From contig JAEEXY010000012.1 of assembly GCA_016288005.1 (NCBI GenBank), positions 1 through 57,332 on the forward strand: DNA of 57,332 nucleotides. Direction: 5' to 3'. A program made the position numbers and the translations under genes. The notes under the pieces were generated by a model, which made no database searches, was not told the DNA's origin, and worked only from the letters and a program-made list of their open reading frames with translations. Origin of the DNA: Lachnospiraceae bacterium. Its GTDB lineage: Bacteria; Bacillota; Clostridia; Lachnospirales; Lachnospiraceae. Positions 1-57,332 of this stretch are shown in pieces. Each line of letters starts with the position of its first letter. Position 1 is the first letter of the stretch.

Positions 1-630
1 GCGGTTGCGGTCGATCGTTCTCTCTCTCGCCCACGAGCCGTGCAGGAAAATGGTATCGTAATCGCCGTCTTCAAAGTCTACACATGTAGAAAGAACCTTG
101 GTCAGCTTGATATTTGCGTATTTGCCCGTATTCTTGACCCTGACGCTCCTCGTGATCGCGTCAACATCCTCGAACACGGTGTAAATAAGCGTAACTTCGA
201 GCCCGTTGTAGGGATCGTCGGCTATGATCTCGAGCGTGGTGCACTCATCATCTTTTCCGAAGGTCGCGGGCATGCCCTTGATCGCGGGCTTTCCCGAATA
301 GATGATATGCGAGCGGTATTCGAGCGAGGTCGCGGTATAGCCCTCGGGATTAAGCACCTTGAAGGAGTCGTCGCGGTAATCGCCGAGTCCGTGCGTCGCG
401 TACTCAAAAGGCATGCAGTCGTTGAAGGAGCAGCGCTCGCGCTCGTTGTTCGACGGAACGGCTTTTCCGAAACCGGTGCGGGTCAGATCCGCGGTGCGGT
501 AGTCTGACAGCCGTCTGCCGTAATACATGTGCAGCATGAAGCCCTCTTTGTCGACCAGCTCGAACATGTAGGTCGAGTTCGGCGTGTCCAGCTTGAAAAT
601 GCGTTCGTTCTCGTAATAAACAATGCCCAT
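1..630 (-). CDS. Alpha-galactosidase, GH36 family (partial, N-terminal 210 residues)
   Basis: The gene runs off the left edge; 210 codons are present and open. The start is the ATG at 630 (MGIVYYENER), preceded by a good GGAGG about 7 bases upstream. The visible part corresponds to the N-terminal beta-sandwich domain that precedes the catalytic barrel in GH36 enzymes. The diagnostic motif FLHGSWARER lies at residues 195-204 and is typical of clostridial alpha-galactosidases, which release alpha-1,6-linked galactose from raffinose-type sugars and galactomannan. There is no signal peptide, so a cytoplasmic enzyme is expected. The catalytic aspartates lie outside the window and cannot be checked. 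The family call is confident; substrate is inference. Confidence 0.88.
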   Translation of the reverse strand, partial: MGIVYYENERIFKLDTPNSTYMFELVDKEGFMLHMYYGRRLSDYRTADLTRTGFGKAVPSNNERERCSFNDCMPFEYATHGLGDYRDDSFKVLNPEGYTATSLEYRSHIIYSGKPAIKGMPATFGKDDECTTLEIIADDPYNGLEVTLIYTVFEDVDAITRSVRVKNTGKYANIKLTKVLSTCVDFEDGDYDTIFLHGSWARERTIDRNR

Positions 631-689
631 TCGTAAACCTCCGGATTATATTTTTATGTTCACCGCCATGTTCGCGGTAAGATCTGCTT

Positions 690-2108
690 TCACGCCCTCG
701 CCGCTTTTTTCCTGCTCTCCATGAATTCGGGCAGCGCGGCTTTTCCCATCTCGGTAACGGGACGTATCCATTTCGCTGAATACATATGTATCTGCATTAT
801 AACATATCTGATCGGCTCATCGACATAGCAGAATACAAAAGTCAGCAGAACGGGTGCTTTTACGACCAGACCCGAGATGCATACACAGGGCAGCAGCATA
901 GCGTACATGAAAACGATCTCCAGCACCGTGCCCGTAACCGCGTCTCCGGCCGAACGGTAGGTATCGTTCTGCGCCCAGTTGCCCATTCTGACGATCGCGG
1001 CGATGCAGTAGATTATCAGCATACCCGCGCCGTAATAATACGAGTCGCCGCTCAGGCTCATCGCGGTGAGTATCGGCGACCTGAGAGCCACCATCAGCAG
1101 CCCGACCGCGGCTATCGTTCCCTGGCACAGATAGATCAGCCTCCATGCGCGCTCGAAAGCCTTCCGGTGCTCGCCCGCGCCGACATTGGCTCCCACGAGT
1201 ATGGACGCAGCATTGGAAAATCCCGCGAAGAATCCGATCACCATGCCCTCGAGAGTCCTGAAGACCGCATAAGCCGCGATCGCTTCCTCAACCTGTCTGC
1301 CCATGACCACGCTGATCACCATATTTCCGATGCCGATCAGCAGCTCATTGCAGATGATCGGGAAACATTTTTTCAGATATTCGGTGATCCTCTCACGGGT
1401 CCATCTGAAATGCCCCTTAAAGCGGAAAATGTAGGGCGAGCCGGCCGCCTTCGCCAGAACGAAGGTGCACAGAGCGTTGACGAACGACGCGCATACCGTG
1501 GCAAGCGCCGCTCCTCTTACGCCCATCGCGGGCGCTCCGAGATGTCCGTATATGAAAACCCAGTTCAGGAAAATGTTCGTGCATACCGACGCGATCGAGG
1601 AATACATCGGGATCCTGACCCTCTCGGTCGACCGGAGGACACTGCACATGACCATGGAATAGACCATGAGCGGATAGGAGAATGCCGCTATGCGGAGATA
1701 TTCTACACCGATAGTACGGATACTTTCCTTATCGGTATAGAGCTTTAATACCGTCGCAGGGAAAAAGTGCCCGAGCACTCCGAAGATGACGCCGACCGTC
1801 ATCATGCAGGTGAAGGTCATGCCGTACGACCACTCTATGCCCTCGTCGTCGCGGCTGCCCCAGAACTGTGAGAAAAACAACATGCCGCCGCCCACAAAGC
1901 CCCAGTAGCACGCGAACATCAGCGAGGAAAACTGCGCGCACAGTCCGACCGCGGCCACGTTTATCTCGCCGAGCTTTCCGATCATCATCGTATCGACCAT
2001 GCTGCCCGTGGTCGTAAGCAGATTCTGCAGCGCCACAGGGATCGCGATGATCGCCACGCTGCGTATAAAATCAAGCCAGTTGAATTTTTTGTCCTTTATA
2101 TTGCCCAT
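690..2108 (-). CDS. MATE family efflux transporter
   Basis: A 472-residue multi-pass membrane protein (about 12 hydrophobic segments) of the multidrug and toxic compound extrusion family. Members exchange Na+ or H+ for drugs or metabolites. Family features are visible: the early helix with QNLLTTTGSMVDTMMIGKLG, and the second-half equivalent around NAASILVGANVGAGE, reflecting the internal duplication. The start was placed at the ATG at 2108 (MGNIKDKKF). The frame is open further upstream to 2195, but that region carries a TTGAAA-17-TAGAAT promoter, so the longer start would lie inside the promoter itself. It is transcribed divergently from the next gene. Substrate is not predictable. Confidence 0.9.
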   Translation of the reverse strand: MGNIKDKKFNWLDFIRSVAIIAIPVALQNLLTTTGSMVDTMMIGKLGEINVAAVGLCAQFSSLMFACYWGFVGGGMLFFSQFWGSRDDEGIEWSYGMTFTCMMTVGVIFGVLGHFFPATVLKLYTDKESIRTIGVEYLRIAAFSYPLMVYSMVMCSVLRSTERVRIPMYSSIASVCTNIFLNWVFIYGHLGAPAMGVRGAALATVCASFVNALCTFVLAKAAGSPYIFRFKGHFRWTRERITEYLKKCFPIICNELLIGIGNMVISVVMGRQVEEAIAAYAVFRTLEGMVIGFFAGFSNAASILVGANVGAGEHRKAFERAWRLIYLCQGTIAAVGLLMVALRSPILTAMSLSGDSYYYGAGMLIIYCIAAIVRMGNWAQNDTYRSAGDAVTGTVLEIVFMYAMLLPCVCISGLVVKAPVLLTFVFCYVDEPIRYVIMQIHMYSAKWIRPVTEMGKAALPEFMESRKKAARA

Positions 2109-2166
2109 TTTTGTTTCTCTTTTTCTGCAAATATCGGCCGCGCTCGATGCGCGGCTCCGAAATACT

Positions 2167-2195
2167 ATTCTATACGGAAAACCGCGCCTTTTCAA
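2167..2195 (-). promoter_or_regulatory. Sigma-A promoter of the MATE gene
   Basis: On the minus strand TTGAAA (2195-2190) is followed after exactly 17 bases by TAGAAT (2172-2167). This places a transcription start near 2160, about 50 bases upstream of the chosen start at 2108, and rules out translation starts further upstream. Confidence 0.65.
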
Positions 2196-2225
2196 TGTAC
2201 TATCCCTGTGAGAATACTGATTTTC

Positions 2226-2254
2226 TTGTTTTTGTGCCGCTTTGAGACTATACT
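2226..2254 (+). promoter_or_regulatory. Sigma-A promoter for the CmpB-type gene
   Basis: TTGTTT (2226-2231), 17 bases, TATACT (2249-2254). The gene start at 2275 follows closely, giving a short leader. Its -10 is about 54 bases from the -35 of the divergent MATE promoter. Confidence 0.5.
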
Positions 2255-2274
2255 GAACTCAGAAAAGGATATAG

Positions 2275-3165
2275 GTGACCGATATGTACGATATGACTCA
2301 GATACTTGCATTTTTCATGTTTTACGCGGTGGTCGGATGGGCTGTCGAGGTGATATACCATGCGGTAACGACCGGCCGCTTCATAAACCGCGGCTTCTTA
2401 AACGGCCCGGTCTGCCCCATATACGGAGTCGGCGCGGTGATAGTCATCCTGCTGCTCACGCCGCTTTCGGACAACCTGCTCCTGCTGTACGCGGGCTCGG
2501 TCCTGCTGACCTCCGTCCTCGAATTCATCACGGGATTCATTCTCGAAAAGATCTTCCACCAGCGCTGGTGGGACTACACCGACGAGCATTTCAACATCAT
2601 GGGCTATGTTTGCCTGCGCTTCTCGCTGATGTGGGGTTTCGGATGCGTGTTTGTAATGAAGATCATCCAGCCCGCGGTGATACTTACGGTAGAAAAGCTG
2701 CCCGCCACCCTGCGGAATATCAGCTTTGCCGTATATTACGGGCTGTTCGCCGTTGACATAGTCATAACCGTTGCAGCCCTGGCAAAGATACAGGCCCGCC
2801 TGCGCCTGGCCAACGATGCCGACCGGATGCTGAACCGCATAGCCGAGATCATCGGCACGCGCCTCACCGCCGGCACGCTGAATGGCATGCAGGAGATACA
2901 GGAGAAAAAAGAGCGTCTCGAGGAAATCAAAGAAAAGGCAGAAGAACGCGCTGCACAACTTGAGAAGCGCTACGAAGAACTCCGCACCAAGGCGCAATCT
3001 TGCCACAGACTTGACGCCTGGGAGCGCCTTAACTTTGTGCAGAAGCGTCTGGAGAAAGCTTATCCTTCACTTGATCTTAAGCGCCTCAGACACATCAATA
3101 TGTCTGAGAAACTCAAGGGACTCCGTGCAAAGCTCGAAGACTTCCGCACAAAAAATGAAAACTAG
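2275..3165 (+). CDS. CmpB-type (PF06541-like) putative ABC transporter permease with C-terminal coiled coil
   Basis: A 296-residue membrane protein starting at GTG 2275, with AAGG about 6 bases upstream; the ATG at 2284 is a possible alternative. The N-terminal 170 residues hold about five membrane segments with the hallmarks of the CmpB-like family: FYAVVGWAVEVIY, the NRGFLNGPVCPIYG motif and WWDYTDEHFNIMG. The last 100 residues are strongly charged (repeated E/K/R) and predicted to be coiled coil in the cytoplasm. The family is called putative ABC transporter type IV, but no ATPase partner lies nearby, so its transport role is unproven. A paralogous copy of the membrane domain is fused to DUF975 at 22418-24208. 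Confidence 0.8.
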   Translation: MTDMYDMTQILAFFMFYAVVGWAVEVIYHAVTTGRFINRGFLNGPVCPIYGVGAVIVILLLTPLSDNLLLLYAGSVLLTSVLEFITGFILEKIFHQRWWDYTDEHFNIMGYVCLRFSLMWGFGCVFVMKIIQPAVILTVEKLPATLRNISFAVYYGLFAVDIVITVAALAKIQARLRLANDADRMLNRIAEIIGTRLTAGTLNGMQEIQEKKERLEEIKEKAEERAAQLEKRYEELRTKAQSCHRLDAWERLNFVQKRLEKAYPSLDLKRLRHINMSEKLKGLRAKLEDFRTKNEN

Positions 3166-3167
3166 AA

Positions 3168-3247
3168 GACATGGGAAGACATGGGGACGGTTCTTCTGTC
3201 TGCGCAGTTCGCAGACAGAAGAACCGTCCCCATGTCTTCCCTATGTC
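3168..3247. repeat. Hairpin element family A, copy A1
   Basis: A perfect 30-bp inverted repeat (arms 3174-3203 and 3211-3240) around a 7-base loop. The arm contains GGGGACGGTTCTTCTGTCTG. The left end is tandemly duplicated (GAAGACATGGG twice, 3165-3184) and pairing continues outward with one bulge to 3168/3247. It begins directly after the stop codon of the CmpB-type gene and ends 4 bases before the stop of the convergent exporter gene, so it could terminate transcription from both sides. Related copies occur at 7372, 25841 and 39959. Confidence 0.85.
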
Positions 3248-3251
3248 TAAT

Positions 3252-3716
3252 TTATCCGTGTTTAGCCCTGCGCATCTCTGTTATGTGCGCGTGCATTTTC
3301 AGTATCAGCTGCATCGCCGTACTGATTACGATGATGCCGAACGCGATCGCGCCGACCTCCATAACGAGCTGGTGTCCGTAGAAACGCACCTGCCCGCTGT
3401 TGTCCATTACCAGATTGGTCATCATCCTGTAGAGATCGCCTCCGGGCACCATAGGCACCAGCATCGGTACGAGCAGGATGATAACGGGCGTTTTGGCGAT
3501 ACGCGCCATTATCTCGGCAAACGCCATGATCGCCATCGTTGCCACGAAGCAGGCCAGGAATACATTTTCCGTCTGTGTGAAAACGATCAGATATACTCCC
3601 CACGTGATCGCGCCGCCGACTGCGGTTATGATCAGTTTGCGGCCGTGAATGTTGAAAAGCAGCGAGAATCCTATGGCCGAGAAGACCGCTGCGATGATCT
3701 GTACCAAATAAGTCAT
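3252..3716 (-). CDS. Threonine/serine exporter family, small subunit (ThrE_2-like)
   Basis: A 154-residue membrane protein with four to five helices and the family motif LVPMLVPMVPGGDLYRMM. It corresponds to the C-terminal half of ThrE-type exporters, which in Firmicutes is commonly encoded separately from the N-terminal half. The start ATG at 3716 has GGAGGAG 5 bases upstream. The upstream partner gene ends 13 bases before this start, so the two form one transcription unit and probably one transporter for threonine and serine (or similar small metabolites) across the membrane. Substrate is family inference. Confidence 0.85.
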   Translation of the reverse strand: MTYLVQIIAAVFSAIGFSLLFNIHGRKLIITAVGGAITWGVYLIVFTQTENVFLACFVATMAIMAFAEIMARIAKTPVIILLVPMLVPMVPGGDLYRMMTNLVMDNSGQVRFYGHQLVMEVGAIAFGIIVISTAMQLILKMHAHITEMRRAKHG

Positions 3717-3729
3717 AGCGTCTCCTCCG

Positions 3730-4500
3730 TCATTTAAATATCAGCATGGCCGAAACGCAGCCCACGGCTATCGCAAAGGCCTTCAGCAGTGCATCGCATA
3801 TTCCCATAAGCCCCGCCACCGTATCGCCGGTGATGACGTCCCTGATCGACGTCGTGAGCGCGAGCCCCGGTATCAGCAGCATGATATTGCCCATAATGAT
3901 ACTGTCCATCGTGGCGGCTTCGACAAAATGCGTCACGCCCTGAACACACATCGTCATGACAAAGGCGCTGACCAGGATCGCTATGATCGGACGGATCTTC
4001 AATCTGTCCGAGAAAAGCATGCAGGTGACCAAAATTATGCTCACCGCGCCCGAGATCAGGGCTTCGACCCAGTTGCCGCCGAAAAATACGGTAAATGCCG
4101 TGGCTGATACGACCGACGCGATATAACGCATGCGTTTTCCGTAATGTCTCGTATTGTCGGCAATATCGGCGATCCGTGCCTTAAGCTCTTCGAGCGGCAC
4201 CGGATGCGCGCAGATCTGCCTCGAGAGCTCATTGGCGCGCGCCACCTTCTCCAGATCTACCGCAGCCACACTTACCCTGCGCGTCTGCGTATAAACCCGG
4301 CCGTCACCCGAAATGACGGTCAGTGAGATCATGTTGTTGATCGTAAATATCTCGACTCTCTCAAACTCATACGCGTGTCCGATCCTGCGTATCGTATCCT
4401 CCACGCGGTTAACCTCGGCGCCCGCACGCAGCATCAGCTCCCCCAGATTCAGGAAACAGTCGATCATGCGGTCGCCGTCGGTATTATAATTATTGCTCAT
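3730..4500 (-). CDS. Threonine/serine exporter family, large subunit (ThrE-like)
   Basis: A 256-residue protein beginning MSNNYNTDGDRMIDCFLNLG. The N-terminal 110 residues form the soluble ThrE domain (GELMLRAGAEVNRVEDTIRRI), followed by about five membrane helices. The start ATG at 4500 has AGGA 7 bases upstream; a GTG at 4515 in frame is less likely because the ribosome-binding site would fall inside the coding region. It is followed after 13 bases by the small subunit. The split two-gene form is normal for Firmicutes. Export of threonine and serine is the family role, not shown here. Confidence 0.87.
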   Translation of the reverse strand: MSNNYNTDGDRMIDCFLNLGELMLRAGAEVNRVEDTIRRIGHAYEFERVEIFTINNMISLTVISGDGRVYTQTRRVSVAAVDLEKVARANELSRQICAHPVPLEELKARIADIADNTRHYGKRMRYIASVVSATAFTVFFGGNWVEALISGAVSIILVTCMLFSDRLKIRPIIAILVSAFVMTMCVQGVTHFVEAATMDSIIMGNIMLLIPGLALTTSIRDVITGDTVAGLMGICDALLKAFAIAVGCVSAMLIFK

Positions 4501-4546
4501 TCCTCTGTCCTGCACTCACATGGTTATAATATGGTTTCACCGGTTA

Positions 4547-4918
4547 TCAGTTTGACTTCCACAACCCGTGCAGGTTGCAATATTCATAGGCTGCAACGAA
4601 CTTATCGTCGTCTGTGAGCATGAAAACGGCAACGGGCTTATCACCGGGCTTGAGAACCTTTCTCTGAGCGCCCTTTTCGGTCTCGATCGCGATCCACTCG
4701 ATGTAGTGCGCGTCAAGCATGGGATGCTCAACCGAACCGACCGCTACGGTAACCTTATTGCCTTCGATCGTAACCACAGGCACATGCTTTTCATGCGCGC
4801 CGTCAGATGTACCCGGTATCAGTTCCTTCATCTTCTCTCCGCAGCAGATCATCGGAACACCGGACTCCTTTACCATACCTACAAAATTTCCGCAATGCTC
4901 GCAAACAAAAAACTTCAT
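4547..4918 (-). CDS. Desulfoferrodoxin (superoxide reductase)
   Basis: A 123-residue two-domain iron protein that reduces superoxide to hydrogen peroxide without producing oxygen, typical of anaerobes. The N-terminal desulforedoxin-like domain carries the Cys4 site (Cys6, Cys9, Cys25, Cys26; CEHC and CC). The catalytic domain shows the His4Cys site: His45 in EKHVPVV, His65 and His71 in EHPMLDAHYIEWI, and Cys114/His117 in EYCNLHG. The start at ATG 4918 has GGAGG 6 bases upstream. It has its own promoter (4991-5019). The neighbouring peroxidase gene could remove the peroxide formed. Confidence 0.95.
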   Translation of the reverse strand: MKFFVCEHCGNFVGMVKESGVPMICCGEKMKELIPGTSDGAHEKHVPVVTIEGNKVTVAVGSVEHPMLDAHYIEWIAIETEKGAQRKVLKPGDKPVAVFMLTDDDKFVAAYEYCNLHGLWKSN

Positions 4919-4990
4919 ACACAGCCTCCTATTCCTGAAAGTAAAAAATGTGCTGACAGCCCTGCGCTGACAGCTCATGTCGACGCACTT

Positions 4991-5019
4991 ATCATACCTC
5001 ATAACCCGCTGTTTTTCAA
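4991..5019 (-). promoter_or_regulatory. Sigma-A promoter of the desulfoferrodoxin gene
   Basis: On the minus strand TTGAAA (5019-5014), a 17-base spacer, then TATGAT (4996-4991). It lies about 70 bases upstream of the start codon and directly downstream of the hairpin that ends the SPFH gene, so the two genes look like separate transcription units. Confidence 0.6.
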
Positions 5020-5033
5020 TCCATATCGGGAGA

Positions 5034-5073
5034 TATGAGAAGACAAGGGGCACCGCACTTGGTGCGGTGCCCC
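5034..5073 (-). terminator. Hairpin terminator downstream of the SPFH gene
   Basis: A perfect 12-bp stem, GGGGCACCGCAC paired with GTGCGGTGCCCC (5047-5058 and 5062-5073), with a 3-base loop. Read on the minus strand it is followed by TTGTCTTCTC. It stands 20 bases after the SPFH stop codon. The flank CCCCTTGTCTT is identical to the right end of element A2 at 7434-7444, so it may be a diverged or convergently built relative of family A. Confidence 0.6.
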
Positions 5074-5093
5074 TGAAACTCTATGCTGTCAGT

Positions 5094-6101
5094 TTATTCA
5101 CCGGTAACGCCTGTCGCTGTATTCGCGTCTGCCTCGGGATTCAGCTCCATGATCGTCGATACATTGTCGCTGCCCATGTAGGTATGAGGAAGAGTGCCGT
5201 TCCAGTTGGTTACGTAATAGTAATTAACGAGCTCGGGATACTCCGCGAGCATCTTACCTAAGTTGCCCATGATCGCAGCATCTTTCTGGCCCTGATACTC
5301 AGCTGCGTCCGCGCCGATCTTGGCAACCTCGGCGTCAGCCTGCGCTGCGATGATCTGCGCCTGTGCCTGAGCCTCCGCATGGATCTTAACCTTCTCCGCG
5401 TCAGCCTCGGCCTCGATGATCGCCTGCTCCTGCTCTGTCTGCGCACGGAGCTTGTTCTGCTCGGCTACCTGCTTTGCCTCAACCGCATTTGTGAACGAAT
5501 CGGTGAAGTCAATGTCCTCGATAGAGGTACTTACCAGCTGTACATTGTACTGCGCGAGCGAATTCGAAAGGATCGCTTCAACCTCGGATGAGAGGCTGCC
5601 TCGCGATGCGATAAGATTTTCCGCATTGTACTTTGCGAACACGCCCTTGACCGCCTCAAGGATCTTGGGCTGAACTACCTTTTCAAAGTAGTCAACGCCG
5701 ATAGTCTTGTAGATCGTCTGAGCGTTTGCCTTGTCGATCTGGTAGTTTACCGTATATACCAGAGATACTTCCTGGATATCGCTCGAGAAGCAATTCAGAG
5801 GAAGCGAAGCCTTCTGGGTACGGTTATCCATGTTGATGACCGTCTTCCAGGGAAGTACGAAATGGACGCCCGCCTCGTAAGTGATATCCTCAACGCGTCC
5901 GAACGTTGTAACTACTCCGGTATGTCCTGTAGGAACGATCCTTACGCAGCTGCCTATGCAAAATGCAATGGCCAGTACAAAACACAAAATGCTAACCAGC
6001 CCTGTCGTGCCGCGTCCGCCTTCCGTAGCAACGTTCTTTTTCATTGCCATCAAAGTCAGTCCCACTACTGCGAGTACAACTGCTACTACAATTCCTGTCA
6101 T
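5094..6101 (-). CDS. SPFH/prohibitin-family membrane protein
   Basis: A 335-residue protein starting at ATG 6101 (MTGIVVAVVLAVVG), chosen because CAGGAGGG lies about 7 bases upstream; the open frame extends to 6194 without a better site. Two hydrophobic segments (about residues 1-20 and 35-55) precede the SPFH domain, which begins at RIVPTGHTGVVTTFGRV. After residue 230 comes a long Ala/Glu/Gln-rich helical region (AEADAEKVKIHAEAQAQAQ), typical of the oligomer-forming coiled coil. Family members form ring-shaped membrane scaffolds and influence membrane proteases such as FtsH. The specific role here is unknown. It sits among stress genes. Confidence 0.88.
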   Translation of the reverse strand: MTGIVVAVVLAVVGLTLMAMKKNVATEGGRGTTGLVSILCFVLAIAFCIGSCVRIVPTGHTGVVTTFGRVEDITYEAGVHFVLPWKTVINMDNRTQKASLPLNCFSSDIQEVSLVYTVNYQIDKANAQTIYKTIGVDYFEKVVQPKILEAVKGVFAKYNAENLIASRGSLSSEVEAILSNSLAQYNVQLVSTSIEDIDFTDSFTNAVEAKQVAEQNKLRAQTEQEQAIIEAEADAEKVKIHAEAQAQAQIIAAQADAEVAKIGADAAEYQGQKDAAIMGNLGKMLAEYPELVNYYYVTNWNGTLPHTYMGSDNVSTIMELNPEADANTATGVTGE

Positions 6102-6230
6102 CTCTTTGCCCTCCTGATAAATGACAACGTCTCGTGACGTTCTTAACTTGATGTGTTCAGTATAAACAATATCAAGTATACGATAAATATCCAAAAAAGC
6201 AAATTATGACATCCTAATCCGCCGTTACGG

Positions 6231-6659
6231 TCACATCGCGTCCATCATGGTATGCAGGATGCGGTACAGATCCGCCGCGTCCTCAGGCTTTATATTTATG
6301 CAGGAACCCATCTTTGCGGGCACCTCCACCGCGCGGTCGCGCAGTGCCAGACCCTCATCGGTCAGCGAAACGATAAGATTCCTCTCATCATCCTTCGCGC
6401 GCGTACGCGCAACATAACCCTTTGCTTCGAGAGTCTTGAGCAGGGGCGTGAGTGTCCCCGAATCCAGAAACAGCTGTTTTCCAAGCTCCTTAACACTTAA
6501 AGCGCCCTTATCCCAGAGCGCCATAAGCGTAATGTACTGCGTATATGTTATGTCGAGATCGTCCAGAAAAGGCTTATATCTCCGGACGATTTCCTTCGAA
6601 CATACGTAGAGCGGAAAACACAGCTGATTGTCAAGTTTCAGACAATCATACTTATCCAT
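6231..6659 (-). CDS. ohrR: MarR-family peroxide-sensing repressor, OhrR type
   Basis: A 142-residue winged-helix regulator. The N-terminal motif LDNQLCFPLY carries Cys14 at the position of the reactive cysteine that OhrR proteins oxidise with organic peroxides; the rest (ITYTQYITLMALW, SGTLTPLLKTLEAKGY, RTRAKDDERNLIVSLT) is the DNA-binding core and wing. The start ATG at 6659 has GGAGG 5 bases upstream; the ATG four codons earlier overlaps that site and is unlikely. It follows the peroxidase gene by 33 bases and is presumably cotranscribed with it. It probably represses itself and the peroxidase through the palindrome at 7309-7337. Confidence 0.9.
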   Translation of the reverse strand: MDKYDCLKLDNQLCFPLYVCSKEIVRRYKPFLDDLDITYTQYITLMALWDKGALSVKELGKQLFLDSGTLTPLLKTLEAKGYVARTRAKDDERNLIVSLTDEGLALRDRAVEVPAKMGSCINIKPEDAADLYRILHTMMDAM

Positions 6660-6692
6660 GATATCCTCCAAAAAAACGTATCTTGCTGTGTT

Positions 6693-7238
6693 TTATTTCT
6701 CGATCTCCGCAAGAACCTTAGCGCGGACATCCTTCATGTCCTTGGTAGGCTCGAATCTTGCAACGATCTCACCCTCACGGCTGATGAGGAACTTGGTGAA
6801 ATTCCACTTGATGTTGCCGTTGTTCTTATAGTCCTTGTCCATAGCCTTTACTACAGGGCCGAGAACCAGCTTAGCGGGACCGTCAAAGCCCTCGAACTTG
6901 GTATTGGAAGTAAGCCACTTGTAGAGCGGGATAGCGTTCTCACCGTTAACCTCGATCTTCGAGAAACGGGGGAAAGTAGTATTATATTTCAGTGTGCAGA
7001 ACTCATGGATCTGTCCGTCATCGCCGGGAGTCTGGTTTCCGAACTGGTTGCAGGGGAAATCAAGGATCTCAAAGTCCTTATCCTTCAGCTCATCGTAGAG
7101 ATTCTGAAGAGCCTCGTACTGGGGAGTGAAACCGCAGCCTGTAGCTGTATTAACGATAAGGAGCACCTTGCCCTTATACTGTGAAAGCTCTCTAACCTCG
7201 CCGCCGGGTACCTTTGCGTTAAAATCATATACGTTCAT
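6693..7238 (-). CDS. Glutathione peroxidase-family thiol peroxidase
   Basis: A 181-residue enzyme of the GPx fold that reduces hydrogen peroxide and organic or lipid peroxides. Bacterial members normally use thioredoxin rather than glutathione. The peroxidatic residue is Cys35 (NTATGCGFTPQY). The catalytic partners are visible: Gln in LDFPCNQFGNQ, and Trp-Asn in IKWNFTKFL. A second Cys in FPCNQ could serve as resolving cysteine. The start at 7238 has GGAGG 5-6 bases upstream. It is the first gene of a two-gene unit with ohrR, downstream of a promoter that overlaps an OhrR-type operator. Confidence 0.95.
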   Translation of the reverse strand: MNVYDFNAKVPGGEVRELSQYKGKVLLIVNTATGCGFTPQYEALQNLYDELKDKDFEILDFPCNQFGNQTPGDDGQIHEFCTLKYNTTFPRFSKIEVNGENAIPLYKWLTSNTKFEGFDGPAKLVLGPVVKAMDKDYKNNGNIKWNFTKFLISREGEIVARFEPTKDMKDVRAKVLAEIEK

Positions 7239-7308
7239 GTTAAAATCCTCCTTCTGCCGTGCAGATGTGTTGGGTCAATAAGTTTCGTGTCTGTGTCATC
7301 TGATTGAT

Positions 7309-7346
7309 TACAATTGAATTGTACACAATCAAATTGAATTTGTCAA
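7309..7346 (-). promoter_or_regulatory. Promoter and OhrR-type operator of the gpx-ohrR operon
   Basis: The minus strand shows TTGACA (7346-7341), exactly 17 bases, then TACAAT (7323-7318). The -10 lies inside the palindrome TACAATTGAATTGTA (7309-7323). A second, less perfect half-site pair, ACAATCAAATTGA, follows at 7325-7337. The layout resembles the published Bacillus subtilis ohrA operator, built from TACAATT/AATTGTA repeats. Repressor bound here would cover the promoter. Confidence 0.8.
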
Positions 7347-7371
7347 CCCCTTTTTTAAAACTTTTTTGCAG

Positions 7372-7444
7372 GACAAGGGTAAGACAAGGGGACGGTTCTT
7401 CTGTCTGCCGCAATTCGCAGACAGAAGAACCGTCCCCTTGTCTT
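7372..7444. repeat. Hairpin element family A, copy A2
   Basis: A perfect 28-bp inverted repeat (arms 7381-7408 and 7417-7444) with an 8-base loop CGCAATTC, very close to A1 but ending in GACAAGGGG/CCCCTTGTC instead of GACATGGGG/CCCCATGTC. As in A1 the left terminus is present twice (GACAAGGG at 7372 and 7383). It lies 6 bases beyond the stop codon of the phospho-sugar mutase gene and upstream of the gpx promoter. Confidence 0.85.
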
Positions 7445-7450
7445 ATTAGT

Positions 7451-9145
7451 TTACTCCACGCTGTCGATCAGCTTCTGTACCGCTGCGGACAGCTCCTTTA
7501 TGCGGCGGCCGGATTCATCCGCCGAGCCGCTTACCGTATAATAGTAGAACTTGATCTTCGGCTCGGTACCCGAAGGTCTCATCGCAAACCAGGTCTCGCC
7601 GTCGGTCATCTTGAATATGATCGCGTTCTGAGCCGGGATGTCCGACCAGCCGTTGATGAAATCCCTGATCTCGCCAACGTTGAACTCTCCGAAGCTCTTC
7701 GGCTTGCCTGCCCTGAACGCATCCATGATGCGGCCGATACGCTCCTGGCCTTCCTTGCCCTGCAGCACGATCGATACCTGAGACTCTCCAAAGAAACCGT
7801 AGCGCTTATAGAGCTCGTTCAGTACATCGGTCAGGGTCTTGCCCTGCTTACGGTAATATGCCGCCATCTCGGTTATCAGCATGCCCGCCGCGATACCGTC
7901 CTTATCCCTTACGGCCTCGCCGGGCGCGCATCCGATGCTCTCCTCGTATCCGAAGAAATAGCTGTATCCGTCTGCCTCCATCTGAGGGATCTTGCCGCAG
8001 ATATTCTTAAATCCGGTCAGGGTATCGTAAACCCTGATGCCGTAATCCTTACATATGGTCCGTCCGAAATCGCCGGTAACGATCGAAGTGATCATGGCTG
8101 CCTTTGCGGGAAGCTTGCCCGTAGCCTTAAGTCCCTCGGCCATGTACGCGATGATCAGTCCGCCGGTCTGGTTGCCGTTAAGCGGCGTGAATCCGCCCTT
8201 GCCGTCCGAGATCTCGATAGCCATACGGTCCGAGTCGGGGTCGGTCGCGATCAGAACCTCCGCTCCGCTCGCCGCGCCCAGCTTCTCCGCGATCTCGAAT
8301 GCCTGCGGGTTCTCCGGGTTCGGGAACGGAACAGACTTGAAATCGGGATCGGGATCCTTCTGCTCGGGAACTATGGTGAAATTCTTAAATCCGCGATCCG
8401 CAGCCGCCTGCATCATCGGGATGCTGCCGGCTCCGTTAAGCGGCGTATAGACAACCGAAACGCCCAGATCGAGCTCACTGTCGTCGCGGATCGCCAGACC
8501 CTTTACATAGTCCAGATAATCCCTGTCCATCTCCTCACCGAGCATAACGATCGTACCGTTCGCTACAGCGTCCTTTAACGGAACGCGCTTAAACTCATCA
8601 AACATGTCGAGTGCCTGGATCTCTGCCAGCATGCCGTCCGAAACCTTGCCCGAGATCTGCGCGCCGTCCGCCCAGTAAACCTTGTAGCCGTTGTATTCCT
8701 TGGGATTATGGCTGGCGGTCATGTTGATGCCCGCCACCGCGTTCAGTTTCCTGACCGCATATGAAAGCTCGGGTGTGGGCCGGAGCGAAGGGAAGATATA
8801 AGCCTTGATCCCGCTGCCTGCCAGAATCTCCGCCGCGAGCTCCGAGAACTCCTTCGAGAAATGTCTGCAGTCATACGCGATCGCCACGCCTCTGGAGGCG
8901 TCCTCGCCCGATTTATTGATGTAATTTGCGATACCCTGTGTCGCGCGTCCCACGGTCAGCTCGTTCATGCGGTTTGTTCCCGCGCCGCAGATGCCGCGCA
9001 GACCCGCGGTTCCGAACTCTATCTCACGGTAGAATCGCTCCGTGATCTCAGCCTCATTGTCTTTAATGGCCTCAAGCTCCTTATACAGCGGATTCGCCTT
9101 GTCCAGATTCTTCAGCCAACTCTCATATACTTCCTGTGCACCCAT
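7451..9145 (-). CDS. Phospho-sugar mutase (phosphoglucomutase/phosphomannomutase)
   Basis: A 564-residue alpha-D-phosphohexomutase interconverting hexose 1- and 6-phosphates through a phosphoserine. The four domains are in order: the active-site serine loop TASHNPKEYNGYK (about residue 142), the metal-binding loop ATDPDSDRMAIEI (about residue 300), the sugar-binding region GYEESIG, and the C-terminal phosphate-binding loop RPSGTEPKIKFYY. The length fits the Firmicute PgcA group, in which glucose 1-phosphate supply for glycogen and cell-wall sugars is the usual role. The start ATG 9145 has GGAGGTG 7-8 bases upstream. It is followed by element A2. Confidence 0.93.
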   Translation of the reverse strand: MGAQEVYESWLKNLDKANPLYKELEAIKDNEAEITERFYREIEFGTAGLRGICGAGTNRMNELTVGRATQGIANYINKSGEDASRGVAIAYDCRHFSKEFSELAAEILAGSGIKAYIFPSLRPTPELSYAVRKLNAVAGINMTASHNPKEYNGYKVYWADGAQISGKVSDGMLAEIQALDMFDEFKRVPLKDAVANGTIVMLGEEMDRDYLDYVKGLAIRDDSELDLGVSVVYTPLNGAGSIPMMQAAADRGFKNFTIVPEQKDPDPDFKSVPFPNPENPQAFEIAEKLGAASGAEVLIATDPDSDRMAIEISDGKGGFTPLNGNQTGGLIIAYMAEGLKATGKLPAKAAMITSIVTGDFGRTICKDYGIRVYDTLTGFKNICGKIPQMEADGYSYFFGYEESIGCAPGEAVRDKDGIAAGMLITEMAAYYRKQGKTLTDVLNELYKRYGFFGESQVSIVLQGKEGQERIGRIMDAFRAGKPKSFGEFNVGEIRDFINGWSDIPAQNAIIFKMTDGETWFAMRPSGTEPKIKFYYYTVSGSADESGRRIKELSAAVQKLIDSVE

Positions 9146-9229
9146 AAAAACACCTCCGTATTTTCTCTCTGCAACCGGCCGTCCCTCATATTAAAACTCC
9201 ATCGGACCCGACCAATCTGTCTGCTTCCA

Positions 9230-9238
9230 AGTATACCA
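9230..9238 (-). promoter_or_regulatory. Extended -10 promoter of the phospho-sugar mutase gene
   Basis: On the minus strand TGG-TATACT (9238-9230) forms an extended -10 element about 85 bases upstream of the start codon. No good -35 is visible at 17 bases (TATCTC). Confidence 0.4.
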
Positions 9239-9304
9239 CAACTCCCGAGCTCGAGATAGAGTGCATTGAGAGAAATTCGTTTTCCTTTTTCGTCTCACAC
9301 TGAA

Positions 9305-9478
9305 ATACAGGTGTGGGCTGCCGTTTTTTGCAATTATCAAAATACAAGGCGGTGACAGCAAAGTTTTATTCCTTGCCGAAAACAGGCGGTGGCGCGCAGA
9401 GTATTTTTTTCAAAACAATCAAACGGTTTCGTTTTGAAAAAAATGTCTCGTTGCAGCCACCGCCGTAACTTGGTCTGT
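9305..9478. repeat. Hairpin element family B, copy B1
   Basis: The 347-base gap between the phospho-sugar mutase start and the pfp stop is largely taken up by this element. Its core is GGCGGTGGC (9385-9393) paired with GCCACCGCC (9456-9464), enclosing a perfect 14-bp inner stem of ATTTTTTTCAAAAC and GTTTTGAAAAAAAT (9403-9416, 9431-9444). The right flank GTAACTTGG (9465-9473) is shared with copy B2 at 42420. A second left-arm-like stretch, GTGTGGGCTGCCG, occurs at 9312-9324. The element ends 15 bases from the pfp stop codon. Confidence 0.7.
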
Positions 9479-9492
9479 ATTTAAAGGATTTC

Positions 9493-11151
9493 TCAGCCCT
9501 TCTCCAGAGCCAGAGTCCTGGTGGTGAGGTCGCAGACCTCCGAAGGTCCGAAGTACTGGATGGCACCGGGATAGGTGAAGCAAGTCTCAACGGCCCACTG
9601 CTCTCTGTGTGCCTCGAAGTACTTGAAGGGCTTGCCGTCGAGCTCTACGAGAGCCTTGCGGATAACGGGCTTGTCCTCGCCGTTGCGTCTCTCGATGTTC
9701 ATCATCTTGGTGATGGGCATACCGCCTGCAACCCACTGCTCAGCGGGCTTCGAGATGTTGGAAACCTTCGAGAGGTATCCGGTGTAGCCGTACTGGATCA
9801 GCATGAATGCGTTGTAACCGAGCGAGTAGCAGTAGTCTGCGTCGAAGTTCGAAGGGAATGCGCATCTGCCTTCGTATCCGAAGAAATGATGCTGTGTTCC
9901 GAACTTGCCCTTGAAGGTGCCGGCTGCCTTTCTCTTCTCGAGCTCAGTGCCTACCATCTCGGCAAAAAGCTTCTCAGACTCGATGAGGGAAACCTGTACG
10001 TTGCCGTGAGGATCTCTCTCGAGGAAGAGCTGCTGCTGGATGCCCTGGGGAAGGATATCAAATACAGCCATAGCGTCTGCGCTGAGGCCCTTCTTGATGA
10101 ACGCGTACTTCTCGTCCCATGAAGGAAGAGCGTTGAACTCCTCGGTCTTCTTGCCCGCAAGGAGCTCGTTGATCTCAGCGATAAGAGCCGAGAACTCGGG
10201 AACGAACTCTACGATACCCTCGGGAATGATGGCTACGCCGAAATGATCGCCGTTAGCCGCTCTCTTCTCAACGGAATCAGCAATGTAATTTGTGATCTGA
10301 GCAAGAGACATCTTCTTGGCCGCAACTTCCTCGCCGATAAGGCAGATGTTGGGCTGGGTCTCAAGAGCGCACTCAAGCGCAACGTGAGAAGCCGAACGGC
10401 CCATAACCTTGATGAAGTGCCAGTACTTCTTTGCGGAATTTGCGTCTCTCTCGATATTTCCGATCAGTCCGCTGTAGGTCTTGGTAGCGGTATCGAAACC
10501 GAACGAAGCCTCGATATCCTCGTTCTTTAAGTCGCCGTCGATGGTCTTGGGGCATCCGATAACCTGTACGCCGGTGTTGTGCGCAGCCATGTACTCGGCA
10601 AGAACAGCGGCATTGGTGTTCGAATCGTCACCGCCGATGATAACGATGGCGGTCAGACCGTGCTTCTTCGCAACCTCGGTAACGATCTTGAACTGCTCCT
10701 CGGTCTCGAGCTTTGTTCTGCCAGAACCGATGATATCGAAACCGCCGGTATTTCTGTATTCATTGATGAATGAGTCGGTAAACTCGATGTAATCGTCGTC
10801 GATAAGTCCGCTGGGGCCGCCCTTGAATCCGAGAAGGACATTGCTCTTATCGGTAGCCTTTAACGCATCGTAGAGACCCGAGATAACGTTGTGTCCTCCG
10901 GGTGCCTGTCCGCCGGAAAGGATAACTCCGACAACCTGCTTCTTTGCAGCGGAAGTGTTGGTTCCCTTTGCAAAGGTGATCTCTTTTTTGCCGTAGGTGT
11001 TGGGGAAAAGTGCTTTGATCTTGTCCTGATCGGCAACGCTCTGTGTTGCTTCGCCTTCGCTTACGCAGATATCTGCGATTCCGTTTCTGAGCATTCCGGG
11101 AAGCTTCGGATTATACTCATATCTTGCTTTCTGAAGCGGTGAAACATCCAT
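9493..11151 (-). CDS. pfp: PPi-dependent 6-phosphofructokinase (diphosphate--fructose-6-phosphate 1-phosphotransferase)
   Basis: A 552-residue enzyme of the long PPi-PFK group, catalysing the reversible phosphorylation of fructose 6-phosphate with pyrophosphate. Motifs: [13 protein letters not shown] near residue 82; [17 protein letters not shown], where GGDD replaces the GGDGS of ATP-dependent enzymes and marks PPi use; the catalytic loop KTIDGDLKN; and [14 protein letters not shown]. Start ATG 11151 ([19 protein letters not shown]) was chosen because GGAG lies 9 bases upstream; a start 7 codons earlier would place that site within the gene. It has its own promoter at 11228-11256. Confidence 0.93.
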
Positions 11152-11227
11152 TTTGGTACTCTCCTTTTTCATTGCTTATTTCATATGCCCGCCCCTGCCA
11201 CTCGGGATCAGGCCCACTCAGTCGCGT

Positions 11228-11256
11228 ATTCTAGCATAAAAAGACGCGCAAGTAAA
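11228..11256 (-). promoter_or_regulatory. Sigma-A promoter of pfp with extended -10
   Basis: The minus strand reads TTTACT (11256-11251), 17 bases, TAGAAT (11233-11228), with TGC directly before the -10 (extended -10). The -35 overlaps the 3' arm of the terminator hairpin of the upstream operon, and the T-tract of that terminator forms part of the spacer. Confidence 0.65.
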
Positions 11257-11272
11257 GAGCAAATCTTGCGCG
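11236..11272 (-). terminator. Intrinsic terminator of the aromatic/uppP operon
   Basis: On the minus strand CGCGCAAG, a 12-base loop, CTTGCGCG (8-bp stem, 11272-11245), followed by TCTTTTT. It is about 34 bases after the stop of the small FakA-like gene, the last gene of the operon. Confidence 0.7.
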
Positions 11273-11305
11273 CCGATGATCTGAGCATGTGTTATTTTGA
11301 CTTTT

Positions 11306-11596
11306 TCAGCCGTGAAGACCGTTTGACTGTCTGATCATATCCTCTACGACAATGTCATAGATCTCGCCGACTTTACTGCAGTACTCGAGGAGCTTCCAGG
11401 GCTCGTTCGTATGGAAATGGATCTTTACCATATCCTCGTCGCCGGCCGCGATAAGGCTGTTCCCCTCGAAATTCTCCGTGATGTAATCCGCGATCTCGTC
11501 CTCGTCGAGATCTTTGTCCCTTCTGTCGATCAGAAGCTGTGTGTCGTAGCGGTACGCGAACTGATCGTCTTCCGCATCGATGCTGTTAACTGCCAT
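11306..11596 (-). CDS. Small protein resembling an isolated FakA/YloV middle domain
   Basis: A 96-residue soluble protein. From YRYDTQLLIDRR to the end it resembles the central part of FakA/YloV (fatty acid kinase A) proteins: the GNSLIAAGDEDMVKIHFHTN segment, then EPWKLLEYCSKVGEIYDIVVEDM. In full-length proteins this region follows the DhaL-type kinase domain and carries the HxHTN motif. Here the kinase domain and the C-terminal domain are both missing, and the usual YCTE start of the region reads YDTQ, so a metal-ligand cysteine seems lost. It is 26 bases after uppP and is the last gene of the operon. Function unknown. Confidence 0.65.
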   Translation of the reverse strand: MAVNSIDAEDDQFAYRYDTQLLIDRRDKDLDEDEIADYITENFEGNSLIAAGDEDMVKIHFHTNEPWKLLEYCSKVGEIYDIVVEDMIRQSNGLHG

Positions 11597-11622
11597 TTCT
11601 TTCCCTCCTGTACATTATTTTA

Positions 11623-12483
11623 TCAGGCCGCAAAAAGCCCGTAAGCAAGCACTGCCGCGCCGAGCACGATCCTGTACCAGCCGAACGGCTTGAAATCGTG
11701 CTTTCTGATATATCCGAGCAGAAGCCTGATCACGATCATCGATACGATGAACGCCACGATCATGCCTACCGCCAGGATAACTGCCTCCGCAGAGGTAAAA
11801 TGAAGACCGAACTTAACGAGCTTGAGCAAGCTCGCGCCCAGCATAACGGGCACCGCGAGGAAAAATGTGTATTCCGCCGCAACCGTCCTCGAAACGCCGA
11901 TCAGCAGCGCGCCGACGATAGTCGCTCCCGAACGGGAGGTGCCGGGGAATACTGCCGCGATGACCTGGAAAATACCGATCAGCAGCGCCGTGGTGTAAGT
12001 GATGTCCGCCACCGCGTCGATCCTAGGTGTCCTGTTCGCGTTGAGATTCTCGATAACGATAAATGCCACGCCGAACACGATCAGCATGATAGCAACGGTC
12101 GTATAATTATAAAACAGCTCTTCGAACAGGTCGTCGAACAGTATGCCTATTATCGCCGCGGGAACGCACGAAACCAGAATGTGGAACCACATCACAAAGA
12201 TGTCGGTCTTGATATAGCTGCCGATGCCTTTTTCGGAAAGCGGTTTTGCGTTGTCCTTTTTCCCGAAGGGCCAGAGCCGCTTCCAGAAAAGCACAACGAC
12301 CGCCATGATCGCGCCGAGCTGGATCACCACCTCGAACATGCTGTAAAAATCATCGGAAACCTTGAGCTTAACAAACTCGTTTAAGAGGATCATGTGCCCG
12401 GTGCTGCTGATCGGCAGCCACTCGGTCACGCCCTCTACGATACCGAACAGTATCGCTTTTAAGATCTCTATAAAATCTGCCAT
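11623..12483 (-). CDS. uppP: Undecaprenyl-diphosphatase UppP
   Basis: A 286-residue integral membrane enzyme that dephosphorylates undecaprenyl pyrophosphate, recycling the lipid carrier for peptidoglycan. Its overproduction gives bacitracin resistance. Both catalytic motifs are intact: EGVTEWLPISSTGH (residues 17-30) and PGTSRSGATIVGALLIGVSR. About eight membrane segments are visible. It starts 20 bases after the aroF stop codon with GGGGGAC in front of the ATG, so it is cotranscribed with the aromatic operon. That linkage is unusual functionally, since the shared substrate pools are unrelated. Confidence 0.95.
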   Translation of the reverse strand: MADFIEILKAILFGIVEGVTEWLPISSTGHMILLNEFVKLKVSDDFYSMFEVVIQLGAIMAVVVLFWKRLWPFGKKDNAKPLSEKGIGSYIKTDIFVMWFHILVSCVPAAIIGILFDDLFEELFYNYTTVAIMLIVFGVAFIVIENLNANRTPRIDAVADITYTTALLIGIFQVIAAVFPGTSRSGATIVGALLIGVSRTVAAEYTFFLAVPVMLGASLLKLVKFGLHFTSAEAVILAVGMIVAFIVSMIVIRLLLGYIRKHDFKPFGWYRIVLGAAVLAYGLFAA

Positions 12484-12503
12484 TATTGTCCCCCATCAAA
12501 GCC

Positions 12504-13532
12504 TTACAGTACCGACATTATATTGTCGATAAGCCGCTTTGTCTTGTCCCATCCGAGGCAGGCATCGGTGATGGATTTGCCGTATACGCCGCCGTCCACG
12601 CTCTGATTGCCGTCCTCGATATAGCTCTCGACCATGAAGCCCTTCATGATCTTTTTGACTCTCTCGTCATGCTTTGCCGAATTGAGCACCTCGTTGATGA
12701 TCCTGGGCTGCTCGAAAGGATTCTTGCCCGAATTCGAATGGTTCGTGTCGACGATGACCGCGGGATTCTTAAGATTTCTCTCATCAAACGCATTGCAGAG
12801 TCTGATCAGGTCCTCATAATGATAGTTGGGCTGAGGCTCGCCGTGCTTGTTCGTATATCCGCGAAGGATCGCATGGGCGTAAGGATTGCCGTCGGAGCGT
12901 ACCTCCCAGCCTCTGTAGATAAATGTGTGCGGATGCTGCGCCGCCATGATGCCGTTCAGCATAACGCTGTAGTCACCGCTGGTAGGGTTCTTCATGCCTA
13001 CCGGTGTATCTATGCCGCTGGCCGTGAGCCTGTGCTGCTGGTCCTCGACCGAACGCGCGCCGACCGCGACATACGCGAGCAGATCGTCAAGATACTGATA
13101 ATTCTCGGGGTAGAGCATCTCGTCCGCGCATGCGAAGCCCGTGTCGCTGATCGCTCTCATGTGCAGATGCCTGGTCGCGATCAGACCCTTGAACAGGTCG
13201 GTCTTTTCGTGCGGGTTCGGCTGATGGAGCATGCCCTTGTAGCCCTCGCCGGTGGTCCTTGGCTTATTCGTGTAGATCCTCGGTATAATGAGAAGTTTGT
13301 CCTTAACTTCCTCCTGGATCGGAGTGAGGCGGGAAATATAGTCGATAACGCTCTCCTCATTGTCCGCCGAGCAGGGTCCGATGATCAGGATCAGCTTGTC
13401 GCTCCTGCCTGAGAAAACCGCTTCGAGCTGCGCTCTCTTTGTCGCAACGATCTCCGCCATCTTGCCGGTCAGGGGGTACATTTCCTTGATCTCTGCCGGG
13501 ATGGCCAGCTGCTTTATGAATTCAACTTTCAT
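12504..13532 (-). CDS. aroF: 3-deoxy-7-phosphoheptulonate synthase (DAHP synthase, class I AroF/AroG type)
   Basis: A 342-residue enzyme condensing phosphoenolpyruvate and erythrose 4-phosphate, the first step of the shikimate pathway. Recognised by LILIIGPCSADNEESV, IPRIYTNKPRTTGEGYKG, GARSVEDQQHR (catalytic region) and VIVDTNHSNSGKNPFEQ. This is the E. coli-like class I alpha type, normally feedback-inhibited by an aromatic amino acid. It is placed near the end of the operon, 55 bases after tyrA. The start ATG 13532 (MKVEFIKQL) has only a weak upstream site (GAGGAAA). Confidence 0.95.
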   Translation of the reverse strand: MKVEFIKQLAIPAEIKEMYPLTGKMAEIVATKRAQLEAVFSGRSDKLILIIGPCSADNEESVIDYISRLTPIQEEVKDKLLIIPRIYTNKPRTTGEGYKGMLHQPNPHEKTDLFKGLIATRHLHMRAISDTGFACADEMLYPENYQYLDDLLAYVAVGARSVEDQQHRLTASGIDTPVGMKNPTSGDYSVMLNGIMAAQHPHTFIYRGWEVRSDGNPYAHAILRGYTNKHGEPQPNYHYEDLIRLCNAFDERNLKNPAVIVDTNHSNSGKNPFEQPRIINEVLNSAKHDERVKKIMKGFMVESYIEDGNQSVDGGVYGKSITDACLGWDKTKRLIDNIMSVL

Positions 13533-13587
13533 GTATTTTTCCTCGATTCTTTATCAGAATATCACAGATGCCGCAATAATGCACAGC

Positions 13588-14445
13588 TTATTTTCTGTCA
13601 AATCTCTCGCGCCGTTTGGTGGAAAGCTTCATTTTTTCCTTGAGTCCCTCGGCGTCATCGTTCTCGATCAGCGTCCTGATCTGTGTCAGCTCATCGATAA
13701 AACGGTTCATCTCGCGCAGCAGAGGCTCCTTGTTCATAAAGAACAGCTCGCTCCACATTTTCTCGTTGATATGCGCGATCCTGGTAAGGTCGCGGAACGA
13801 GTCGCCCGTATACTCGCTCAGATGCTCGTTGTCATTGCAGGTCATGAGCGCCACGGCTATGCAGTGCGTCAGCTGCGAAACGAACGCGATCATCTCGTCG
13901 TGCTCCTCGGGGCTTAAGACCGCCACACGGTTAAACCCGAGTATCCTGCCCAGATTCTCGCACCACTCGATGCTGCCGGGCGTATTCTTATCGGTCGGAA
14001 CAACGATAAAGTTCGCGTCGCGGAATATTCTGTCGTCACTGTATGCCACGCCCGAGAGCTCGCGTCCCGCCATCGGATGCGCCGCGATAAACTCGGCGTC
14101 GGGTCTTAAGATCGCCTGGATATCGTAGACCACGGCACTCTTGATGCCGGTAACGTCGGTGATCCTGATCCCGCTCTTAAAATACTTCTGGTTGTCACGG
14201 ATCCAGTCGGTGATTATCCTCGGGTACAGCGCCATGATGATGCAGTCCGCCTCACCGATGAGCTTCGGGTCCGCGTCCGTCGCGCCCTCGTCGATAATTC
14301 CGTTTTCCTTCGCAAAACGGATCGCCTCCGCGTCGGTGTCGATCGCGAGCACCGTGTATCCGAATCGGGTCAGAGCCTTCGCATAGCTGCCTCCGATCAG
14401 TCCGAGTCCGACGATCAGTATCTTTTTCTTAATTATCCATTCCAT
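13588..14445 (-). CDS. tyrA: Prephenate dehydrogenase
   Basis: A 285-residue NAD(P)-dependent enzyme that oxidises prephenate to 4-hydroxyphenylpyruvate for tyrosine. The N-terminal Rossmann motif is ILIVGLGLIGGSYAKAL. The catalytic region has DVTGIKSAVV, then FIAAHPMAGRELSGV with the conserved His. The helical C-terminal domain contains SQLTHCIAVAL. There is no fused chorismate mutase and no ACT domain, so allosteric control through an ACT domain is not expected. It lies between aroA and aroF in the operon. Confidence 0.93.
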   Translation of the reverse strand: MEWIIKKKILIVGLGLIGGSYAKALTRFGYTVLAIDTDAEAIRFAKENGIIDEGATDADPKLIGEADCIIMALYPRIITDWIRDNQKYFKSGIRITDVTGIKSAVVYDIQAILRPDAEFIAAHPMAGRELSGVAYSDDRIFRDANFIVVPTDKNTPGSIEWCENLGRILGFNRVAVLSPEEHDEMIAFVSQLTHCIAVALMTCNDNEHLSEYTGDSFRDLTRIAHINEKMWSELFFMNKEPLLREMNRFIDELTQIRTLIENDDAEGLKEKMKLSTKRRERFDRK

Positions 14446-14488
14446 TGTTCCGTCTCCCGTTAAGGATCATTTTTTACATTCTCACCTG

Positions 14489-15751
14489 TCAGCGCCGGGC
14501 AATATCGATCCCGAGCGACGCGATATCCTCAAAAAATCCCGGATAGCTTTTCGAAACGGCCTCAGCACCATCCAGCTCTCCGCCTGTAAGGCTCAGGAGC
14601 AGTGCCGCCGACATGACTATCCTGTGATCGTTGTGCCCGAAAACAGCCGTATCCGGCTTTTTAAGCCCGCCGTCCTTTATGACGATCCGGTCCTCGCCCT
14701 GTTCGGTCTCAATGCCGAACTTTGCCAGCTCCTCGCACATCACGCGTCCGCGGTCGCTCTCCTTTATCTTAAGCCGCCTTGTGCCCGTAAATGTGCCTCC
14801 CCTGTTCGCAGCCGCAACCGCAAACAGCACCGGCCCGAGATCGGGGCAGTCCGAGATATCCGCTGCTGCCGCTCCGTCTTTGAGCGCCTCGAAATACTCT
14901 CTGTACACGCGGTCTCCCTGCAGGGAATCGCAGTCGAGCCCTTCGACTCTCACATCACCGCCGATATAATTGAACGCATCGAGAAATGCCGCGTTCGAAT
15001 AGTCTCCTTCAACGGCTATGTCGACGGGTCTGTATTTCTGCCCGCCGGGGATCAGGTACTCGGTCTCACTCTTTTCGATCACTTTTACTCCCGCCTTTGC
15101 GAGTGCGCTGATCGTGAGCAATATGTAGGACCTGCTCTCAACCGGAGGAATGAGCTTTATCGTGCTGTCTCCATCCAGCAGCGGCAGCGCGAACATGAGT
15201 CCCGTCACGAACTGGCTGCTGACATTGCCGGGCATCTCATATGTCTGCGGCTTCAGCCTGCCTTCGACAAATATATGGTCCGCCGCCTTATTAAACTCTA
15301 TGCCGCACTGTGCGCAGATGTCCTCATATATCCCGAAGGGCCGCGAGCGCAGCGTCTCACTGCCGAAAAACCTCGAAGGCCTGCCCGTGAGCATCGCGAG
15401 CGCCATGAAAAAACGCATCGTGCTCCCGCTCTCTCGGCACGGAAAATCGACACAGGAGCCCGTTCCGGCGTTCTTACCGGTCACATCCGGGTCATCGCAG
15501 CCTGCCTGCCCGCAGGCAGAGATATCGCCTGCTCCCACGATCTCAACCTCATCGCCGCGGACCTCTGCCTTCGCGCCGAGTGCCCTGATGCAGTCGAGAG
15601 TTGCCGCGATATCCTGTGACAGGTCTACGTTGCGGATCGTGCTCTTTCCTTCTGCCAGTGCCGCGCAGATGATATGTCTGTGCGCCATGCTCTTCGACGG
15701 CGGCGCGGTAACCGTTCCGCGTGCCGTTGATCTGCCGATGTATAAATTCAT
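14489..15751 (-). CDS. aroA: 3-phosphoshikimate 1-carboxyvinyltransferase (EPSP synthase)
   Basis: A 420-residue enzyme transferring the enolpyruvyl group of PEP to shikimate 3-phosphate. Key motifs: APPSKSMAHRHIICAALAEG (PEP/S3P binding Lys and Ser), CRESGSTMRFFMALA, EGDYSNAAFLDAF, KESDRGRVMCEEL and HNDHRIVMSAALL. Compared with typical sequences there is a short extra loop between residues about 75 and 102 (around CGQAGCDDPDVTGKNAG) before the GSTMRF motif. The start at 15751 is preceded by GGAGATAAG. It is 68 bases after aroQ. Confidence 0.95.
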   Translation of the reverse strand: MNLYIGRSTARGTVTAPPSKSMAHRHIICAALAEGKSTIRNVDLSQDIAATLDCIRALGAKAEVRGDEVEIVGAGDISACGQAGCDDPDVTGKNAGTGSCVDFPCRESGSTMRFFMALAMLTGRPSRFFGSETLRSRPFGIYEDICAQCGIEFNKAADHIFVEGRLKPQTYEMPGNVSSQFVTGLMFALPLLDGDSTIKLIPPVESRSYILLTISALAKAGVKVIEKSETEYLIPGGQKYRPVDIAVEGDYSNAAFLDAFNYIGGDVRVEGLDCDSLQGDRVYREYFEALKDGAAAADISDCPDLGPVLFAVAAANRGGTFTGTRRLKIKESDRGRVMCEELAKFGIETEQGEDRIVIKDGGLKKPDTAVFGHNDHRIVMSAALLLSLTGGELDGAEAVSKSYPGFFEDIASLGIDIARR

Positions 15752-15819
15752 CTTATCTCCACTATCAATAAATCTTATGTATCATTTTCCGGATCATTTT
15801 CTCTCAAACCCGGCAGGTA

Positions 15820-16254
15820 TTATTTCCCATATTTCTCAAACAGAAAGTCGATCGCCTCGATATAGCCCTGCAGGCCGTGACCGGTGATCGTTTTCTCACA
15901 GGCCGCGCGAATATAGCTGACCTGACGGAAATCCTCGCGGCTCGCCACATCCGAGATATGTACCTCTATCATCGGGATGCCGACCGCCTTGGCCGCGTCG
16001 AGTATCGCGATGCTCGTGTGCGTATATGCTCCGGGGTTGATCACTATGCCGTCGATGCAGCCGTAAGACTGCTGTATATAATCCACGAGATCGCCCTCAT
16101 GGTTGCTCTGCTGCAGCTCGACCTCTATACCGAGCTTTTCGCAGTGCTCGTTTATCATCGCGCACAGAGCGCCGTAGCTCTCGCTCCCGTATATCCCGGG
16201 CTCCCTGATGCCGAGCATGTTAAGGTTCGGCCCGTTGATAACCTTTATTTTCAT
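15820..16254 (-). CDS. aroQ: 3-dehydroquinate dehydratase, type II
   Basis: A 144-residue dodecameric-type dehydroquinase converting 3-dehydroquinate to 3-dehydroshikimate. The signature INGPNLNMLGIREPGIYG includes the catalytic Tyr. Further motifs: QSNHEGDLVDYIQ, GIVINPGAYTHTSIAI and MIEVHISD. The start at ATG 16254 has CGGAGGAG directly upstream; the frame is open to 16338 but the upstream part (rich in Arg/Asp) does not belong to the family. It is 80 bases after aroE. Confidence 0.95.
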   Translation of the reverse strand: MKIKVINGPNLNMLGIREPGIYGSESYGALCAMINEHCEKLGIEVELQQSNHEGDLVDYIQQSYGCIDGIVINPGAYTHTSIAILDAAKAVGIPMIEVHISDVASREDFRQVSYIRAACEKTITGHGLQGYIEAIDFLFEKYGK

Positions 16255-16334
16255 AGCTCCTCCGTTCCGCATTCTGTCTTCCGCATAAACTCTGTCCTGT
16301 CGGTCCGATGCCGCTTTGCCGGACCTTGGCAGGA

Positions 16335-17096
16335 TCAATCCTTCTCTAAGAAATACCGCGTTATCTCCTCGGCTCTTTCCTCATCTATCGTCTGTCCCGA
16401 GAAATACTCCGCCGCCGCCACCGCCTGGCGCACCAGCATCCTCAAGCCTCCGGCCGCGGGTATGCCCCGCTCTCTCGCCCGGCGCATGAGCAAAGTCTCG
16501 CGCGGATTCGCGATCACATCGATAACGCCTTTGAGCGCCGTAAATCCGCTTATATCCGCAGGCGCTGCGTCCGTCTTCGGAAACATTCCGACGGGAGTCG
16601 CATTTATTATATAATCCGCACCCTTAAACCCTGAGTATGCCTCCTCGTAGGTTATCGCGCCGTCCTTTCCGCTGCGGCTGACATTTTTGATCACCGCCGC
16701 TCCGAGATCGGCGCACACCGCGCGCGCTGTTTTTGAGGTGCCGCCGGTGCCGAATATCAGGATTGTACTACCGCTGTAGTCGTGTCCCTCACTGAGCATC
16801 AGGTTCTTAAGTCCCGTGTAATCCGTATTGTACCCGTACAGCACACCGTCCCGGTTCACGACCGTATTGACCGCGCCTATAGCCGCAGCCCGCTCATCCA
16901 CGTGATCGAGATACGGTATCACTCTTTCCTTGTAGGGGATCGTCACATTGATCCCGCAAAAATCCTTCGCCCGCATGAACGCATCGAGCCCGTTCTGCGG
17001 TATCTCACACAGCTCATACGGATAAAGTCCGATCCTGCCGTGTATCTCGGCGGAAATACTGTGTCCGAGCTTCTCTCCGATCAATCCGTACTTCAT
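16335..17096 (-). CDS. aroE: Shikimate dehydrogenase
   Basis: A 253-residue NADPH-dependent enzyme reducing 3-dehydroshikimate to shikimate. The substrate-binding SxS motif is GHSISAEIHGRI, the catalytic Lys is in GINVTIPYKERVIPY and the Asp in GYNTDYTGLK. The nucleotide-binding loop is ILIFGTGGTSKTARAV (GxGGxxx). The length is slightly short for the family (usually 260-290) but no motif is missing. It lies between aroC and aroQ in the operon. Confidence 0.94.
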   Translation of the reverse strand: MKYGLIGEKLGHSISAEIHGRIGLYPYELCEIPQNGLDAFMRAKDFCGINVTIPYKERVIPYLDHVDERAAAIGAVNTVVNRDGVLYGYNTDYTGLKNLMLSEGHDYSGSTILIFGTGGTSKTARAVCADLGAAVIKNVSRSGKDGAITYEEAYSGFKGADYIINATPVGMFPKTDAAPADISGFTALKGVIDVIANPRETLLMRRARERGIPAAGGLRMLVRQAVAAAEYFSGQTIDEERAEEITRYFLEKD

Positions 17097-17148
17097 TTCA
17101 TTTTCCCTCTTTTGCCCCGGTTCTTACCGGCCCGCCCCGGTCGGTGAT

Positions 17149-18252
17149 TCAGTCAGCCCTCATCCCGTAAAACCAGTCCGTGCCGAACCTGCCGCTCAGC
17201 ACATCGTACAGCACGAGCGCTGTCATGCTGTCAACCACGACTCTCGCGCGGTGGATGATCGACGGATCGTGTCTGCCCTTTATCTGCAGGTCCGCGTTCT
17301 CGAGCGTTTTCAGGTCTATGCTCTTTTGCTCCGAATATATCGATGGCGTGGGCTTCACCGCGCATCTGAACAGCACGGGCATGCCGTTCGTGATGCCGCC
17401 GTTTACTCCGCCGTTGTTGTTTGTAAGCGTGACGATCCTGCCGCCTTCATTGCGCAGGGGGTCGTTATACTCGCTGCCGAAACCGTCCGCCAGATCAAAG
17501 CCCGCGCCGAACTGCACGCCCTTGACGGCGGGGATGCTGTAGAGAGCATGTGAGAGAACGCCTTCGAGCGTATCGAACCAGGGCTCACCGACTCCTGCGG
17601 GAAGTCCCGTCACCGCAGTCTCCAGCACGCCGCCCACGCTGTCGCCGGCTTCTGCCGCAGCCTCCGCGGCCCGTTTCATACTTTCTGCCGCATCCGGGTC
17701 GAGCACCGCGAATGCGGAAGCGTTGAGCGTCTCGATATCTTTGTCGATATCCCCGAATGCCCTGTCCTCTATCCTGTGCAGGCTCGCGATATGCGTGCCG
17801 AGCTTTATGCCTTTTGCCTTAAGCGCGGGGATGACGACCGCTCCCGCCGCGACCAGCGCTGCGGTGATCCTGCCGCTGAAATGCCCGCCCCCGCGAAAAT
17901 CCTCGCAGCCGTGGTACTTGCACTGCGCTGTGTAATCCGCATGCCCGGGTCTCGCGATCCTCGGCGCGTTCTCGTAGTCCGTGCTGTGCTGCGCCGTATT
18001 CGGGATCAGTATGCACAGGGGCGTACCCGTAGTTTTCCCGTTAAATACCCCGCTCGCGATGATGAATTCATCCGCCTCGACACGTGCCGTGGAAATCTTG
18101 CCCGCCGGCCTGCGAAGCGTCAGCTGCGACGCTATAAAGCCCTCATCCACAGCGAGTCCCGGCGCGAGTCCGTCCAGCACCGCTCCGATGTAAGGCCCGT
18201 GGCTCTCGCCGAACAGGGTTATCTGCATATTTTGTCCAAAGCTGTTTTTCAT
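17149..18252 (-). CDS. aroC: Chorismate synthase
   Basis: A 367-residue FMN-dependent enzyme converting EPSP to chorismate. It starts MKNSFGQNMQITLFGESHG at ATG 18252, with GGGAG 7 bases upstream; an in-frame start at 18285 is less well supported. Family motifs: GESHGPYIGAVLDGLAPG, RPGHADYTAQCKYHGCEDFRGG (split here as RPGHADYTA and DFRGGGHFSGR), and NNNGGVNGGITNGMP near residue 290. It needs reduced FMN from elsewhere in the cell. Confidence 0.95.
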   Translation of the reverse strand: MKNSFGQNMQITLFGESHGPYIGAVLDGLAPGLAVDEGFIASQLTLRRPAGKISTARVEADEFIIASGVFNGKTTGTPLCILIPNTAQHSTDYENAPRIARPGHADYTAQCKYHGCEDFRGGGHFSGRITAALVAAGAVVIPALKAKGIKLGTHIASLHRIEDRAFGDIDKDIETLNASAFAVLDPDAAESMKRAAEAAAEAGDSVGGVLETAVTGLPAGVGEPWFDTLEGVLSHALYSIPAVKGVQFGAGFDLADGFGSEYNDPLRNEGGRIVTLTNNNGGVNGGITNGMPVLFRCAVKPTPSIYSEQKSIDLKTLENADLQIKGRHDPSIIHRARVVVDSMTALVLYDVLSGRFGTDWFYGMRAD

Positions 18253-18350
18253 CGTATTCTCCCGTTTCTCCGGTACTTTCCGCATTCCGGGCCGAAACGC
18301 TCTGCCGGCCCGCAGGTTCTTCCTTGAAGGCTGCCTGCCTTACAGCGGAT

Positions 18351-19364
18351 CTATCCGCGCAGTATCAGCTCCAGCCTCTCTCTTGCCTCTTCGGGCGACA
18401 TGTCCCTGATCTCATAGCTGCCGACCTCAGGCACATATATCGAGGATATCACTCTGCCGTTGCCTTTTTTATCATGCGATACGGCCGCTGCTGCATGTTC
18501 GATATCAAAACCGGCCGACTCAGGCAGGCCGAACTTTTCAAGCACGGCGCAGAGTCTTTTTCTCACTTCGGGCGCGCACATCGCCGTCATGCCCGCTGCC
18601 ACGCATTCGCCGTGCAGCAGGGCGCCGCCGCACGAAACCTCGATCCCGTGTCCCAATGTGTGTCCGAAATTAAGGACTTTGCGGAGTCCCGCCTCTTTTT
18701 CGTCCTTTTCGACAACGCGTCTCTTGATATCTATGGCCCTGACGATGTACGGCATCATGTCGTCGGACGCTTCCATCGCCTCTATGTCCTCAAACAGTTT
18801 TGCGTCGAACGTGAGCGCCATCTTGACCGCCTCCGCAAAGCCGTTCGCCTGCTGCCTGCGGTCGAGAGATGAGAGCACCTCGGGATCTATGATCACCTTC
18901 GAGGGCTGGTAAAAGCTCCCGACGATATTTTTGACGCCTCCGAAATTCACGCCTGTCTTGCCGCCGATCGAGGAATCCACCTGTGAGAGCACTGTCGTCG
19001 GAACATTGTAAAAATCGATCCCCCTCATGTAGCAGGACGCAGCGAATGCCGCAACGTCGCCCACGACTCCGCCGCCGACCGCGACAACGCAGTCCCTGCG
19101 TGAAAATCCGTTGTCCAGCATGGTCTGCTGCAGTTTGGCAAACGCATCGAGAGTCTTGCCTTCTTCTCCTCCGTCGAGCACAGCGATGACCGCCTGCTTT
19201 GCCCGGGCGGCAACCGTTTCGGCATATTCTCCCGGAACACCCTTATCGGTCACGACCAGCACACGGCGGCTTAAGTCGCACTCTTCGCCGATCCTTTTCA
19301 GTATCCCGCGCTCGATCCGGATGTCGTATTCATGTCCCGGTATATTAACTCTGATCGTCTCCAC
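18351..19364 (-). CDS. aroB: 3-dehydroquinate synthase
   Basis: A 337-residue metal- and NAD-dependent cyclase converting DAHP to 3-dehydroquinate. Motifs: VVAVGGGVVGDVAAFAAS (nucleotide loop), VPTTVLSQVDSSIGGKTGVN, and the metal-site helix NFGHTLGHGIE with two His. The enzyme is a little shorter than usual (350-360). It starts 33 bases after the pheA stop and is followed by aroC after 98 bases. Confidence 0.95.
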   Translation of the reverse strand: METIRVNIPGHEYDIRIERGILKRIGEECDLSRRVLVVTDKGVPGEYAETVAARAKQAVIAVLDGGEEGKTLDAFAKLQQTMLDNGFSRRDCVVAVGGGVVGDVAAFAASCYMRGIDFYNVPTTVLSQVDSSIGGKTGVNFGGVKNIVGSFYQPSKVIIDPEVLSSLDRRQQANGFAEAVKMALTFDAKLFEDIEAMEASDDMMPYIVRAIDIKRRVVEKDEKEAGLRKVLNFGHTLGHGIEVSCGGALLHGECVAAGMTAMCAPEVRKRLCAVLEKFGLPESAGFDIEHAAAAVSHDKKGNGRVISSIYVPEVGSYEIRDMSPEEARERLELILRG

Positions 19365-19397
19365 TCACTTACCGCCTTTCACCGGCCCGAACGGCGC

Positions 19398-20504
19398 TCA
19401 CACGCGCATTCCGGGCTTATATGTTCCCAGTATCTTGAAAAACTCACAGTTTTTTTTCAGGTCCGCCAGCATCTTTTCTCCGTTTTCGGAACTCAGTCGC
19501 CCCTCAACCTCGGTGTAGAAATAATACTGCCAGTTGCTGTCCTTTAACGGCCGGCTCCTGATAACGCGCATGCTGTAGCCGTATCTGCCGAGGATCGACA
19601 GCGTCTCGGCCAGCGTGCCTGCCTCGTTCCTGATAGTGAACATCAGGATGAACGTGCTGTATTCGTCGTCATTTTTCATCGAATCGGCGCTCTTTGAGAA
19701 AACCGCGAACCGCGTGGTGTTCTGCGCACTCTCGTTTATATCGTGATCGATGATGCTGAGCCCGTACAGCTCGGCATTCTCACTCGACGCGATCGATCCG
19801 ACCGTAATGTCGCCCCTGTCGGCGACCTGCTTTGCCGCTCTGGCCGTATTCTCGGCCGCGATCACCTCATATCCGTGCTTTCTGATGAATCCCGCGCACT
19901 GGTCGAGCGCCTGGGGATGGCTGATCACTGTCTTTATCGAATCCGCAGTCGCTCCGGGAACGCCCAGCAGGCACTGTGAAACGGGCAGTTCGTAAACTCC
20001 GTTGATAAACAGGTCTCCGTCAAACATCAGGTCCGCAACCTGCCCGACCTCGCCCGCAAAACTGTTCTCGATGGGCAGCACGGCCAGGTCACACTCTCCC
20101 GCGCTCACGGCGTGATACGCATCTGCAAAGCACTTATGCGGGATCCTCTCCGCCTCGGGGAACAGCCTGCCGGTGCAGATGCTCGCAAAAGAGCCCTCGA
20201 TCCCGCTGTATGCCACGCGCAGTCCTTCCGAAAGGCGGTGCTGGTATTTCTTGGAAATATCCATCATGCCTGTCAGGAACTCGCGGTAATACGGCTCAAA
20301 CTCGCGGTTCGAAAGCTTTTTCGAATTGCGCTCGATCAGAACCTTTTCCCTGCCCTTATCGAGTATCGGAAGGCCCATCTCACGCTTATATGCTGCTATC
20401 TGTGCGGCGCACGCCATCCTCTTCTCGAAAAGCGCCGCCATATCCCCGTCGATCTGCTCGATCCTGTCACGCAGCAGATCGATCCTGTTCTCTTTTTCTG
20501 ACAT
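19398..20504 (-). CDS. pheA: Bifunctional chorismate mutase/prephenate dehydratase (P-protein)
   Basis: A 368-residue enzyme converting chorismate through prephenate to phenylpyruvate. Domains: AroQ-type chorismate mutase (about residues 5-90, LRDRIEQIDGDMAALFEKRM), prephenate dehydratase (about 98-285, PIENSFAGEVGQV and the catalytic Thr in NTTRF) and a C-terminal ACT domain (about 290-365). In the ACT domain the phenylalanine-binding ESRP motif reads RSRP, so feedback control may differ. It is the first gene of the aromatic operon. No T-box or peptide leader was seen in the 141 bases upstream. Confidence 0.94.
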   Translation of the reverse strand: MSEKENRIDLLRDRIEQIDGDMAALFEKRMACAAQIAAYKREMGLPILDKGREKVLIERNSKKLSNREFEPYYREFLTGMMDISKKYQHRLSEGLRVAYSGIEGSFASICTGRLFPEAERIPHKCFADAYHAVSAGECDLAVLPIENSFAGEVGQVADLMFDGDLFINGVYELPVSQCLLGVPGATADSIKTVISHPQALDQCAGFIRKHGYEVIAAENTARAAKQVADRGDITVGSIASSENAELYGLSIIDHDINESAQNTTRFAVFSKSADSMKNDDEYSTFILMFTIRNEAGTLAETLSILGRYGYSMRVIRSRPLKDSNWQYYFYTEVEGRLSSENGEKMLADLKKNCEFFKILGTYKPGMRV

Positions 20505-20645
20505 TGTTATCCTTCCCTTACACCGCTTTTCAGTGCCTTTTTAATATAAAAGAATCAGCGGGTCCGATATCATGGGCGCACGAAACAAAGCACAAAGTGC
20601 CTGCTCCCCTCCCCATTTTCGCAATATCGAACTCGCTGTTTATCA

Positions 20646-22379
20646 TTATTTTTTGAAGCTGTCCTTTAAGGATACGCTTCTGTTGAATACCAGATGATCC
20701 GCGCTGCTGTCACGGTTATCCATGCAGAAGAAGCCTATGCGCATGAACTGGAACGTCGGCGCGTTGATGCCTGTGCGGTTCTCGGCCTTATCGAACTCCT
20801 TCGCGATGTCGACCATGGCCTTTTCGACCTTGCAGCCCGTAAGGACTGTCAGGCTCTCGGGATTCAGCGCCTCAAGGAAATTCTTGTCGGGACCGTCGGG
20901 CTCGGGATCGCTGAAGAGATTGTCGTAGAGACGAACCTCCGCGTCCACGCATGAAGCCTCGTCAACCCAGTGGATCGTGGCTCCCTTGACCTTGCGTCCG
21001 TCCGCGGGATCTCCGCCGCGCGATTCGGGATCGTACTCACAGAATACCTCGACAACATTGCCGTTCTCATCCTTGCGGCAGCCCGTGCAGGTAACGAGAT
21101 AAGCGCCCTTTAAGCGGACCTCGTTGCCGGGGAACATCCTCTTGTACTTCGGGATCGGCTCCTCCATGAAGTCATCCTCCTCCATCCACAGATGGCGTGA
21201 GAATGTGATCTTGTGTGTGCCGGAACCCTCGACCGCGGGATTGTTCTCAACCTCGAACTCCTCGGTCTGCCCCTCGGGATAATTCGTGACCGTAAGCTTA
21301 ACGGGATGAATGACCGCCATCGTACGCTCGGCGGTAAGGTTAAGGTCGTCCCTCAAACATCTCTCGAGCACCGCGAACTCGATAACGTTCGGGCTCTTGC
21401 TGACACCGATAGTCTCGCAGAAATTCCTGATCGACTTCGCGGTGTAGCCTCTGCGGCGCAGACCGCAAAGCGTAGGCATTCTGGGATCGTCCCAGCCTGA
21501 AACGTATTTCTCCTCGACCAGCTGGCGCAGCTTTCTCTTGCTCATTACGGTGTGGTCGATGCCGAGGCGCGCGAACTCGATCTGTCTGGGCTTGTGGAAA
21601 GGTATCGAAACGTTATTCACAACCCAGTCGTAGAGCGGTCTGTGGTCCTCGTACTCCAGAGAGCAGAGCGAATGAGTGATGCCCTCGAGCGCGTCCTGGA
21701 TGGGATGCGCAAAATCGTACATCGGGAAAATGCACCACTTGGTTCCCTGACGGTGATGATTGATATATTTTATCCTGTAGATAACGGGATCGCGCATATT
21801 GAAATTGCCGCTCGCGAGATCGATCTTCGCGCGGAGCGTCATCTTGCCTTCCTCTACCTCGCCGTTCTTCATTTTTTCAAACAGCGCGAGGTTCTCCTCG
21901 ATGGGTCTGTCGCGGTAAGGCGACTTTGCGGGAGTCGAGGTGTCTCCCCTGTACTCCTTGAACTGCTCGGGAGTCAGCTCGCAGACATAAGCCAGACCCT
22001 TTTTGATCAGCTCGATCGCGAACTCGTAGTCCTTGTCAAAATAATCCGAACCGTAGAAGAAACGGTCTCCCCAGTCGAAGCCGAGCCAGTGGATATCCTG
22101 CTGGATATTCACAACGTACTCGGTATCCTCTTTTGCGGGGTTCGTGTCATCCATACGGAGATTGCAGATGCCGCCGAACTTCTCGGCCATTCCGAAATCG
22201 ATGCACAGCGCCTTGCAGTGACCGATATGCAGATATCCGTTAGGCTCCGGAGGAAATCTCGTATGCACGGTCTTGCCCGCGAACTGTCCGCCTTCGGCAA
22301 TATCCTCCTTGATGAAGTTGTAGATGAAATTGGTATTCTCCGATACCTCTTCCGTTTCTCTGATGATCTCTTCAGCCAT
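20646..22379 (-). CDS. glnS: Glutaminyl-tRNA synthetase
   Basis: A 577-residue class I synthetase charging tRNA-Gln. The HIGH motif is at residues 51-54 (PPEPNGYLHIGHCKALC) and the KMSKS-type loop is VMSKRKLRQLV. The C-terminal beta-barrel domains for anticodon recognition are complete (VHPVKLTVTNYPEGQ to RSVSLKDSFKK). Many Firmicutes lack GlnS and use the GatCAB route, so its presence indicates a direct pathway. The start at 22379 lies 38 bases after the fused membrane-protein gene, suggesting cotranscription. Confidence 0.95.
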   Translation of the reverse strand: MAEEIIRETEEVSENTNFIYNFIKEDIAEGGQFAGKTVHTRFPPEPNGYLHIGHCKALCIDFGMAEKFGGICNLRMDDTNPAKEDTEYVVNIQQDIHWLGFDWGDRFFYGSDYFDKDYEFAIELIKKGLAYVCELTPEQFKEYRGDTSTPAKSPYRDRPIEENLALFEKMKNGEVEEGKMTLRAKIDLASGNFNMRDPVIYRIKYINHHRQGTKWCIFPMYDFAHPIQDALEGITHSLCSLEYEDHRPLYDWVVNNVSIPFHKPRQIEFARLGIDHTVMSKRKLRQLVEEKYVSGWDDPRMPTLCGLRRRGYTAKSIRNFCETIGVSKSPNVIEFAVLERCLRDDLNLTAERTMAVIHPVKLTVTNYPEGQTEEFEVENNPAVEGSGTHKITFSRHLWMEEDDFMEEPIPKYKRMFPGNEVRLKGAYLVTCTGCRKDENGNVVEVFCEYDPESRGGDPADGRKVKGATIHWVDEASCVDAEVRLYDNLFSDPEPDGPDKNFLEALNPESLTVLTGCKVEKAMVDIAKEFDKAENRTGINAPTFQFMRIGFFCMDNRDSSADHLVFNRSVSLKDSFKK

Positions 22380-22417
22380 AGCCTGTTATCTCCTTTGTTG
22401 ACTTTTCGCTCATTTTA

Positions 22418-24208
22418 TTACAAATAACCAACTATATCAATAATTTTTTTCGCTCCGTAATCCGTGATCCCCACTCCCATATTCGGATAGTAATGCGAGT
22501 AGATCATATCGATCACGAACGCGATAACGAGTATCGCGCACAGCGGGAAAATGTATCTTCCCCTGATGCGCCTCAGCACATTGTCGAGGAGCGGCCCCAA
22601 AAAGTAAACGACCGCCATTCCCCCTATGCCGAAAACCAGCAGTCCTTCGGCGCATATCCTGCCGTTTATGTTAATGAAATAACCCGTATAATCCCACCAT
22701 TTCGTGCCGCCGTGATTGACCTCGAGCAGCCACGAGGTGAAGTACTCCACGACTCCGCAGAGAACGATCGCGAGCAGAAACTCCAGCCACGGGTTCTTCC
22801 TGAACCTGTTCAGCACGATCAGTATCATCAGCGCTCCCGAGCCGTAGATCGGCAGCCACGGTCCGTGCATGACGCCCCTGTTCACGAACATGCCGTCCTC
22901 GACCAGATGGATCGAAACCTCCCATATCCAGCCGACGAACGAAAAAGCGAAGAACATGATCACTATCGAGCTCAGCGAATAATGCCTGATATAATGCAGA
23001 TTCTCCGGTCTGACCGAAATGTTCTTCTCGGGCAGCGTAAAGAGCCTGCGCGGGTACGCCTCGTACTGCATGACCTTTTCGATGGTATGTCTGCGGATCT
23101 GGTCTTCCTCATATTCGCACCATGCCTGTTCCCTCTTTGAGGTCTTCAGCACGATGCCGAACACGCTCGCGAAGAATTCCCCGATCCTGCTTCTGGCGCC
23201 CGGCTGCTCCACGACATTCGCGTCGGTCAGCATATCCGCATACGCGCCGTAGAGTGTCTCCTGCTCCGCGTATTCAAACAGATATCTGTCGTTTAAGAAC
23301 TCATATCCGGGGAGCTTTTCCTCTATGGCTTCAGCGCGCCGCGCCGCATAGAACTCACCGAAAAATGCGGTCATGTACGGAACCGTATAGAACGTATCGA
23401 GAAGTCCCAGCGTCACGAGGCCGAGCAGCTTCCAGCCGATAAAGCTCAGATGCATGCAGAAAAGCTTCCATTTGCGGCCCTTCATCATGGTCTTCGAGAG
23501 CCTGAGCGCTTCCTTTGCCGGGATGTCCGGATTCTCGGCCGCGATGTAAGGCACCAGGATATACGCGTAATAGGAGATGAAACCTCCCGCTATCGTAAAC
23601 CACCAGGCCAGCTGCACGAAGAACGAGCACATCAGTATCACCGCTACATGGAACCATTTCCTCACGCGGATCAGGAACGAGATGCGTCCCGGAGGGATCA
23701 CCGCATACAGCCTGCTCTCAAGAAACAGCCTTCGTGATATGACCATTACCACGCGGCATATAAAGAACCATACAAAAAATGCTGCAAGGATAATGACCGC
23801 AAGGAATATGACCACCGCCGCGCTCTCCGAACGCGCAAAGGAATTGATGATATAGAACAGCCTTACGAGAAAACTGCCGGATGTTATGCCGTTGATCGTC
23901 TTTGCGAATACTCCGTCCGCCCTTCCGAGCTCCACGGGACCGATCTTTTTGTATTTGCCGGTTCCGTAAGTGTCGGGCTCTTCCTCGTCCCCGAACACGT
24001 AATAATAAATATCCGCAAGACCCGCCTCGCTGTTGTAGATCACATCGTTCCTCACGTCCACGCTCACGTTGAGCGCGGAACGCAGCCGAGCGAAGGCGTC
24101 CGTATTGTCAACGCCGATCATCGAGGCGAACAGACAGACCATTACAAACAGCCAGTAGTGCTTTTTCAGCACTCCTCGGGCGTTTTTCTTCATTTTTTTT
24201 AAATTCAT
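22418..24208 (-). CDS. DUF975 membrane protein fused to a CmpB-like (PF06541-type) domain
   Basis: A 596-residue integral membrane protein. The N-terminal part (about 1-330) resembles DUF975 proteins (NARGVLKKHYWLFVMVCLF at the start; six membrane spans; YAYILVPYIAAENPDIPAKEALRLSKTMM split across spans). A charged cytoplasmic stretch of about 70 residues follows. The C-terminal 190 residues carry CmpB-family motifs: FSFVGWIWEVSIHL, NRGVMHGPWLPIYGSGAL and KWWDYTGYFININGR, matching the free-standing paralog at 2275-3165. Start ATG 24208 has GGGAG 8 bases upstream. The function of both families is unknown. Confidence 0.78.
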   Translation of the reverse strand: MNLKKMKKNARGVLKKHYWLFVMVCLFASMIGVDNTDAFARLRSALNVSVDVRNDVIYNSEAGLADIYYYVFGDEEEPDTYGTGKYKKIGPVELGRADGVFAKTINGITSGSFLVRLFYIINSFARSESAAVVIFLAVIILAAFFVWFFICRVVMVISRRLFLESRLYAVIPPGRISFLIRVRKWFHVAVILMCSFFVQLAWWFTIAGGFISYYAYILVPYIAAENPDIPAKEALRLSKTMMKGRKWKLFCMHLSFIGWKLLGLVTLGLLDTFYTVPYMTAFFGEFYAARRAEAIEEKLPGYEFLNDRYLFEYAEQETLYGAYADMLTDANVVEQPGARSRIGEFFASVFGIVLKTSKREQAWCEYEEDQIRRHTIEKVMQYEAYPRRLFTLPEKNISVRPENLHYIRHYSLSSIVIMFFAFSFVGWIWEVSIHLVEDGMFVNRGVMHGPWLPIYGSGALMILIVLNRFRKNPWLEFLLAIVLCGVVEYFTSWLLEVNHGGTKWWDYTGYFININGRICAEGLLVFGIGGMAVVYFLGPLLDNVLRRIRGRYIFPLCAILVIAFVIDMIYSHYYPNMGVGITDYGAKKIIDIVGYL

Positions 24209-24253
24209 TTCAATACTCCCGATATACCCCTAAAAAACCTCATACTTAATCGT

Positions 24254-24283
24254 ATTCTAACAGAAATCACTCCCATATGTAAA
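24254..24283 (-). promoter_or_regulatory. Sigma-A promoter of the DUF975-fusion/glnS unit
   Basis: On the minus strand TTTACA (24283-24278), 18 bases, TAGAAT (24259-24254), preceded by TGT (extended -10). It lies about 45 bases upstream of the start codon at 24208. Confidence 0.55.
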
Positions 24284-24422
24284 GCATTACGGGGACCGGG
24301 CCGGATTTAGTCTTTCTTTAGGGGATTTTAGGATTTCTTTATCCACCGGCGCACGCATTTGGTGTATAATCTGTTTAAAACACAAGGTCCGGTCGGAAAA
24401 CGGCAGGGCAAGAGGAGACATT

Positions 24423-25829
24423 ATGGCAGATATCACCCAGGAAAAGATACATTCGATCGTGGAAAAGCAGCGCGCCTTTTTCCGTACCGGCACGACTCTC
24501 GACATCGGCTGGCGCAAGCAGCAGCTCAAAAAACTCGCCGCGGCGCTCGAAGCGAACCATGAGGAGCTCGAGAAGGCTCTGGCGCAGGATCTCGGCAGGA
24601 GCAGCGCGGAGGCGTATTTCTGCGACATCGGTCCCGTTATCATGGAGGCGAACGAGACCGTGCACGGACTCTCGAAATGGGCACGTCCTGAAACGCATTT
24701 CAGCGGATTCGCCTGCTTCCCGAGCATTTTCACCAAGGTTTACAAAATGCCCTACGGCGTTTCCCTCATCATCAGCCCCTTTAATTTCCCGATCATGCTT
24801 TCGCTCGGCGTGCTGGTCGCCGCTATCTCGGGCGGCAATACCGCCGTGATCAAATGCAGCTCAAAGTCATCGGCATGTACAAAGGCTGTTGCCGACCTGA
24901 TCGCCCGGACATTCCCGCCCGAATTCGTGACCGTCATTGACGGTGGACACGATGTGGCCGATATGTGCCTCGACGAGAGATTCGACAAGATATTCTACAC
25001 CGGTAGTCCAAAAGTCGGATCGCATGTACTCGAGAAGGCGGCAAAGTACCTGACCCCCGTAGCCTTAGAGCTCGGCGGCGAGACAGGCAACTGGGCCGTT
25101 GTCCGCAAGGACGCGGATCTGAAGGATGCCGCCCGCAAGATCGCTTTTTTCAAGATCCTGAACGCGGGACAGATATGCATCAACATCAACCAGATAGCTG
25201 TAGCGAAGGAGGTTGCGGACGCATTTGTCGAAGAGCTCAAAAAGGAGTTCGAAAGGCAGATCGGCGATCCTCTCTCCAATAAAGAATACCCCCGCCTGAT
25301 CACCCGCGGCGCTTACGACAAATGCTCGAACGAAGCGGAGCAGTACAGGGACCGCATAGTTTACGGCGGCAGGGGAAATGCGGACACTCTGCGTTATTCC
25401 CCGACCGTGATCTATCCCGTAAATATCGACGAGCCGATCGTCATGCACGAACTGTTCTGTCCCCTGCTGCCTGTCGTGCCTTTCGAGGATTCGAAGATCG
25501 ACGCGCTGATGGATACGATCGCGCAGCGTGAGCACGGGCTCGCTCTCTACCTGTTCACCAAAGACAGGAAATGGGCCAAAAAGACCATGCGGACGCAGCA
25601 GTACGGCGGCGGCTGCATCAACGAGGTCTGCGTTCACATGATGGTAAAGGGCGTGCCCTTCAACGGCACCGGCCACTCCGGCATGGGCGCTTATCACGGC
25701 AAATGGGGCTTTGCGGAATTCACCCACCCCTCGACCGTGCTCTTCGGCTCAACCCGCTGCAACCTGCCGCTGCGCGAGCATCCGTATACAGAGGGCAAGC
25801 TGAACCTGATCCGTAAATTCGAGAAATAA
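24423..25829 (+). CDS. Aldehyde dehydrogenase (class 3-like, NAD(P)-dependent)
   Basis: A 468-residue enzyme oxidising aldehydes to carboxylates. Catalytic residues: Asn121 (SPFNFP), Glu216 (ALELGGE) and the nucleophile Cys252 (NAGQICININ). The length, and the C-terminal hydrophobic-free end, fit class 3/YwdH-like enzymes. Lys144 of the usual KPSE cofactor motif is kept but the motif reads KCSS. Start ATG 24423 has GAGGAG 6 bases upstream. It stands alone; a TATAAT at 24365-24370 could serve as its -10. The natural aldehyde is not known. It is followed 11 bases later by element A3. Confidence 0.93.
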   Translation: MADITQEKIHSIVEKQRAFFRTGTTLDIGWRKQQLKKLAAALEANHEELEKALAQDLGRSSAEAYFCDIGPVIMEANETVHGLSKWARPETHFSGFACFPSIFTKVYKMPYGVSLIISPFNFPIMLSLGVLVAAISGGNTAVIKCSSKSSACTKAVADLIARTFPPEFVTVIDGGHDVADMCLDERFDKIFYTGSPKVGSHVLEKAAKYLTPVALELGGETGNWAVVRKDADLKDAARKIAFFKILNAGQICININQIAVAKEVADAFVEELKKEFERQIGDPLSNKEYPRLITRGAYDKCSNEAEQYRDRIVYGGRGNADTLRYSPTVIYPVNIDEPIVMHELFCPLLPVVPFEDSKIDALMDTIAQREHGLALYLFTKDRKWAKKTMRTQQYGGGCINEVCVHMMVKGVPFNGTGHSGMGAYHGKWGFAEFTHPSTVLFGSTRCNLPLREHPYTEGKLNLIRKFEK

Positions 25830-25840
25830 AGCGAAACCAA

Positions 25841-25943
25841 AAGACATGGGGACGGTTCTTCTGTCTGCCTGAACGCAGAATAATACGCGTTGCCGCCCAC
25901 ATTTCTGTTATGCTGACAGACAGAAGAACCGTCCCCATGTCTT
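25841..25943. repeat. Hairpin element family A, copy A3, with a family B remnant in its loop
   Basis: Arms 25841-25867 and 25917-25943 (27 bp, containing GACGGTTCTTCTGTCTG) enclose a 49-base loop instead of the 7-8 bases of A1 and A2. The loop contains CGTTGCCGCCCACATTTCTG and then TTAT (25888-25911), which matches the right arm of the B hairpin nested in copy A4, but the B left arm is missing. It lies between convergent genes: 11 bases after the aldehyde dehydrogenase stop and 8 bases before the lipoprotein stop. Confidence 0.8.
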
Positions 25944-25951
25944 CACTGTCT

Positions 25952-27616
25952 TTATTCAATAGTTTCCTTCGAGATCAGCGTGTATGAATTATACAGCATA
26001 TCCAGCATATTGTTCAGATCGCTGCCGTCTTTGATCGTTACGAAAGCAAATCTGACCGTTTCCTTTATCCATGTCCTCTCATCGAAATCAAAATAGCTCG
26101 AAGCGAGGCTGTTAAACTCCTCTTCGGTGCAGGCATTCCCGTTGAAATCGAGGTACTTCATCGCCCCGTCATCATAGCTGTAGGACGATTCGCCGAGGTT
26201 GCAGACATATTTTACCTTGCCGTCATCGGTGACATCGAGCATCATCATGCGGAGTCGGTCGCCGTTCTCATCATAGGCCCTGGTCGGGAACACATAGTAA
26301 TAATCCGTATATGAGAAATTCCAGTAGGAGTATACCGTTTCCAGATTCATGAGGGCCGGCTGGGCAGGATCCTCGCTGCCGTCCGCCAGCTTAAACTGTG
26401 ACTCGTAATCCATCGGCTCGAGCGTCCTGTAATCGGCGCTCACCTGCCAGAAACGGTTGACTGTCGAATCGGGATTGTAGTTCATCTCGGTGCGGATTAT
26501 CTCGAGGCGGTTATCCATGTTCAGATCCGTCACCGCATAGAAAATGTCTCCGGCCGTCGCGGTCTTGAACCACTTGTCCCTGCTGTTGATCAGCAGCGCG
26601 AGCTGGGTGTCGGTCCCGCTCCTGACCTCCTCGTAGGCGTCAGCGTCGGCTTCGGTCCAGACAATACCCGCTGCGTTTTTGATGTCATCCGTGACGCCGG
26701 CCGCGCCGCAGACTTCATTTTCCTTTGCTTCGATCTCCGCGCGCGAGGAAAGGATGAGTCCGCCGTCCGCATAACCCTTAACCTGAGAGTCATCGGGCAG
26801 TACCTCCTCATCGCCGTCGGTGAAGAAATAGAGGTTCTGCTTAAGATATTCGTTGCTGCCTCTTTCCTCCGAAGAGAAATTATAGAGTGACAGCATAATA
26901 CTACCGGTCTCTTCTCCGGGGGCACCCGCCATCGCGGTCAGCTCCTCGGGAAGAAATGCACCGGGGATCACCGCTTCGGGAAGTCCCAAAGCGAATGTCA
27001 GCGAAAACAGCTTATTCTCCTTAAGGTTCGCTCCGACTGCCGCATAATCTATCGCGATGATATCCGGCTCCGAAGTATCGGTCCTGCTGATATAGCCGGC
27101 GGCGTTAAGCCTCGCGCTCCTCGTCGCGTCGCTGCGCAGGCTCGTTACGAACTCCATCTTATCGTTCCTGTAGCCGAATATCAGGACTTCTTCGAGCGGC
27201 GCCAGTCCGTAATTCTCATCTGTGTAAATGTACCTTACCGCAAGCTCGGGATTCCCGTCGCTGCCGCAGTCCAGCTGCGTCCAGGAAATGGACCCGAGCT
27301 TTTGGGGCAGCAGGCGGTAGCTTAAATACTCGCTGCTGATAAAGTTCCCCAGGTCGCCGATCGTATATGTGATCGAAGGATCGAGGTCCGCATAGCCCGT
27401 GGTCATCTCGACCGCGAGTTTTCCTTTTACGAACTCCGCATATGCCTCCTGCGCCGTCAGAATCTTCGCGGGTTCCTCAGTCGGTGCCGCGGTCGGCGTG
27501 CCCGCAGCCTCCGAAGGCACAGGTCTTTCATAGTTTTTTACTGTTTTTCTGCCGCAGCCCGAAAACGTGCCCATGATCAGCACAAGCACCAGCAGCAGCG
27601 ATATTGCTTTTTTCAT
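25952..27616 (-). CDS. Large lipoprotein of unknown function
   Basis: A 554-residue secreted protein starting MKKAISLLLVLVLIMGTFSG at ATG 27616, with a type II signal peptide and lipidation expected at Cys21. A Pro/Thr/Glu-rich linker follows (residues 29-50), then a globular acidic region rich in Tyr and Asp. It contains short VTDLNMDNRLEIIRTEM and LDCGSDGNPELAVRY segments resembling the aspartate-rich calcium-loop style of FG-GAP/VCBS-like repeats, but no known domain was recognised. It is 16 bases after the PfkB-family gene and is the last gene of an alr-pfkB-lipoprotein unit. It is probably anchored on the outer face of the membrane. Confidence 0.75.
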   Translation of the reverse strand: MKKAISLLLVLVLIMGTFSGCGRKTVKNYERPVPSEAAGTPTAAPTEEPAKILTAQEAYAEFVKGKLAVEMTTGYADLDPSITYTIGDLGNFISSEYLSYRLLPQKLGSISWTQLDCGSDGNPELAVRYIYTDENYGLAPLEEVLIFGYRNDKMEFVTSLRSDATRSARLNAAGYISRTDTSEPDIIAIDYAAVGANLKENKLFSLTFALGLPEAVIPGAFLPEELTAMAGAPGEETGSIMLSLYNFSSEERGSNEYLKQNLYFFTDGDEEVLPDDSQVKGYADGGLILSSRAEIEAKENEVCGAAGVTDDIKNAAGIVWTEADADAYEEVRSGTDTQLALLINSRDKWFKTATAGDIFYAVTDLNMDNRLEIIRTEMNYNPDSTVNRFWQVSADYRTLEPMDYESQFKLADGSEDPAQPALMNLETVYSYWNFSYTDYYYVFPTRAYDENGDRLRMMMLDVTDDGKVKYVCNLGESSYSYDDGAMKYLDFNGNACTEEEFNSLASSYFDFDERTWIKETVRFAFVTIKDGSDLNNMLDMLYNSYTLISKETIE

Positions 27617-27632
27617 TTGTATCTCTTTCTCC

Positions 27633-28571
27633 TTAATCTCTGGCTTCGAGCTCGAACTCCGCGGGCAGGAATCTCGGGCAGACATTCTCGAGCGAAACGA
27701 TAACCGATGCCGCCAGCTGGGCTCCGATCTCGCAGCTCTTGGCCAGCGTCTTGCCGTAGGTCAGGCCGATCGTGACTCCCGCGAAAAACGCGTCTCCCGC
27801 GCCTGTCGTGTCCTTTGCGGTAACCTTGCGGGCGGGGCTGTAGCCGCACTGCCCGTCGGCTGTCGCATAGACCGCGCCGTTATCTCCGAGCGTAACTATC
27901 ATGCAGGGGATCTCCGCGGAAATGACCTTTCGCAGAAGTATCTGCTTCAGCTCATCGATCGTTTTGTCCTCGTAATTGTCCATGAACAGGATGCCCGCTT
28001 CCTGCCTGTTGCAGACAAAGCAGTCGGTCTTCTTGATAAAATCACGGCGGTCGGCCGCAATGCTCATGTTCGAAACGACCGCGTAAACGCGCTTATTATG
28101 CTTCTCTGCGAGCTTGAATATCTTTTTGACGATATCCTTGTCCATATCGATCTCGAGCGCGATGCTGTCCGCGTTCTCAAATATCTCGTCGCCCTTTTCC
28201 TCGAGAAGCGTCATGACCGGCGTAAGGTCGGGGCGCTTTGAGATGGCCGCCTGCACTTCTCCCTTATGGTCGAATACGGCCAGCCATGTGCCCATTCCGT
28301 TCGGAACGCTCTGCATGTATTCAATATTTACCTTATGTCTGCGGAGCTTGTCAAGCACCTCCGCGCCTATGCCGTCGTTATCGACGAGGCTCACAAAAGT
28401 CGGGCGCAGCTCGACATTCGCTATATCCTCAACTATATTCCTGCTCACGCCACCGTGTACCTGCTCCACGCGTCCCGCGTTGCGCCCTCCCGGGATATAG
28501 GTTCCCGAAGGATAGCCCTTGATATCTACAAAAACCGCGCCGAATACTACTATTCCGAGACTCTTTGCCAT
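27633..28571 (-). CDS. PfkB-family carbohydrate kinase
   Basis: A 312-residue ribokinase-fold kinase that phosphorylates a sugar or nucleoside. The first family signature is around GGRNAGRVEQVHGGVSRNI (residues 28-46). The second is DTTGAGDAFFAGV with catalytic Asp260 and the anion hole. The glycine-rich N-terminus GIVVFGAVFVDIKG is typical. The substrate cannot be assigned. The gene lies 56 bases after alr and 16 bases before the lipoprotein gene, so all three are likely cotranscribed. Confidence 0.88.
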   Translation of the reverse strand: MAKSLGIVVFGAVFVDIKGYPSGTYIPGGRNAGRVEQVHGGVSRNIVEDIANVELRPTFVSLVDNDGIGAEVLDKLRRHKVNIEYMQSVPNGMGTWLAVFDHKGEVQAAISKRPDLTPVMTLLEEKGDEIFENADSIALEIDMDKDIVKKIFKLAEKHNKRVYAVVSNMSIAADRRDFIKKTDCFVCNRQEAGILFMDNYEDKTIDELKQILLRKVISAEIPCMIVTLGDNGAVYATADGQCGYSPARKVTAKDTTGAGDAFFAGVTIGLTYGKTLAKSCEIGAQLAASVIVSLENVCPRFLPAEFELEARD

Positions 28572-28627
28572 ATCGTTACCTCCTTATTATCAAAACGGAT
28601 ATCTGACTGTGACCGGACGGATCACCG

Positions 28628-29800
28628 TCACATCCTCAGCAGAAGCTCCTTTTCCGTAACCTTGCCGTGCCTGATGTACAGCCTCGGAACACGCTTGCTG
28701 ACAGCGCAGGTGAGCTCATAAGGTATGGTCCCGGCAAGCTCAGCCATTTTCTCTATGGGGTTATGAGGACCGAATACCTCAATCTCCGAACCCACATCCA
28801 CCTTCATTTTGTCTGTCAGGTCGACCATGCACATATCCATGCAGATCTTGCCTCTCTGGGGCGCCGGCCCCTCCACGGTCATCACGCTGTATCTGTTCGA
28901 AAGGCTCCTGAAAAACCCGTCCGCGTAGCCGTAAGGCAGCACGCCCATCCTGGTGCGCTTTTCCGTAGTATAGATCCCGCCGTAGCTGATCCTGGTGCCG
29001 GGATCATAGGTCTTTATCGTGCTGACCGTAGTCTTTAGCGTCATCGCGGGCTTCAGGCCGAGCTGCGCGGCGTGCTCACCGTATCCGTAGAGCAGCAGTC
29101 CCGGCCTTACCATGTCGAGCAGCGCCTCGGGATAGCAGACCGTAGCTCCCGTGTTCGCGCAGTGCCGCAGCTTAAAGCTCCTTCCGAGCTTCGCCTCTAC
29201 GGCAGCGATCACATCCGTGAAAAGCTTCAGCTGTTTAAGCGTATATTCCTTTGCGTCCTCGCCGGGCTCATCCGAAACAGCGAAATGAGTGAAAATTCCC
29301 TCTGCATCGAGTCCGGGCATATTGCATGCCTCGCAGATGCCTTCTACACCTGTCTCATAATGCCTGCCTTCGCACAGATATCCGAGACGTGACATTCCGG
29401 TATCCACTTTGATGTGGATCTTTAAGGTACCGCCGGCCGCTGTAGCCGCTTCGCTGTACTCAACGGCTTTCGAGCGGCAGGTCACTGCCTGCGTGATATT
29501 ATACTCGATCAGTCTGCCGACCTGTTCCTTCGGGGTATGTCCGAGGATCAGCACCGGTATGCCGGTAATCCCGTTGAGCCTGAGCTCCATCGCCTCGTCG
29601 ATGCTGCTGACCGCGAGGTAATCGGCTCCGAGCTCCTCGAGCAGCCTGCTCACCTGCAGCGCCCCGTGGCCGTAGGCGTCGGCCTTTACGACTCCTAAAA
29701 ACTTAACGTCCGGCCCGATGTGCTCCCTTATCTTTTTATAATTAAACTCTATTGCGTCGAGATCCGTCTCGGCCCAGGTTCTTCTAAGCGTGGATTCCAT
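28628..29800 (-). CDS. alr: Alanine racemase
   Basis: A 390-residue PLP enzyme making D-alanine for peptidoglycan. The PLP lysine is Lys39 in VVKADAYGHG. The second catalytic residue, Tyr, is in TRISYGGIY. VDTGMSRLGY and YGYADGFFRSLSNR are also conserved. Start ATG 29800 (MESTLRRTWAETDLDAI) has GGAG 5 bases upstream; the frame is open to 29920 but the upstream part lacks family similarity. It is transcribed divergently from the sugar ABC importer. Confidence 0.94.
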   Translation of the reverse strand: MESTLRRTWAETDLDAIEFNYKKIREHIGPDVKFLGVVKADAYGHGALQVSRLLEELGADYLAVSSIDEAMELRLNGITGIPVLILGHTPKEQVGRLIEYNITQAVTCRSKAVEYSEAATAAGGTLKIHIKVDTGMSRLGYLCEGRHYETGVEGICEACNMPGLDAEGIFTHFAVSDEPGEDAKEYTLKQLKLFTDVIAAVEAKLGRSFKLRHCANTGATVCYPEALLDMVRPGLLLYGYGEHAAQLGLKPAMTLKTTVSTIKTYDPGTRISYGGIYTTEKRTRMGVLPYGYADGFFRSLSNRYSVMTVEGPAPQRGKICMDMCMVDLTDKMKVDVGSEIEVFGPHNPIEKMAELAGTIPYELTCAVSKRVPRLYIRHGKVTEKELLLRM

Positions 29801-29985
29801 GTTTTCTCCATTCCGTGCTTCTGCCGTCTCCCACCGTCTGCCCGTCTTGCCCATCGGCCCGGCTGTCCTTACGGCCCCTGCACTTATCGATGTATCTAGT
29901 ATAATACCACTTTTTTTCAAATAAGTCTTGATTTACATTTATTTCTGTTTTTCTCGCGCGGAAATACCCCAAAATCGGTGTGCGG

Positions 29986-30017
29986 GTAATTGAATTACTC
30001 CGCCAATCTGCTAGAAT
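29986..30017 (+). promoter_or_regulatory. Promoter of the sugar ABC importer with overlapping palindrome
   Basis: TTGAAT (29990-29995), 16 bases, TAGAAT (30012-30017), with TGC before the -10 (extended -10). The -35 lies inside the 13-base palindrome GTAATTGAATTAC (29986-29998), a possible operator. The leader to the start codon is about 30 bases. Confidence 0.55.
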
Positions 30018-30051
30018 GAATTACAAAGAGATACGAAAGGACAGACCCGAA

Positions 30052-31152
30052 ATGAAAGTAGTTCTCGATCATCTGACAAAGAAATTCCCGAATCGCAACA
30101 AAAAGGTCGGCGGTTTTGTCGTTGCCGTAAACGACTTCACGTTTGAGATCCCCGACGGTAAGCTCATCGGACTTCTCGGCCCTTCCGGCTGCGGAAAGAG
30201 CACGACGCTCAACCTCATCTGCGGCCTCGAAAAGCCCACCGAAGGCAGGATATTCTTCGGCGACGACGATGTGACCGGACTTCCGCCCGAAGTCAGGGGC
30301 GTGGGTCTGGTGTTCCAGAACTATGCGCTCTATCCGCATCTGACCGTTGAGCAGAATATCATGTTCCCGCTCGGAAACCTGCGCGGGGAAGAAAAGCTCA
30401 CCAAGCAGCAGATGAAGGATAAGGCGCTCGAAGCGGCAAAGCTCGTACAGATCGACTCGCTGATGGAGCGCAAGCCCAACGAGCTCTCGGGCGGACAGCA
30501 GCAGCGCGTCGCGATCGCCCGCGCACTCGTGAAAATGCCCAAGGTCCTGCTGCTCGACGAACCGCTCTCGAATCTCGACGCGCGTCTCAGACTCCAGACC
30601 CGTGAGGAGCTGCGCCGGATACAGAACGAGACCGGCATCACGACCGTTTTCGTAACGCACGATCAGGAGGAGGCGATGAGCATCTCCGACATGATCGTCG
30701 TAATGAAGGACGGTGTGCTCCAGCAGATCGGCAAGCCCCAGGAGGTCTATGACGATCCGGTCAACCTGTTCGTCGCGAAGTTCCTCGGCACCCCCGCGAT
30801 CAACGTTTTCGAGGGTAGTGTGAAGAACGGCTCTCTCATCATCAACGGTGACTCCGTGCTCGATGTTAAGGGCGTTGAGGACCGTGAGGTTTATGCAGCG
30901 ATCCGTCCCGAGGGATTTGTTGTAGACGACAATGGTAGAATGAACTGCCGTCTGCTCCGCCGTGAGGTAATGGGCCGGGATTCCAGCGTTATCGCCGAAA
31001 ACGACGCGTTCATCGGGCAGACGATCCGCGCGATCATCAGCTCCGAGACTAAGGTCGACACGTCGAAGAACGATATCCGCTTCACCCTGAAGCCTTCAAA
31101 GGTTTATCTGTTTGATCGTAACACCGAAGAAAGGATCCCCTTTAACGTATGA
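30052..31152 (+). CDS. Sugar ABC transporter ATPase (UgpC/MsmK family)
   Basis: A 366-residue ATPase starting MKVVLDHLTKKFPNRNKK at ATG 30052, with AAAGGA about 10 bases upstream; the open frame starts at 29980 but includes the promoter. Walker A is GPSGCGKSTT, the signature LSGGQQQRVAIARAL, Walker B VLLLDEPLSNLD and the H-loop THDQEEAM. A C-terminal TOBE/regulatory domain follows (residues about 240-366). It energises the two permeases encoded directly downstream. The stop overlaps the next start (ATGA), so translation is coupled. Confidence 0.93.
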   Translation: MKVVLDHLTKKFPNRNKKVGGFVVAVNDFTFEIPDGKLIGLLGPSGCGKSTTLNLICGLEKPTEGRIFFGDDDVTGLPPEVRGVGLVFQNYALYPHLTVEQNIMFPLGNLRGEEKLTKQQMKDKALEAAKLVQIDSLMERKPNELSGGQQQRVAIARALVKMPKVLLLDEPLSNLDARLRLQTREELRRIQNETGITTVFVTHDQEEAMSISDMIVVMKDGVLQQIGKPQEVYDDPVNLFVAKFLGTPAINVFEGSVKNGSLIINGDSVLDVKGVEDREVYAAIRPEGFVVDDNGRMNCRLLRREVMGRDSSVIAENDAFIGQTIRAIISSETKVDTSKNDIRFTLKPSKVYLFDRNTEERIPFNV

Positions 31153-32036
31153 AAAACAACCTCAAGGGCTGGCTCTACCTGCTGCCCGCCATACTCTTTC
31201 TGGGCGTGTTCATGGTCTACCCGCTGATCGACGTAATAGTCTATTCCTTTGAGGAGGGCTACAATTTCGCGTCGCAGACCTATACCGGCACCGGAATATA
31301 CAATTACTCCTATGTCCTGCGCGATCCATATTTTACGCAGGCTCTCAAGAATACATTCATCATAGTCATCATCACGGTACCGCTCTCGACCGGCTTCGCG
31401 CTGCTCATCTCCGTCGGACTCAGCAGCATCCCGAAGCTTCGCGAGCTTTTCCAGACCGTGTTCTTCCTGCCGTATGTCACCAATACCCTCGCGGTCGGCC
31501 TCGTATTCATGATCCTCTTTAAAAAGACCGCTTACACCGACGGCATGGTCAATCTCCTGATAAAGGTATTCGGCGGCGAGGCAGTCGATTTCATCGGCGG
31601 TCCCTACTGGGCAAAGATGTTCGTTATGTGCTTCTACACCATCTGGATCGTGCTCCCGTTTAAGATCCTGATCCTGACCTCCGCGCTCGCCTCGGTAAAC
31701 GAGACCTATTACAAGGCGGCAAAGGTTGACGGCACGCGCCCGTTCAGGATATTCGGAAGGATCACGCTCCCGATGATCGCGCCCATGATTTTTTACCTTG
31801 TGATCACCGGTTTTATCGGAGCGTTCAAGGCCTACAGCGATGAGGTCGCGCTCTTCGGCACCGATCTTAACGCGGCCGGGATGAATACGATCGTCGGCTA
31901 TGTTTACGACATGCTCTACGGCAACAGCGGCGGCTATCCGTCGTTTGCCTCCGCGGCCGCGATCATCCTGTTCGCGATAGTGTTCACGATCACCTGCATC
32001 AATCTGCTGCTCAGCAAAAAGAGTACAGTTTTTTAA
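31149..32036 (+). CDS. Sugar ABC transporter permease (MalF/UgpA type)
   Basis: A 295-residue membrane protein with six predicted helices, starting at the ATG that overlaps the ATPase stop by 4 bases. The coupling loop carries the binding-protein-dependent permease motif, here YKAAKVDGTRPFRIFGRITL (EAA-type loop), which docks on the ATPase. The first helix LYLLPAILFLGVFMVYPLID is typical of carbohydrate permeases. It is followed after 15 bases by the second permease. The substrate is probably an oligosaccharide or glycoside, from family membership alone. Confidence 0.92.
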   Translation: MKNNLKGWLYLLPAILFLGVFMVYPLIDVIVYSFEEGYNFASQTYTGTGIYNYSYVLRDPYFTQALKNTFIIVIITVPLSTGFALLISVGLSSIPKLRELFQTVFFLPYVTNTLAVGLVFMILFKKTAYTDGMVNLLIKVFGGEAVDFIGGPYWAKMFVMCFYTIWIVLPFKILILTSALASVNETYYKAAKVDGTRPFRIFGRITLPMIAPMIFYLVITGFIGAFKAYSDEVALFGTDLNAAGMNTIVGYVYDMLYGNSGGYPSFASAAAIILFAIVFTITCINLLLSKKSTVF

Positions 32037-32051
32037 AAGGATTGGAGAAAT

Positions 32052-32927
32052 ATGGACAATCAAGATAATTTCGACCGGATCGAAAAACAGGCCAAACGCC
32101 GCAAAGCGGTCAAGAATGCCGTTATCTACGTGTTCCTCGGCATCTGGGGCCTGATGGTCCTCTTCCCGTTTTACTGGATGATCCTCTCCAGCGTCAAAAG
32201 CTACAGCGCCTACAGCTCGGAGTATGTACCGAAGTTCTTTACTCTCAGCCCGACGATGCAGAACTACGCCGATGCGTTCACGGCGGTTCCTCTCGGGAAA
32301 TATTTCGCAAATACGCTTATCTTCACGCTCTGCACCACTCTGCTGATGATGGTCGTCATCATCCTCGCGGCTTTCGCGTTTGCCAGAATGGAGTTCAGGG
32401 GCAAGAACATCGTATTCGCGCTGTTCCTCTCGCTCATGATGATCCCCAACGAGCTGGTCATCATCACAAACTACGTAACGATCACCGATCTGGGGCTGCG
32501 CAACACGTTCACCGGACTGATCCTGCCTTCGGTCACCTCGGTATTCTATATCTATCTGCTGAAAGAGAATTTCGAGGCGATCCCCGAAGAACTCTACAAA
32601 GCGGCAAAGGTTGACGGAACTTCGGATTTTAAATACCTCGTCCGCGTCATGCTCCCGATCTCGCAGCCCACGCTCGTGACCATCGTGATACTCAAGGTCA
32701 TCGAATGCTGGAATTCCTACGTATGGCCGCGTCTGGTAACCGACGATCAGAATTATTTCCTCGTTTCAAACGGCATACAGGAGATCCGCGAGAACGGCTT
32801 CGGCCGCGAGAACATTCCCGCGATGATGGCTGCGGTCGTAGTCATTTCGCTGCCTTTGATCGTGCTCTTCCTGATCTTCCGCAAAAAGATCATGGCGGGC
32901 GTTTCGAGAGGAGGTACAAAGGGATGA
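32052..32927 (+). CDS. Sugar ABC transporter permease (MalG/UgpE type)
   Basis: A 291-residue membrane protein with six helices. The EAA-type coupling loop reads YKAAKVDGTSDFKYLVRVML, nearly the same as in the partner permease. The N-terminus has a charged cytoplasmic stretch before the first helix (IWGLMVLFPFYWMILSSVK), typical of MalG-type subunits. Its stop overlaps the start of the binding-protein gene (ATGA). The four genes from 30052 to 34588 form one complete importer. Confidence 0.92.
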   Translation: MDNQDNFDRIEKQAKRRKAVKNAVIYVFLGIWGLMVLFPFYWMILSSVKSYSAYSSEYVPKFFTLSPTMQNYADAFTAVPLGKYFANTLIFTLCTTLLMMVVIILAAFAFARMEFRGKNIVFALFLSLMMIPNELVIITNYVTITDLGLRNTFTGLILPSVTSVFYIYLLKENFEAIPEELYKAAKVDGTSDFKYLVRVMLPISQPTLVTIVILKVIECWNSYVWPRLVTDDQNYFLVSNGIQEIRENGFGRENIPAMMAAVVVISLPLIVLFLIFRKKIMAGVSRGGTKG

Positions 32928-34588
32928 TCAATTCCGGAAAAAGAAGTGATACCGGCGTCTTACGCCGCATCTTGTTCTCCTTTAAGAAGCTCCTCTGCTG
33001 CGTATTTATTCTTGGCCTGTGCATGACAGCACTTACCGGCTGCCACGGGACCAGGGAGCGCAATGAGTTCACCCTCCCCGACGAATTCGATACTTCGCGG
33101 GATTACGAGATCACCTTCTGGGCCAAAAACGACACGAACAAGACCCAGACCGACATCTACGCAAAGGCGATCTCCGATTTTGAGGCGCTCTACCCCAACA
33201 TACACGTTACGATCCGCCTCTACACCGATTACGGCAGGATCTACAACGATGTCATCACCAATATTTCCACGAATACCACGCCTAACGTATGCATCACCTA
33301 TCCCGACCACATCGCGACGTATCTGACCGGCGAGAACACCGTGGTTCCGCTCGATGCGGTAATGGACGACAAAAAATACGGACTCGGCGGCAGCGAGGTT
33401 AATTTCGACGGCCCCACACGCAAGGAGATAGTCCCGAAGTTCCTCGGGGAATGCATGATCGGCGAACATTACTACGCTCTTCCCTACATGCGCTCCACGG
33501 AGGCCTGCTACATCAACAAGACCTACGTCGAAGCGCTCGGCTACACGGTACCCGACGAGCTGACCTGGGATTTTGTCTGGGAAGTTTCCGACGCCGCGAC
33601 CGCAAAAAACGCCGACGGCACCTATAAGGTCAACGGCCAGAACGTCATGATCCCGTTCATCTACAAGTCTACCGACAACATGATGATCCAGTATCTGGCG
33701 CAGAAAGACGCGGGCTACACCACCGCAGACGGCGATATCCTCATATTCAACGACACCGCCTTCGATTTCCTCTATGAGATCAAGAACCACGTTGAAAAAG
33801 GCGCTTTCTCGACCTTTAAGATCTCGAGCTATCCCGCCAATTTCCTGAACGCCGGACAGTGCATCTTCGCGATCGACTCCACCGCGGGCTCGACCTGGAT
33901 GGGCTCAAAAGCCCCTCTTTCCGACATCGCGGCGGATATGTTCGTGGATTTCGAGACGGTTGTGCGCACCATTCCCCAGTGCGATCCTTCGGCCCCCAAG
34001 ATGATCTCGCAGGGTCCCTCGATCTGCATATTTAATAAAGAGGATCCTCAGGAGGTGCTCGCTTCCTGGCTCTTTACGCAGTATATGCTGACCAACGACG
34101 TGCAGACCGCCTACGCCGAGACCGAGGGCTATGTCCCCGTTACGACGAAGGCGCAGGAAAGCCCCAAATACATCGATTATCTCGCAAGATCCGGTGAGGA
34201 CAACAAAGAGCATTACGACATCAAGATCTTAGCTACCCGGCTCCTGCTCGACAATATCACAAATACCTTCGTAACGCCCGTATTCAACGGTTCGGCCTCC
34301 GTCCGTGACGCTGCGGGACAGATGATCGAGAACGTTACGAAATCTGTCCGCAGAAAAGAGACCGTCGATGCGGCATACATGGAAAAACTGCAGACGGACA
34401 TCACCTCACTGTACAGGCTCGACCGCCTCGTTCCGGCTTCTGCGGACGGCGACGGTGAAACCTCTGTAAAAACAGAGCTTCCGAAGGCCTCAAAAGCGCT
34501 CCTTATCACGCTCTGCACGGTATGGATATTGCTCGCCGGATACGGCATTTATACGCTCCTCCTGAAGTTAAAAAAGAAAAAAGATTGA
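32924..34588 (+). CDS. Extracellular sugar-binding lipoprotein with additional C-terminal membrane helix
   Basis: A 554-residue substrate-binding protein of the importer (solute-binding family 1 type: YEITFWAKND, IHVTIRLYTDYGRIY, CITYPDHIATYL, PYMRSTEACYINKTY). Start ATG 32924 overlaps the permease stop. The N-terminal signal is basic then hydrophobic, ending CMTALTGC with Cys40 as lipid-attachment site. The C-terminus has a second hydrophobic helix (about residues 527-548, ALLITLCTVWILLAGYGIY) followed by LKLKKKKD, a cytoplasmic-type tail. That gives two membrane anchors, unusual for this family. No proteolytic sorting motif was seen. Confidence 0.88.
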   Translation: MINSGKRSDTGVLRRILFSFKKLLCCVFILGLCMTALTGCHGTRERNEFTLPDEFDTSRDYEITFWAKNDTNKTQTDIYAKAISDFEALYPNIHVTIRLYTDYGRIYNDVITNISTNTTPNVCITYPDHIATYLTGENTVVPLDAVMDDKKYGLGGSEVNFDGPTRKEIVPKFLGECMIGEHYYALPYMRSTEACYINKTYVEALGYTVPDELTWDFVWEVSDAATAKNADGTYKVNGQNVMIPFIYKSTDNMMIQYLAQKDAGYTTADGDILIFNDTAFDFLYEIKNHVEKGAFSTFKISSYPANFLNAGQCIFAIDSTAGSTWMGSKAPLSDIAADMFVDFETVVRTIPQCDPSAPKMISQGPSICIFNKEDPQEVLASWLFTQYMLTNDVQTAYAETEGYVPVTTKAQESPKYIDYLARSGEDNKEHYDIKILATRLLLDNITNTFVTPVFNGSASVRDAAGQMIENVTKSVRRKETVDAAYMEKLQTDITSLYRLDRLVPASADGDGETSVKTELPKASKALLITLCTVWILLAGYGIYTLLLKLKKKKD

Positions 34589-34612
34589 TTATTTGAGGTT
34601 TTGGGATATAAT
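34585..34612 (+). promoter_or_regulatory. Promoter of the tandem-repeat lipoprotein gene
   Basis: TTGATT (34585-34590, overlapping the stop codon of the binding-protein gene), 16 bases, TATAAT (34607-34612). Downstream the leader contains an imperfect hairpin GGACCGCT-CTTT-AGCGGACC (34629-34648) without a T-run, then AAAAGGAGAG before the start. Confidence 0.55.
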
Positions 34613-34672
34613 AGTCACCGTAGTTTCGGACCGCTCTTTAGCGGACCGTGTTTACGAAAAGGAGAGATGTAT

Positions 34673-36184
34673 ATGAAAAAATTGATCGCAGTGCTGCTTG
34701 TACTCGCAATGGTATTAAGCCTTGCGGCATGCGGCAAAAAGAACGATCCTCAGGGATCCGACAATCCTACGCCCACAGCGGCAGACACTTCAACAACAGT
34801 TACCGATACACCGGCACCCACAGCGACTGAGGCGCCCGTTGACACCACCCCTGCCGACGATCCTTCCAAGAAGAGCGAAGGCGTTATGACCTACGCAGAG
34901 TACGCTGCAGCGGCTCTTGACACACAGGTTGTCGTAGAGACCTATGTTCAGGCCAAGCAGAGCTGGTGGGACAACAAGGCTACCGTTTATACACAGGACG
35001 CCGACGGTGCTTACTTCCTCTACAGCATGGCTTGCTCGCAGGAGGATTTCGACAAGCTCGTACCCGGTACCAAGATCAAGGTTACAGGCTACAAGTCAGA
35101 GTGGTCCGGCGAAGTTGAGATCACTGACGCAACTTTCGAGATCGAGGAAGGCAGCTTCATCGCGACACCCGTTGATGTAACCGCAGCGCTCGGCACCGAT
35201 GCTCTCATCGACAGCCAGAACAGATTGGTTTCCTTCAAGGGCCTCAAGATCGAGCCTCAGGCGGACGGCAGCGCTTACCTCTACTCATGGGACGGCTCGG
35301 GTTCACACGATTCCAACAGCGACCTTTACTTCAATGTTTCGGTAGGCGGCAGCACCTATTCATTTACCGTTGAGTCGTATCTTTGCGACAATACCACCGA
35401 TGTTTACAAGGCTGTCGAGAACCTCAAGGTCGGCGATATCATCGATGCTGAGGGTTTCCTCTACTGGTACAACGGAGTTAATCCCCACATCACAAAGATC
35501 ACCGTTACCGGCCATGACGATACCGCAGCTGCTTCCACAGGCAAGAGCGAAGGCGTTATGACTTACGCAGAGTACGCAGCAGCAGAGTTTGACACACCCG
35601 TTGTAGTAGAGACCTACGTTCAGGCTAAGCAGAGCTGGTGGGACAACAAAGCTACCGTTTACACTCAGGATGAGGACGGCGCTTACTTCCTCTACAGCAT
35701 GGCCTGCTCACAGGAGGATTTCGATAAGCTTGTACCCGGCACCAAGATCAAGGTTACAGGCTACAAGTCACAGTGGTCGGGTGAGGTTGAGATCACAGAC
35801 GCTTCATTCGAGATCGAGGAAGGCAGCTTCATCGCAACACCCGTTGATGTAACCGCAGAGCTCGGCACCGACGCTCTCATCGAGAAGCAGAATCAGCTGG
35901 TAGTATTTAAGGATCTTAAGGTTGAGCCTCAGGAAAACGGCAGCGCGTTCCTCTACAACTGGGACGGTTCCGGTTCCCATGATTCCAACAGCGATCTGTA
36001 CTTCAACGTTTCGGTCGGCGGCACCACCTACACCTTCACCGTTGAGTCATATCTGTGCGGCAACGACACCGAGGTATATCAGGCTGTCGAGGCACTCCAG
36101 GTCGGCGATGTTATCGACGCAGAGGGCTTCCTCTACTGGTACAACGGAGTTAATCCCCACATCACAAAGATCATCAAGAAATAA
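34673..36184 (+). CDS. Lipoprotein with two near-identical tandem domains
   Basis: A 503-residue lipoprotein starting MKKLIAVLLVLAMVLSLAAC with lipidation at Cys20; GGAG lies 8 bases upstream of ATG 34673. After a Thr/Pro/Ala-rich linker (about residues 25-65) come two repeats of 224 and about 213 residues, each starting KSEGVMTYAEYAAA and ending YNGVNPHITKI. Within each, VVVETYVQAKQSWWDNKATV, the TKIKVTGYKS segment and a second VGDIIDAEGFLYWY segment look like beta-rich OB-fold-type modules. The function is unknown. The low divergence between repeats indicates recent duplication. A strong terminator follows. Confidence 0.8.
   Translation: MKKLIAVLLVLAMVLSLAACGKKNDPQGSDNPTPTAADTSTTVTDTPAPTATEAPVDTTPADDPSKKSEGVMTYAEYAAAALDTQVVVETYVQAKQSWWDNKATVYTQDADGAYFLYSMACSQEDFDKLVPGTKIKVTGYKSEWSGEVEITDATFEIEEGSFIATPVDVTAALGTDALIDSQNRLVSFKGLKIEPQADGSAYLYSWDGSGSHDSNSDLYFNVSVGGSTYSFTVESYLCDNTTDVYKAVENLKVGDIIDAEGFLYWYNGVNPHITKITVTGHDDTAAASTGKSEGVMTYAEYAAAEFDTPVVVETYVQAKQSWWDNKATVYTQDEDGAYFLYSMACSQEDFDKLVPGTKIKVTGYKSQWSGEVEITDASFEIEEGSFIATPVDVTAELGTDALIEKQNQLVVFKDLKVEPQENGSAFLYNWDGSGSHDSNSDLYFNVSVGGTTYTFTVESYLCGNDTEVYQAVEALQVGDVIDAEGFLYWYNGVNPHITKIIKK
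34871..36184 (+). repeat. Tandem in-frame duplication, 672-bp period
   Basis: Unit 1 is 34871-35542 and unit 2 is 35543-36184 (lacking the short linker). Both begin AAGAGCGAAGGCGTTATGAC and both end with GGAGTTAATCCCCACATCAC. Differences are mostly at third codon positions with a handful of amino-acid changes, for example ALDTQVV against EFDTPVV. This is a coding duplication, not a mobile element. Confidence 0.9.
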
Positions 36185-36203
36185 GCATTTGTGCTTAAAG
36201 TTC

Positions 36204-36233
36204 AAGGGACGGTTTGATGCCGTCCCTTTTTTG
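36204..36233 (+). terminator. Intrinsic terminator after the tandem-repeat lipoprotein gene
   Basis: AAGGGACGG, a 6-7 base loop, CCGTCCCTT and then a run of T. The stem is 9 bp, 20 bases after the stop codon. The GGGACGG stem core is shared with family A elements, but the arm is short and no other family A sequence is present. Confidence 0.85.
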
Positions 36234-36244
36234 CTTTCATACAC

Positions 36245-36273
36245 TTTTCTTTTTGTGTAGTTTATGATATGAT
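36245..36273 (+). promoter_or_regulatory. Possible promoter of the ABC exporter pair
   Basis: TATGAT (36268-36273) preceded by TGA (extended -10); the -35 position reads TTTTCT at 17 bases (36245-36250), which is weak. An inverted pair TACAC/GTGTA (36240-36259) overlaps it. Low confidence. Confidence 0.35.
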
Positions 36274-36314
36274 AAGTCAACAAAAAGTGATGTTTACGGG
36301 GGTAAAACATACGG

Positions 36315-38186
36315 ATGGGAGACTATAAAGAGAGCAAAGACAATCCTTTACACAAAGAATACGGGATATGGAGCAATACCCGTTACATTATCCGCAAAAT
36401 GGCACAGTATCAGCCTTCGGTGATTTTCCTCATGATACTTGGCTTTGTGAGCGGATCGACATTTTCCTATTTCTGGGGAATATTCGGAAAATATGTCATT
36501 GACATCATACAGGCCGACAGCGGCGCGGCCGGTGAGCGCGAGCTGATAAAGGTCATCGCGATAGCCGGCGGGATCGCTTTTGTCCTGTCTTTCTGTTCGA
36601 CGCTCTCGGGCAGCAAAACCTGGTACCGCTTCATCAACGTGCGCATGCAGATGATCACGGAGCGCATATCAAAGGTGCTGTCCCTGAAATACGAGCTGCT
36701 CGAAAAACCGGATGTGCTCGACGTTGCCGAGCGCGCCTCTCAGGCTACCAACGACAACCAGAACGGCGTTGAGGGCATGATGAACCTGATGACGCAGCTG
36801 GGCGGAAACGGGCTGACCGTGATCGTTACCTTTGTCGCGGTAACGGTTCTCGACCCGAGGCTCATCATCGCCATGATCGTACTCACCGTGGTCCAGTACC
36901 TCTATTACAGACATATCATCAAGGTCGACAAGGCCGAGGTCTGGGACAGGCTCTCCGGCGCATGGCGCAGACGTCATTACATGGAGCGCGTCACTCAGGA
37001 TTTCGATTATGCCAAGGATATCAGGCTCTTTGACCTGAGCGGTTTCCTGACCGACAGGTTCAATAAAGTCAACGCGTTCTTCATCGACCGGCAGGATCAT
37101 CATCACAGACTCTGGCTGCGCTACAATTTTGTGACCGGTTTTGCGGGTACCGTGATCAAGGCGCTCATTTACGCGGTACTCTATATCGCGGTCCTGCACA
37201 AAGACATGTCGGTCGGCAACTTTACGATGTTCCTTTCGTTCTCCCTGGCCTTTGCGCGTGCTTTGATCAATTTCCTGCAGCGCTTCGGCGACTATAAAAA
37301 GGCAAGTCTTGAGACCGATGATTTCCGGTCCTTCATAGATCTCGAGACCGCTGACGACGAAAAGGACTGCATACCTCTTCCGGATACGGACGCTTTCGAA
37401 TTCAGGTTTGCCGATGTCAGCTACAGATATCCCAAGTCGGAAAAATACGCCTTGTCCCATCTGAACCTCACGCTCCGTCCCGGCGAAAAGCTGGCTGTCG
37501 TAGGACTTAACGGAGCGGGCAAGACCACCATGATCAAACTCCTTCTAAGGCTCTACGATCCCACCGAAGGCTGCATCACCTTAAACGGTACAGATATCCG
37601 ACGCTTCAGACGCGCGGATTATTACCGGCTGTTCGCGCCCGTTTTCCAGAATGTTGAGATTTTCGCTTTCCTCATGTCGGAAAATATCGCGATGAAGAGG
37701 AAGGACTCGCTGGACCGCGACAGGGCGACAAAGGCCGCTTACGAGGCGGGTCTTGAAGAGCGTGTGCTCTCGCTGGCAAAAGGCATCGACACGCCTCTTA
37801 CAAAAATAGTCGAGGATGACGGAACCGACCTCTCCGGCGGAGAAAAACAGAAGCTGGCACTGGCCAAGGCTCTGTACAAGGGCGCTAAGATCGTGGTGCT
37901 CGATGAGCCCACCTCGGCTCTCGACGCTATCGCCGAACAGACACTGTATGAGCGTTTCGACGAGATGATCGGGAATAAATCCGCCGTTTATATCTCGCAC
38001 AGACTGGCCTCCACGAGGTTCTGCGACCGCATCGCGATGTTTGAGGACGGAACCCTCGCGGAATACGGCAGCCACGATGAGCTGATGGCCCGTAACGGAA
38101 AATACGCAGATATGTTCAATATACAGGCGCAATACTACCGTGAGGACGCCGAAGGCGCGGAAAGCGGGGTGAGAGTCAATGCATAA
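36315..38186 (+). CDS. ABC exporter half-transporter 1 (permease-ATPase)
   Basis: A 623-residue exporter subunit: six membrane helices (about residues 30-330), then an ATPase domain. Walker A GLNGAGKTTMIKLL starts near residue 397, the signature is LSGGEKQKLALAKAL, Walker B IVVLDEPTSALD and the H-loop SHRLASTRFCDRI. All catalytic motifs look intact. Its stop codon overlaps the next start by 8 bases, so the two subunits probably form a heterodimer. Such pairs export peptides, lipids or drugs. No precursor peptide gene is visible beside it, so the substrate is unknown. Confidence 0.9.
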   Translation: MGDYKESKDNPLHKEYGIWSNTRYIIRKMAQYQPSVIFLMILGFVSGSTFSYFWGIFGKYVIDIIQADSGAAGERELIKVIAIAGGIAFVLSFCSTLSGSKTWYRFINVRMQMITERISKVLSLKYELLEKPDVLDVAERASQATNDNQNGVEGMMNLMTQLGGNGLTVIVTFVAVTVLDPRLIIAMIVLTVVQYLYYRHIIKVDKAEVWDRLSGAWRRRHYMERVTQDFDYAKDIRLFDLSGFLTDRFNKVNAFFIDRQDHHHRLWLRYNFVTGFAGTVIKALIYAVLYIAVLHKDMSVGNFTMFLSFSLAFARALINFLQRFGDYKKASLETDDFRSFIDLETADDEKDCIPLPDTDAFEFRFADVSYRYPKSEKYALSHLNLTLRPGEKLAVVGLNGAGKTTMIKLLLRLYDPTEGCITLNGTDIRRFRRADYYRLFAPVFQNVEIFAFLMSENIAMKRKDSLDRDRATKAAYEAGLEERVLSLAKGIDTPLTKIVEDDGTDLSGGEKQKLALAKALYKGAKIVVLDEPTSALDAIAEQTLYERFDEMIGNKSAVYISHRLASTRFCDRIAMFEDGTLAEYGSHDELMARNGKYADMFNIQAQYYREDAEGAESGVRVNA

Positions 38187-39942
38187 GATCATTCCCGTTA
38201 TTAGAATACTGTTTAAGACGGCCGGCAAAAAATACCCCGGATTCTTCATACTGAAGGTCTTTCGTATGCTGGTAACTACGGCCATGCCGTTCGTCGCGCT
38301 GTTCATCTCGCCCCTGATCGTCGATGAGATCGTCGGCGCGCGCGATGTAAAAAGGCTTATCATACTGGCCGTGATGCTGATCGGCGGCGAAGTGATCTGC
38401 CAGCTGTTAAACGACATCTGCACGAATCATATCAACAGATACAGCAGCCGTATCGAGTATTACTTCGATATCCTGATCGGAAAACATGTCATGGAGCTGG
38501 ACTTTGAGCTGACCGAGGACAAGGCGGCCCTCGAGCAGATCGAGAAGGCCCGCACAGGCATGGAATGGTACTCGGGCGGCGTACACGGCATATCGGATCA
38601 GTTTTTCAACTTCGTAGGAAATCTGATCAAGGCAGCAGGCTTTATCACGGTGCTCGCGCTGCATGCGCCGATCCTTTTGCTGGTAATGGTCATCTATTCG
38701 GGGATCAATTTTCTGCTGGTGGCAAAACAGAATAAGATAAGCATCGAGGCCTTCGCAAAGCTCTCGAAGACCAACAGGCTGTTCGGTTATTTCGGATGGA
38801 ACATCGTGGATCCGCGCTACGGCAAAGACATCAGGCTGTATGACGCGCAGGATATGATGGTCGGCTCCTGGAAAGAGAACACCGAAAAGAGCAATTCCTT
38901 CTGGAAATGGCAGGGCGATAAGGGTTTTCCGTATAGTCTGGGCATGAATTTCACCGGGCTGGCCCGCAGCATTTTCGCTTATTTCTATGTGGCGCTGCTG
39001 GCCATACGCAAGGTGATCGGCATCGGGACCTTTACCCAGCTGATCGCCGCGGAAAGCGGACTCGACAGCGCTGTGGGAGGCATGGTAATGAGCATCACCG
39101 AGCTCATTAAGCGCTGCAATTACGCCTATGAGTATGTTGTCTTCATGGACTATCCCGAGGCTCTCAAAAAGGGTGACAAACCGATAGAAAAAAAGCCTCA
39201 CGAGATCGAGTTCAGGCATGTTTCGTTTGCTTATCCGAATACCGACCGCAAGGTCCTCGATGATGTAAACATCAGGATCGCGCCCGGCGAGCACTTGTCG
39301 ATCGTGGGCCTTAACGGCGCCGGAAAGACCACGTTCATCAAACTCCTCTGCAGGCTGTACGACCCGACAGAGGGCGAGATCTTAGTCGACGGTACGGACA
39401 TCCGTGAATACGACTATAAGCAGTATATGGAGCAGTTTGCGCCGGTATTCCAGGACTTTAAGCTGTTCGCGTTTTCCGTTGCGGAAAACATCGCATTTAC
39501 GGAAAAGGACGCCGATGTGGCCGCTCTTACCGACCGCGTCGGGCTGCATGATTTCGTGGAAAAACTGCCGAAAGGCACCGAAACGAATATATTCAAATTC
39601 TTCGATGAAGAAGGCGTGGAGCCTTCCGGCGGCGAGCAGCAGAAGATCGCCATCGCCAGAGCACTGTACAAGGACGCTCCCGTGGTGATCCTGGACGAGC
39701 CCACGGCAGCGCTCGACCCGATCGCGGAATACGAGATCTACCGCCAGTTTAATACTTTGGTCGGCGGGAAGTCGGCTTTCTACATCTCCCACCGCCTCTC
39801 GAGCTGCCAGTTCTGCGACCGTATCGCGGTATTCTCCGACGGCCGCATAGCCGAGTACGGAACCCACGCCGAGCTCGAAAACATCCCCAACGGCATCTAT
39901 GCGAAGATGTTCGAGGCGCAGGCGAAGTATTATAAAGACTGA
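38179..39942 (+). CDS. ABC exporter half-transporter 2 (permease-ATPase)
   Basis: A 587-residue partner of the preceding exporter with the same architecture. Walker A GLNGAGKTTFIKLL lies near residue 377, the signature is PSGGEQQKIAIARAL, Walker B VVILDEPTAALD and the H-loop SHRLSSCQFCDRI. Both subunits keep the catalytic Glu, so two active ATP sites are expected, unlike exporters with one degenerate site. Element A4 follows 16 bases after the stop codon and separates it from the convergent serpin gene. Confidence 0.9.
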   Translation: MHKIIPVIRILFKTAGKKYPGFFILKVFRMLVTTAMPFVALFISPLIVDEIVGARDVKRLIILAVMLIGGEVICQLLNDICTNHINRYSSRIEYYFDILIGKHVMELDFELTEDKAALEQIEKARTGMEWYSGGVHGISDQFFNFVGNLIKAAGFITVLALHAPILLLVMVIYSGINFLLVAKQNKISIEAFAKLSKTNRLFGYFGWNIVDPRYGKDIRLYDAQDMMVGSWKENTEKSNSFWKWQGDKGFPYSLGMNFTGLARSIFAYFYVALLAIRKVIGIGTFTQLIAAESGLDSAVGGMVMSITELIKRCNYAYEYVVFMDYPEALKKGDKPIEKKPHEIEFRHVSFAYPNTDRKVLDDVNIRIAPGEHLSIVGLNGAGKTTFIKLLCRLYDPTEGEILVDGTDIREYDYKQYMEQFAPVFQDFKLFAFSVAENIAFTEKDADVAALTDRVGLHDFVEKLPKGTETNIFKFFDEEGVEPSGGEQQKIAIARALYKDAPVVILDEPTAALDPIAEYEIYRQFNTLVGGKSAFYISHRLSSCQFCDRIAVFSDGRIAEYGTHAELENIPNGIYAKMFEAQAKYYKD

Positions 39943-39958
39943 CACAGCGAGCTAAGGT

Positions 39959-40124
39959 AAGACAAGGGGACGGTTCTTATGTCTGCTCAAAAAACAAAGA
40001 AATACGCGGGCGCCGCAGGGTGTTTTACCGCAAAACGATAAGCTCTTGTTTTGCGGTGAAATATCCCGTTGCCGCCCGCGTTTCTGTTATCTAGGCGCAG
40101 ACATAAGAACCGTCCCCATGTCTT
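39959..40124. repeat. Hairpin element family A, copy A4, containing a complete nested B hairpin
   Basis: Outer arms 39959-39986 and 40097-40124 (28 bp, one mismatch). Here the stem reads GGTTCTTATGTCTGC paired with GCAGACATAAGAACC, whereas A1-A3 have CTGTCTG/CAGACAG, so a change in one arm is matched in the other. The left end is of the GACAAGG type and the right end of the CCATGTC type. The loop of 110 bases is occupied by a family B hairpin. Confidence 0.85.
40002..40090. repeat. Hairpin element family B, nested inside A4
   Basis: ACGCGGGCG (40004-40012) pairs with CGCCCGCGT (40073-40081). A second stem ACCGCAAAAC (40027-40036) pairs with GTTTTGCGGT (40048-40057) around an 11-base loop. 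The right flank CGTTGCCGCCCGCGTTTCTG and TTAT recurs in the loop of A3. Confidence 0.75.
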
Positions 40125-40149
40125 CCTTGGCCTCTCGTCCCCTGCAGCC

Positions 40150-41553
40150 TCATTCCCCGGGATTCCGCATCGTTCCGATGAATACCGGGATATTTGCTTC
40201 CGTGTCGATCAGCATGTAGATGAACGGTCGGTCGAGCCTGACCTCGCGCATCTCCTCCGGTGAAAAGATGCCGCCGTAAGTGATGGTGACCGCTGTGGCG
40301 GCGCCGGCATGGGTACCGTTTTCATCCAGTGAGATAAAGGTTTTATGTACGACCTTATTGATGTGGATATTCTCACCTTCATAGGTCCCGAGCTTTTCAA
40401 ACTCCGCCTTTTCCGCGTCAAAGGCGCGCTTCATTCCCATTTCGCCGAGCAGGTCTGCCATATCCTCTTTTGAGTACTCTGTTGTAAATTTCGGCAATGA
40501 GGTTATTACCGGTCTTTCCTCGGCTCCCGCGAGCATCTGCGACAGATGTTTTCCGGTCAGCGTCTCCAGATACGCTTCGGGTGTCATGCCTTCTTTGGGC
40601 AGGATCGCCGCAAACGCGTATTTCCCGCCTTTGTACCCTTTGATGAAGCCTGTGGAGTTCTCATCCTGCAGATACAGGTTCTGCACTCCGTTCAGGAATG
40701 TTACCTGCACTTCCTCGCCTTCCGCGGTCTTAAAACTGCCTTCTTCGACCTCGCGCGCTTCGTACGGCTTGTCCCATTCCGCGTCGAATGCCACCGCATT
40801 GACCAGGCACATGATCGCGTCCTCGGACAGATCGTTCAGTATCCGGGGGATCATCGCGTCCGTCTTTTTGCTGACCCACCCGTTGATGTCATTGAGGGTC
40901 GTCAGATCGAACGGCGCCGCATACAGCTCCGCGCAGTAATAATCAGCGTTTGTCTGCAGAAAATCGGTGTTCACGGTAAACCTCGGATCGGTCTTAAACC
41001 ATATCGCGTTAGCGAGCTTTAATGTGCCTTCGGCTTTGATCCTGTTCGTCAGCATCTGCATATATGTATTCGCAAAAACATTGAGATCATCGACGGACAT
41101 CCCGAGCACATCCTCCGCCTCTTTAAGCGTCCTGCCGGTCATTCCGTTCGATGTCATCGAGAGCGCCAGCATCACCGAAAGCGGCGAGATCAGTGTGTTT
41201 TCTTTGCCTTCGCTGCTCCTGTCGCAGGTTCTGTACAGCCTTACCGCAAAATCGCTCACTTCGCTGCTGTACGCGTCTTTTTTGCCTGCATCAGATTTCC
41301 GGGGCGTGATCCCCTGCATAAGGTCGGTCGCTTGTGCGAGAGTTACCCCGCTGTTTGCGCCGTTATCGCCGGGGAACAGTTTCAGTGCCGATATTACTGC
41401 GACTATGCACAGGCAGGCTGCTGCCGCCGTCCAGTATATCCATTTCGGCACCTTTCTTTCCTTTAAACTCTTATTGTTCCTGTCTGCCTTTGCTTCCGCG
41501 ATCAGGCTGTCGTCAGCGTCACCTATCATATCGATCAGATCGTCTGCTTTCAT
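40150..41553 (-). CDS. Membrane-anchored serpin, candidate anti-sigma factor
   Basis: A 467-residue protein. Residues 1-37 (MKADDLIDMIGDADDSLIAE, then basic KSLKERKVPK) are cytoplasmic by charge; residues 38-60 form one membrane helix; the rest is an extracellular serpin. Serpin motifs: NAIWFKTDPRFTVN, VNAVAFDAEWDKPY, the hinge ENGTHAGAATAVT (411-423), and the end LDRPFIYMLIDTEANIPVFI. The hinge keeps the Gly-Thr and small residues seen in inhibitory serpins; P1-P1' should fall near Tyr426-Gly428. Start ATG 41553 overlaps the sigma-factor stop by one base. The N-terminal segment resembles short anti-sigma domains found after this kind of ECF factor (inference). Confidence 0.85.
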   Translation of the reverse strand: MKADDLIDMIGDADDSLIAEAKADRNNKSLKERKVPKWIYWTAAAACLCIVAVISALKLFPGDNGANSGVTLAQATDLMQGITPRKSDAGKKDAYSSEVSDFAVRLYRTCDRSSEGKENTLISPLSVMLALSMTSNGMTGRTLKEAEDVLGMSVDDLNVFANTYMQMLTNRIKAEGTLKLANAIWFKTDPRFTVNTDFLQTNADYYCAELYAAPFDLTTLNDINGWVSKKTDAMIPRILNDLSEDAIMCLVNAVAFDAEWDKPYEAREVEEGSFKTAEGEEVQVTFLNGVQNLYLQDENSTGFIKGYKGGKYAFAAILPKEGMTPEAYLETLTGKHLSQMLAGAEERPVITSLPKFTTEYSKEDMADLLGEMGMKRAFDAEKAEFEKLGTYEGENIHINKVVHKTFISLDENGTHAGAATAVTITYGGIFSPEEMREVRLDRPFIYMLIDTEANIPVFIGTMRNPGE

Positions 41554-42107
41554 CAGTATCCCTCCTTTTCGAGTATTTCACGGAGTTTGCATCTGGTCCG
41601 GAAAAGCATGGATTTGACCTTGCTCTCCGAAAAACCGAACTGCTTCGCTATGTCGGAAACGGGATCCACGTACCAGTATCTGCACATGAAAACCTGCCGC
41701 TCGGTGCGGGGCAATGCCTTAATGAACTCATTGATCCTGCGAGTCAGTTCCCTGCGCTCGACCTCGTCCTCCACGCTGCCGCTTCCCGATACGCACTCTT
41801 CGAGTTCTTCGAACGCGACCGCCGTTTCTCCGCCTCCGCGCTTATCGGCGCTTTGCTTTCTCCACCGGTCGATCGAGATCCGCCTTGTCAGCTTTCCCAA
41901 AAATGTTGAAAGAAATGAAGGACGGTGCGGGGGCATAGCATCCCAGGCCGCTTTGTACGTATCGTTCACACACTCCTCGGCATCCTCTGCGTTTGACAGT
42001 ATCCTGTAGGATATGCTGTGCAGATAATTCCCGTATTTGGACGCAGTCGCCGCTATCGCGCTCTCATCCCGCTGCCAGTACAGCTCCACTATCGTTTGGT
42101 CTTCCAT
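41553..42107 (-). CDS. ECF-type RNA polymerase sigma factor
   Basis: A 184-residue sigma-70 family factor. Region 2 spans about residues 20-90 (LHSISYRILSNAEDAEECVN, NDTYKAAWDAMPPHRPSFLS), and region 4 about 125-182 (LPRTERQVFMCRYWYVDPVS, DIAKQFGFSESKVKSMLFRT). The PPHRPSFLSTFLGKLTRR segment is typical of a Firmicute ECF group encoded next to membrane proteins with a short N-terminal cytoplasmic domain. Start ATG 42107 has GGAGGAG 8 bases upstream. The stop overlaps the serpin start (TGATG), so the two products are made together. Confidence 0.93.
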   Translation of the reverse strand: MEDQTIVELYWQRDESAIAATASKYGNYLHSISYRILSNAEDAEECVNDTYKAAWDAMPPHRPSFLSTFLGKLTRRISIDRWRKQSADKRGGGETAVAFEELEECVSGSGSVEDEVERRELTRRINEFIKALPRTERQVFMCRYWYVDPVSDIAKQFGFSESKVKSMLFRTRCKLREILEKEGY

Positions 42108-42150
42108 CTTTCCACTCCTCCGTGGTTATTTTTCCGGGCCCTACATACAT

Positions 42151-42179
42151 ATACTCGCAAATCATTCTCATCCGTTGCA
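42151..42179 (-). promoter_or_regulatory. Possible ECF-type promoter of the sigma-serpin operon
   Basis: On the minus strand TGCAAC (42179-42174), 16 bases, CGAGTAT (42157-42151), about 45 bases upstream of the start. An AAC-containing -35 is common for ECF promoters and would suit autoregulation. Neither element is strong enough for certainty. Confidence 0.25.
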
Positions 42180-42276
42180 TCTCATATGTGAAAAAGAGAG
42201 AAATGCGATGCGTTTCCGACACAGGATATGACCCTTATCGTATCAATATTTTTATATATTATCCTCCAAAAAGTAA

Positions 42277-42435
42277 GGCGTGGGCGCTGCAGGGGAAACT
42301 TTCCGGACCCGTCCTCAACGTCAGTACTTATCGACCGTATTGTGGTCGATTATGTACTGCTACGTTGAGGAGAGGAACGAGAGTGTGTCTCGGAAAGTTT
42401 TCCCGTCGCCGCCCACGCCGTAACTTGGCTGGTCA
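42277..42435. repeat. Hairpin element family B, copy B2 (long form)
   Basis: A 143-base interrupted hairpin fills much of the 351-base gap between the sigma factor and iorB. Paired blocks from outside in: GGCGTGGGCG/CGCCCACGCC (42277-42286, 42410-42419); GGGGAAACTTTCCG/CGGAAAGTTTTCCC (42292-42305, 42391-42404, one mismatch); CCTCAACGT/ACGTTGAGG; AGTAC/GTACT; ATCGACC/GGTCGAT (42330-42336, 42344-42350). The right flank GTAACTTGG (42420-42428) is shared with B1. It lies 24-40 bases beyond the iorB stop. The rest of the gap holds only AT-rich sequence and the possible sigma promoter. Confidence 0.8.
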
Positions 42436-42458
42436 CTTATAAACAACTATACAAATAT

Positions 42459-43031
42459 TCACCCGATCGAATATCCCAGCTCGAACGCCTTTTTATTGAT
42501 CTCGACTGTCTTCGGAGGCACCGTGTTCTCGATAACCTCGAGCCAGTCCTCCTTCTTGAAGTCCATATGGCGCGCCGCCATGCCGAGTACGATGATGTTG
42601 AAGGTCTTCGCGTTGCCGAGCTTTAAGGCTTCGTCCATCGCATTTACCTTCAGGACCTTATATTTTTTCTCGAGGTCCTCGATGATGTTCTCGGGATATT
42701 TTGCGGCTCCGATGACTACGGGCATCGGGTCGATCCTCTGGTCGTTAACGACCAGCACGCCGTCCTTTTTCAGGAAATGCGCATATCTTAAAGCCTCAAG
42801 TCTCTCAAAGGCGATCAGTACATCCGCCTGACCCTCCTCTACGATCGGCTCGTTTACCTTATCGCCGTAGCGGACGAAGGTTACTACCGAACCGCCGCGC
42901 TGAGCCATTCCGTGAACCTCGGAAAGCTTAACGTCGTATCCTGCCTTTATCGTGATTCCGCCGAGTATCCTGCTGGTAAGGAGAGTTCCCTGACCGCCGA
43001 CACCGACTATCATTATATTTCTGGTCTCCAT
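42459..43031 (-). CDS. iorB: Indolepyruvate:ferredoxin oxidoreductase, beta subunit
   Basis: A 190-residue gamma-type subunit of the 2-oxoacid:ferredoxin oxidoreductase family (IMIVGVGGQGTLLTSRILGG at the N-terminus; SEVHGMAQRGGSVVTFVRYG). With IorA it oxidatively decarboxylates aryl pyruvates (indolepyruvate, phenylpyruvate, hydroxyphenylpyruvate) to aryl-acetyl-CoA while reducing ferredoxin. ATG 43031 was chosen because GGGGG is 8 bases upstream; the ATG at 43037 sits only 2 bases from it but is in the same frame. It follows iorA by a few bases. Confidence 0.92.
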   Translation of the reverse strand: METRNIMIVGVGGQGTLLTSRILGGITIKAGYDVKLSEVHGMAQRGGSVVTFVRYGDKVNEPIVEEGQADVLIAFERLEALRYAHFLKKDGVLVVNDQRIDPMPVVIGAAKYPENIIEDLEKKYKVLKVNAMDEALKLGNAKTFNIIVLGMAARHMDFKKEDWLEVIENTVPPKTVEINKKAFELGYSIG

Positions 43032-43044
43032 TGTCATTACCCCC

Positions 43045-44778
43045 TTACTGATTTAACGCGCCGAACTTGCACAGACCCGCGCAGAGTCCGCAGCCGTTGC
43101 ACATCGTTGCGTTGATCGAGATCGTTCCGTCCTCGGCCTTGGTGATGGCGGGGCATCCGGGCTTCATGCAGGCGCCGCATCTCTTGCACTTCTCGGGATC
43201 GATGTGGTATGCGGGCTTCGGCTTGTTGCTCTTGAGCAATGCGCAGGGAGCCTGAACGATAAGCACGGAAACAGCCTCGCGGGCGGTCTCCTGCTTGATG
43301 AGGCGCTCGAGCTCCTTGGTATCGAACGCGTTGACAACATAGGTATTCTCGATGCCGATACCGTCGTGGCAGAGCTTGTACAGGTCGATGGCGGGAACCT
43401 CTTCACCCATCAGGGTCTTTCCCGTAGCGGCGTGGTCCTGATGACCGGTCATGCCTGTGGTCGAATTATCGAGGATCAGGACAGTGCCCGTCGCCTGGTT
43501 GTAGAACATATTCATCAGCGAATTAACGCCGGTATGAAGGAATGTCGAATCTCCGATGACCGCTACCCAGTCACGGACATAGTCCTTGCCCTTGGCCTTT
43601 TCCATGCCGTGCAGGGTGCTGATCGACGAGCCCATGCAGACGGTGGTCTCGAGCACCGAAAGCGGAGCAACAGCGCCGAGCGTGTAGCATCCGATATCGC
43701 CTGCCGCATGGATACCGAGCTTTTTTAGTGTAAAGTAAGTGCTGCGGTGAGGGCATCCGGGACAGAGGATGGGCGGACGAACGGGCACCTGCGCGGGAGT
43801 CTCAAGTTCCTGTGTCTCGCCACAGATCGCCTTTTTGAGCATATTTGTGCTGTATTCGCCGAGCACGGTAAGGATCTCCTTGCCCGTGCACTCTACGCCC
43901 CAGCTCTTAACCTGCTCTTCGATGATCGGATCGAGCTCCTCGATGATGTAGAGCTTGTCGACCTTTTTCGCGAAATCGAGGATCATCTGCTTAGGCAGAG
44001 GATTAACGCAGCCGAGCTTAAGCACGGACGCGTCCGGCAGTGCCTCTCTCACATACTGGTAAGGGATACCCGAGGTGATAACGCCGATCTTTGTGTCACG
44101 CATCTCGATACGGTTGATCGGGAACTCCGCTCCGTCATCGGACATCTGCTGTTCACGCGCAACTACAACGGGATGACGCGCGATCGCGTTCGCAGGCATC
44201 ATAACGTTTTTCTTGATATTCTTCTCATAAGGGATATCGATGGGCTCGCACCGGTCCTCGAGCTCCACGAGTCCCTGTGAATGCGCAAGTCTAGTGGTCG
44301 TGCGGAGGATGACCGGAGTGTCGTACTTTTCGCTCATGTCGAACGCGAACTTTGTGAACTCCTTTGCCTCCTGCGAATCCGAGGGCTCCAGTACGGGCAC
44401 GTGCGCCGCGCGCGCAACGGCTCTCGAATCCTGCTCATTCTGCGATGAATACATGCCGGGATCATCGGCAGCGACCAGAACGAGTCCTCCCGAAACGCCG
44501 ATGTAGCTCACGGTGTAGAGCGGATCGGACGCAACATTGACGCCGACCATCTTCATGGAAACAAGCGAACGCACGCCTGCCATGGATGCGCCGATCGCCA
44601 CTTCCATGGCTACCTTCTCGTTGGGCGACCACTCGCAGTATACGTCTTCGTATTTGACAATGTTTTCGCTGATCTCGGTGCTCGGCGTGCCGGGATAAGC
44701 TGCTGATACCTTGACGCCGGCTTCCCACGCTCCGCGGGCAATGGCCTCATTGCCGAGCATAAGCTTTTTTTCGGACAT
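43045..44778 (-). CDS. iorA: Indolepyruvate:ferredoxin oxidoreductase, alpha subunit
   Basis: A 577-residue subunit with the pyrimidine-binding domain first (GNEAIARGAWEAGVKVSAAY), then the TPP domain (PPILCPGCPHRSTYFTLKKL, GDIGCYTLG, IGDSTFLHTGVNSLMNM). The C-terminus carries two ferredoxin-type clusters (CKRCGACMKPGCP and CNGCGLCAGLC) for two [4Fe-4S] centres; the first has the CxxCxxCxxxxCP spacing usual in IorA. It can use aromatic amino-acid-derived 2-oxoacids, or run in reverse. It has a separate leader with a hairpin at 44811-44843. Confidence 0.95.
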   Translation of the reverse strand: MSEKKLMLGNEAIARGAWEAGVKVSAAYPGTPSTEISENIVKYEDVYCEWSPNEKVAMEVAIGASMAGVRSLVSMKMVGVNVASDPLYTVSYIGVSGGLVLVAADDPGMYSSQNEQDSRAVARAAHVPVLEPSDSQEAKEFTKFAFDMSEKYDTPVILRTTTRLAHSQGLVELEDRCEPIDIPYEKNIKKNVMMPANAIARHPVVVAREQQMSDDGAEFPINRIEMRDTKIGVITSGIPYQYVREALPDASVLKLGCVNPLPKQMILDFAKKVDKLYIIEELDPIIEEQVKSWGVECTGKEILTVLGEYSTNMLKKAICGETQELETPAQVPVRPPILCPGCPHRSTYFTLKKLGIHAAGDIGCYTLGAVAPLSVLETTVCMGSSISTLHGMEKAKGKDYVRDWVAVIGDSTFLHTGVNSLMNMFYNQATGTVLILDNSTTGMTGHQDHAATGKTLMGEEVPAIDLYKLCHDGIGIENTYVVNAFDTKELERLIKQETAREAVSVLIVQAPCALLKSNKPKPAYHIDPEKCKRCGACMKPGCPAITKAEDGTISINATMCNGCGLCAGLCKFGALNQ

Positions 44779-44810
44779 TTCTTTTTCTCCTTTTTATTTG
44801 TTGCTTTTTA

Positions 44811-44843
44811 CACAGTTTGTGCCGCAAAACGGCATAATCTGTG
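44811..44843 (-). promoter_or_regulatory. Leader hairpin upstream of iorA
   Basis: A nearly symmetrical stem: CACAG, TT and TGCCG on one side pair with CGGCA, AA and CTGTG on the other, with single A/C and A/A mismatches and a TTTTG loop. It stands 33 bases before the iorA start. No T-run follows, so it is not a plain terminator. It may stabilise the message or bind a regulator. Confidence 0.4.
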
Positions 44844-44868
44844 CTTCATTATCATACAAAAAAACATT

Positions 44869-45225
44869 TCATGCAAGCATAAAATGCATAATTATAAATC
44901 CCAGAACAACAGAGATCCCGTTGGCCGCTATTGACCTGAGAAAACAGCTCCTTAACCTTATACCCGAAAAGGCTCTGTACAGCGCGGCTTCTGCCGCCAC
45001 TGCGGCCAATTCGAGAAAGATCAGGACTGTAATGTATAAAATTGTACTCCCGCTGTATATACTGACCAGCATCAGACAAAGGTTCAGGACCGGGTTGGTC
45101 AGACCGTTTACGGGAATGCTGAAAAGCAGCCATTTTACCGACTTTGTCAATATAAAGATAACGATACCCTCGATCACGACCGTCAGCAAAAGCGCTTTTA
45201 TCAGCAGGGCGACTCCTTCGTTCAT
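44869..45225 (-). CDS. Small membrane protein of unknown function (118 residues)
   Basis: A 118-residue protein with four predicted helices (LLIKALLLTVVIEGIVIFIL; WLLFSIPVNGLTNPVLNLCL; SGSTILYITVLIFLELAAVA; SIAANGISVVLGFIIMHFML) and few soluble residues. The start overlaps the end of the 73-residue gene by 4 bases, and the next gene upstream overlaps that one, so all three are translationally coupled. No family was recognised. A role with the MFS-like protein is only inferred from coupling. Confidence 0.7.
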   Translation of the reverse strand: MNEGVALLIKALLLTVVIEGIVIFILTKSVKWLLFSIPVNGLTNPVLNLCLMLVSIYSGSTILYITVLIFLELAAVAAEAALYRAFSGIRLRSCFLRSIAANGISVVLGFIIMHFMLA

Positions 45226-45443
45226 TCGGTCTTGTTATCTTCGGGTGTCTGCTGTTCAGTCGCTGCGGCCTGAGGTCCTGCTGCCGCTTCCTTCTTTTTC
45301 CTGCTGCGTCTTACGCATAAAAGTACGGTTACGATGATCGCGATAACGACCAGCGCTATCAGCGCCACGAAGAGTATCGCCCCGAACGTGCTGTCTGTGA
45401 ACGTATGCATGGGTCCCGCGGGTGCTACATCAAGAAATGCCAT
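45222..45443 (-). CDS. Single-span membrane protein of unknown function (73 residues)
   Basis: Residues 1-20 are MAFLDVAPAGPMHTFTDSTF, followed by one strong helix (GAILFVALIALVVIAIIVTV) and a basic then Ala/Glu/Gln-rich tail (RRSRKKKEAAAGPQAAATEQ). The positive-inside rule puts the C-terminus in the cytoplasm. It overlaps the MFS-like gene by 14 bases and the 118-residue gene by 4 bases, which strongly supports it as a real gene despite its size. Function unknown. Confidence 0.65.
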   Translation of the reverse strand: MAFLDVAPAGPMHTFTDSTFGAILFVALIALVVIAIIVTVLLCVRRSRKKKEAAAGPQAAATEQQTPEDNKTE

Positions 45444-46614
45444 TATTAACTCCTTTCAATTCTTCCTTGCGTTTTTTAAGTACAAAGAACAATCCCGCCG
45501 CGGCCAGCACCGACATGGATGCTATTAGGATGTTGCAGACGGTCTGCTCCGGAATACCGAATAAAAATACAGGCATAGAGCCCAGCCAGAGCGCGATGGT
45601 CGTGATGCCGAACGCCACTCCGGGATGAGTCTTAAGGACAGATACCAGACCTCCCAGCGTCACGGCCATGGTCATCGAGAAAAATGCCACCGCTATGAGC
45701 GAGAGCCACATTATATTGTCGCTGACCAGCAGCAGCGGAACTGCCAGCAGGCAGCTGATGATGCCGAGCCGTCTCGCGCCGAACAGGTCCGAGAGTATCC
45801 CTCCGAGGATCTTGCCGATCCCCATGAATAAAAACAGAAACAGGGTCTGCAGCGAGGTCTTGTTCCAGGCAGTGGGTATGCCGTAACCGATATAAGCCCT
45901 TACCGCGACGACCGCGAACAGTACCGCTATCACCGCCCATGCGGGCCTGGGCGCCGCAATGTCGTGCGCGCACGGAAATGCGTCAAAATCGAATACCGAT
46001 GCCCCCGCCGGTTTGCCGTCGGGCAATGCCGCGTTCCTGATCCGTCTGTCCGTAAATACCATCACGGCCGTGGCTGCGGCTATCAGCAGAAACGGGATCC
46101 ATGCCGTGCCTTCAGTACCGGCCAGCAGCCGTCCCGTGATCACGCCGAACGAACCGCCTCCCACGAACAGCGCGCTCTCGGAGAGCCTTCCCTCCGACAC
46201 GCGGAGCGTCGCGAGCGCTCCCGAGACATGTATCAGAGCGTTCCCCGCCGTGAGCAGGATCAGCCCTGTCATCTGAAATGCGATGAATCGTCCCATGTCC
46301 GTGACCGAATCTATATCTCCGGGCATCAGTCCGCCCGGAAGCTTCCCTGTCATGCCCGCCGCGCTGAGCAGCATGATGAGCGCACCCGACGTGATCAGGA
46401 TGCCGCCGGTAAGTCCCGGCCGGAATCCCGGATATTTTTCGCAGAGCGCGCCGAAAAGTGCCTGCGGGACAAACGCCAGCGTGTCAAAAGCCACGCAGAT
46501 AGCCCACCAGAGCAGAAAGCCTCCGAATATTTTATAAAGCAGGAAAAAGCAAAGAACCTCAACCGAAAAATGGACGAAACAGTATGCTGTTCCTGTTTTC
46601 CAGTCAATCCTCAT
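45430..46614 (-). CDS. MFS-like membrane transporter
   Basis: A 394-residue protein with about 11-12 membrane helices and a major-facilitator-like layout: short GALCEKYPGFRPGL loop after helix 2, a central basic loop (DRRIRNAALPDGKPAG), and a second half with GKILGGILSDLFGARRLGI resembling the conserved MFS loop between helices 8 and 9. Start ATG 46614 has GGGGG 7 bases upstream and a good promoter at 46650-46678. Substrate unknown. It is the first gene of a three-gene overlapping set. Confidence 0.75.
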   Translation of the reverse strand: MRIDWKTGTAYCFVHFSVEVLCFFLLYKIFGGFLLWWAICVAFDTLAFVPQALFGALCEKYPGFRPGLTGGILITSGALIMLLSAAGMTGKLPGGLMPGDIDSVTDMGRFIAFQMTGLILLTAGNALIHVSGALATLRVSEGRLSESALFVGGGSFGVITGRLLAGTEGTAWIPFLLIAAATAVMVFTDRRIRNAALPDGKPAGASVFDFDAFPCAHDIAAPRPAWAVIAVLFAVVAVRAYIGYGIPTAWNKTSLQTLFLFLFMGIGKILGGILSDLFGARRLGIISCLLAVPLLLVSDNIMWLSLIAVAFFSMTMAVTLGGLVSVLKTHPGVAFGITTIALWLGSMPVFLFGIPEQTVCNILIASMSVLAAAGLFFVLKKRKEELKGVNNGIS

Positions 46615-46649
46615 AGAATAACCCCCAAAAGCACTTTACCTTCGCGGAT

Positions 46650-46678
46650 AGTATACCACACGGGGAGATTTGCGTAAA
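46650..46678 (-). promoter_or_regulatory. Sigma-A promoter of the MFS-like operon
   Basis: On the minus strand TTTACG (46678-46673), 17 bases, TATACT (46655-46650), preceded by TGG (extended -10). Confidence 0.6.
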
Positions 46679-46727
46679 GAAAAAGCACCGACCCCGAAGC
46701 TAATCCTCAGAACCGATACTTTCAAAC

Positions 46728-46800
46728 TGCACCTTCAGGGGCTCGAACCCTGGACACCCTGATTAAGAGTCAGGTGCTCTACCAACTGAGCTAAAGGTGC
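46728..46800 (-). tRNA. tRNA-Lys (anticodon CTT)
   Basis: A 73-base cloverleaf on the minus strand: acceptor GCACCTT/AAGGTGC, D-arm with AGCTCAGTTGGTAGAGCA, anticodon stem CCTGA/TCAGG with loop CTCTTAA (anticodon CTT, codon AAG), T-arm with GGTTCGAGCC. The CCA end is not encoded. Between it and the MFS promoter there is no clear terminator. Confidence 0.97.
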
Positions 46801-46838
46801 ATCTCTTTTCAATTGCGCTCTCGTCGAGCACGAAGAGC

Positions 46839-46867
46839 ATTATATAACAGATTTTTTTTAAATGCAA
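46839..46867 (-). promoter_or_regulatory. Promoter of the tRNA-Lys gene
   Basis: On the minus strand TTGCAT (46867-46862), 17 bases, TATAAT (46844-46839), about 39 bases upstream of the tRNA 5' end. Confidence 0.7.
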
Positions 46868-46924
46868 GCTTTTTTTCAAATTTTTTTGAAAATTTTTTAC
46901 GAAGCTCAAAAAACCGCTCAACCG

Positions 46925-47578
46925 TCAGCTCTCAGGCCCTTCCGTGTGCCTGAATACCGCTCTGCAGATAGGGTTGCCCATGCCGGAAAAACGCTCCTCG
47001 TACTCCGTCATGACATTGCCCTCGGCGTATTCGCTGTGATGCAGGTCATAGGTAAGGTCGGAAATGCTCCAGCCCGCCTCCTGCACCGCCTCGAGGCTGT
47101 AATCGAACAGGTCGCGGTTGTCGGTCTTAAAACAGATGCAGCCCTCGGGCTTAAGGATATTCGCGTATTTGTCCATATGCGTGCCGGAGGTCAGGCGCCG
47201 CTTGGCGTGGTGCGCCTTCGGCCACGGATCCGAGAAATTCAGATAGATCCTGTCCACCTCGTTCTCCGCGAAATACTCCTCGATGTTGTCGGCATCGGCC
47301 AGCAAAAGTATAAGGTTCGGGAGTTTGAGCTCCTGCTGCTTCTGCAGCGCGCGGTAGAGCACCGCGTCGGCTCTTTCTATCCCAATATAATCGATCTCGG
47401 GATTCTGTTCCGCCATGGTCGTGATGAACCTGCCTTTTCCCATGCCCACTTCGATGTGCAGCGGCCTGTCATTTCCGAAGCGCTCCTTCCATCTGCCCTT
47501 CCATGCGGCGGGGTCGTGCTCCACGAACTCGCTTTGCTCTATTATCGGCATTGCCTTTGCGATGTGTCTGAGTCTCAT
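46925..47578 (-). CDS. trmB: tRNA (guanine-N7)-methyltransferase TrmB
   Basis: A 217-residue SAM-dependent enzyme methylating G46 in the variable loop of tRNAs. Motif I is IEVGMGKGRFI, the catalytic and tRNA-binding loop is LNFSDPWPKAHHAKRRLT, and IDYIGIERADAVLYRALQK precedes it. Start ATG 47578 (MRLRHIAKAMP) has AGGAGAG 6 bases upstream. It is transcribed towards tRNA-Lys and divergently from the gmk-like operon. Confidence 0.94.
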   Translation of the reverse strand: MRLRHIAKAMPIIEQSEFVEHDPAAWKGRWKERFGNDRPLHIEVGMGKGRFITTMAEQNPEIDYIGIERADAVLYRALQKQQELKLPNLILLLADADNIEEYFAENEVDRIYLNFSDPWPKAHHAKRRLTSGTHMDKYANILKPEGCICFKTDNRDLFDYSLEAVQEAGWSISDLTYDLHHSEYAEGNVMTEYEERFSGMGNPICRAVFRHTEGPES

Positions 47579-47649
47579 GTATCTCTCCTGTATCATGTGC
47601 TGTCATTTTTTGCTATTGTACCCCTCCTGCGTATTTTTTGCAATTCAAT

Positions 47650-47678
47650 GTGACAAGCACTGCGGTTTGTGATATAAT
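47650..47678 (+). promoter_or_regulatory. Promoter of the gmk-like/yaaR/holB operon
   Basis: GTGACA (47650-47655), 17 bases, TATAAT (47673-47678) preceded by TGA (extended -10). The leader to the start codon is about 80 bases. Confidence 0.6.
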
Positions 47679-47762
47679 AATATCTTGTAGATTTATGGGC
47701 TGTACCCGCATTGCCGCATGTCCGAAATCTGCGTCAGTATCTAGGAAAGGAAGGGTGTTCAT

Positions 47763-48356
47763 ATGGGCAAGGGCCGTATCTTCTGTCTTCTCGGGCCGTC
47801 CGCGTCCGGCAAGGACAGCCTTTTCCAGGCAATCCTGAAACGCCAGCCTATCCCGCTGTCAACCGTTGTCTCATATACCACACGTCCGAAGAGAGGAAAT
47901 GAGACCGAGGGCGTTGAATACTATTTTACCGATATACCGAGCTTCAGGCAGATGCGCGACGAGGGGCGCATCATCGAGTACCGCTGCTACCATACCGTTA
48001 TGGGCGACTGGTATTATTTCACCGCAGATGACGGGCAGATCGACGATTCGCACGATTACGTCATCACCATGGTGCTCGAAGGCTATGAGTCGCTGCGCGA
48101 TTACTTCGGAAGTGACCGCGTTATTCCGATATATATAGAGGTGGAGGACGGCATCAGGCTCAGCCGCGCGCTTGAGCGCGAGCGCAGACAGCCCGAGCCG
48201 AAATATACCGAGATGTGCCGCCGTTTCATCGCGGACAGTGAGGATTTTTCCGAGGACAAGATCACCCGTCTCGGCATCACCAAACGCTACGAAAACATTG
48301 ATTTTGACACCTGTCTGGCCGAGATCTGCGCACTGATAGAGAGCTACGCGGACTGA
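47763..48356 (+). CDS. Guanylate kinase-like P-loop protein
   Basis: A 197-residue protein with a guanylate-kinase fold: P-loop GPSASGKDSLF (residues about 11-21), STVVSYTTRPKRGNETEGVE as nucleoside-binding region, then a helical C-terminal half. The P-loop has Asp where Ser or Thr normally follows GK, as in the related PhnN kinases (GKD). It heads the locus that in Bacillus begins tmk-yaaQ; here neither is present. Whether it makes GDP from GMP, or acts on another substrate, is uncertain. Start ATG 47763 has AGGAAGGG about 8 bases upstream. Confidence 0.75.
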   Translation: MGKGRIFCLLGPSASGKDSLFQAILKRQPIPLSTVVSYTTRPKRGNETEGVEYYFTDIPSFRQMRDEGRIIEYRCYHTVMGDWYYFTADDGQIDDSHDYVITMVLEGYESLRDYFGSDRVIPIYIEVEDGIRLSRALERERRQPEPKYTEMCRRFIADSEDFSEDKITRLGITKRYENIDFDTCLAEICALIESYAD

Positions 48357-48377
48357 CCGGATCTACGGAGGCGCCTT

Positions 48378-48818
48378 ATGGACATCAAGGTTAATCAGAC
48401 CACTCCCATAAACCAGGTCGAACAGACCCAGGCAGCGAAGCCCACGGACGGTACTTTTAAGTTCACTCTCGCCAGCGCGATAGAGGAGTCCGAGCTTGCC
48501 GAGCGCCTGAGCAATCTGATGGGAGAGATCACGGAGCAGGGCGAAAAGATCAAAAAGCGCCGTGACATACAGGACATGCGCCGCTACCGCTCACTGATCA
48601 AGGACTTCATGAACGAGGTCGTTAACCGCTCTCACAAGTTTTCACGAGAGAACTTCCTCGACAGGCGCGGACGCCACCGCGTATACGGCATGGTCCGCCT
48701 GGTCGACGAAAAGCTCGATCAGATCGCTTCGGAGCTGATAAAGGACGAGCAGGATCTGCTGCTCATCATGAACAATATCGACGAGATCAGAGGTCTGCTC
48801 CTGGATATTTTTACCTGA
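48378..48818 (+). CDS. yaaR: YaaR family protein (DUF327)
   Basis: A 146-residue soluble, mostly helical protein of the DUF327/YaaR family of unknown function: [40 protein letters not shown] and [20 protein letters not shown] are the conserved blocks. It is encoded in Firmicutes directly before holB, as here. It follows the gmk-like gene by 21 bases with GGAGG before the start. Confidence 0.88.
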
Positions 48819-48835
48819 TATGAAAGGCATGAAGG

Positions 48836-49828
48836 ATGCTCAGCTTTAACGACATAATCGGTCAGGACGGCGTAAAGGCCCATCTGACATCGGCCCTGGC
48901 CGAGAAAAAGATCTCGCATGCCTATATTTTCGCGGGCGAGGACGGCTCCGGCAAGATGATGCTTGCAGAGAGATTTGCCGCGGCGCTGCAGTGCGACAGC
49001 GAAGGCACGGACCCGTGCGGTGCCTGCCTCAACTGCATGCAGTCCGAGGCGCACAGCCATCCCGACATCATTTATGTAACTCACGAGAAAAAGGACATCA
49101 CGGTTGACGACATCCGTCTTCAGCTGGTAAACGATATCAGGGTCCTGCCGTATTCCGGCCGCTATAAGATCTACATAGTGGATGAGGCCGAGAAGATGAA
49201 CGAGCCCGCGCAGAACGCTCTGCTCAAAACGCTCGAGGAGCCGCCCGAATATGCGGTCATCCTGCTGCTCGCCGAGAATACCGGCAAATTCCTGCAGACC
49301 ATACTCTCCCGCTGCGTGGTCCTGGACATGCGCCCCGTTGAGAGGACGCTCATCCGCGATTACCTGATGGCAGAGAAGCAGCTCCCCGATTACGTCGCCA
49401 ATCTCTGCGCCTCGTTTTCCTGCGGCTGCATCGGAAAAGCCCGCCGCATAGCGGAGGATGAAGGCTTCATCGAGGCAAAGGACCGCATCCTGCGTCTCGT
49501 GTGCGACCTGGACCGCATGTCCCAGTCGGAGATCTCCGCCGCGATCGCCGCGATCGGAGACAAGAATTCGGCAGCGGACTTAAACGACTATTTCGATCTG
49601 CTCTCCATGTGGTACCGCGACGTTCTCGTCTATAAGTCGACGCACAATGCTGAGCGGGTGCTCTTTTCGGAAAACCTGCATTCCGTTGCGGAGCAGGCCG
49701 AGACCAAGAGCTTCCCGACCCTCAACAATATATTCATAGAGCTGGACCTCACCAAAGAACGGCTCAAAAACAACGTCAGCTTCCCTGCTGCCATGCAGCT
49801 GCTCATCGAAGCCATGAAAGCAAAATAA
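48836..49828 (+). CDS. holB: DNA polymerase III delta' subunit
   Basis: A 330-residue clamp-loader subunit. AAA+ features: N-terminal FNDIIGQDGVKAHL, P-loop AGEDGSGKMMLAERFA, zinc-finger cysteines (CDSEGTDPCGACLNC), IYIVDEAEKMNEPAQNALLK (Walker B) and ILSRCVVLDMRP (the SRC motif). It works with tau/gamma and delta to load the sliding clamp. The GK of the P-loop is followed by Met where Thr or Ser is usual in active ATPases; delta' subunits commonly do not hydrolyse ATP. Position after yaaR is conserved. Confidence 0.93.
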   Translation: MLSFNDIIGQDGVKAHLTSALAEKKISHAYIFAGEDGSGKMMLAERFAAALQCDSEGTDPCGACLNCMQSEAHSHPDIIYVTHEKKDITVDDIRLQLVNDIRVLPYSGRYKIYIVDEAEKMNEPAQNALLKTLEEPPEYAVILLLAENTGKFLQTILSRCVVLDMRPVERTLIRDYLMAEKQLPDYVANLCASFSCGCIGKARRIAEDEGFIEAKDRILRLVCDLDRMSQSEISAAIAAIGDKNSAADLNDYFDLLSMWYRDVLVYKSTHNAERVLFSENLHSVAEQAETKSFPTLNNIFIELDLTKERLKNNVSFPAAMQLLIEAMKAK

Positions 49829-49850
49829 TCCGTTAAGGAAGGTTAATAAA

Positions 49851-50780
49851 ATGATTAAAGTAATAGGAGTCAGATTCAGACATGCCGGCAAGGTATATTA
49901 TTTTGACCCGCTGGATCTGGAGATAAGCAAGGGCGAGTCCGTCATCGTCGAGACCGCGCGCGGAGTGGAGTTCGGTACGGTTGTGCTCGGTCCCGCCGAG
50001 GTCGAGGACAGCAAGGTCGTACAGCCCTTAAAGCCCGTCATCCGCAAAGCCGACGAGAACGACTTCGCGACAGAGGCTCGCAACCGCGAAAAAGAGAAGA
50101 GCGCCTTTGACATCTGCCTCGAAAAGATCCGCAAGCACGGACTCGAGATGAAGCTCATCGAGTGCGAATACACCTTTGACAACAATAAGGTCCTGTTCTA
50201 TTTCACCGCCGACGGCAGGATCGATTTCCGTGAGCTCGTAAAGGACCTGGCCGCCGTATTCAAGACCAGGATCGAGCTTCGCCAGATCGGCGTGCGCGAC
50301 GAAGCAAAGGCCCTCGGCGGCATCGGAATATGCGGCAGACCGCTTTGCTGCAATACGTATCTTCCCGATTTCGCGCCCGTTTCGATCAAGATGGCGAAGG
50401 AACAGAATATTTCCCTGAACCCTTCAAAGATATCCGGCAACTGCGGCAGACTCATGTGCTGCCTCAACAACGAGGAGCTCGCTTACGAGGAGCTGAACGC
50501 AAAACTTCCCGGAGTCGGCGACCATGTCGTTACCTCCGACGGACAGCACGGCGACGTTGCTTCCGTCAATGTACTCAAGCAGCTCGTGCGTGTTATCATC
50601 ACGCTCGAGAACGGCGATAAGGAAGCGCGCGAATACACTCCCGACCAGCTCACCTTCAAGCCCCGCAAACGTAAGGACCGCGGCGGCTCCGGTTCCGGAT
50701 CTTCCGATGCAGAGATGAAGGAGCTTAAGGAGCTCGAGTTCCTTGAACAAAAAGAAAGCAAGAGCAAGCTCGAAGACTGA
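49851..50780 (+). CDS. ricT: PSP1-domain protein RicT (YaaT)
   Basis: A 309-residue protein with the PSP1 C-terminal domain family: VIGVRFRHAGKVYYFDPLDL at the start, then the conserved cysteines in GGIGICGRPLCCNTYLPDF and SGNCGRLMCCLNNEE, which in Bacillus RicT help hold Fe-S clusters in the RicA-RicF-RicT complex acting on RNase Y. The tail is charged with a Gly/Ser linker (RGGSGSGSSDAEMKE). It is placed between holB and the methyltransferase gene, as in Firmicutes generally. Partners RicA and RicF are not in the window. Confidence 0.9.
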   Translation: MIKVIGVRFRHAGKVYYFDPLDLEISKGESVIVETARGVEFGTVVLGPAEVEDSKVVQPLKPVIRKADENDFATEARNREKEKSAFDICLEKIRKHGLEMKLIECEYTFDNNKVLFYFTADGRIDFRELVKDLAAVFKTRIELRQIGVRDEAKALGGIGICGRPLCCNTYLPDFAPVSIKMAKEQNISLNPSKISGNCGRLMCCLNNEELAYEELNAKLPGVGDHVVTSDGQHGDVASVNVLKQLVRVIITLENGDKEAREYTPDQLTFKPRKRKDRGGSGSGSSDAEMKELKELEFLEQKESKSKLED

Positions 50781-50781
50781 T

Positions 50782-51519
50782 ATGGATGAGATTCTTCTTC
50801 CGGGCGAACGCATTGACGACCTGGAGCGCAACAACTTTAAGATAATCCAAAACCCCGCCCGGTTCTGCTTCGGCATGGATGCCGTGCTGCTGAGCGGGTT
50901 TGCTTTTGTGCGCGAAGGCGAGACCGCGATAGACCTCGGCACGGGCAACGGGATCATCCCGATACTGCTCGCCGCAAAGACCCCGGGAAAGCATTTTACC
51001 GGACTGGAGATCCAGCATGAAAATGTCGACATGGCGCAAAGGAGCGTGCGCCTCAACCGGATCGAAGACAGGGTAACGATCGTCGAGGGCGACATAAAGA
51101 CTGCCTCCGCTGATCTCGGAAAGGCGGCGTTCGATGTGGTCACGTCCAATCCGCCCTATATGCTGGGTCAGCACGGACTCGTCAATCCCGACTCCGCAAA
51201 GGCCATCGCCCGCCATGAGATACTGTGCACGCTGGACGATGTGGTCCGCGAGGCAGCGCTCCTCTTAAAGCCGCAGGGCAGATTCTACCTGGTACACCGT
51301 CCGTTCAGGCTGGCCGAGATCATCACCTGCCTGAAAGACCACCGTCTCGAGCCCAAGCGCATGAAGATGGTCCATCCGTTTATCGACAAAGAACCGAATA
51401 TGGTCCTGATAGAAGCGGTCCGCGGCGGAAAGCCCCGCATGACCGTTGAAGCGCCCCTGATAGTGTATAAGTCGGAGGGCGTCTACAACGACGAGATCTA
51501 TGATATATACGGATACTGA
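50782..51519 (+). CDS. tRNA1(Val) adenine-N6-methyltransferase-like protein (YabB/TrmN6 family)
   Basis: A 245-residue SAM-dependent methyltransferase starting MDEILLPGERIDDLERNNFK at ATG 50782, one base after the ricT stop. Motif I is AIDLGTGNGIIPILLAAK, and the N6-adenine signature NPPYM is in FDVVTSNPPYML. In Bacillus YabB sits in the same place, and E. coli TrmN6 modifies A37 of tRNA-Val. The exact target here is not known. The ribosome-binding site is weak, consistent with coupling to the gene before. Confidence 0.88.
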   Translation: MDEILLPGERIDDLERNNFKIIQNPARFCFGMDAVLLSGFAFVREGETAIDLGTGNGIIPILLAAKTPGKHFTGLEIQHENVDMAQRSVRLNRIEDRVTIVEGDIKTASADLGKAAFDVVTSNPPYMLGQHGLVNPDSAKAIARHEILCTLDDVVREAALLLKPQGRFYLVHRPFRLAEIITCLKDHRLEPKRMKMVHPFIDKEPNMVLIEAVRGGKPRMTVEAPLIVYKSEGVYNDEIYDIYGY

Positions 51520-51583
51520 TACTGATATTGATACCGCCGGGGGCTTATATATAGCCCTCAGCATGTACGAAAGGGAGTAAGAT

Positions 51584-52420
51584 ATGCCCGGAACCCTGTA
51601 TTTATGCGCAACGCCGATCGGCAATCTCGAAGACATAACCTGCCGCGTCCTGCGCACCTTGAAAGAGGTCGATCTGATCGCGGCCGAAGATACGCGCAAC
51701 AGCATTAAGCTGCTGAACCATTTCGAGATCGATACCCCGATGACCAGCTACCACGAGTACAATAAGTTCGACAAAGGACGCGTGCTGGTGGATAAACTGC
51801 TCGAAGGTCAAAATATCGCCCTGATCACCGACGCGGGCACTCCCGCGATCTCGGATCCCGGCGAAGAGCTCGTGAAAATGGCCCACGCGGCCGGCGTCAC
51901 CGTCACATCGCTCCCCGGCGCATGCGCGTGCATCACGGCGCTCACGCTTTCGGGGCTTCCGACCAGACGCTTTGCTTTTGAGGCATTCCTCCCGGCCGAC
52001 AAAAAAGAACGCAAGCAGATCCTCGATTCCCTCGTCAATGAGACCCGCACTCTGATCATATACGAGGCGCCGCACCATCTGCTGAAAACCTTAAAGGACC
52101 TGCTGGACACTTTGGGCAACCGCAGGGTCACCGTCTGCAGGGAACTCACGAAAAAGCACGAGACCGTATTTCTTACCACTCTTGCGGAAGCGGTCGATCA
52201 TTATACCGCCAACGATCCCAAGGGCGAATGTGTCATGGTCATCGAAGGAAAGACCTTCAGCGAGCTCGCACAAAATTCCATCGATGAGTGGAACAGGCTC
52301 CCTCTCGAAGAGCATATGCAGCTCTACCTCGACCGGGGCATGGACAAAAAGGACGCTATGAAGGCTGTCGCGAAGGACAGAGGAGTCAGCAAACAGGAAA
52401 TCTATAAACAGCTTCTGTAA
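51584..52420 (+). CDS. rsmI: 16S rRNA (cytidine1402-2'-O)-methyltransferase RsmI
   Basis: A 278-residue enzyme of the tetrapyrrole-methylase fold that methylates C1402 in the ribosomal P-site. Motifs: TLYLCATPIGNLEDITCRVL, LIAAEDTRNSIKLLNHF, ALITDAGTPAISDPGEEL and LPGACACITALTLSGLP. The C-terminal extension (MKAVAKDRGVSKQEIYKQLL) is typical. It is the last gene of the operon; the stop lies 7 bases from the end of the convergent response-regulator gene, leaving no room for a separate terminator. Confidence 0.95.
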   Translation: MPGTLYLCATPIGNLEDITCRVLRTLKEVDLIAAEDTRNSIKLLNHFEIDTPMTSYHEYNKFDKGRVLVDKLLEGQNIALITDAGTPAISDPGEELVKMAHAAGVTVTSLPGACACITALTLSGLPTRRFAFEAFLPADKKERKQILDSLVNETRTLIIYEAPHHLLKTLKDLLDTLGNRRVTVCRELTKKHETVFLTTLAEAVDHYTANDPKGECVMVIEGKTFSELAQNSIDEWNRLPLEEHMQLYLDRGMDKKDAMKAVAKDRGVSKQEIYKQLL

Positions 52421-52426
52421 TATGCT

Positions 52427-53065
52427 TCATTCGTCTTCCTCTCCGCCGTCATCCGTAATACCTTCTTTAAGATACTTCCGGATGTCCGAACGCTTTTTCA
52501 TATCAGCCTTCTCCAGAATCGTCGAAACCACGCGCTTTATATAGCCGTACGAATAACTGGTCCGGTCCGCTATCTCCTGATTCGAAAGACCGTCCGCAAT
52601 AAACTTTGCCACGGTCAGCTCGAGTTCAGTCAGCTGATTCTCAAAGTCGGCAAGCGCCGCCGGATCGTACATATCCGCGGATGACTTTGCGGGCACCGTG
52701 ATGCGGTTTTTGATCCTGGCCAGGAAAACACTCTTGATAAAAGGCTTGGTGATGTAATCGGCCGCACCGTATTCCCAGCCCTTTATCTCAAACTCCGAGC
52801 CGTCCATGCCGGTCAGGAATATGATCGGTATCTCCTTTCCCGGATCCAACTCCCGGATCGCTTTAAAGGTCTCATAGCCGTCCATCTCCGGCATATCCAC
52901 ATCGAGCAGAACGAGCTGATAGCTTATCCCCTTTTTCAGGAGCTCGAGCGCCTGTCTGCCGGACTTTGCAAGGCTCACCGAATAACCGGCACTGATCAGT
53001 ATATCCTCAATGGTATTGAGCATGCCGATATCGTCGTCCACACATAAGATCCTGTTGTTATCCAT
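52427..53065 (-). CDS. Response regulator with LuxR-type DNA-binding domain
   Basis: A 212-residue two-domain regulator. The receiver domain (1-120) has the acidic pocket CVDDD, the phosphorylated Asp55 (LLDVDMPEMDG), Thr in IIFLTGM and Lys in YITKPF. A C-terminal LuxR-type helix-turn-helix follows (about 145-200, ELTVAKFIADGLSNQEIADR, SYGYIKRVVSTILEKADMKK). It overlaps the sensor kinase gene by 8 bases, so it is the likely final target of the phosphorelay. Target genes are not known; the protease and membrane gene upstream are candidates. Confidence 0.9.
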   Translation of the reverse strand: MDNNRILCVDDDIGMLNTIEDILISAGYSVSLAKSGRQALELLKKGISYQLVLLDVDMPEMDGYETFKAIRELDPGKEIPIIFLTGMDGSEFEIKGWEYGAADYITKPFIKSVFLARIKNRITVPAKSSADMYDPAALADFENQLTELELTVAKFIADGLSNQEIADRTSYSYGYIKRVVSTILEKADMKKRSDIRKYLKEGITDDGGEEDE

Positions 53066-55433
53066 TCAAAAGTCCTCCGATCAGCTCTTCAGCCCTGTCA
53101 AACTCAATGCTCCTGATGCACTCGCGTATCGCGTCGAAGTCTTTGGAGTTCCCTTTAAGCTCCGCCAGCTTATCGACAACCCTGAGCGCCGGTGTCTTAT
53201 TGCCCAGACGTACCTCCTCGAGCAGCTTTTTAAAGAGTTCCTGCTCATCGAGAGGCCTGTTCTCTTCTTCCTCCTCGGGGATGATGATATGTTTCACGCT
53301 CTCGAACTTCTCCCTGAACTTCCTTAAGCCTTCCTCAACCCTCTTTGCCTTCATGTCAAAGAGCGGGAGCGCGGCCTTAACGTATTCCGCGTCACGGTCC
53401 TTCGCGCGTCTTTCCAGTCTCCTCGCGGAATAGTACAGATCCTCGGCTCCCACATTGCCTGCGTTTCCTTTTATCGCGTGGAAGAGGATCGCCGCGTTCT
53501 CATAATCCCCGGCTTCAACGTACTTTTTGGCCGAAGAGAGACTGCCTCCGATATTCTGCATAAAGAACTCGCTGACCCTCGCAAGCTGCACAACATCACC
53601 GCTCAGATGCTTGAGCGCCAGCTCGAAGGAAATGTCATACTCTTTAAGCAGCGCGGAAAACTCCTTTTTAAGCTCCTGCGGCAGCTCGTTCTGAATGTCG
53701 CCGCCCACGGGAGTTATGAGCCTTGCGGGGAGATGCTTCATCAGTATACTCTCCATCACGCGGCTGTCCACGGGCTTTAAGAGATAATCGTCAAAGCCCT
53801 CGGAAAGGAACATCTCTTTTTTGTCCGACGAAGCGTCCGCCGTAAGTACGATGATCGGAACATGCCTGTTCTTCGCCTTATCCGACTCCTTCAGATGATG
53901 CATCGCCTCGATGCCGTCTACCTCGGGCATCATGTAATCCATAAACACGAGATCGTAATCGGTCTTCGCGTATTTCTCGTAGCTCTCCTGAGCCGAACCC
54001 GCGGTATCGACGGATATCATGGTGCGCTTGAGCAGTGACTTTCCTACCAGCAGGTTCATATTATTGTCATCGACGATGAGTATCTTCGCCTCGGGAGCGA
54101 TGAACGCCCCTCCTACAGAGCCCCTGTCGGTGCTTTCTTCTCCCGCGTTGAGCTGCAGGTCGAACCAGAACACGCTTCCCACTCCGTACTGGCTCTTGAC
54201 CTTGATATCGGAGCCCATGAGATTGGCGAGTTTGTTCGAGATCGCGAGTCCCAGACCGGTACCCTCTATACTGCGGTTCCTGATGATGTCCGCTCTTTCA
54301 AAGCTCTCGAAGATCTTCTGCTGATCCTCGCCCGAAATACCGGCGCCCGTGTCCGAAACCTCGAAACGTATCGTATGATCTTTTTGGTTTTCGCCGGCTT
54401 TATTTTCCACCGGCAGAACGGAAAGCACTATCGTGCCGTTCTGTGTGTATTTAACTGCGTTGGAAAGAAGATTTGACAGGATCTGCGACAGCTTTCTGTT
54501 GTCGCCGTAGACGTATTCCGGTACTTTTCCGTCGATATCTAGAACAAATTCCAGTCCCTTCTTTTCTGCCTCTTTAGCGAAAAACGCTCCGAGGCTCTCC
54601 ACGGTCTTCAGGACATTGAAATCCTCTTCGAAAAGAGTCTCCTTGCCCATATCGATCCTGGACAGATCGAGGAACTGATTTACCATGAACATCAGCTGCT
54701 GCCCCGCGTTGACCACGTTCTGCGCATATTCGTTTATCTGCGTATTCTCGGATTCACGCATGATCATCTCGTTCATTCCGAGCAGCATATTGATAGGAGT
54801 TCTGATCTCATGACTGATATTGGCCAGAAGCACGCTCTTCGCTTTGCTCGATTCCTCCGCGAGCTTCTGCTGCTTGCCGTATTCCCAGAGATACATCAGA
54901 AATATCAGACCGATACCGATGGCGGAAAACAGGATTCCCGCCATCTGGTCAAAGAATTGCTTTTTTTCATTTTCAAAGGGTACCACAAACTGCGGATATT
55001 TGTATGAGAACCAGCAGACAGCCACATAAAACAGTGTCTGTACGGCCGTCATGATATATCGCAGCGCGCCCTTGTACATCAGGAGCGTGAAAACCATGCC
55101 GAATGCAAAGAAATAAGGTATCGAGCCGTTCATCCCGCCGGTCTCCAGAAAGAGCCACGCGAAAAGGAACATGAATACGCTGACGGTGGTCAGCAGGTAT
55201 CCGACCAGATACTTTCCGGTACTGTGGACGTACCACATCAGGCATATGCTCGCAAGCGCCGCGAGCAGATTGATCAGTGAACCGGTCAGATCCGACGACG
55301 TGAAGATATCCTGTATCGCGCCTATGATGCTGACGATTATGCCGCCTGTACCGAGCAGCTTGAACAGCCGGATATCCGGTGCGCTCTCCTTTATGTAAAA
55401 ATCATCGATAGCCTGTTTCAGTTTTTCGAACAT
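53058..55433 (-). CDS. Hybrid sensor histidine kinase with receiver and HPt domains
   Basis: A 791-residue membrane kinase. About six membrane spans cover residues 22-185, with no large extracellular loop; HisKA has His208 (NISHEIRTP); the ATPase domain has the N-box (NLLSNAVKYT, 321-330) and G-box DTGAGI (361-366); a receiver domain follows with Asp499 (VFMDYMMPEVDG); then an HPt domain with His652 (FHAIKGNAGNVG). It can pass phosphate from His208 to Asp499 to His652 and then to the adjacent response regulator. The signal is probably in or near the membrane. The gene starts 9 bases after the small membrane-protein gene. Confidence 0.92.
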   Translation of the reverse strand: MFEKLKQAIDDFYIKESAPDIRLFKLLGTGGIIVSIIGAIQDIFTSSDLTGSLINLLAALASICLMWYVHSTGKYLVGYLLTTVSVFMFLFAWLFLETGGMNGSIPYFFAFGMVFTLLMYKGALRYIMTAVQTLFYVAVCWFSYKYPQFVVPFENEKKQFFDQMAGILFSAIGIGLIFLMYLWEYGKQQKLAEESSKAKSVLLANISHEIRTPINMLLGMNEMIMRESENTQINEYAQNVVNAGQQLMFMVNQFLDLSRIDMGKETLFEEDFNVLKTVESLGAFFAKEAEKKGLEFVLDIDGKVPEYVYGDNRKLSQILSNLLSNAVKYTQNGTIVLSVLPVENKAGENQKDHTIRFEVSDTGAGISGEDQQKIFESFERADIIRNRSIEGTGLGLAISNKLANLMGSDIKVKSQYGVGSVFWFDLQLNAGEESTDRGSVGGAFIAPEAKILIVDDNNMNLLVGKSLLKRTMISVDTAGSAQESYEKYAKTDYDLVFMDYMMPEVDGIEAMHHLKESDKAKNRHVPIIVLTADASSDKKEMFLSEGFDDYLLKPVDSRVMESILMKHLPARLITPVGGDIQNELPQELKKEFSALLKEYDISFELALKHLSGDVVQLARVSEFFMQNIGGSLSSAKKYVEAGDYENAAILFHAIKGNAGNVGAEDLYYSARRLERRAKDRDAEYVKAALPLFDMKAKRVEEGLRKFREKFESVKHIIIPEEEEENRPLDEQELFKKLLEEVRLGNKTPALRVVDKLAELKGNSKDFDAIRECIRSIEFDRAEELIGGLLNG

Positions 55434-55442
55434 GATGCTCCT

Positions 55443-55802
55443 CTATATCATCCTCCGGTAAAAACCCGGCGAGGCATCCTCCGCCTTCGCCTCTTTCCGT
55501 TTATTATCGGTATAATGATACCACGAGATGTCATCTTCGGCTACAATTATTCCAATCCCGTTCAGAACGTCTCCGTTGGTGGTTTCATAGACTTCACCGT
55601 AATCAAACTCAGTGTCATCCTCAAACTTCGGGTTTGGCTCGCTGTGGCTCACCGCCCAGGCAAGTATGACCGTACAGACGAGGAGAAACAGTCCCGCTGC
55701 CGCCAGAAGCGCTCCGGCGACCACCAGCAGCTTGCTGTTTTTGATACTGAATCGTATCACGATGATGCCTAAGATCACCATCACAATATAGCAAACAACC
55801 AT
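55443..55802 (-). CDS. Small membrane protein of unknown function (119 residues)
   Basis: A 119-residue protein with two membrane helices near the N-terminus (VVCYIVMVILGIIVIRF and LLVVAGALLAAAGLFLLVC) and an extracellular acidic domain after residue 52 (PNPKFEDDTEFDYGEVYETT). The start overlaps the stop of the clostripain-family gene by one base, and the hybrid kinase follows after 9 bases, so the four genes from the protease to the response regulator look like one operon. No family recognised. Confidence 0.65.
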   Translation of the reverse strand: MVVCYIVMVILGIIVIRFSIKNSKLLVVAGALLAAAGLFLLVCTVILAWAVSHSEPNPKFEDDTEFDYGEVYETTNGDVLNGIGIIVAEDDISWYHYTDNKRKEAKAEDASPGFYRRMI

Positions 55803-57332
55803 TATTCCATATCCTTTTCAAATTCCACTTCGCCATCTTCGGTTACATAGAATATCTCAAAATCGGTCAGATAATAATCGCCGTAGATATCGTCGATGCA
55901 GAACGCATACAGATATTCGCCGGGATACATCTGATCGTGCCATATCTCGGGATCTCCGTCGAAAACATACTCATCGCCGTAATATCCGTAGCCGTCTTCA
56001 AGCTCGGCATCGTCGTCGAGAGGGATCGAATAGTACAACGGTATGATCCTGTCGCCTTTTTTCAGCTTAGTGATATCCTTGGACGCCGCGCCGCACTCGT
56101 CGTCGATACCGTCCCAGGCGCCTTCGATGACTATATTGCCTTCATAGTCCATCTTCAGACGCAGGTTTGTCTCCTCACCGTTCAGCATTACGGGTGAAGT
56201 ATAGACCACGCCGTCTTCGGTATATCCGACTATATAGGTCGCGAGGTTCTGGCCGTCGGGAAGGGAGATCCACCAGCCGTCGAAATTATCGAAGAATATG
56301 CCGTCTTCCCAGTCCGCGTCGATATCGTAGGTCTCACCGTACTCGATCACCTCGGAGCCGTCTTCGCTCATGACGCATACTATACCGTAGACATCGGCCG
56401 CGTTGTACAAGCCTTCTTCGTCGAGCATGAAATAATAGTTCCCGTCCTCAAATGTAGGCTCCACATCAAAGCCTATATAAGGGCTCTCGCCGGTCACCTC
56501 GAAATCGTCGATATAATTCCAGTAATCGTCATCGTAGTAATCCCAGTCATCACCCCAGTACCAGTCACCGTCATCGTCAAACCAGGTATCATCCTCATAG
56601 TCCGAGTACATATCGCCCGAAACGCCGACGGATCCGAGCAGATCGACGAACGAAAGATAATACGGGCTGATGCAGACCTTTCCGAAGAAGGAGAGCTCGT
56701 TCGAACCCTGAATACTGATGGGATAGTAGGTAGAAAGACCGGTCGCTCCCGTATGCATATCTCCGCTGACAGAGTAGACCACCGCATCCGAGATCGCCTT
56801 CGAAGCCGCTGACGCGTTCTTCGAATACGACGCGCAGGCCTCTGTCAGGCCGCCGAGATCTATCATGTTTGCATAGCCCTCGGTTTTGTTGTTTCCGCCG
56901 AAATCATCGACCGCACGGATCGCGCGGACTATATCGGCTCTCTGTCCGGCGTCTTCCGCCGCCTCGTACAGATCCTTCGCAAATGCGTTAAAGGAAGTAA
57001 GTATCTCATCCGTCTTTGAGAGATCGATGATCGAGAATGTTACCTCATAGTCCTGACCGTCATCCTCGCATGCCTTCAGGAAGCTGTCGGCCACCTTTTT
57101 TCCGAGCGCCGCTCCGTCCGCATCGGGATTCTGAACCAGATAATCTCCGATAGCCGTATAATCCCAGCCGCTTCCGGGCTCAACCTCCTCCGAGCCGTAC
57201 ATGTAATCGGCAAAGGTAGCAAGGACGTTCGCCGTTTCCACGGTTCCCATCAGGCAGGCGTCAAAGCCGATAAAATCAAGCTTCTTTCCGAAACTGCCTA
57301 TCGTTTCGTTAAGCACCGCATCGATCTCGGTC
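55802..57332 (-). CDS. Clostripain family (peptidase C11) protease, C-terminal part
   Basis: The gene runs off the right edge; the frame stays open upstream (GTG at 57316 is internal). 510 residues are visible. The catalytic Cys is in LDFIGFDACLMGTVETAN, about residue 21 from that GTG, and the downstream family motif HTGATGLSTYYP is present near residue 190. The catalytic His and any signal peptide lie outside. The C-terminal half has a very acidic, Tyr/Trp-rich stretch (about 240-271, DDDGDWYWGDDWDYYDDDYW) followed by a beta-rich region. C11 enzymes cleave after Arg or Lys; substrate here is not known. Confidence 0.85.
   Translation of the reverse strand, partial: TEIDAVLNETIGSFGKKLDFIGFDACLMGTVETANVLATFADYMYGSEEVEPGSGWDYTAIGDYLVQNPDADGAALGKKVADSFLKACEDDGQDYEVTFSIIDLSKTDEILTSFNAFAKDLYEAAEDAGQRADIVRAIRAVDDFGGNNKTEGYANMIDLGGLTEACASYSKNASAASKAISDAVVYSVSGDMHTGATGLSTYYPISIQGSNELSFFGKVCISPYYLSFVDLLGSVGVSGDMYSDYEDDTWFDDDGDWYWGDDWDYYDDDYWNYIDDFEVTGESPYIGFDVEPTFEDGNYYFMLDEEGLYNAADVYGIVCVMSEDGSEVIEYGETYDIDADWEDGIFFDNFDGWWISLPDGQNLATYIVGYTEDGVVYTSPVMLNGEETNLRLKMDYEGNIVIEGAWDGIDDECGAASKDITKLKKGDRIIPLYYSIPLDDDAELEDGYGYYGDEYVFDGDPEIWHDQMYPGEYLYAFCIDDIYGDYYLTDFEIFYVTEDGEVEFEKDME

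What the first reader, a model, noticed from the sequence alone, without database searches (positions are those of the whole stretch)
40150..42107. ECF sigma factor coupled to a membrane-anchored serpin: a candidate protease-sensing signalling pair
The sigma gene stop and the serpin gene start overlap by one base (TGATG), so they are translated together. The serpin protein has a 37-residue cytoplasmic N-terminus, a basic flank, one membrane helix and a full extracellular serpin domain. This is the topology of an anti-sigma factor. Its hinge (ENGTHAGAATAV, 411-422) has the Gly-Thr and small residues needed for loop insertion, so a protease attack could trigger the large serpin rearrangement and be passed through the membrane. 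RsiV in Bacillus is a precedent: it binds lysozyme and controls SigV. Bacterial serpins in gut Firmicutes are known (siropins of Eubacterium siraeum), but I know of none described as an anti-sigma factor.
Basis: partly seen in the sequence, partly recalled or inferred. Interest (0 to 1): 0.88.

Follow-up and report, generated by a model that had tools for sequence, protein, structure and literature searches.

The report
Membrane serpin as anti-sigma sensor
A gut-type bacterium carries a protease-trapping protein (a serpin) fixed in its membrane with a short inner tail of the kind found beside a gene-switching sigma factor, so the cell may turn on genes when outside proteases attack; the pairing recurs in related genera.

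Summary
On the minus strand an ECF sigma gene (41553-42107) and a serpin gene (40150-41553) overlap by one base. The serpin has a 37-residue tail, one membrane helix and a complete serpin domain with an inhibitory-type hinge. A 24-residue tail profile built only from non-serpin partners of the same sigma class splits 169 distinct serpins cleanly; 29 carry the tail. Of these, 27 follow an ECF gene directly, one follows an HTH/sigma-region-4 hybrid, and one has its ECF gene one gene further up. Of 120 serpins without a nearby sigma, one has the tail (that last case). Tail serpins are in 11 of 24 genomes of the genus and in 13 further genera. Tail and serpin have been combined or parted many times, and the tail follows the sigma more than the serpin does. 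Some non-serpin partners match DUF4179, the RsiV anti-sigma domain. So the serpin is one of several exchangeable outer domains on an RsiV-like anti-sigma base. Protease attack as the signal is plausible but untested; 20 of 29 tail serpins lack Gly-Thr in the hinge, though the window's has it.

The parts
41553..42107 (-). ECF sigma factor, 184 aa, regions 2 and 4
   Evidence: Pfam/NCBIfam; best solved relative SigW 5wuq E 8e-08
40150..41553 (-). membrane-anchored serpin, 467 aa, start overlaps sigma stop by one base
   Evidence: best solved relative 2pee/tengpin, E 1.5e-96
41443..41553 (-). residues 1-37: cytoplasmic tail with the anti-sigma-type motif MKADDLIDMIGDADDSLIAEAKAD
   Evidence: scores 34.9 bits with a profile built only from non-serpin partners of the same sigma class
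41374..41442 (-). residues 38-60: single membrane helix
   Evidence: hydropathy peak 2.37 over 18 residues
41260..41373 (-). residues 61-98: outer linker between membrane and serpin domain
   Evidence: between hydrophobic stretch and Pfam serpin start
40159..41259 (-). residues 99-465: complete serpin domain
   Evidence: PF00079 3-370 of 370
40288..40323 (-). residues 411-422: hinge of the reactive centre loop, ENGTHAGAATAV
   Evidence: aligned with relatives; residues 408-440 dN/dS 0.05, 2 nonsynonymous and 10 synonymous changes against L055
42285..42405 (.). palindromic repeat element about 180 bases upstream of the sigma start (probably not part of the pair)
   Evidence: copies elsewhere in the genome; fold z -7.0

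Best explanation
The two genes encode an ECF sigma factor and its membrane anti-sigma factor, built on the RsiV plan: a short cytoplasmic tail holds the sigma, one helix crosses the membrane, and an exchangeable outer domain senses. Here the outer domain is a serpin. Most likely sequence: (1) at rest the tail, probably as a helix binding mainly sigma region 4, keeps the sigma inactive [tail family and co-variation shown here; binding inferred]; (2) an outside serine-type protease attacks the reactive loop, the serpin traps it and rearranges [serpin fold and inhibitory-type hinge shown; event inferred]; (3) the change frees a site next to the membrane helix for a first cut, for example by signal peptidase as in RsiV, then the site-2 protease cuts inside the membrane [one M50 site-2 protease is present; step inferred]; (4) the freed sigma turns on a defence set that may include the cell's secreted serpins, the sensor's nearest relatives [inferred]. 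My estimates: anti-sigma function 0.9; serpin domain is the sensing part 0.72; serpin-type protease attack is the trigger 0.5 (lowered from 0.55 after the hinge recount).
For: Of 42 distinct sigmas of this class examined in the genus, 41 have an adjoining, mostly overlapping gene that begins with this tail and a membrane helix (by eye); 10 of the 41 are serpins, 31 have other outer domains (52 near-full-length sigmas are listed). A profile from the 31 non-serpin tails (22 non-redundant) gives 29 of 169 serpins a score of 16 or more and all others 4.7 or less; 28 of 36 serpins with a sigma-like gene ending within 1 kb upstream of the serpin domain have the tail, against 1 of 120 without, 13 undecided (Fisher p 1.3e-22). 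After dereplication 25/1 against 5/117, p 2.6e-22. Nearest Met to helix: median 35 residues in tail serpins, 4 in tail-less ones; a lipobox pattern in 6 of 29 against 89 of 137. The tail follows the sigma (Mantel r 0.74, p 2e-4) more than the serpin does (0.39, p 8e-4); partial values 0.71 and 0.28 (24 pairs). Tail tracks sigma region 4 more than region 2 (partial 0.38 against 0.21, 46 pairs, difference not tested), and one tail serpin (L133) sits behind a regulator with region 4 but no region 2. DUF4179 matches 9 of 26 non-serpin partner N-termini at E up to 1; the best, 5.8e-07, just passes the curated cut-off (30.3 against 30.1 bits). The tail/no-tail label needs 18 changes on the serpin tree, serpin/other 10 on the sigma tree. 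Purifying selection, including residues 408-440. One M50 site-2 protease in the genome.
Against: No direct evidence of tail-sigma binding; the structure model failed (mean pLDDT 34.7) and a complex could not be run. DUF4179 is weak: 5 of 29 tail-serpin N-termini match at E up to 1, best 0.018, and the window protein not at all. Only 9 of 29 tail serpins have Gly-Thr at P15-P14 (14 GV, 3 GC, 2 GI, 1 GA), against 94 of 136 tail-less ones, so inhibition is doubtful for most of the group; the window serpin is one of the nine. Tree changes cannot separate gain from loss; the serpin tree is FastTree only and the sigma tree a quick search. Against L055 the tail itself is less constrained (residues 1-37, dN/dS 0.33, few changes), as is the stretch 379-418 (0.35, 4 nonsynonymous and 3 synonymous). 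A purely inhibitory, non-sensing role stays possible. No shared promoter between the sigma and the own-genome serpins was established.
Confidence: 0.57

Rival explanations
1. Shedding model. The pair is a true sigma/anti-sigma system, but the signal is ordinary cutting of the 38-residue outer linker by outside proteases. The serpin domain is a shield or threshold setter that neutralises low protease levels, and its rearrangement does not carry the signal.
For: Tail and sigma evidence is the same. The reactive loop lies near the C-terminus, far in sequence from the membrane, so a loop cut does not itself cut the tether. Stretches between membrane and serpin domain vary much among relatives. Most tail serpins lack the Gly-Thr hinge.
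Against: Residues 408-440 with the loop are well conserved against L055 (dN/dS 0.05); a shield that traps proteases would show this too, so it is not decisive.
Confidence: 0.24
2. Feedback anchor. The serpin is an effector displayed on the surface; the anti-sigma tail only ties its amount to sigma activity, and the real signal is something else (for example envelope stress acting on the membrane part).
For: Other partners of the same sigma class have many different outer domains. Tail-less serpins are in the same genome (5 serpins in all) and are the nearest relatives of the window serpin.
Against: Repeated association of serpins with this tail, with another ECF class (L103, L147) and with HTH/sigma-4 hybrids (L133, L326) suggests that the outer domain is chosen for what it reads.
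Confidence: 0.14
3. No regulatory link: a membrane serpin that happens to be co-transcribed with a sigma gene.
For: Short gene overlaps are common in bacterial operons (general knowledge).
Against: Tail and sigma adjacency association p 2.6e-22 after dereplication; tail shared with non-serpin partners.
Confidence: 0.03

Closest known systems
RsiV / sigma-V of Bacillus subtilis (DUF4179, ECF30; passages of PMC6066255 seen)
   Same: Short N-terminal part, one membrane helix, outer domain that binds an attacking enzyme (lysozyme); paired ECF sigma; DUF4179 found in some non-serpin partners of the window's sigma class
   Different: Outer domain is a serpin, not the RsiV lysozyme-binding domain; no DUF4179 match in the window protein itself; proteolytic steps untested
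RsgI anti-sigma factors of Clostridium thermocellum (search listing; passages of two papers)
   Same: A membrane anti-sigma base carries exchangeable outer sensing domains
   Different: Sigma of the SigI class and an RsgI N-terminal domain (recalled); sensing domains bind polysaccharide; no serpin in the passages seen
Siropins, tengpin, miropin (Group T bacterial serpins; PMC8233489 section 12 read, PMC5127057 passages)
   Same: Serpin domain; tengpin is the closest solved structure
   Different: The text of PMC8233489 has no mention of a sigma factor and calls the role of many prokaryotic serpins enigmatic

Membership tests
Serpin superfamily (PF00079) | Full-length serpin fold by profile | tested here: met
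   E 4.6e-81, profile 3-370 of 370; tengpin E 1.5e-96 and 4.4e-96
Inhibitory serpin | Hinge with Gly-Thr and small residues (P15-P8; consensus recalled) | tested here: met
   ENGTHAGAAT, residues 411-420, in the window protein; only 9 of 29 tail serpins have Gly-Thr
Inhibitory serpin | Covalent protease trapping | not testable with these tools
   needs purified protein
ECF sigma factor | Regions 2 and 4 and no other sigma region | tested here: met
   184 aa, PF04542 and PF08281 over cut-off; TIGR02937 over cut-off
Membrane anti-sigma factor of an ECF sigma | Gene beside the sigma gene, translationally overlapping | tested here: met
   TGATG overlap; 41 of 42 sigmas of the class examined have such a partner
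Membrane anti-sigma factor of an ECF sigma | Tail, one helix, outer domain | tested here: met
   (from sequence only)
Membrane anti-sigma factor of an ECF sigma | Cytoplasmic part binds and inhibits the sigma | not testable with these tools
   only indirect: tail-sigma co-variation
DUF4179 (RsiV) anti-sigma family | DUF4179 match above the curated cut-off | tested here: not met
   window protein: no match; tail-serpin set 5 of 29 at E up to 1, best 0.018; non-serpin partners 9 of 26 at E up to 1, one just over the cut-off. So works like RsiV, not filed as a member
ECF30 sigma group | Assignment of the window sigma by the ECF classification | not tested
   no ECF classification models at hand; linked only through DUF4179
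Class I anti-sigma domain (ASDI) | About 100-residue four-helix domain binding regions 2 and 4 (size recalled; helix contacts from PMC7406223 passages) | tested here: not met
   tail is only 37 residues

The most novel reading that the evidence does not exclude
Bacteria of this family have repeatedly turned their own secreted protease-trapping serpins into membrane receptors: the serpin's one-way spring-loaded rearrangement on protease attack is used as a molecular fuse that releases a sigma factor, giving a protease-danger sense that drives serpin and other defence genes.
Probability: 0.42. Interest if true: 0.92.

Novelty: new variant of a known kind. Interest (0 to 1): 0.77.

Why it matters
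[quoted passage not shown] If the reading is right, some bacterial serpins are signal receptors, serpin conformational change is used in signalling by bacteria, and gut and rumen bacteria have a defined way to sense proteases. It also points to a modular anti-sigma base with many uncharacterised outer domains, and gives a direct genetic test.

Tried and rejected
AlphaFold model of the window serpin with the four sequences allowed (window, L006, L007, L008): mean pLDDT 34.7, not used. Promoter search by footprint: the 300 bases upstream of the sigma gene are nearly identical in L055, so no element stands out; upstream stretches of the four other own-genome serpins were printed, and no motif search was run on them. 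A viral-contig scan found no relative. Solved structures for one non-serpin partner (L250): none. The Rfam hit (mir-1743, 26.6 bits against a gathering score of 100) was rejected as chance on a palindrome. A higher rate of tandem serpins at tail-serpin loci (L043, L047, L160, L205) was not claimed, because tail-less serpins are often in tandem as well. My first reading of L133 and L326 as ECF neighbours was corrected: the neighbours are HTH plus sigma-region-4 hybrids.

Limits. One search leaves out serpins whose profile coverage was under 300 positions (for example L085, which has both tail and sigma, L086, L088) and exact duplicates, and counts 13 of 169 as undecided because too little upstream DNA was held. 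For L082 the sigma gene is cut by the contig end. Eight serpins had a sigma-like gene within 1 kb of the serpin domain but no tail: L103 and L147 (other ECF class, other tail), the first serpin of L160, L037 (weak hit), and L066, L124, L128, L145 (776-985 bases away). Of 52 near-full-length sigmas listed, looked behind 42; of the other 10, six lie at tail-serpin loci seen elsewhere and four were not examined. The family-level list was itself cut, and about 26 of its listed matches were not fetched, so counts of genera are lower bounds. The class-level sample (70 loci: the 30 best matches and 40 that I chose mostly for long open frames) is biased: 0 of 74 serpin-bearing frames had the tail, two had a sigma-like gene upstream (L326, and L299, whose ECF gene ends 697 bases before a lipoprotein-like serpin's domain). 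The lipobox patterns used are loose; a similar one also matched 10 of 29 tail serpins.

Full report
What is there. On the minus strand of the window an ECF sigma gene (41553-42107, 184 aa) runs into a serpin gene (40150-41553, 467 aa); stop and start share one base. The serpin protein has a 37-residue tail (MKADDLIDMIGDADDSLIAEAKAD...), a basic flank, one membrane helix, a 38-residue linker and a whole serpin domain (PF00079 4.6e-81, residues 99-465). The closest solved structure is tengpin. The loop reads ENGTHAGAATAVTITYGGIFSPEEMREVRLDRPF, with the Gly-Thr and small residues expected of an inhibitor (the consensus is recalled). Upstream on the same strand, 351 bases away, lie two genes with pyruvate/ferredoxin oxidoreductase domains; an ABC transporter gene on the other strand ends 207 bases past the serpin. 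The pair therefore looks like its own two-gene unit. The own genome has five serpins; of the other four, three have no sigma-like gene near and one (L052) could not be decided because the contig ends. A near copy of the pair is in a yak rumen Lachnospiraceae assembly (L006, 84% for the serpin); L055 from the genus search is apparently the same 4,140-base contig.

The tail is a regular neighbour of this sigma class. I searched the genus (24 genomes) with the window sigma (52 near-full-length matches at E 2.2e-37 or better) and looked at the gene behind 42 distinct sigmas of the class (loci L093, L094 and L206-L255). In 41 of 42 an adjoining gene, mostly overlapping by four bases, begins (by eye) with a related tail and a membrane helix. 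Ten of these are serpins; 31 have other outer domains. Two of the latter are in the window's own genome (L093, L094). Pfam knows few of the outer domains. DUF4179, the RsiV domain that holds the signal peptidase site (PMC6066255, passages), matches 9 of 26 non-serpin partner N-termini at E up to 1; of ten scanned singly, four match at E 0.00087 or better and one just passes the curated cut-off (5.8e-07, 30.3 against 30.1 bits); 3 of 10 whole partners match weakly, below the cut-off. Of the 29 tail-serpin N-termini 5 match at E up to 1, best 0.018; the window's does not. According to that paper DUF4179 anti-sigmas go with ECF30 sigmas; I did not test ECF30 membership of the window sigma.

Does tail go with sigma? 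I made a 24-column profile from the 31 non-serpin tails only (22 non-redundant) and scored 169 distinct serpins from the genus and from a 299-genome family sample. Scores are bimodal: 29 at 16.1 or more, the rest at 4.7 or less. Of 36 serpins with a sigma-like gene ending within 1 kb before the serpin domain, 28 have the tail; of 120 without, one does; 13 could not be decided. The one exception (L160) has the order sigma, tail-less serpin, tail serpin. One of the 28 (L133) sits behind an HTH plus sigma-region-4 hybrid and not an ECF, so 27 of 29 have an ECF gene directly upstream, one of these (L082) cut by a contig end. Dereplicated at 80% the table is 25/1 and 5/117, p 2.6e-22. Tail serpins are in 11 of 24 genomes of the genus and in 13 other genera of the family sample (loci scored). 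The nearest Met lies a median of 35 residues before the helix in tail serpins and 4 in tail-less ones; a lipobox pattern is found in 6 of 29 and 89 of 137.

Repeated joining or parting. On a FastTree tree of 160 serpin domains the tail label needs 18 changes, at least 13 forced by well supported branches. The nearest rows of the window serpin are the four other serpins of its own genome; it forms a group with three of them (support 87, not starred), 56% identical at best. On a 62-row sigma tree the serpin/other label needs 10 changes, at least 7 forced. The trees cannot separate gain from loss. In 24 non-redundant pairs tail distance follows sigma distance (r 0.74, p 2e-4) more than serpin distance does (0.39, p 8e-4); partial 0.71 against 0.28. 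So tail and sigma travel together and the outer domain is exchanged. Over 46 pairs the tail tracks sigma region 4 more than region 2 (partial 0.38 against 0.21, not tested for difference). In class I anti-sigmas helix 1 binds region 4 (PMC7406223, passages), and L133 keeps the tail with a partner that has region 4 but no region 2. I infer that the tail binds region 4.

Other solutions to the same end. L103 (G119; serpin plus BspA-type repeats) and L147 (G062) pair a membrane serpin that has a different tail with ECF sigmas of another class; L133 (G062) and, in another family, L326 (G571) pair it with HTH/sigma-4 hybrids. In a biased class-level sample 0 of 74 serpin frames had the window-type tail, so the window type seems confined to this family as far as sampled.

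Selection. Against L055 dN/dS is 0.08 for the sigma, 0.15 for the serpin gene and 0.05 for residues 408-440 with the loop (2 nonsynonymous, 10 synonymous changes). The tail (0.33) and the stretch 379-418 (0.35) are less constrained, on few changes. It is one pair of sequences.

Hinge. The window serpin has Gly-Thr at P15-P14. Over the set only 9 of 29 tail serpins do (14 GV, 3 GC, 2 GI, 1 GA), against 94 of 136 tail-less serpins. Tail-less serpins of the GV kind exist too (27 of 136), so this is a serpin subtype and not a mark of the tail, but it makes protease trapping unsure for most tail serpins.

How it most likely works. By the RsiV model (lysozyme binding exposes a signal peptidase site, then the site-2 protease cuts; PMC6066255): protease attack on the serpin changes the outer domain, a first cut near the membrane follows, the M50 protease (one in the genome) cuts the helix, and the sigma is freed. 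Architecture, co-inheritance and constraint are shown; binding, trigger and cuts are inferred. The main rival is that outside proteases simply cut the linker and the serpin sets the threshold.

In print. Ten searches of the open paper library listed no paper joining serpins with ECF or anti-sigma factors. Serpin plus ECF sigma factor plus anti-sigma: 0 papers. Serpin plus anti-sigma factor: 9 papers, seen as a listing; passages of four were read, none relevant. The wider searches show only the first 20 rows (for example 20 of 66, all without the word serpin). Subscription papers are mostly not held, and the main ECF classification paper is not held, so the claim is limited to this library.

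Verdict. A real, recurrent sigma/anti-sigma-type pair whose outer domain is a serpin; it works like RsiV but is not filed as a DUF4179 member, since that test was not met. New variant of a known kind.

Noticed in passing
window 42285-42405: Palindromic element that folds strongly (z -7.0); five further copies at 59.9 bits or more in the genome, one of them just upstream of another ECF gene (C72:10565-10691, beside L094). The 300 bases upstream of the sigma gene are nearly identical in L055 although synonymous sites differ.
   Followed up: partly
L133 2760-3263 (-), L326 1935-2432 (+): Regulators made of an XRE-type helix-turn-helix and sigma region 4 without region 2, each next to a membrane serpin: a possible hybrid regulator under anti-sigma control.
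   Followed up: partly
L103 700-2856 (-): Membrane serpin followed by BspA-type leucine-rich repeats, behind an ECF sigma of another class.
   Followed up: partly
L043, L047, L160, L205: A second serpin without the tail lies in the same run of genes as sigma and tail serpin, which might be regulon members; tandem serpins are common elsewhere too.
   Followed up: partly
L093 14-1468 (-), L094 1686-2894 (+): Two further sigma/tail-protein pairs in the own genome whose outer domains have no match over a Pfam cut-off.
   Followed up: partly
window 39970-40125: A second palindrome (GGGGACGGTTCTTATGTCTGC ... GCAGACATAAGAACCGTCCCC) between the ABC transporter and serpin genes.
   Followed up: no
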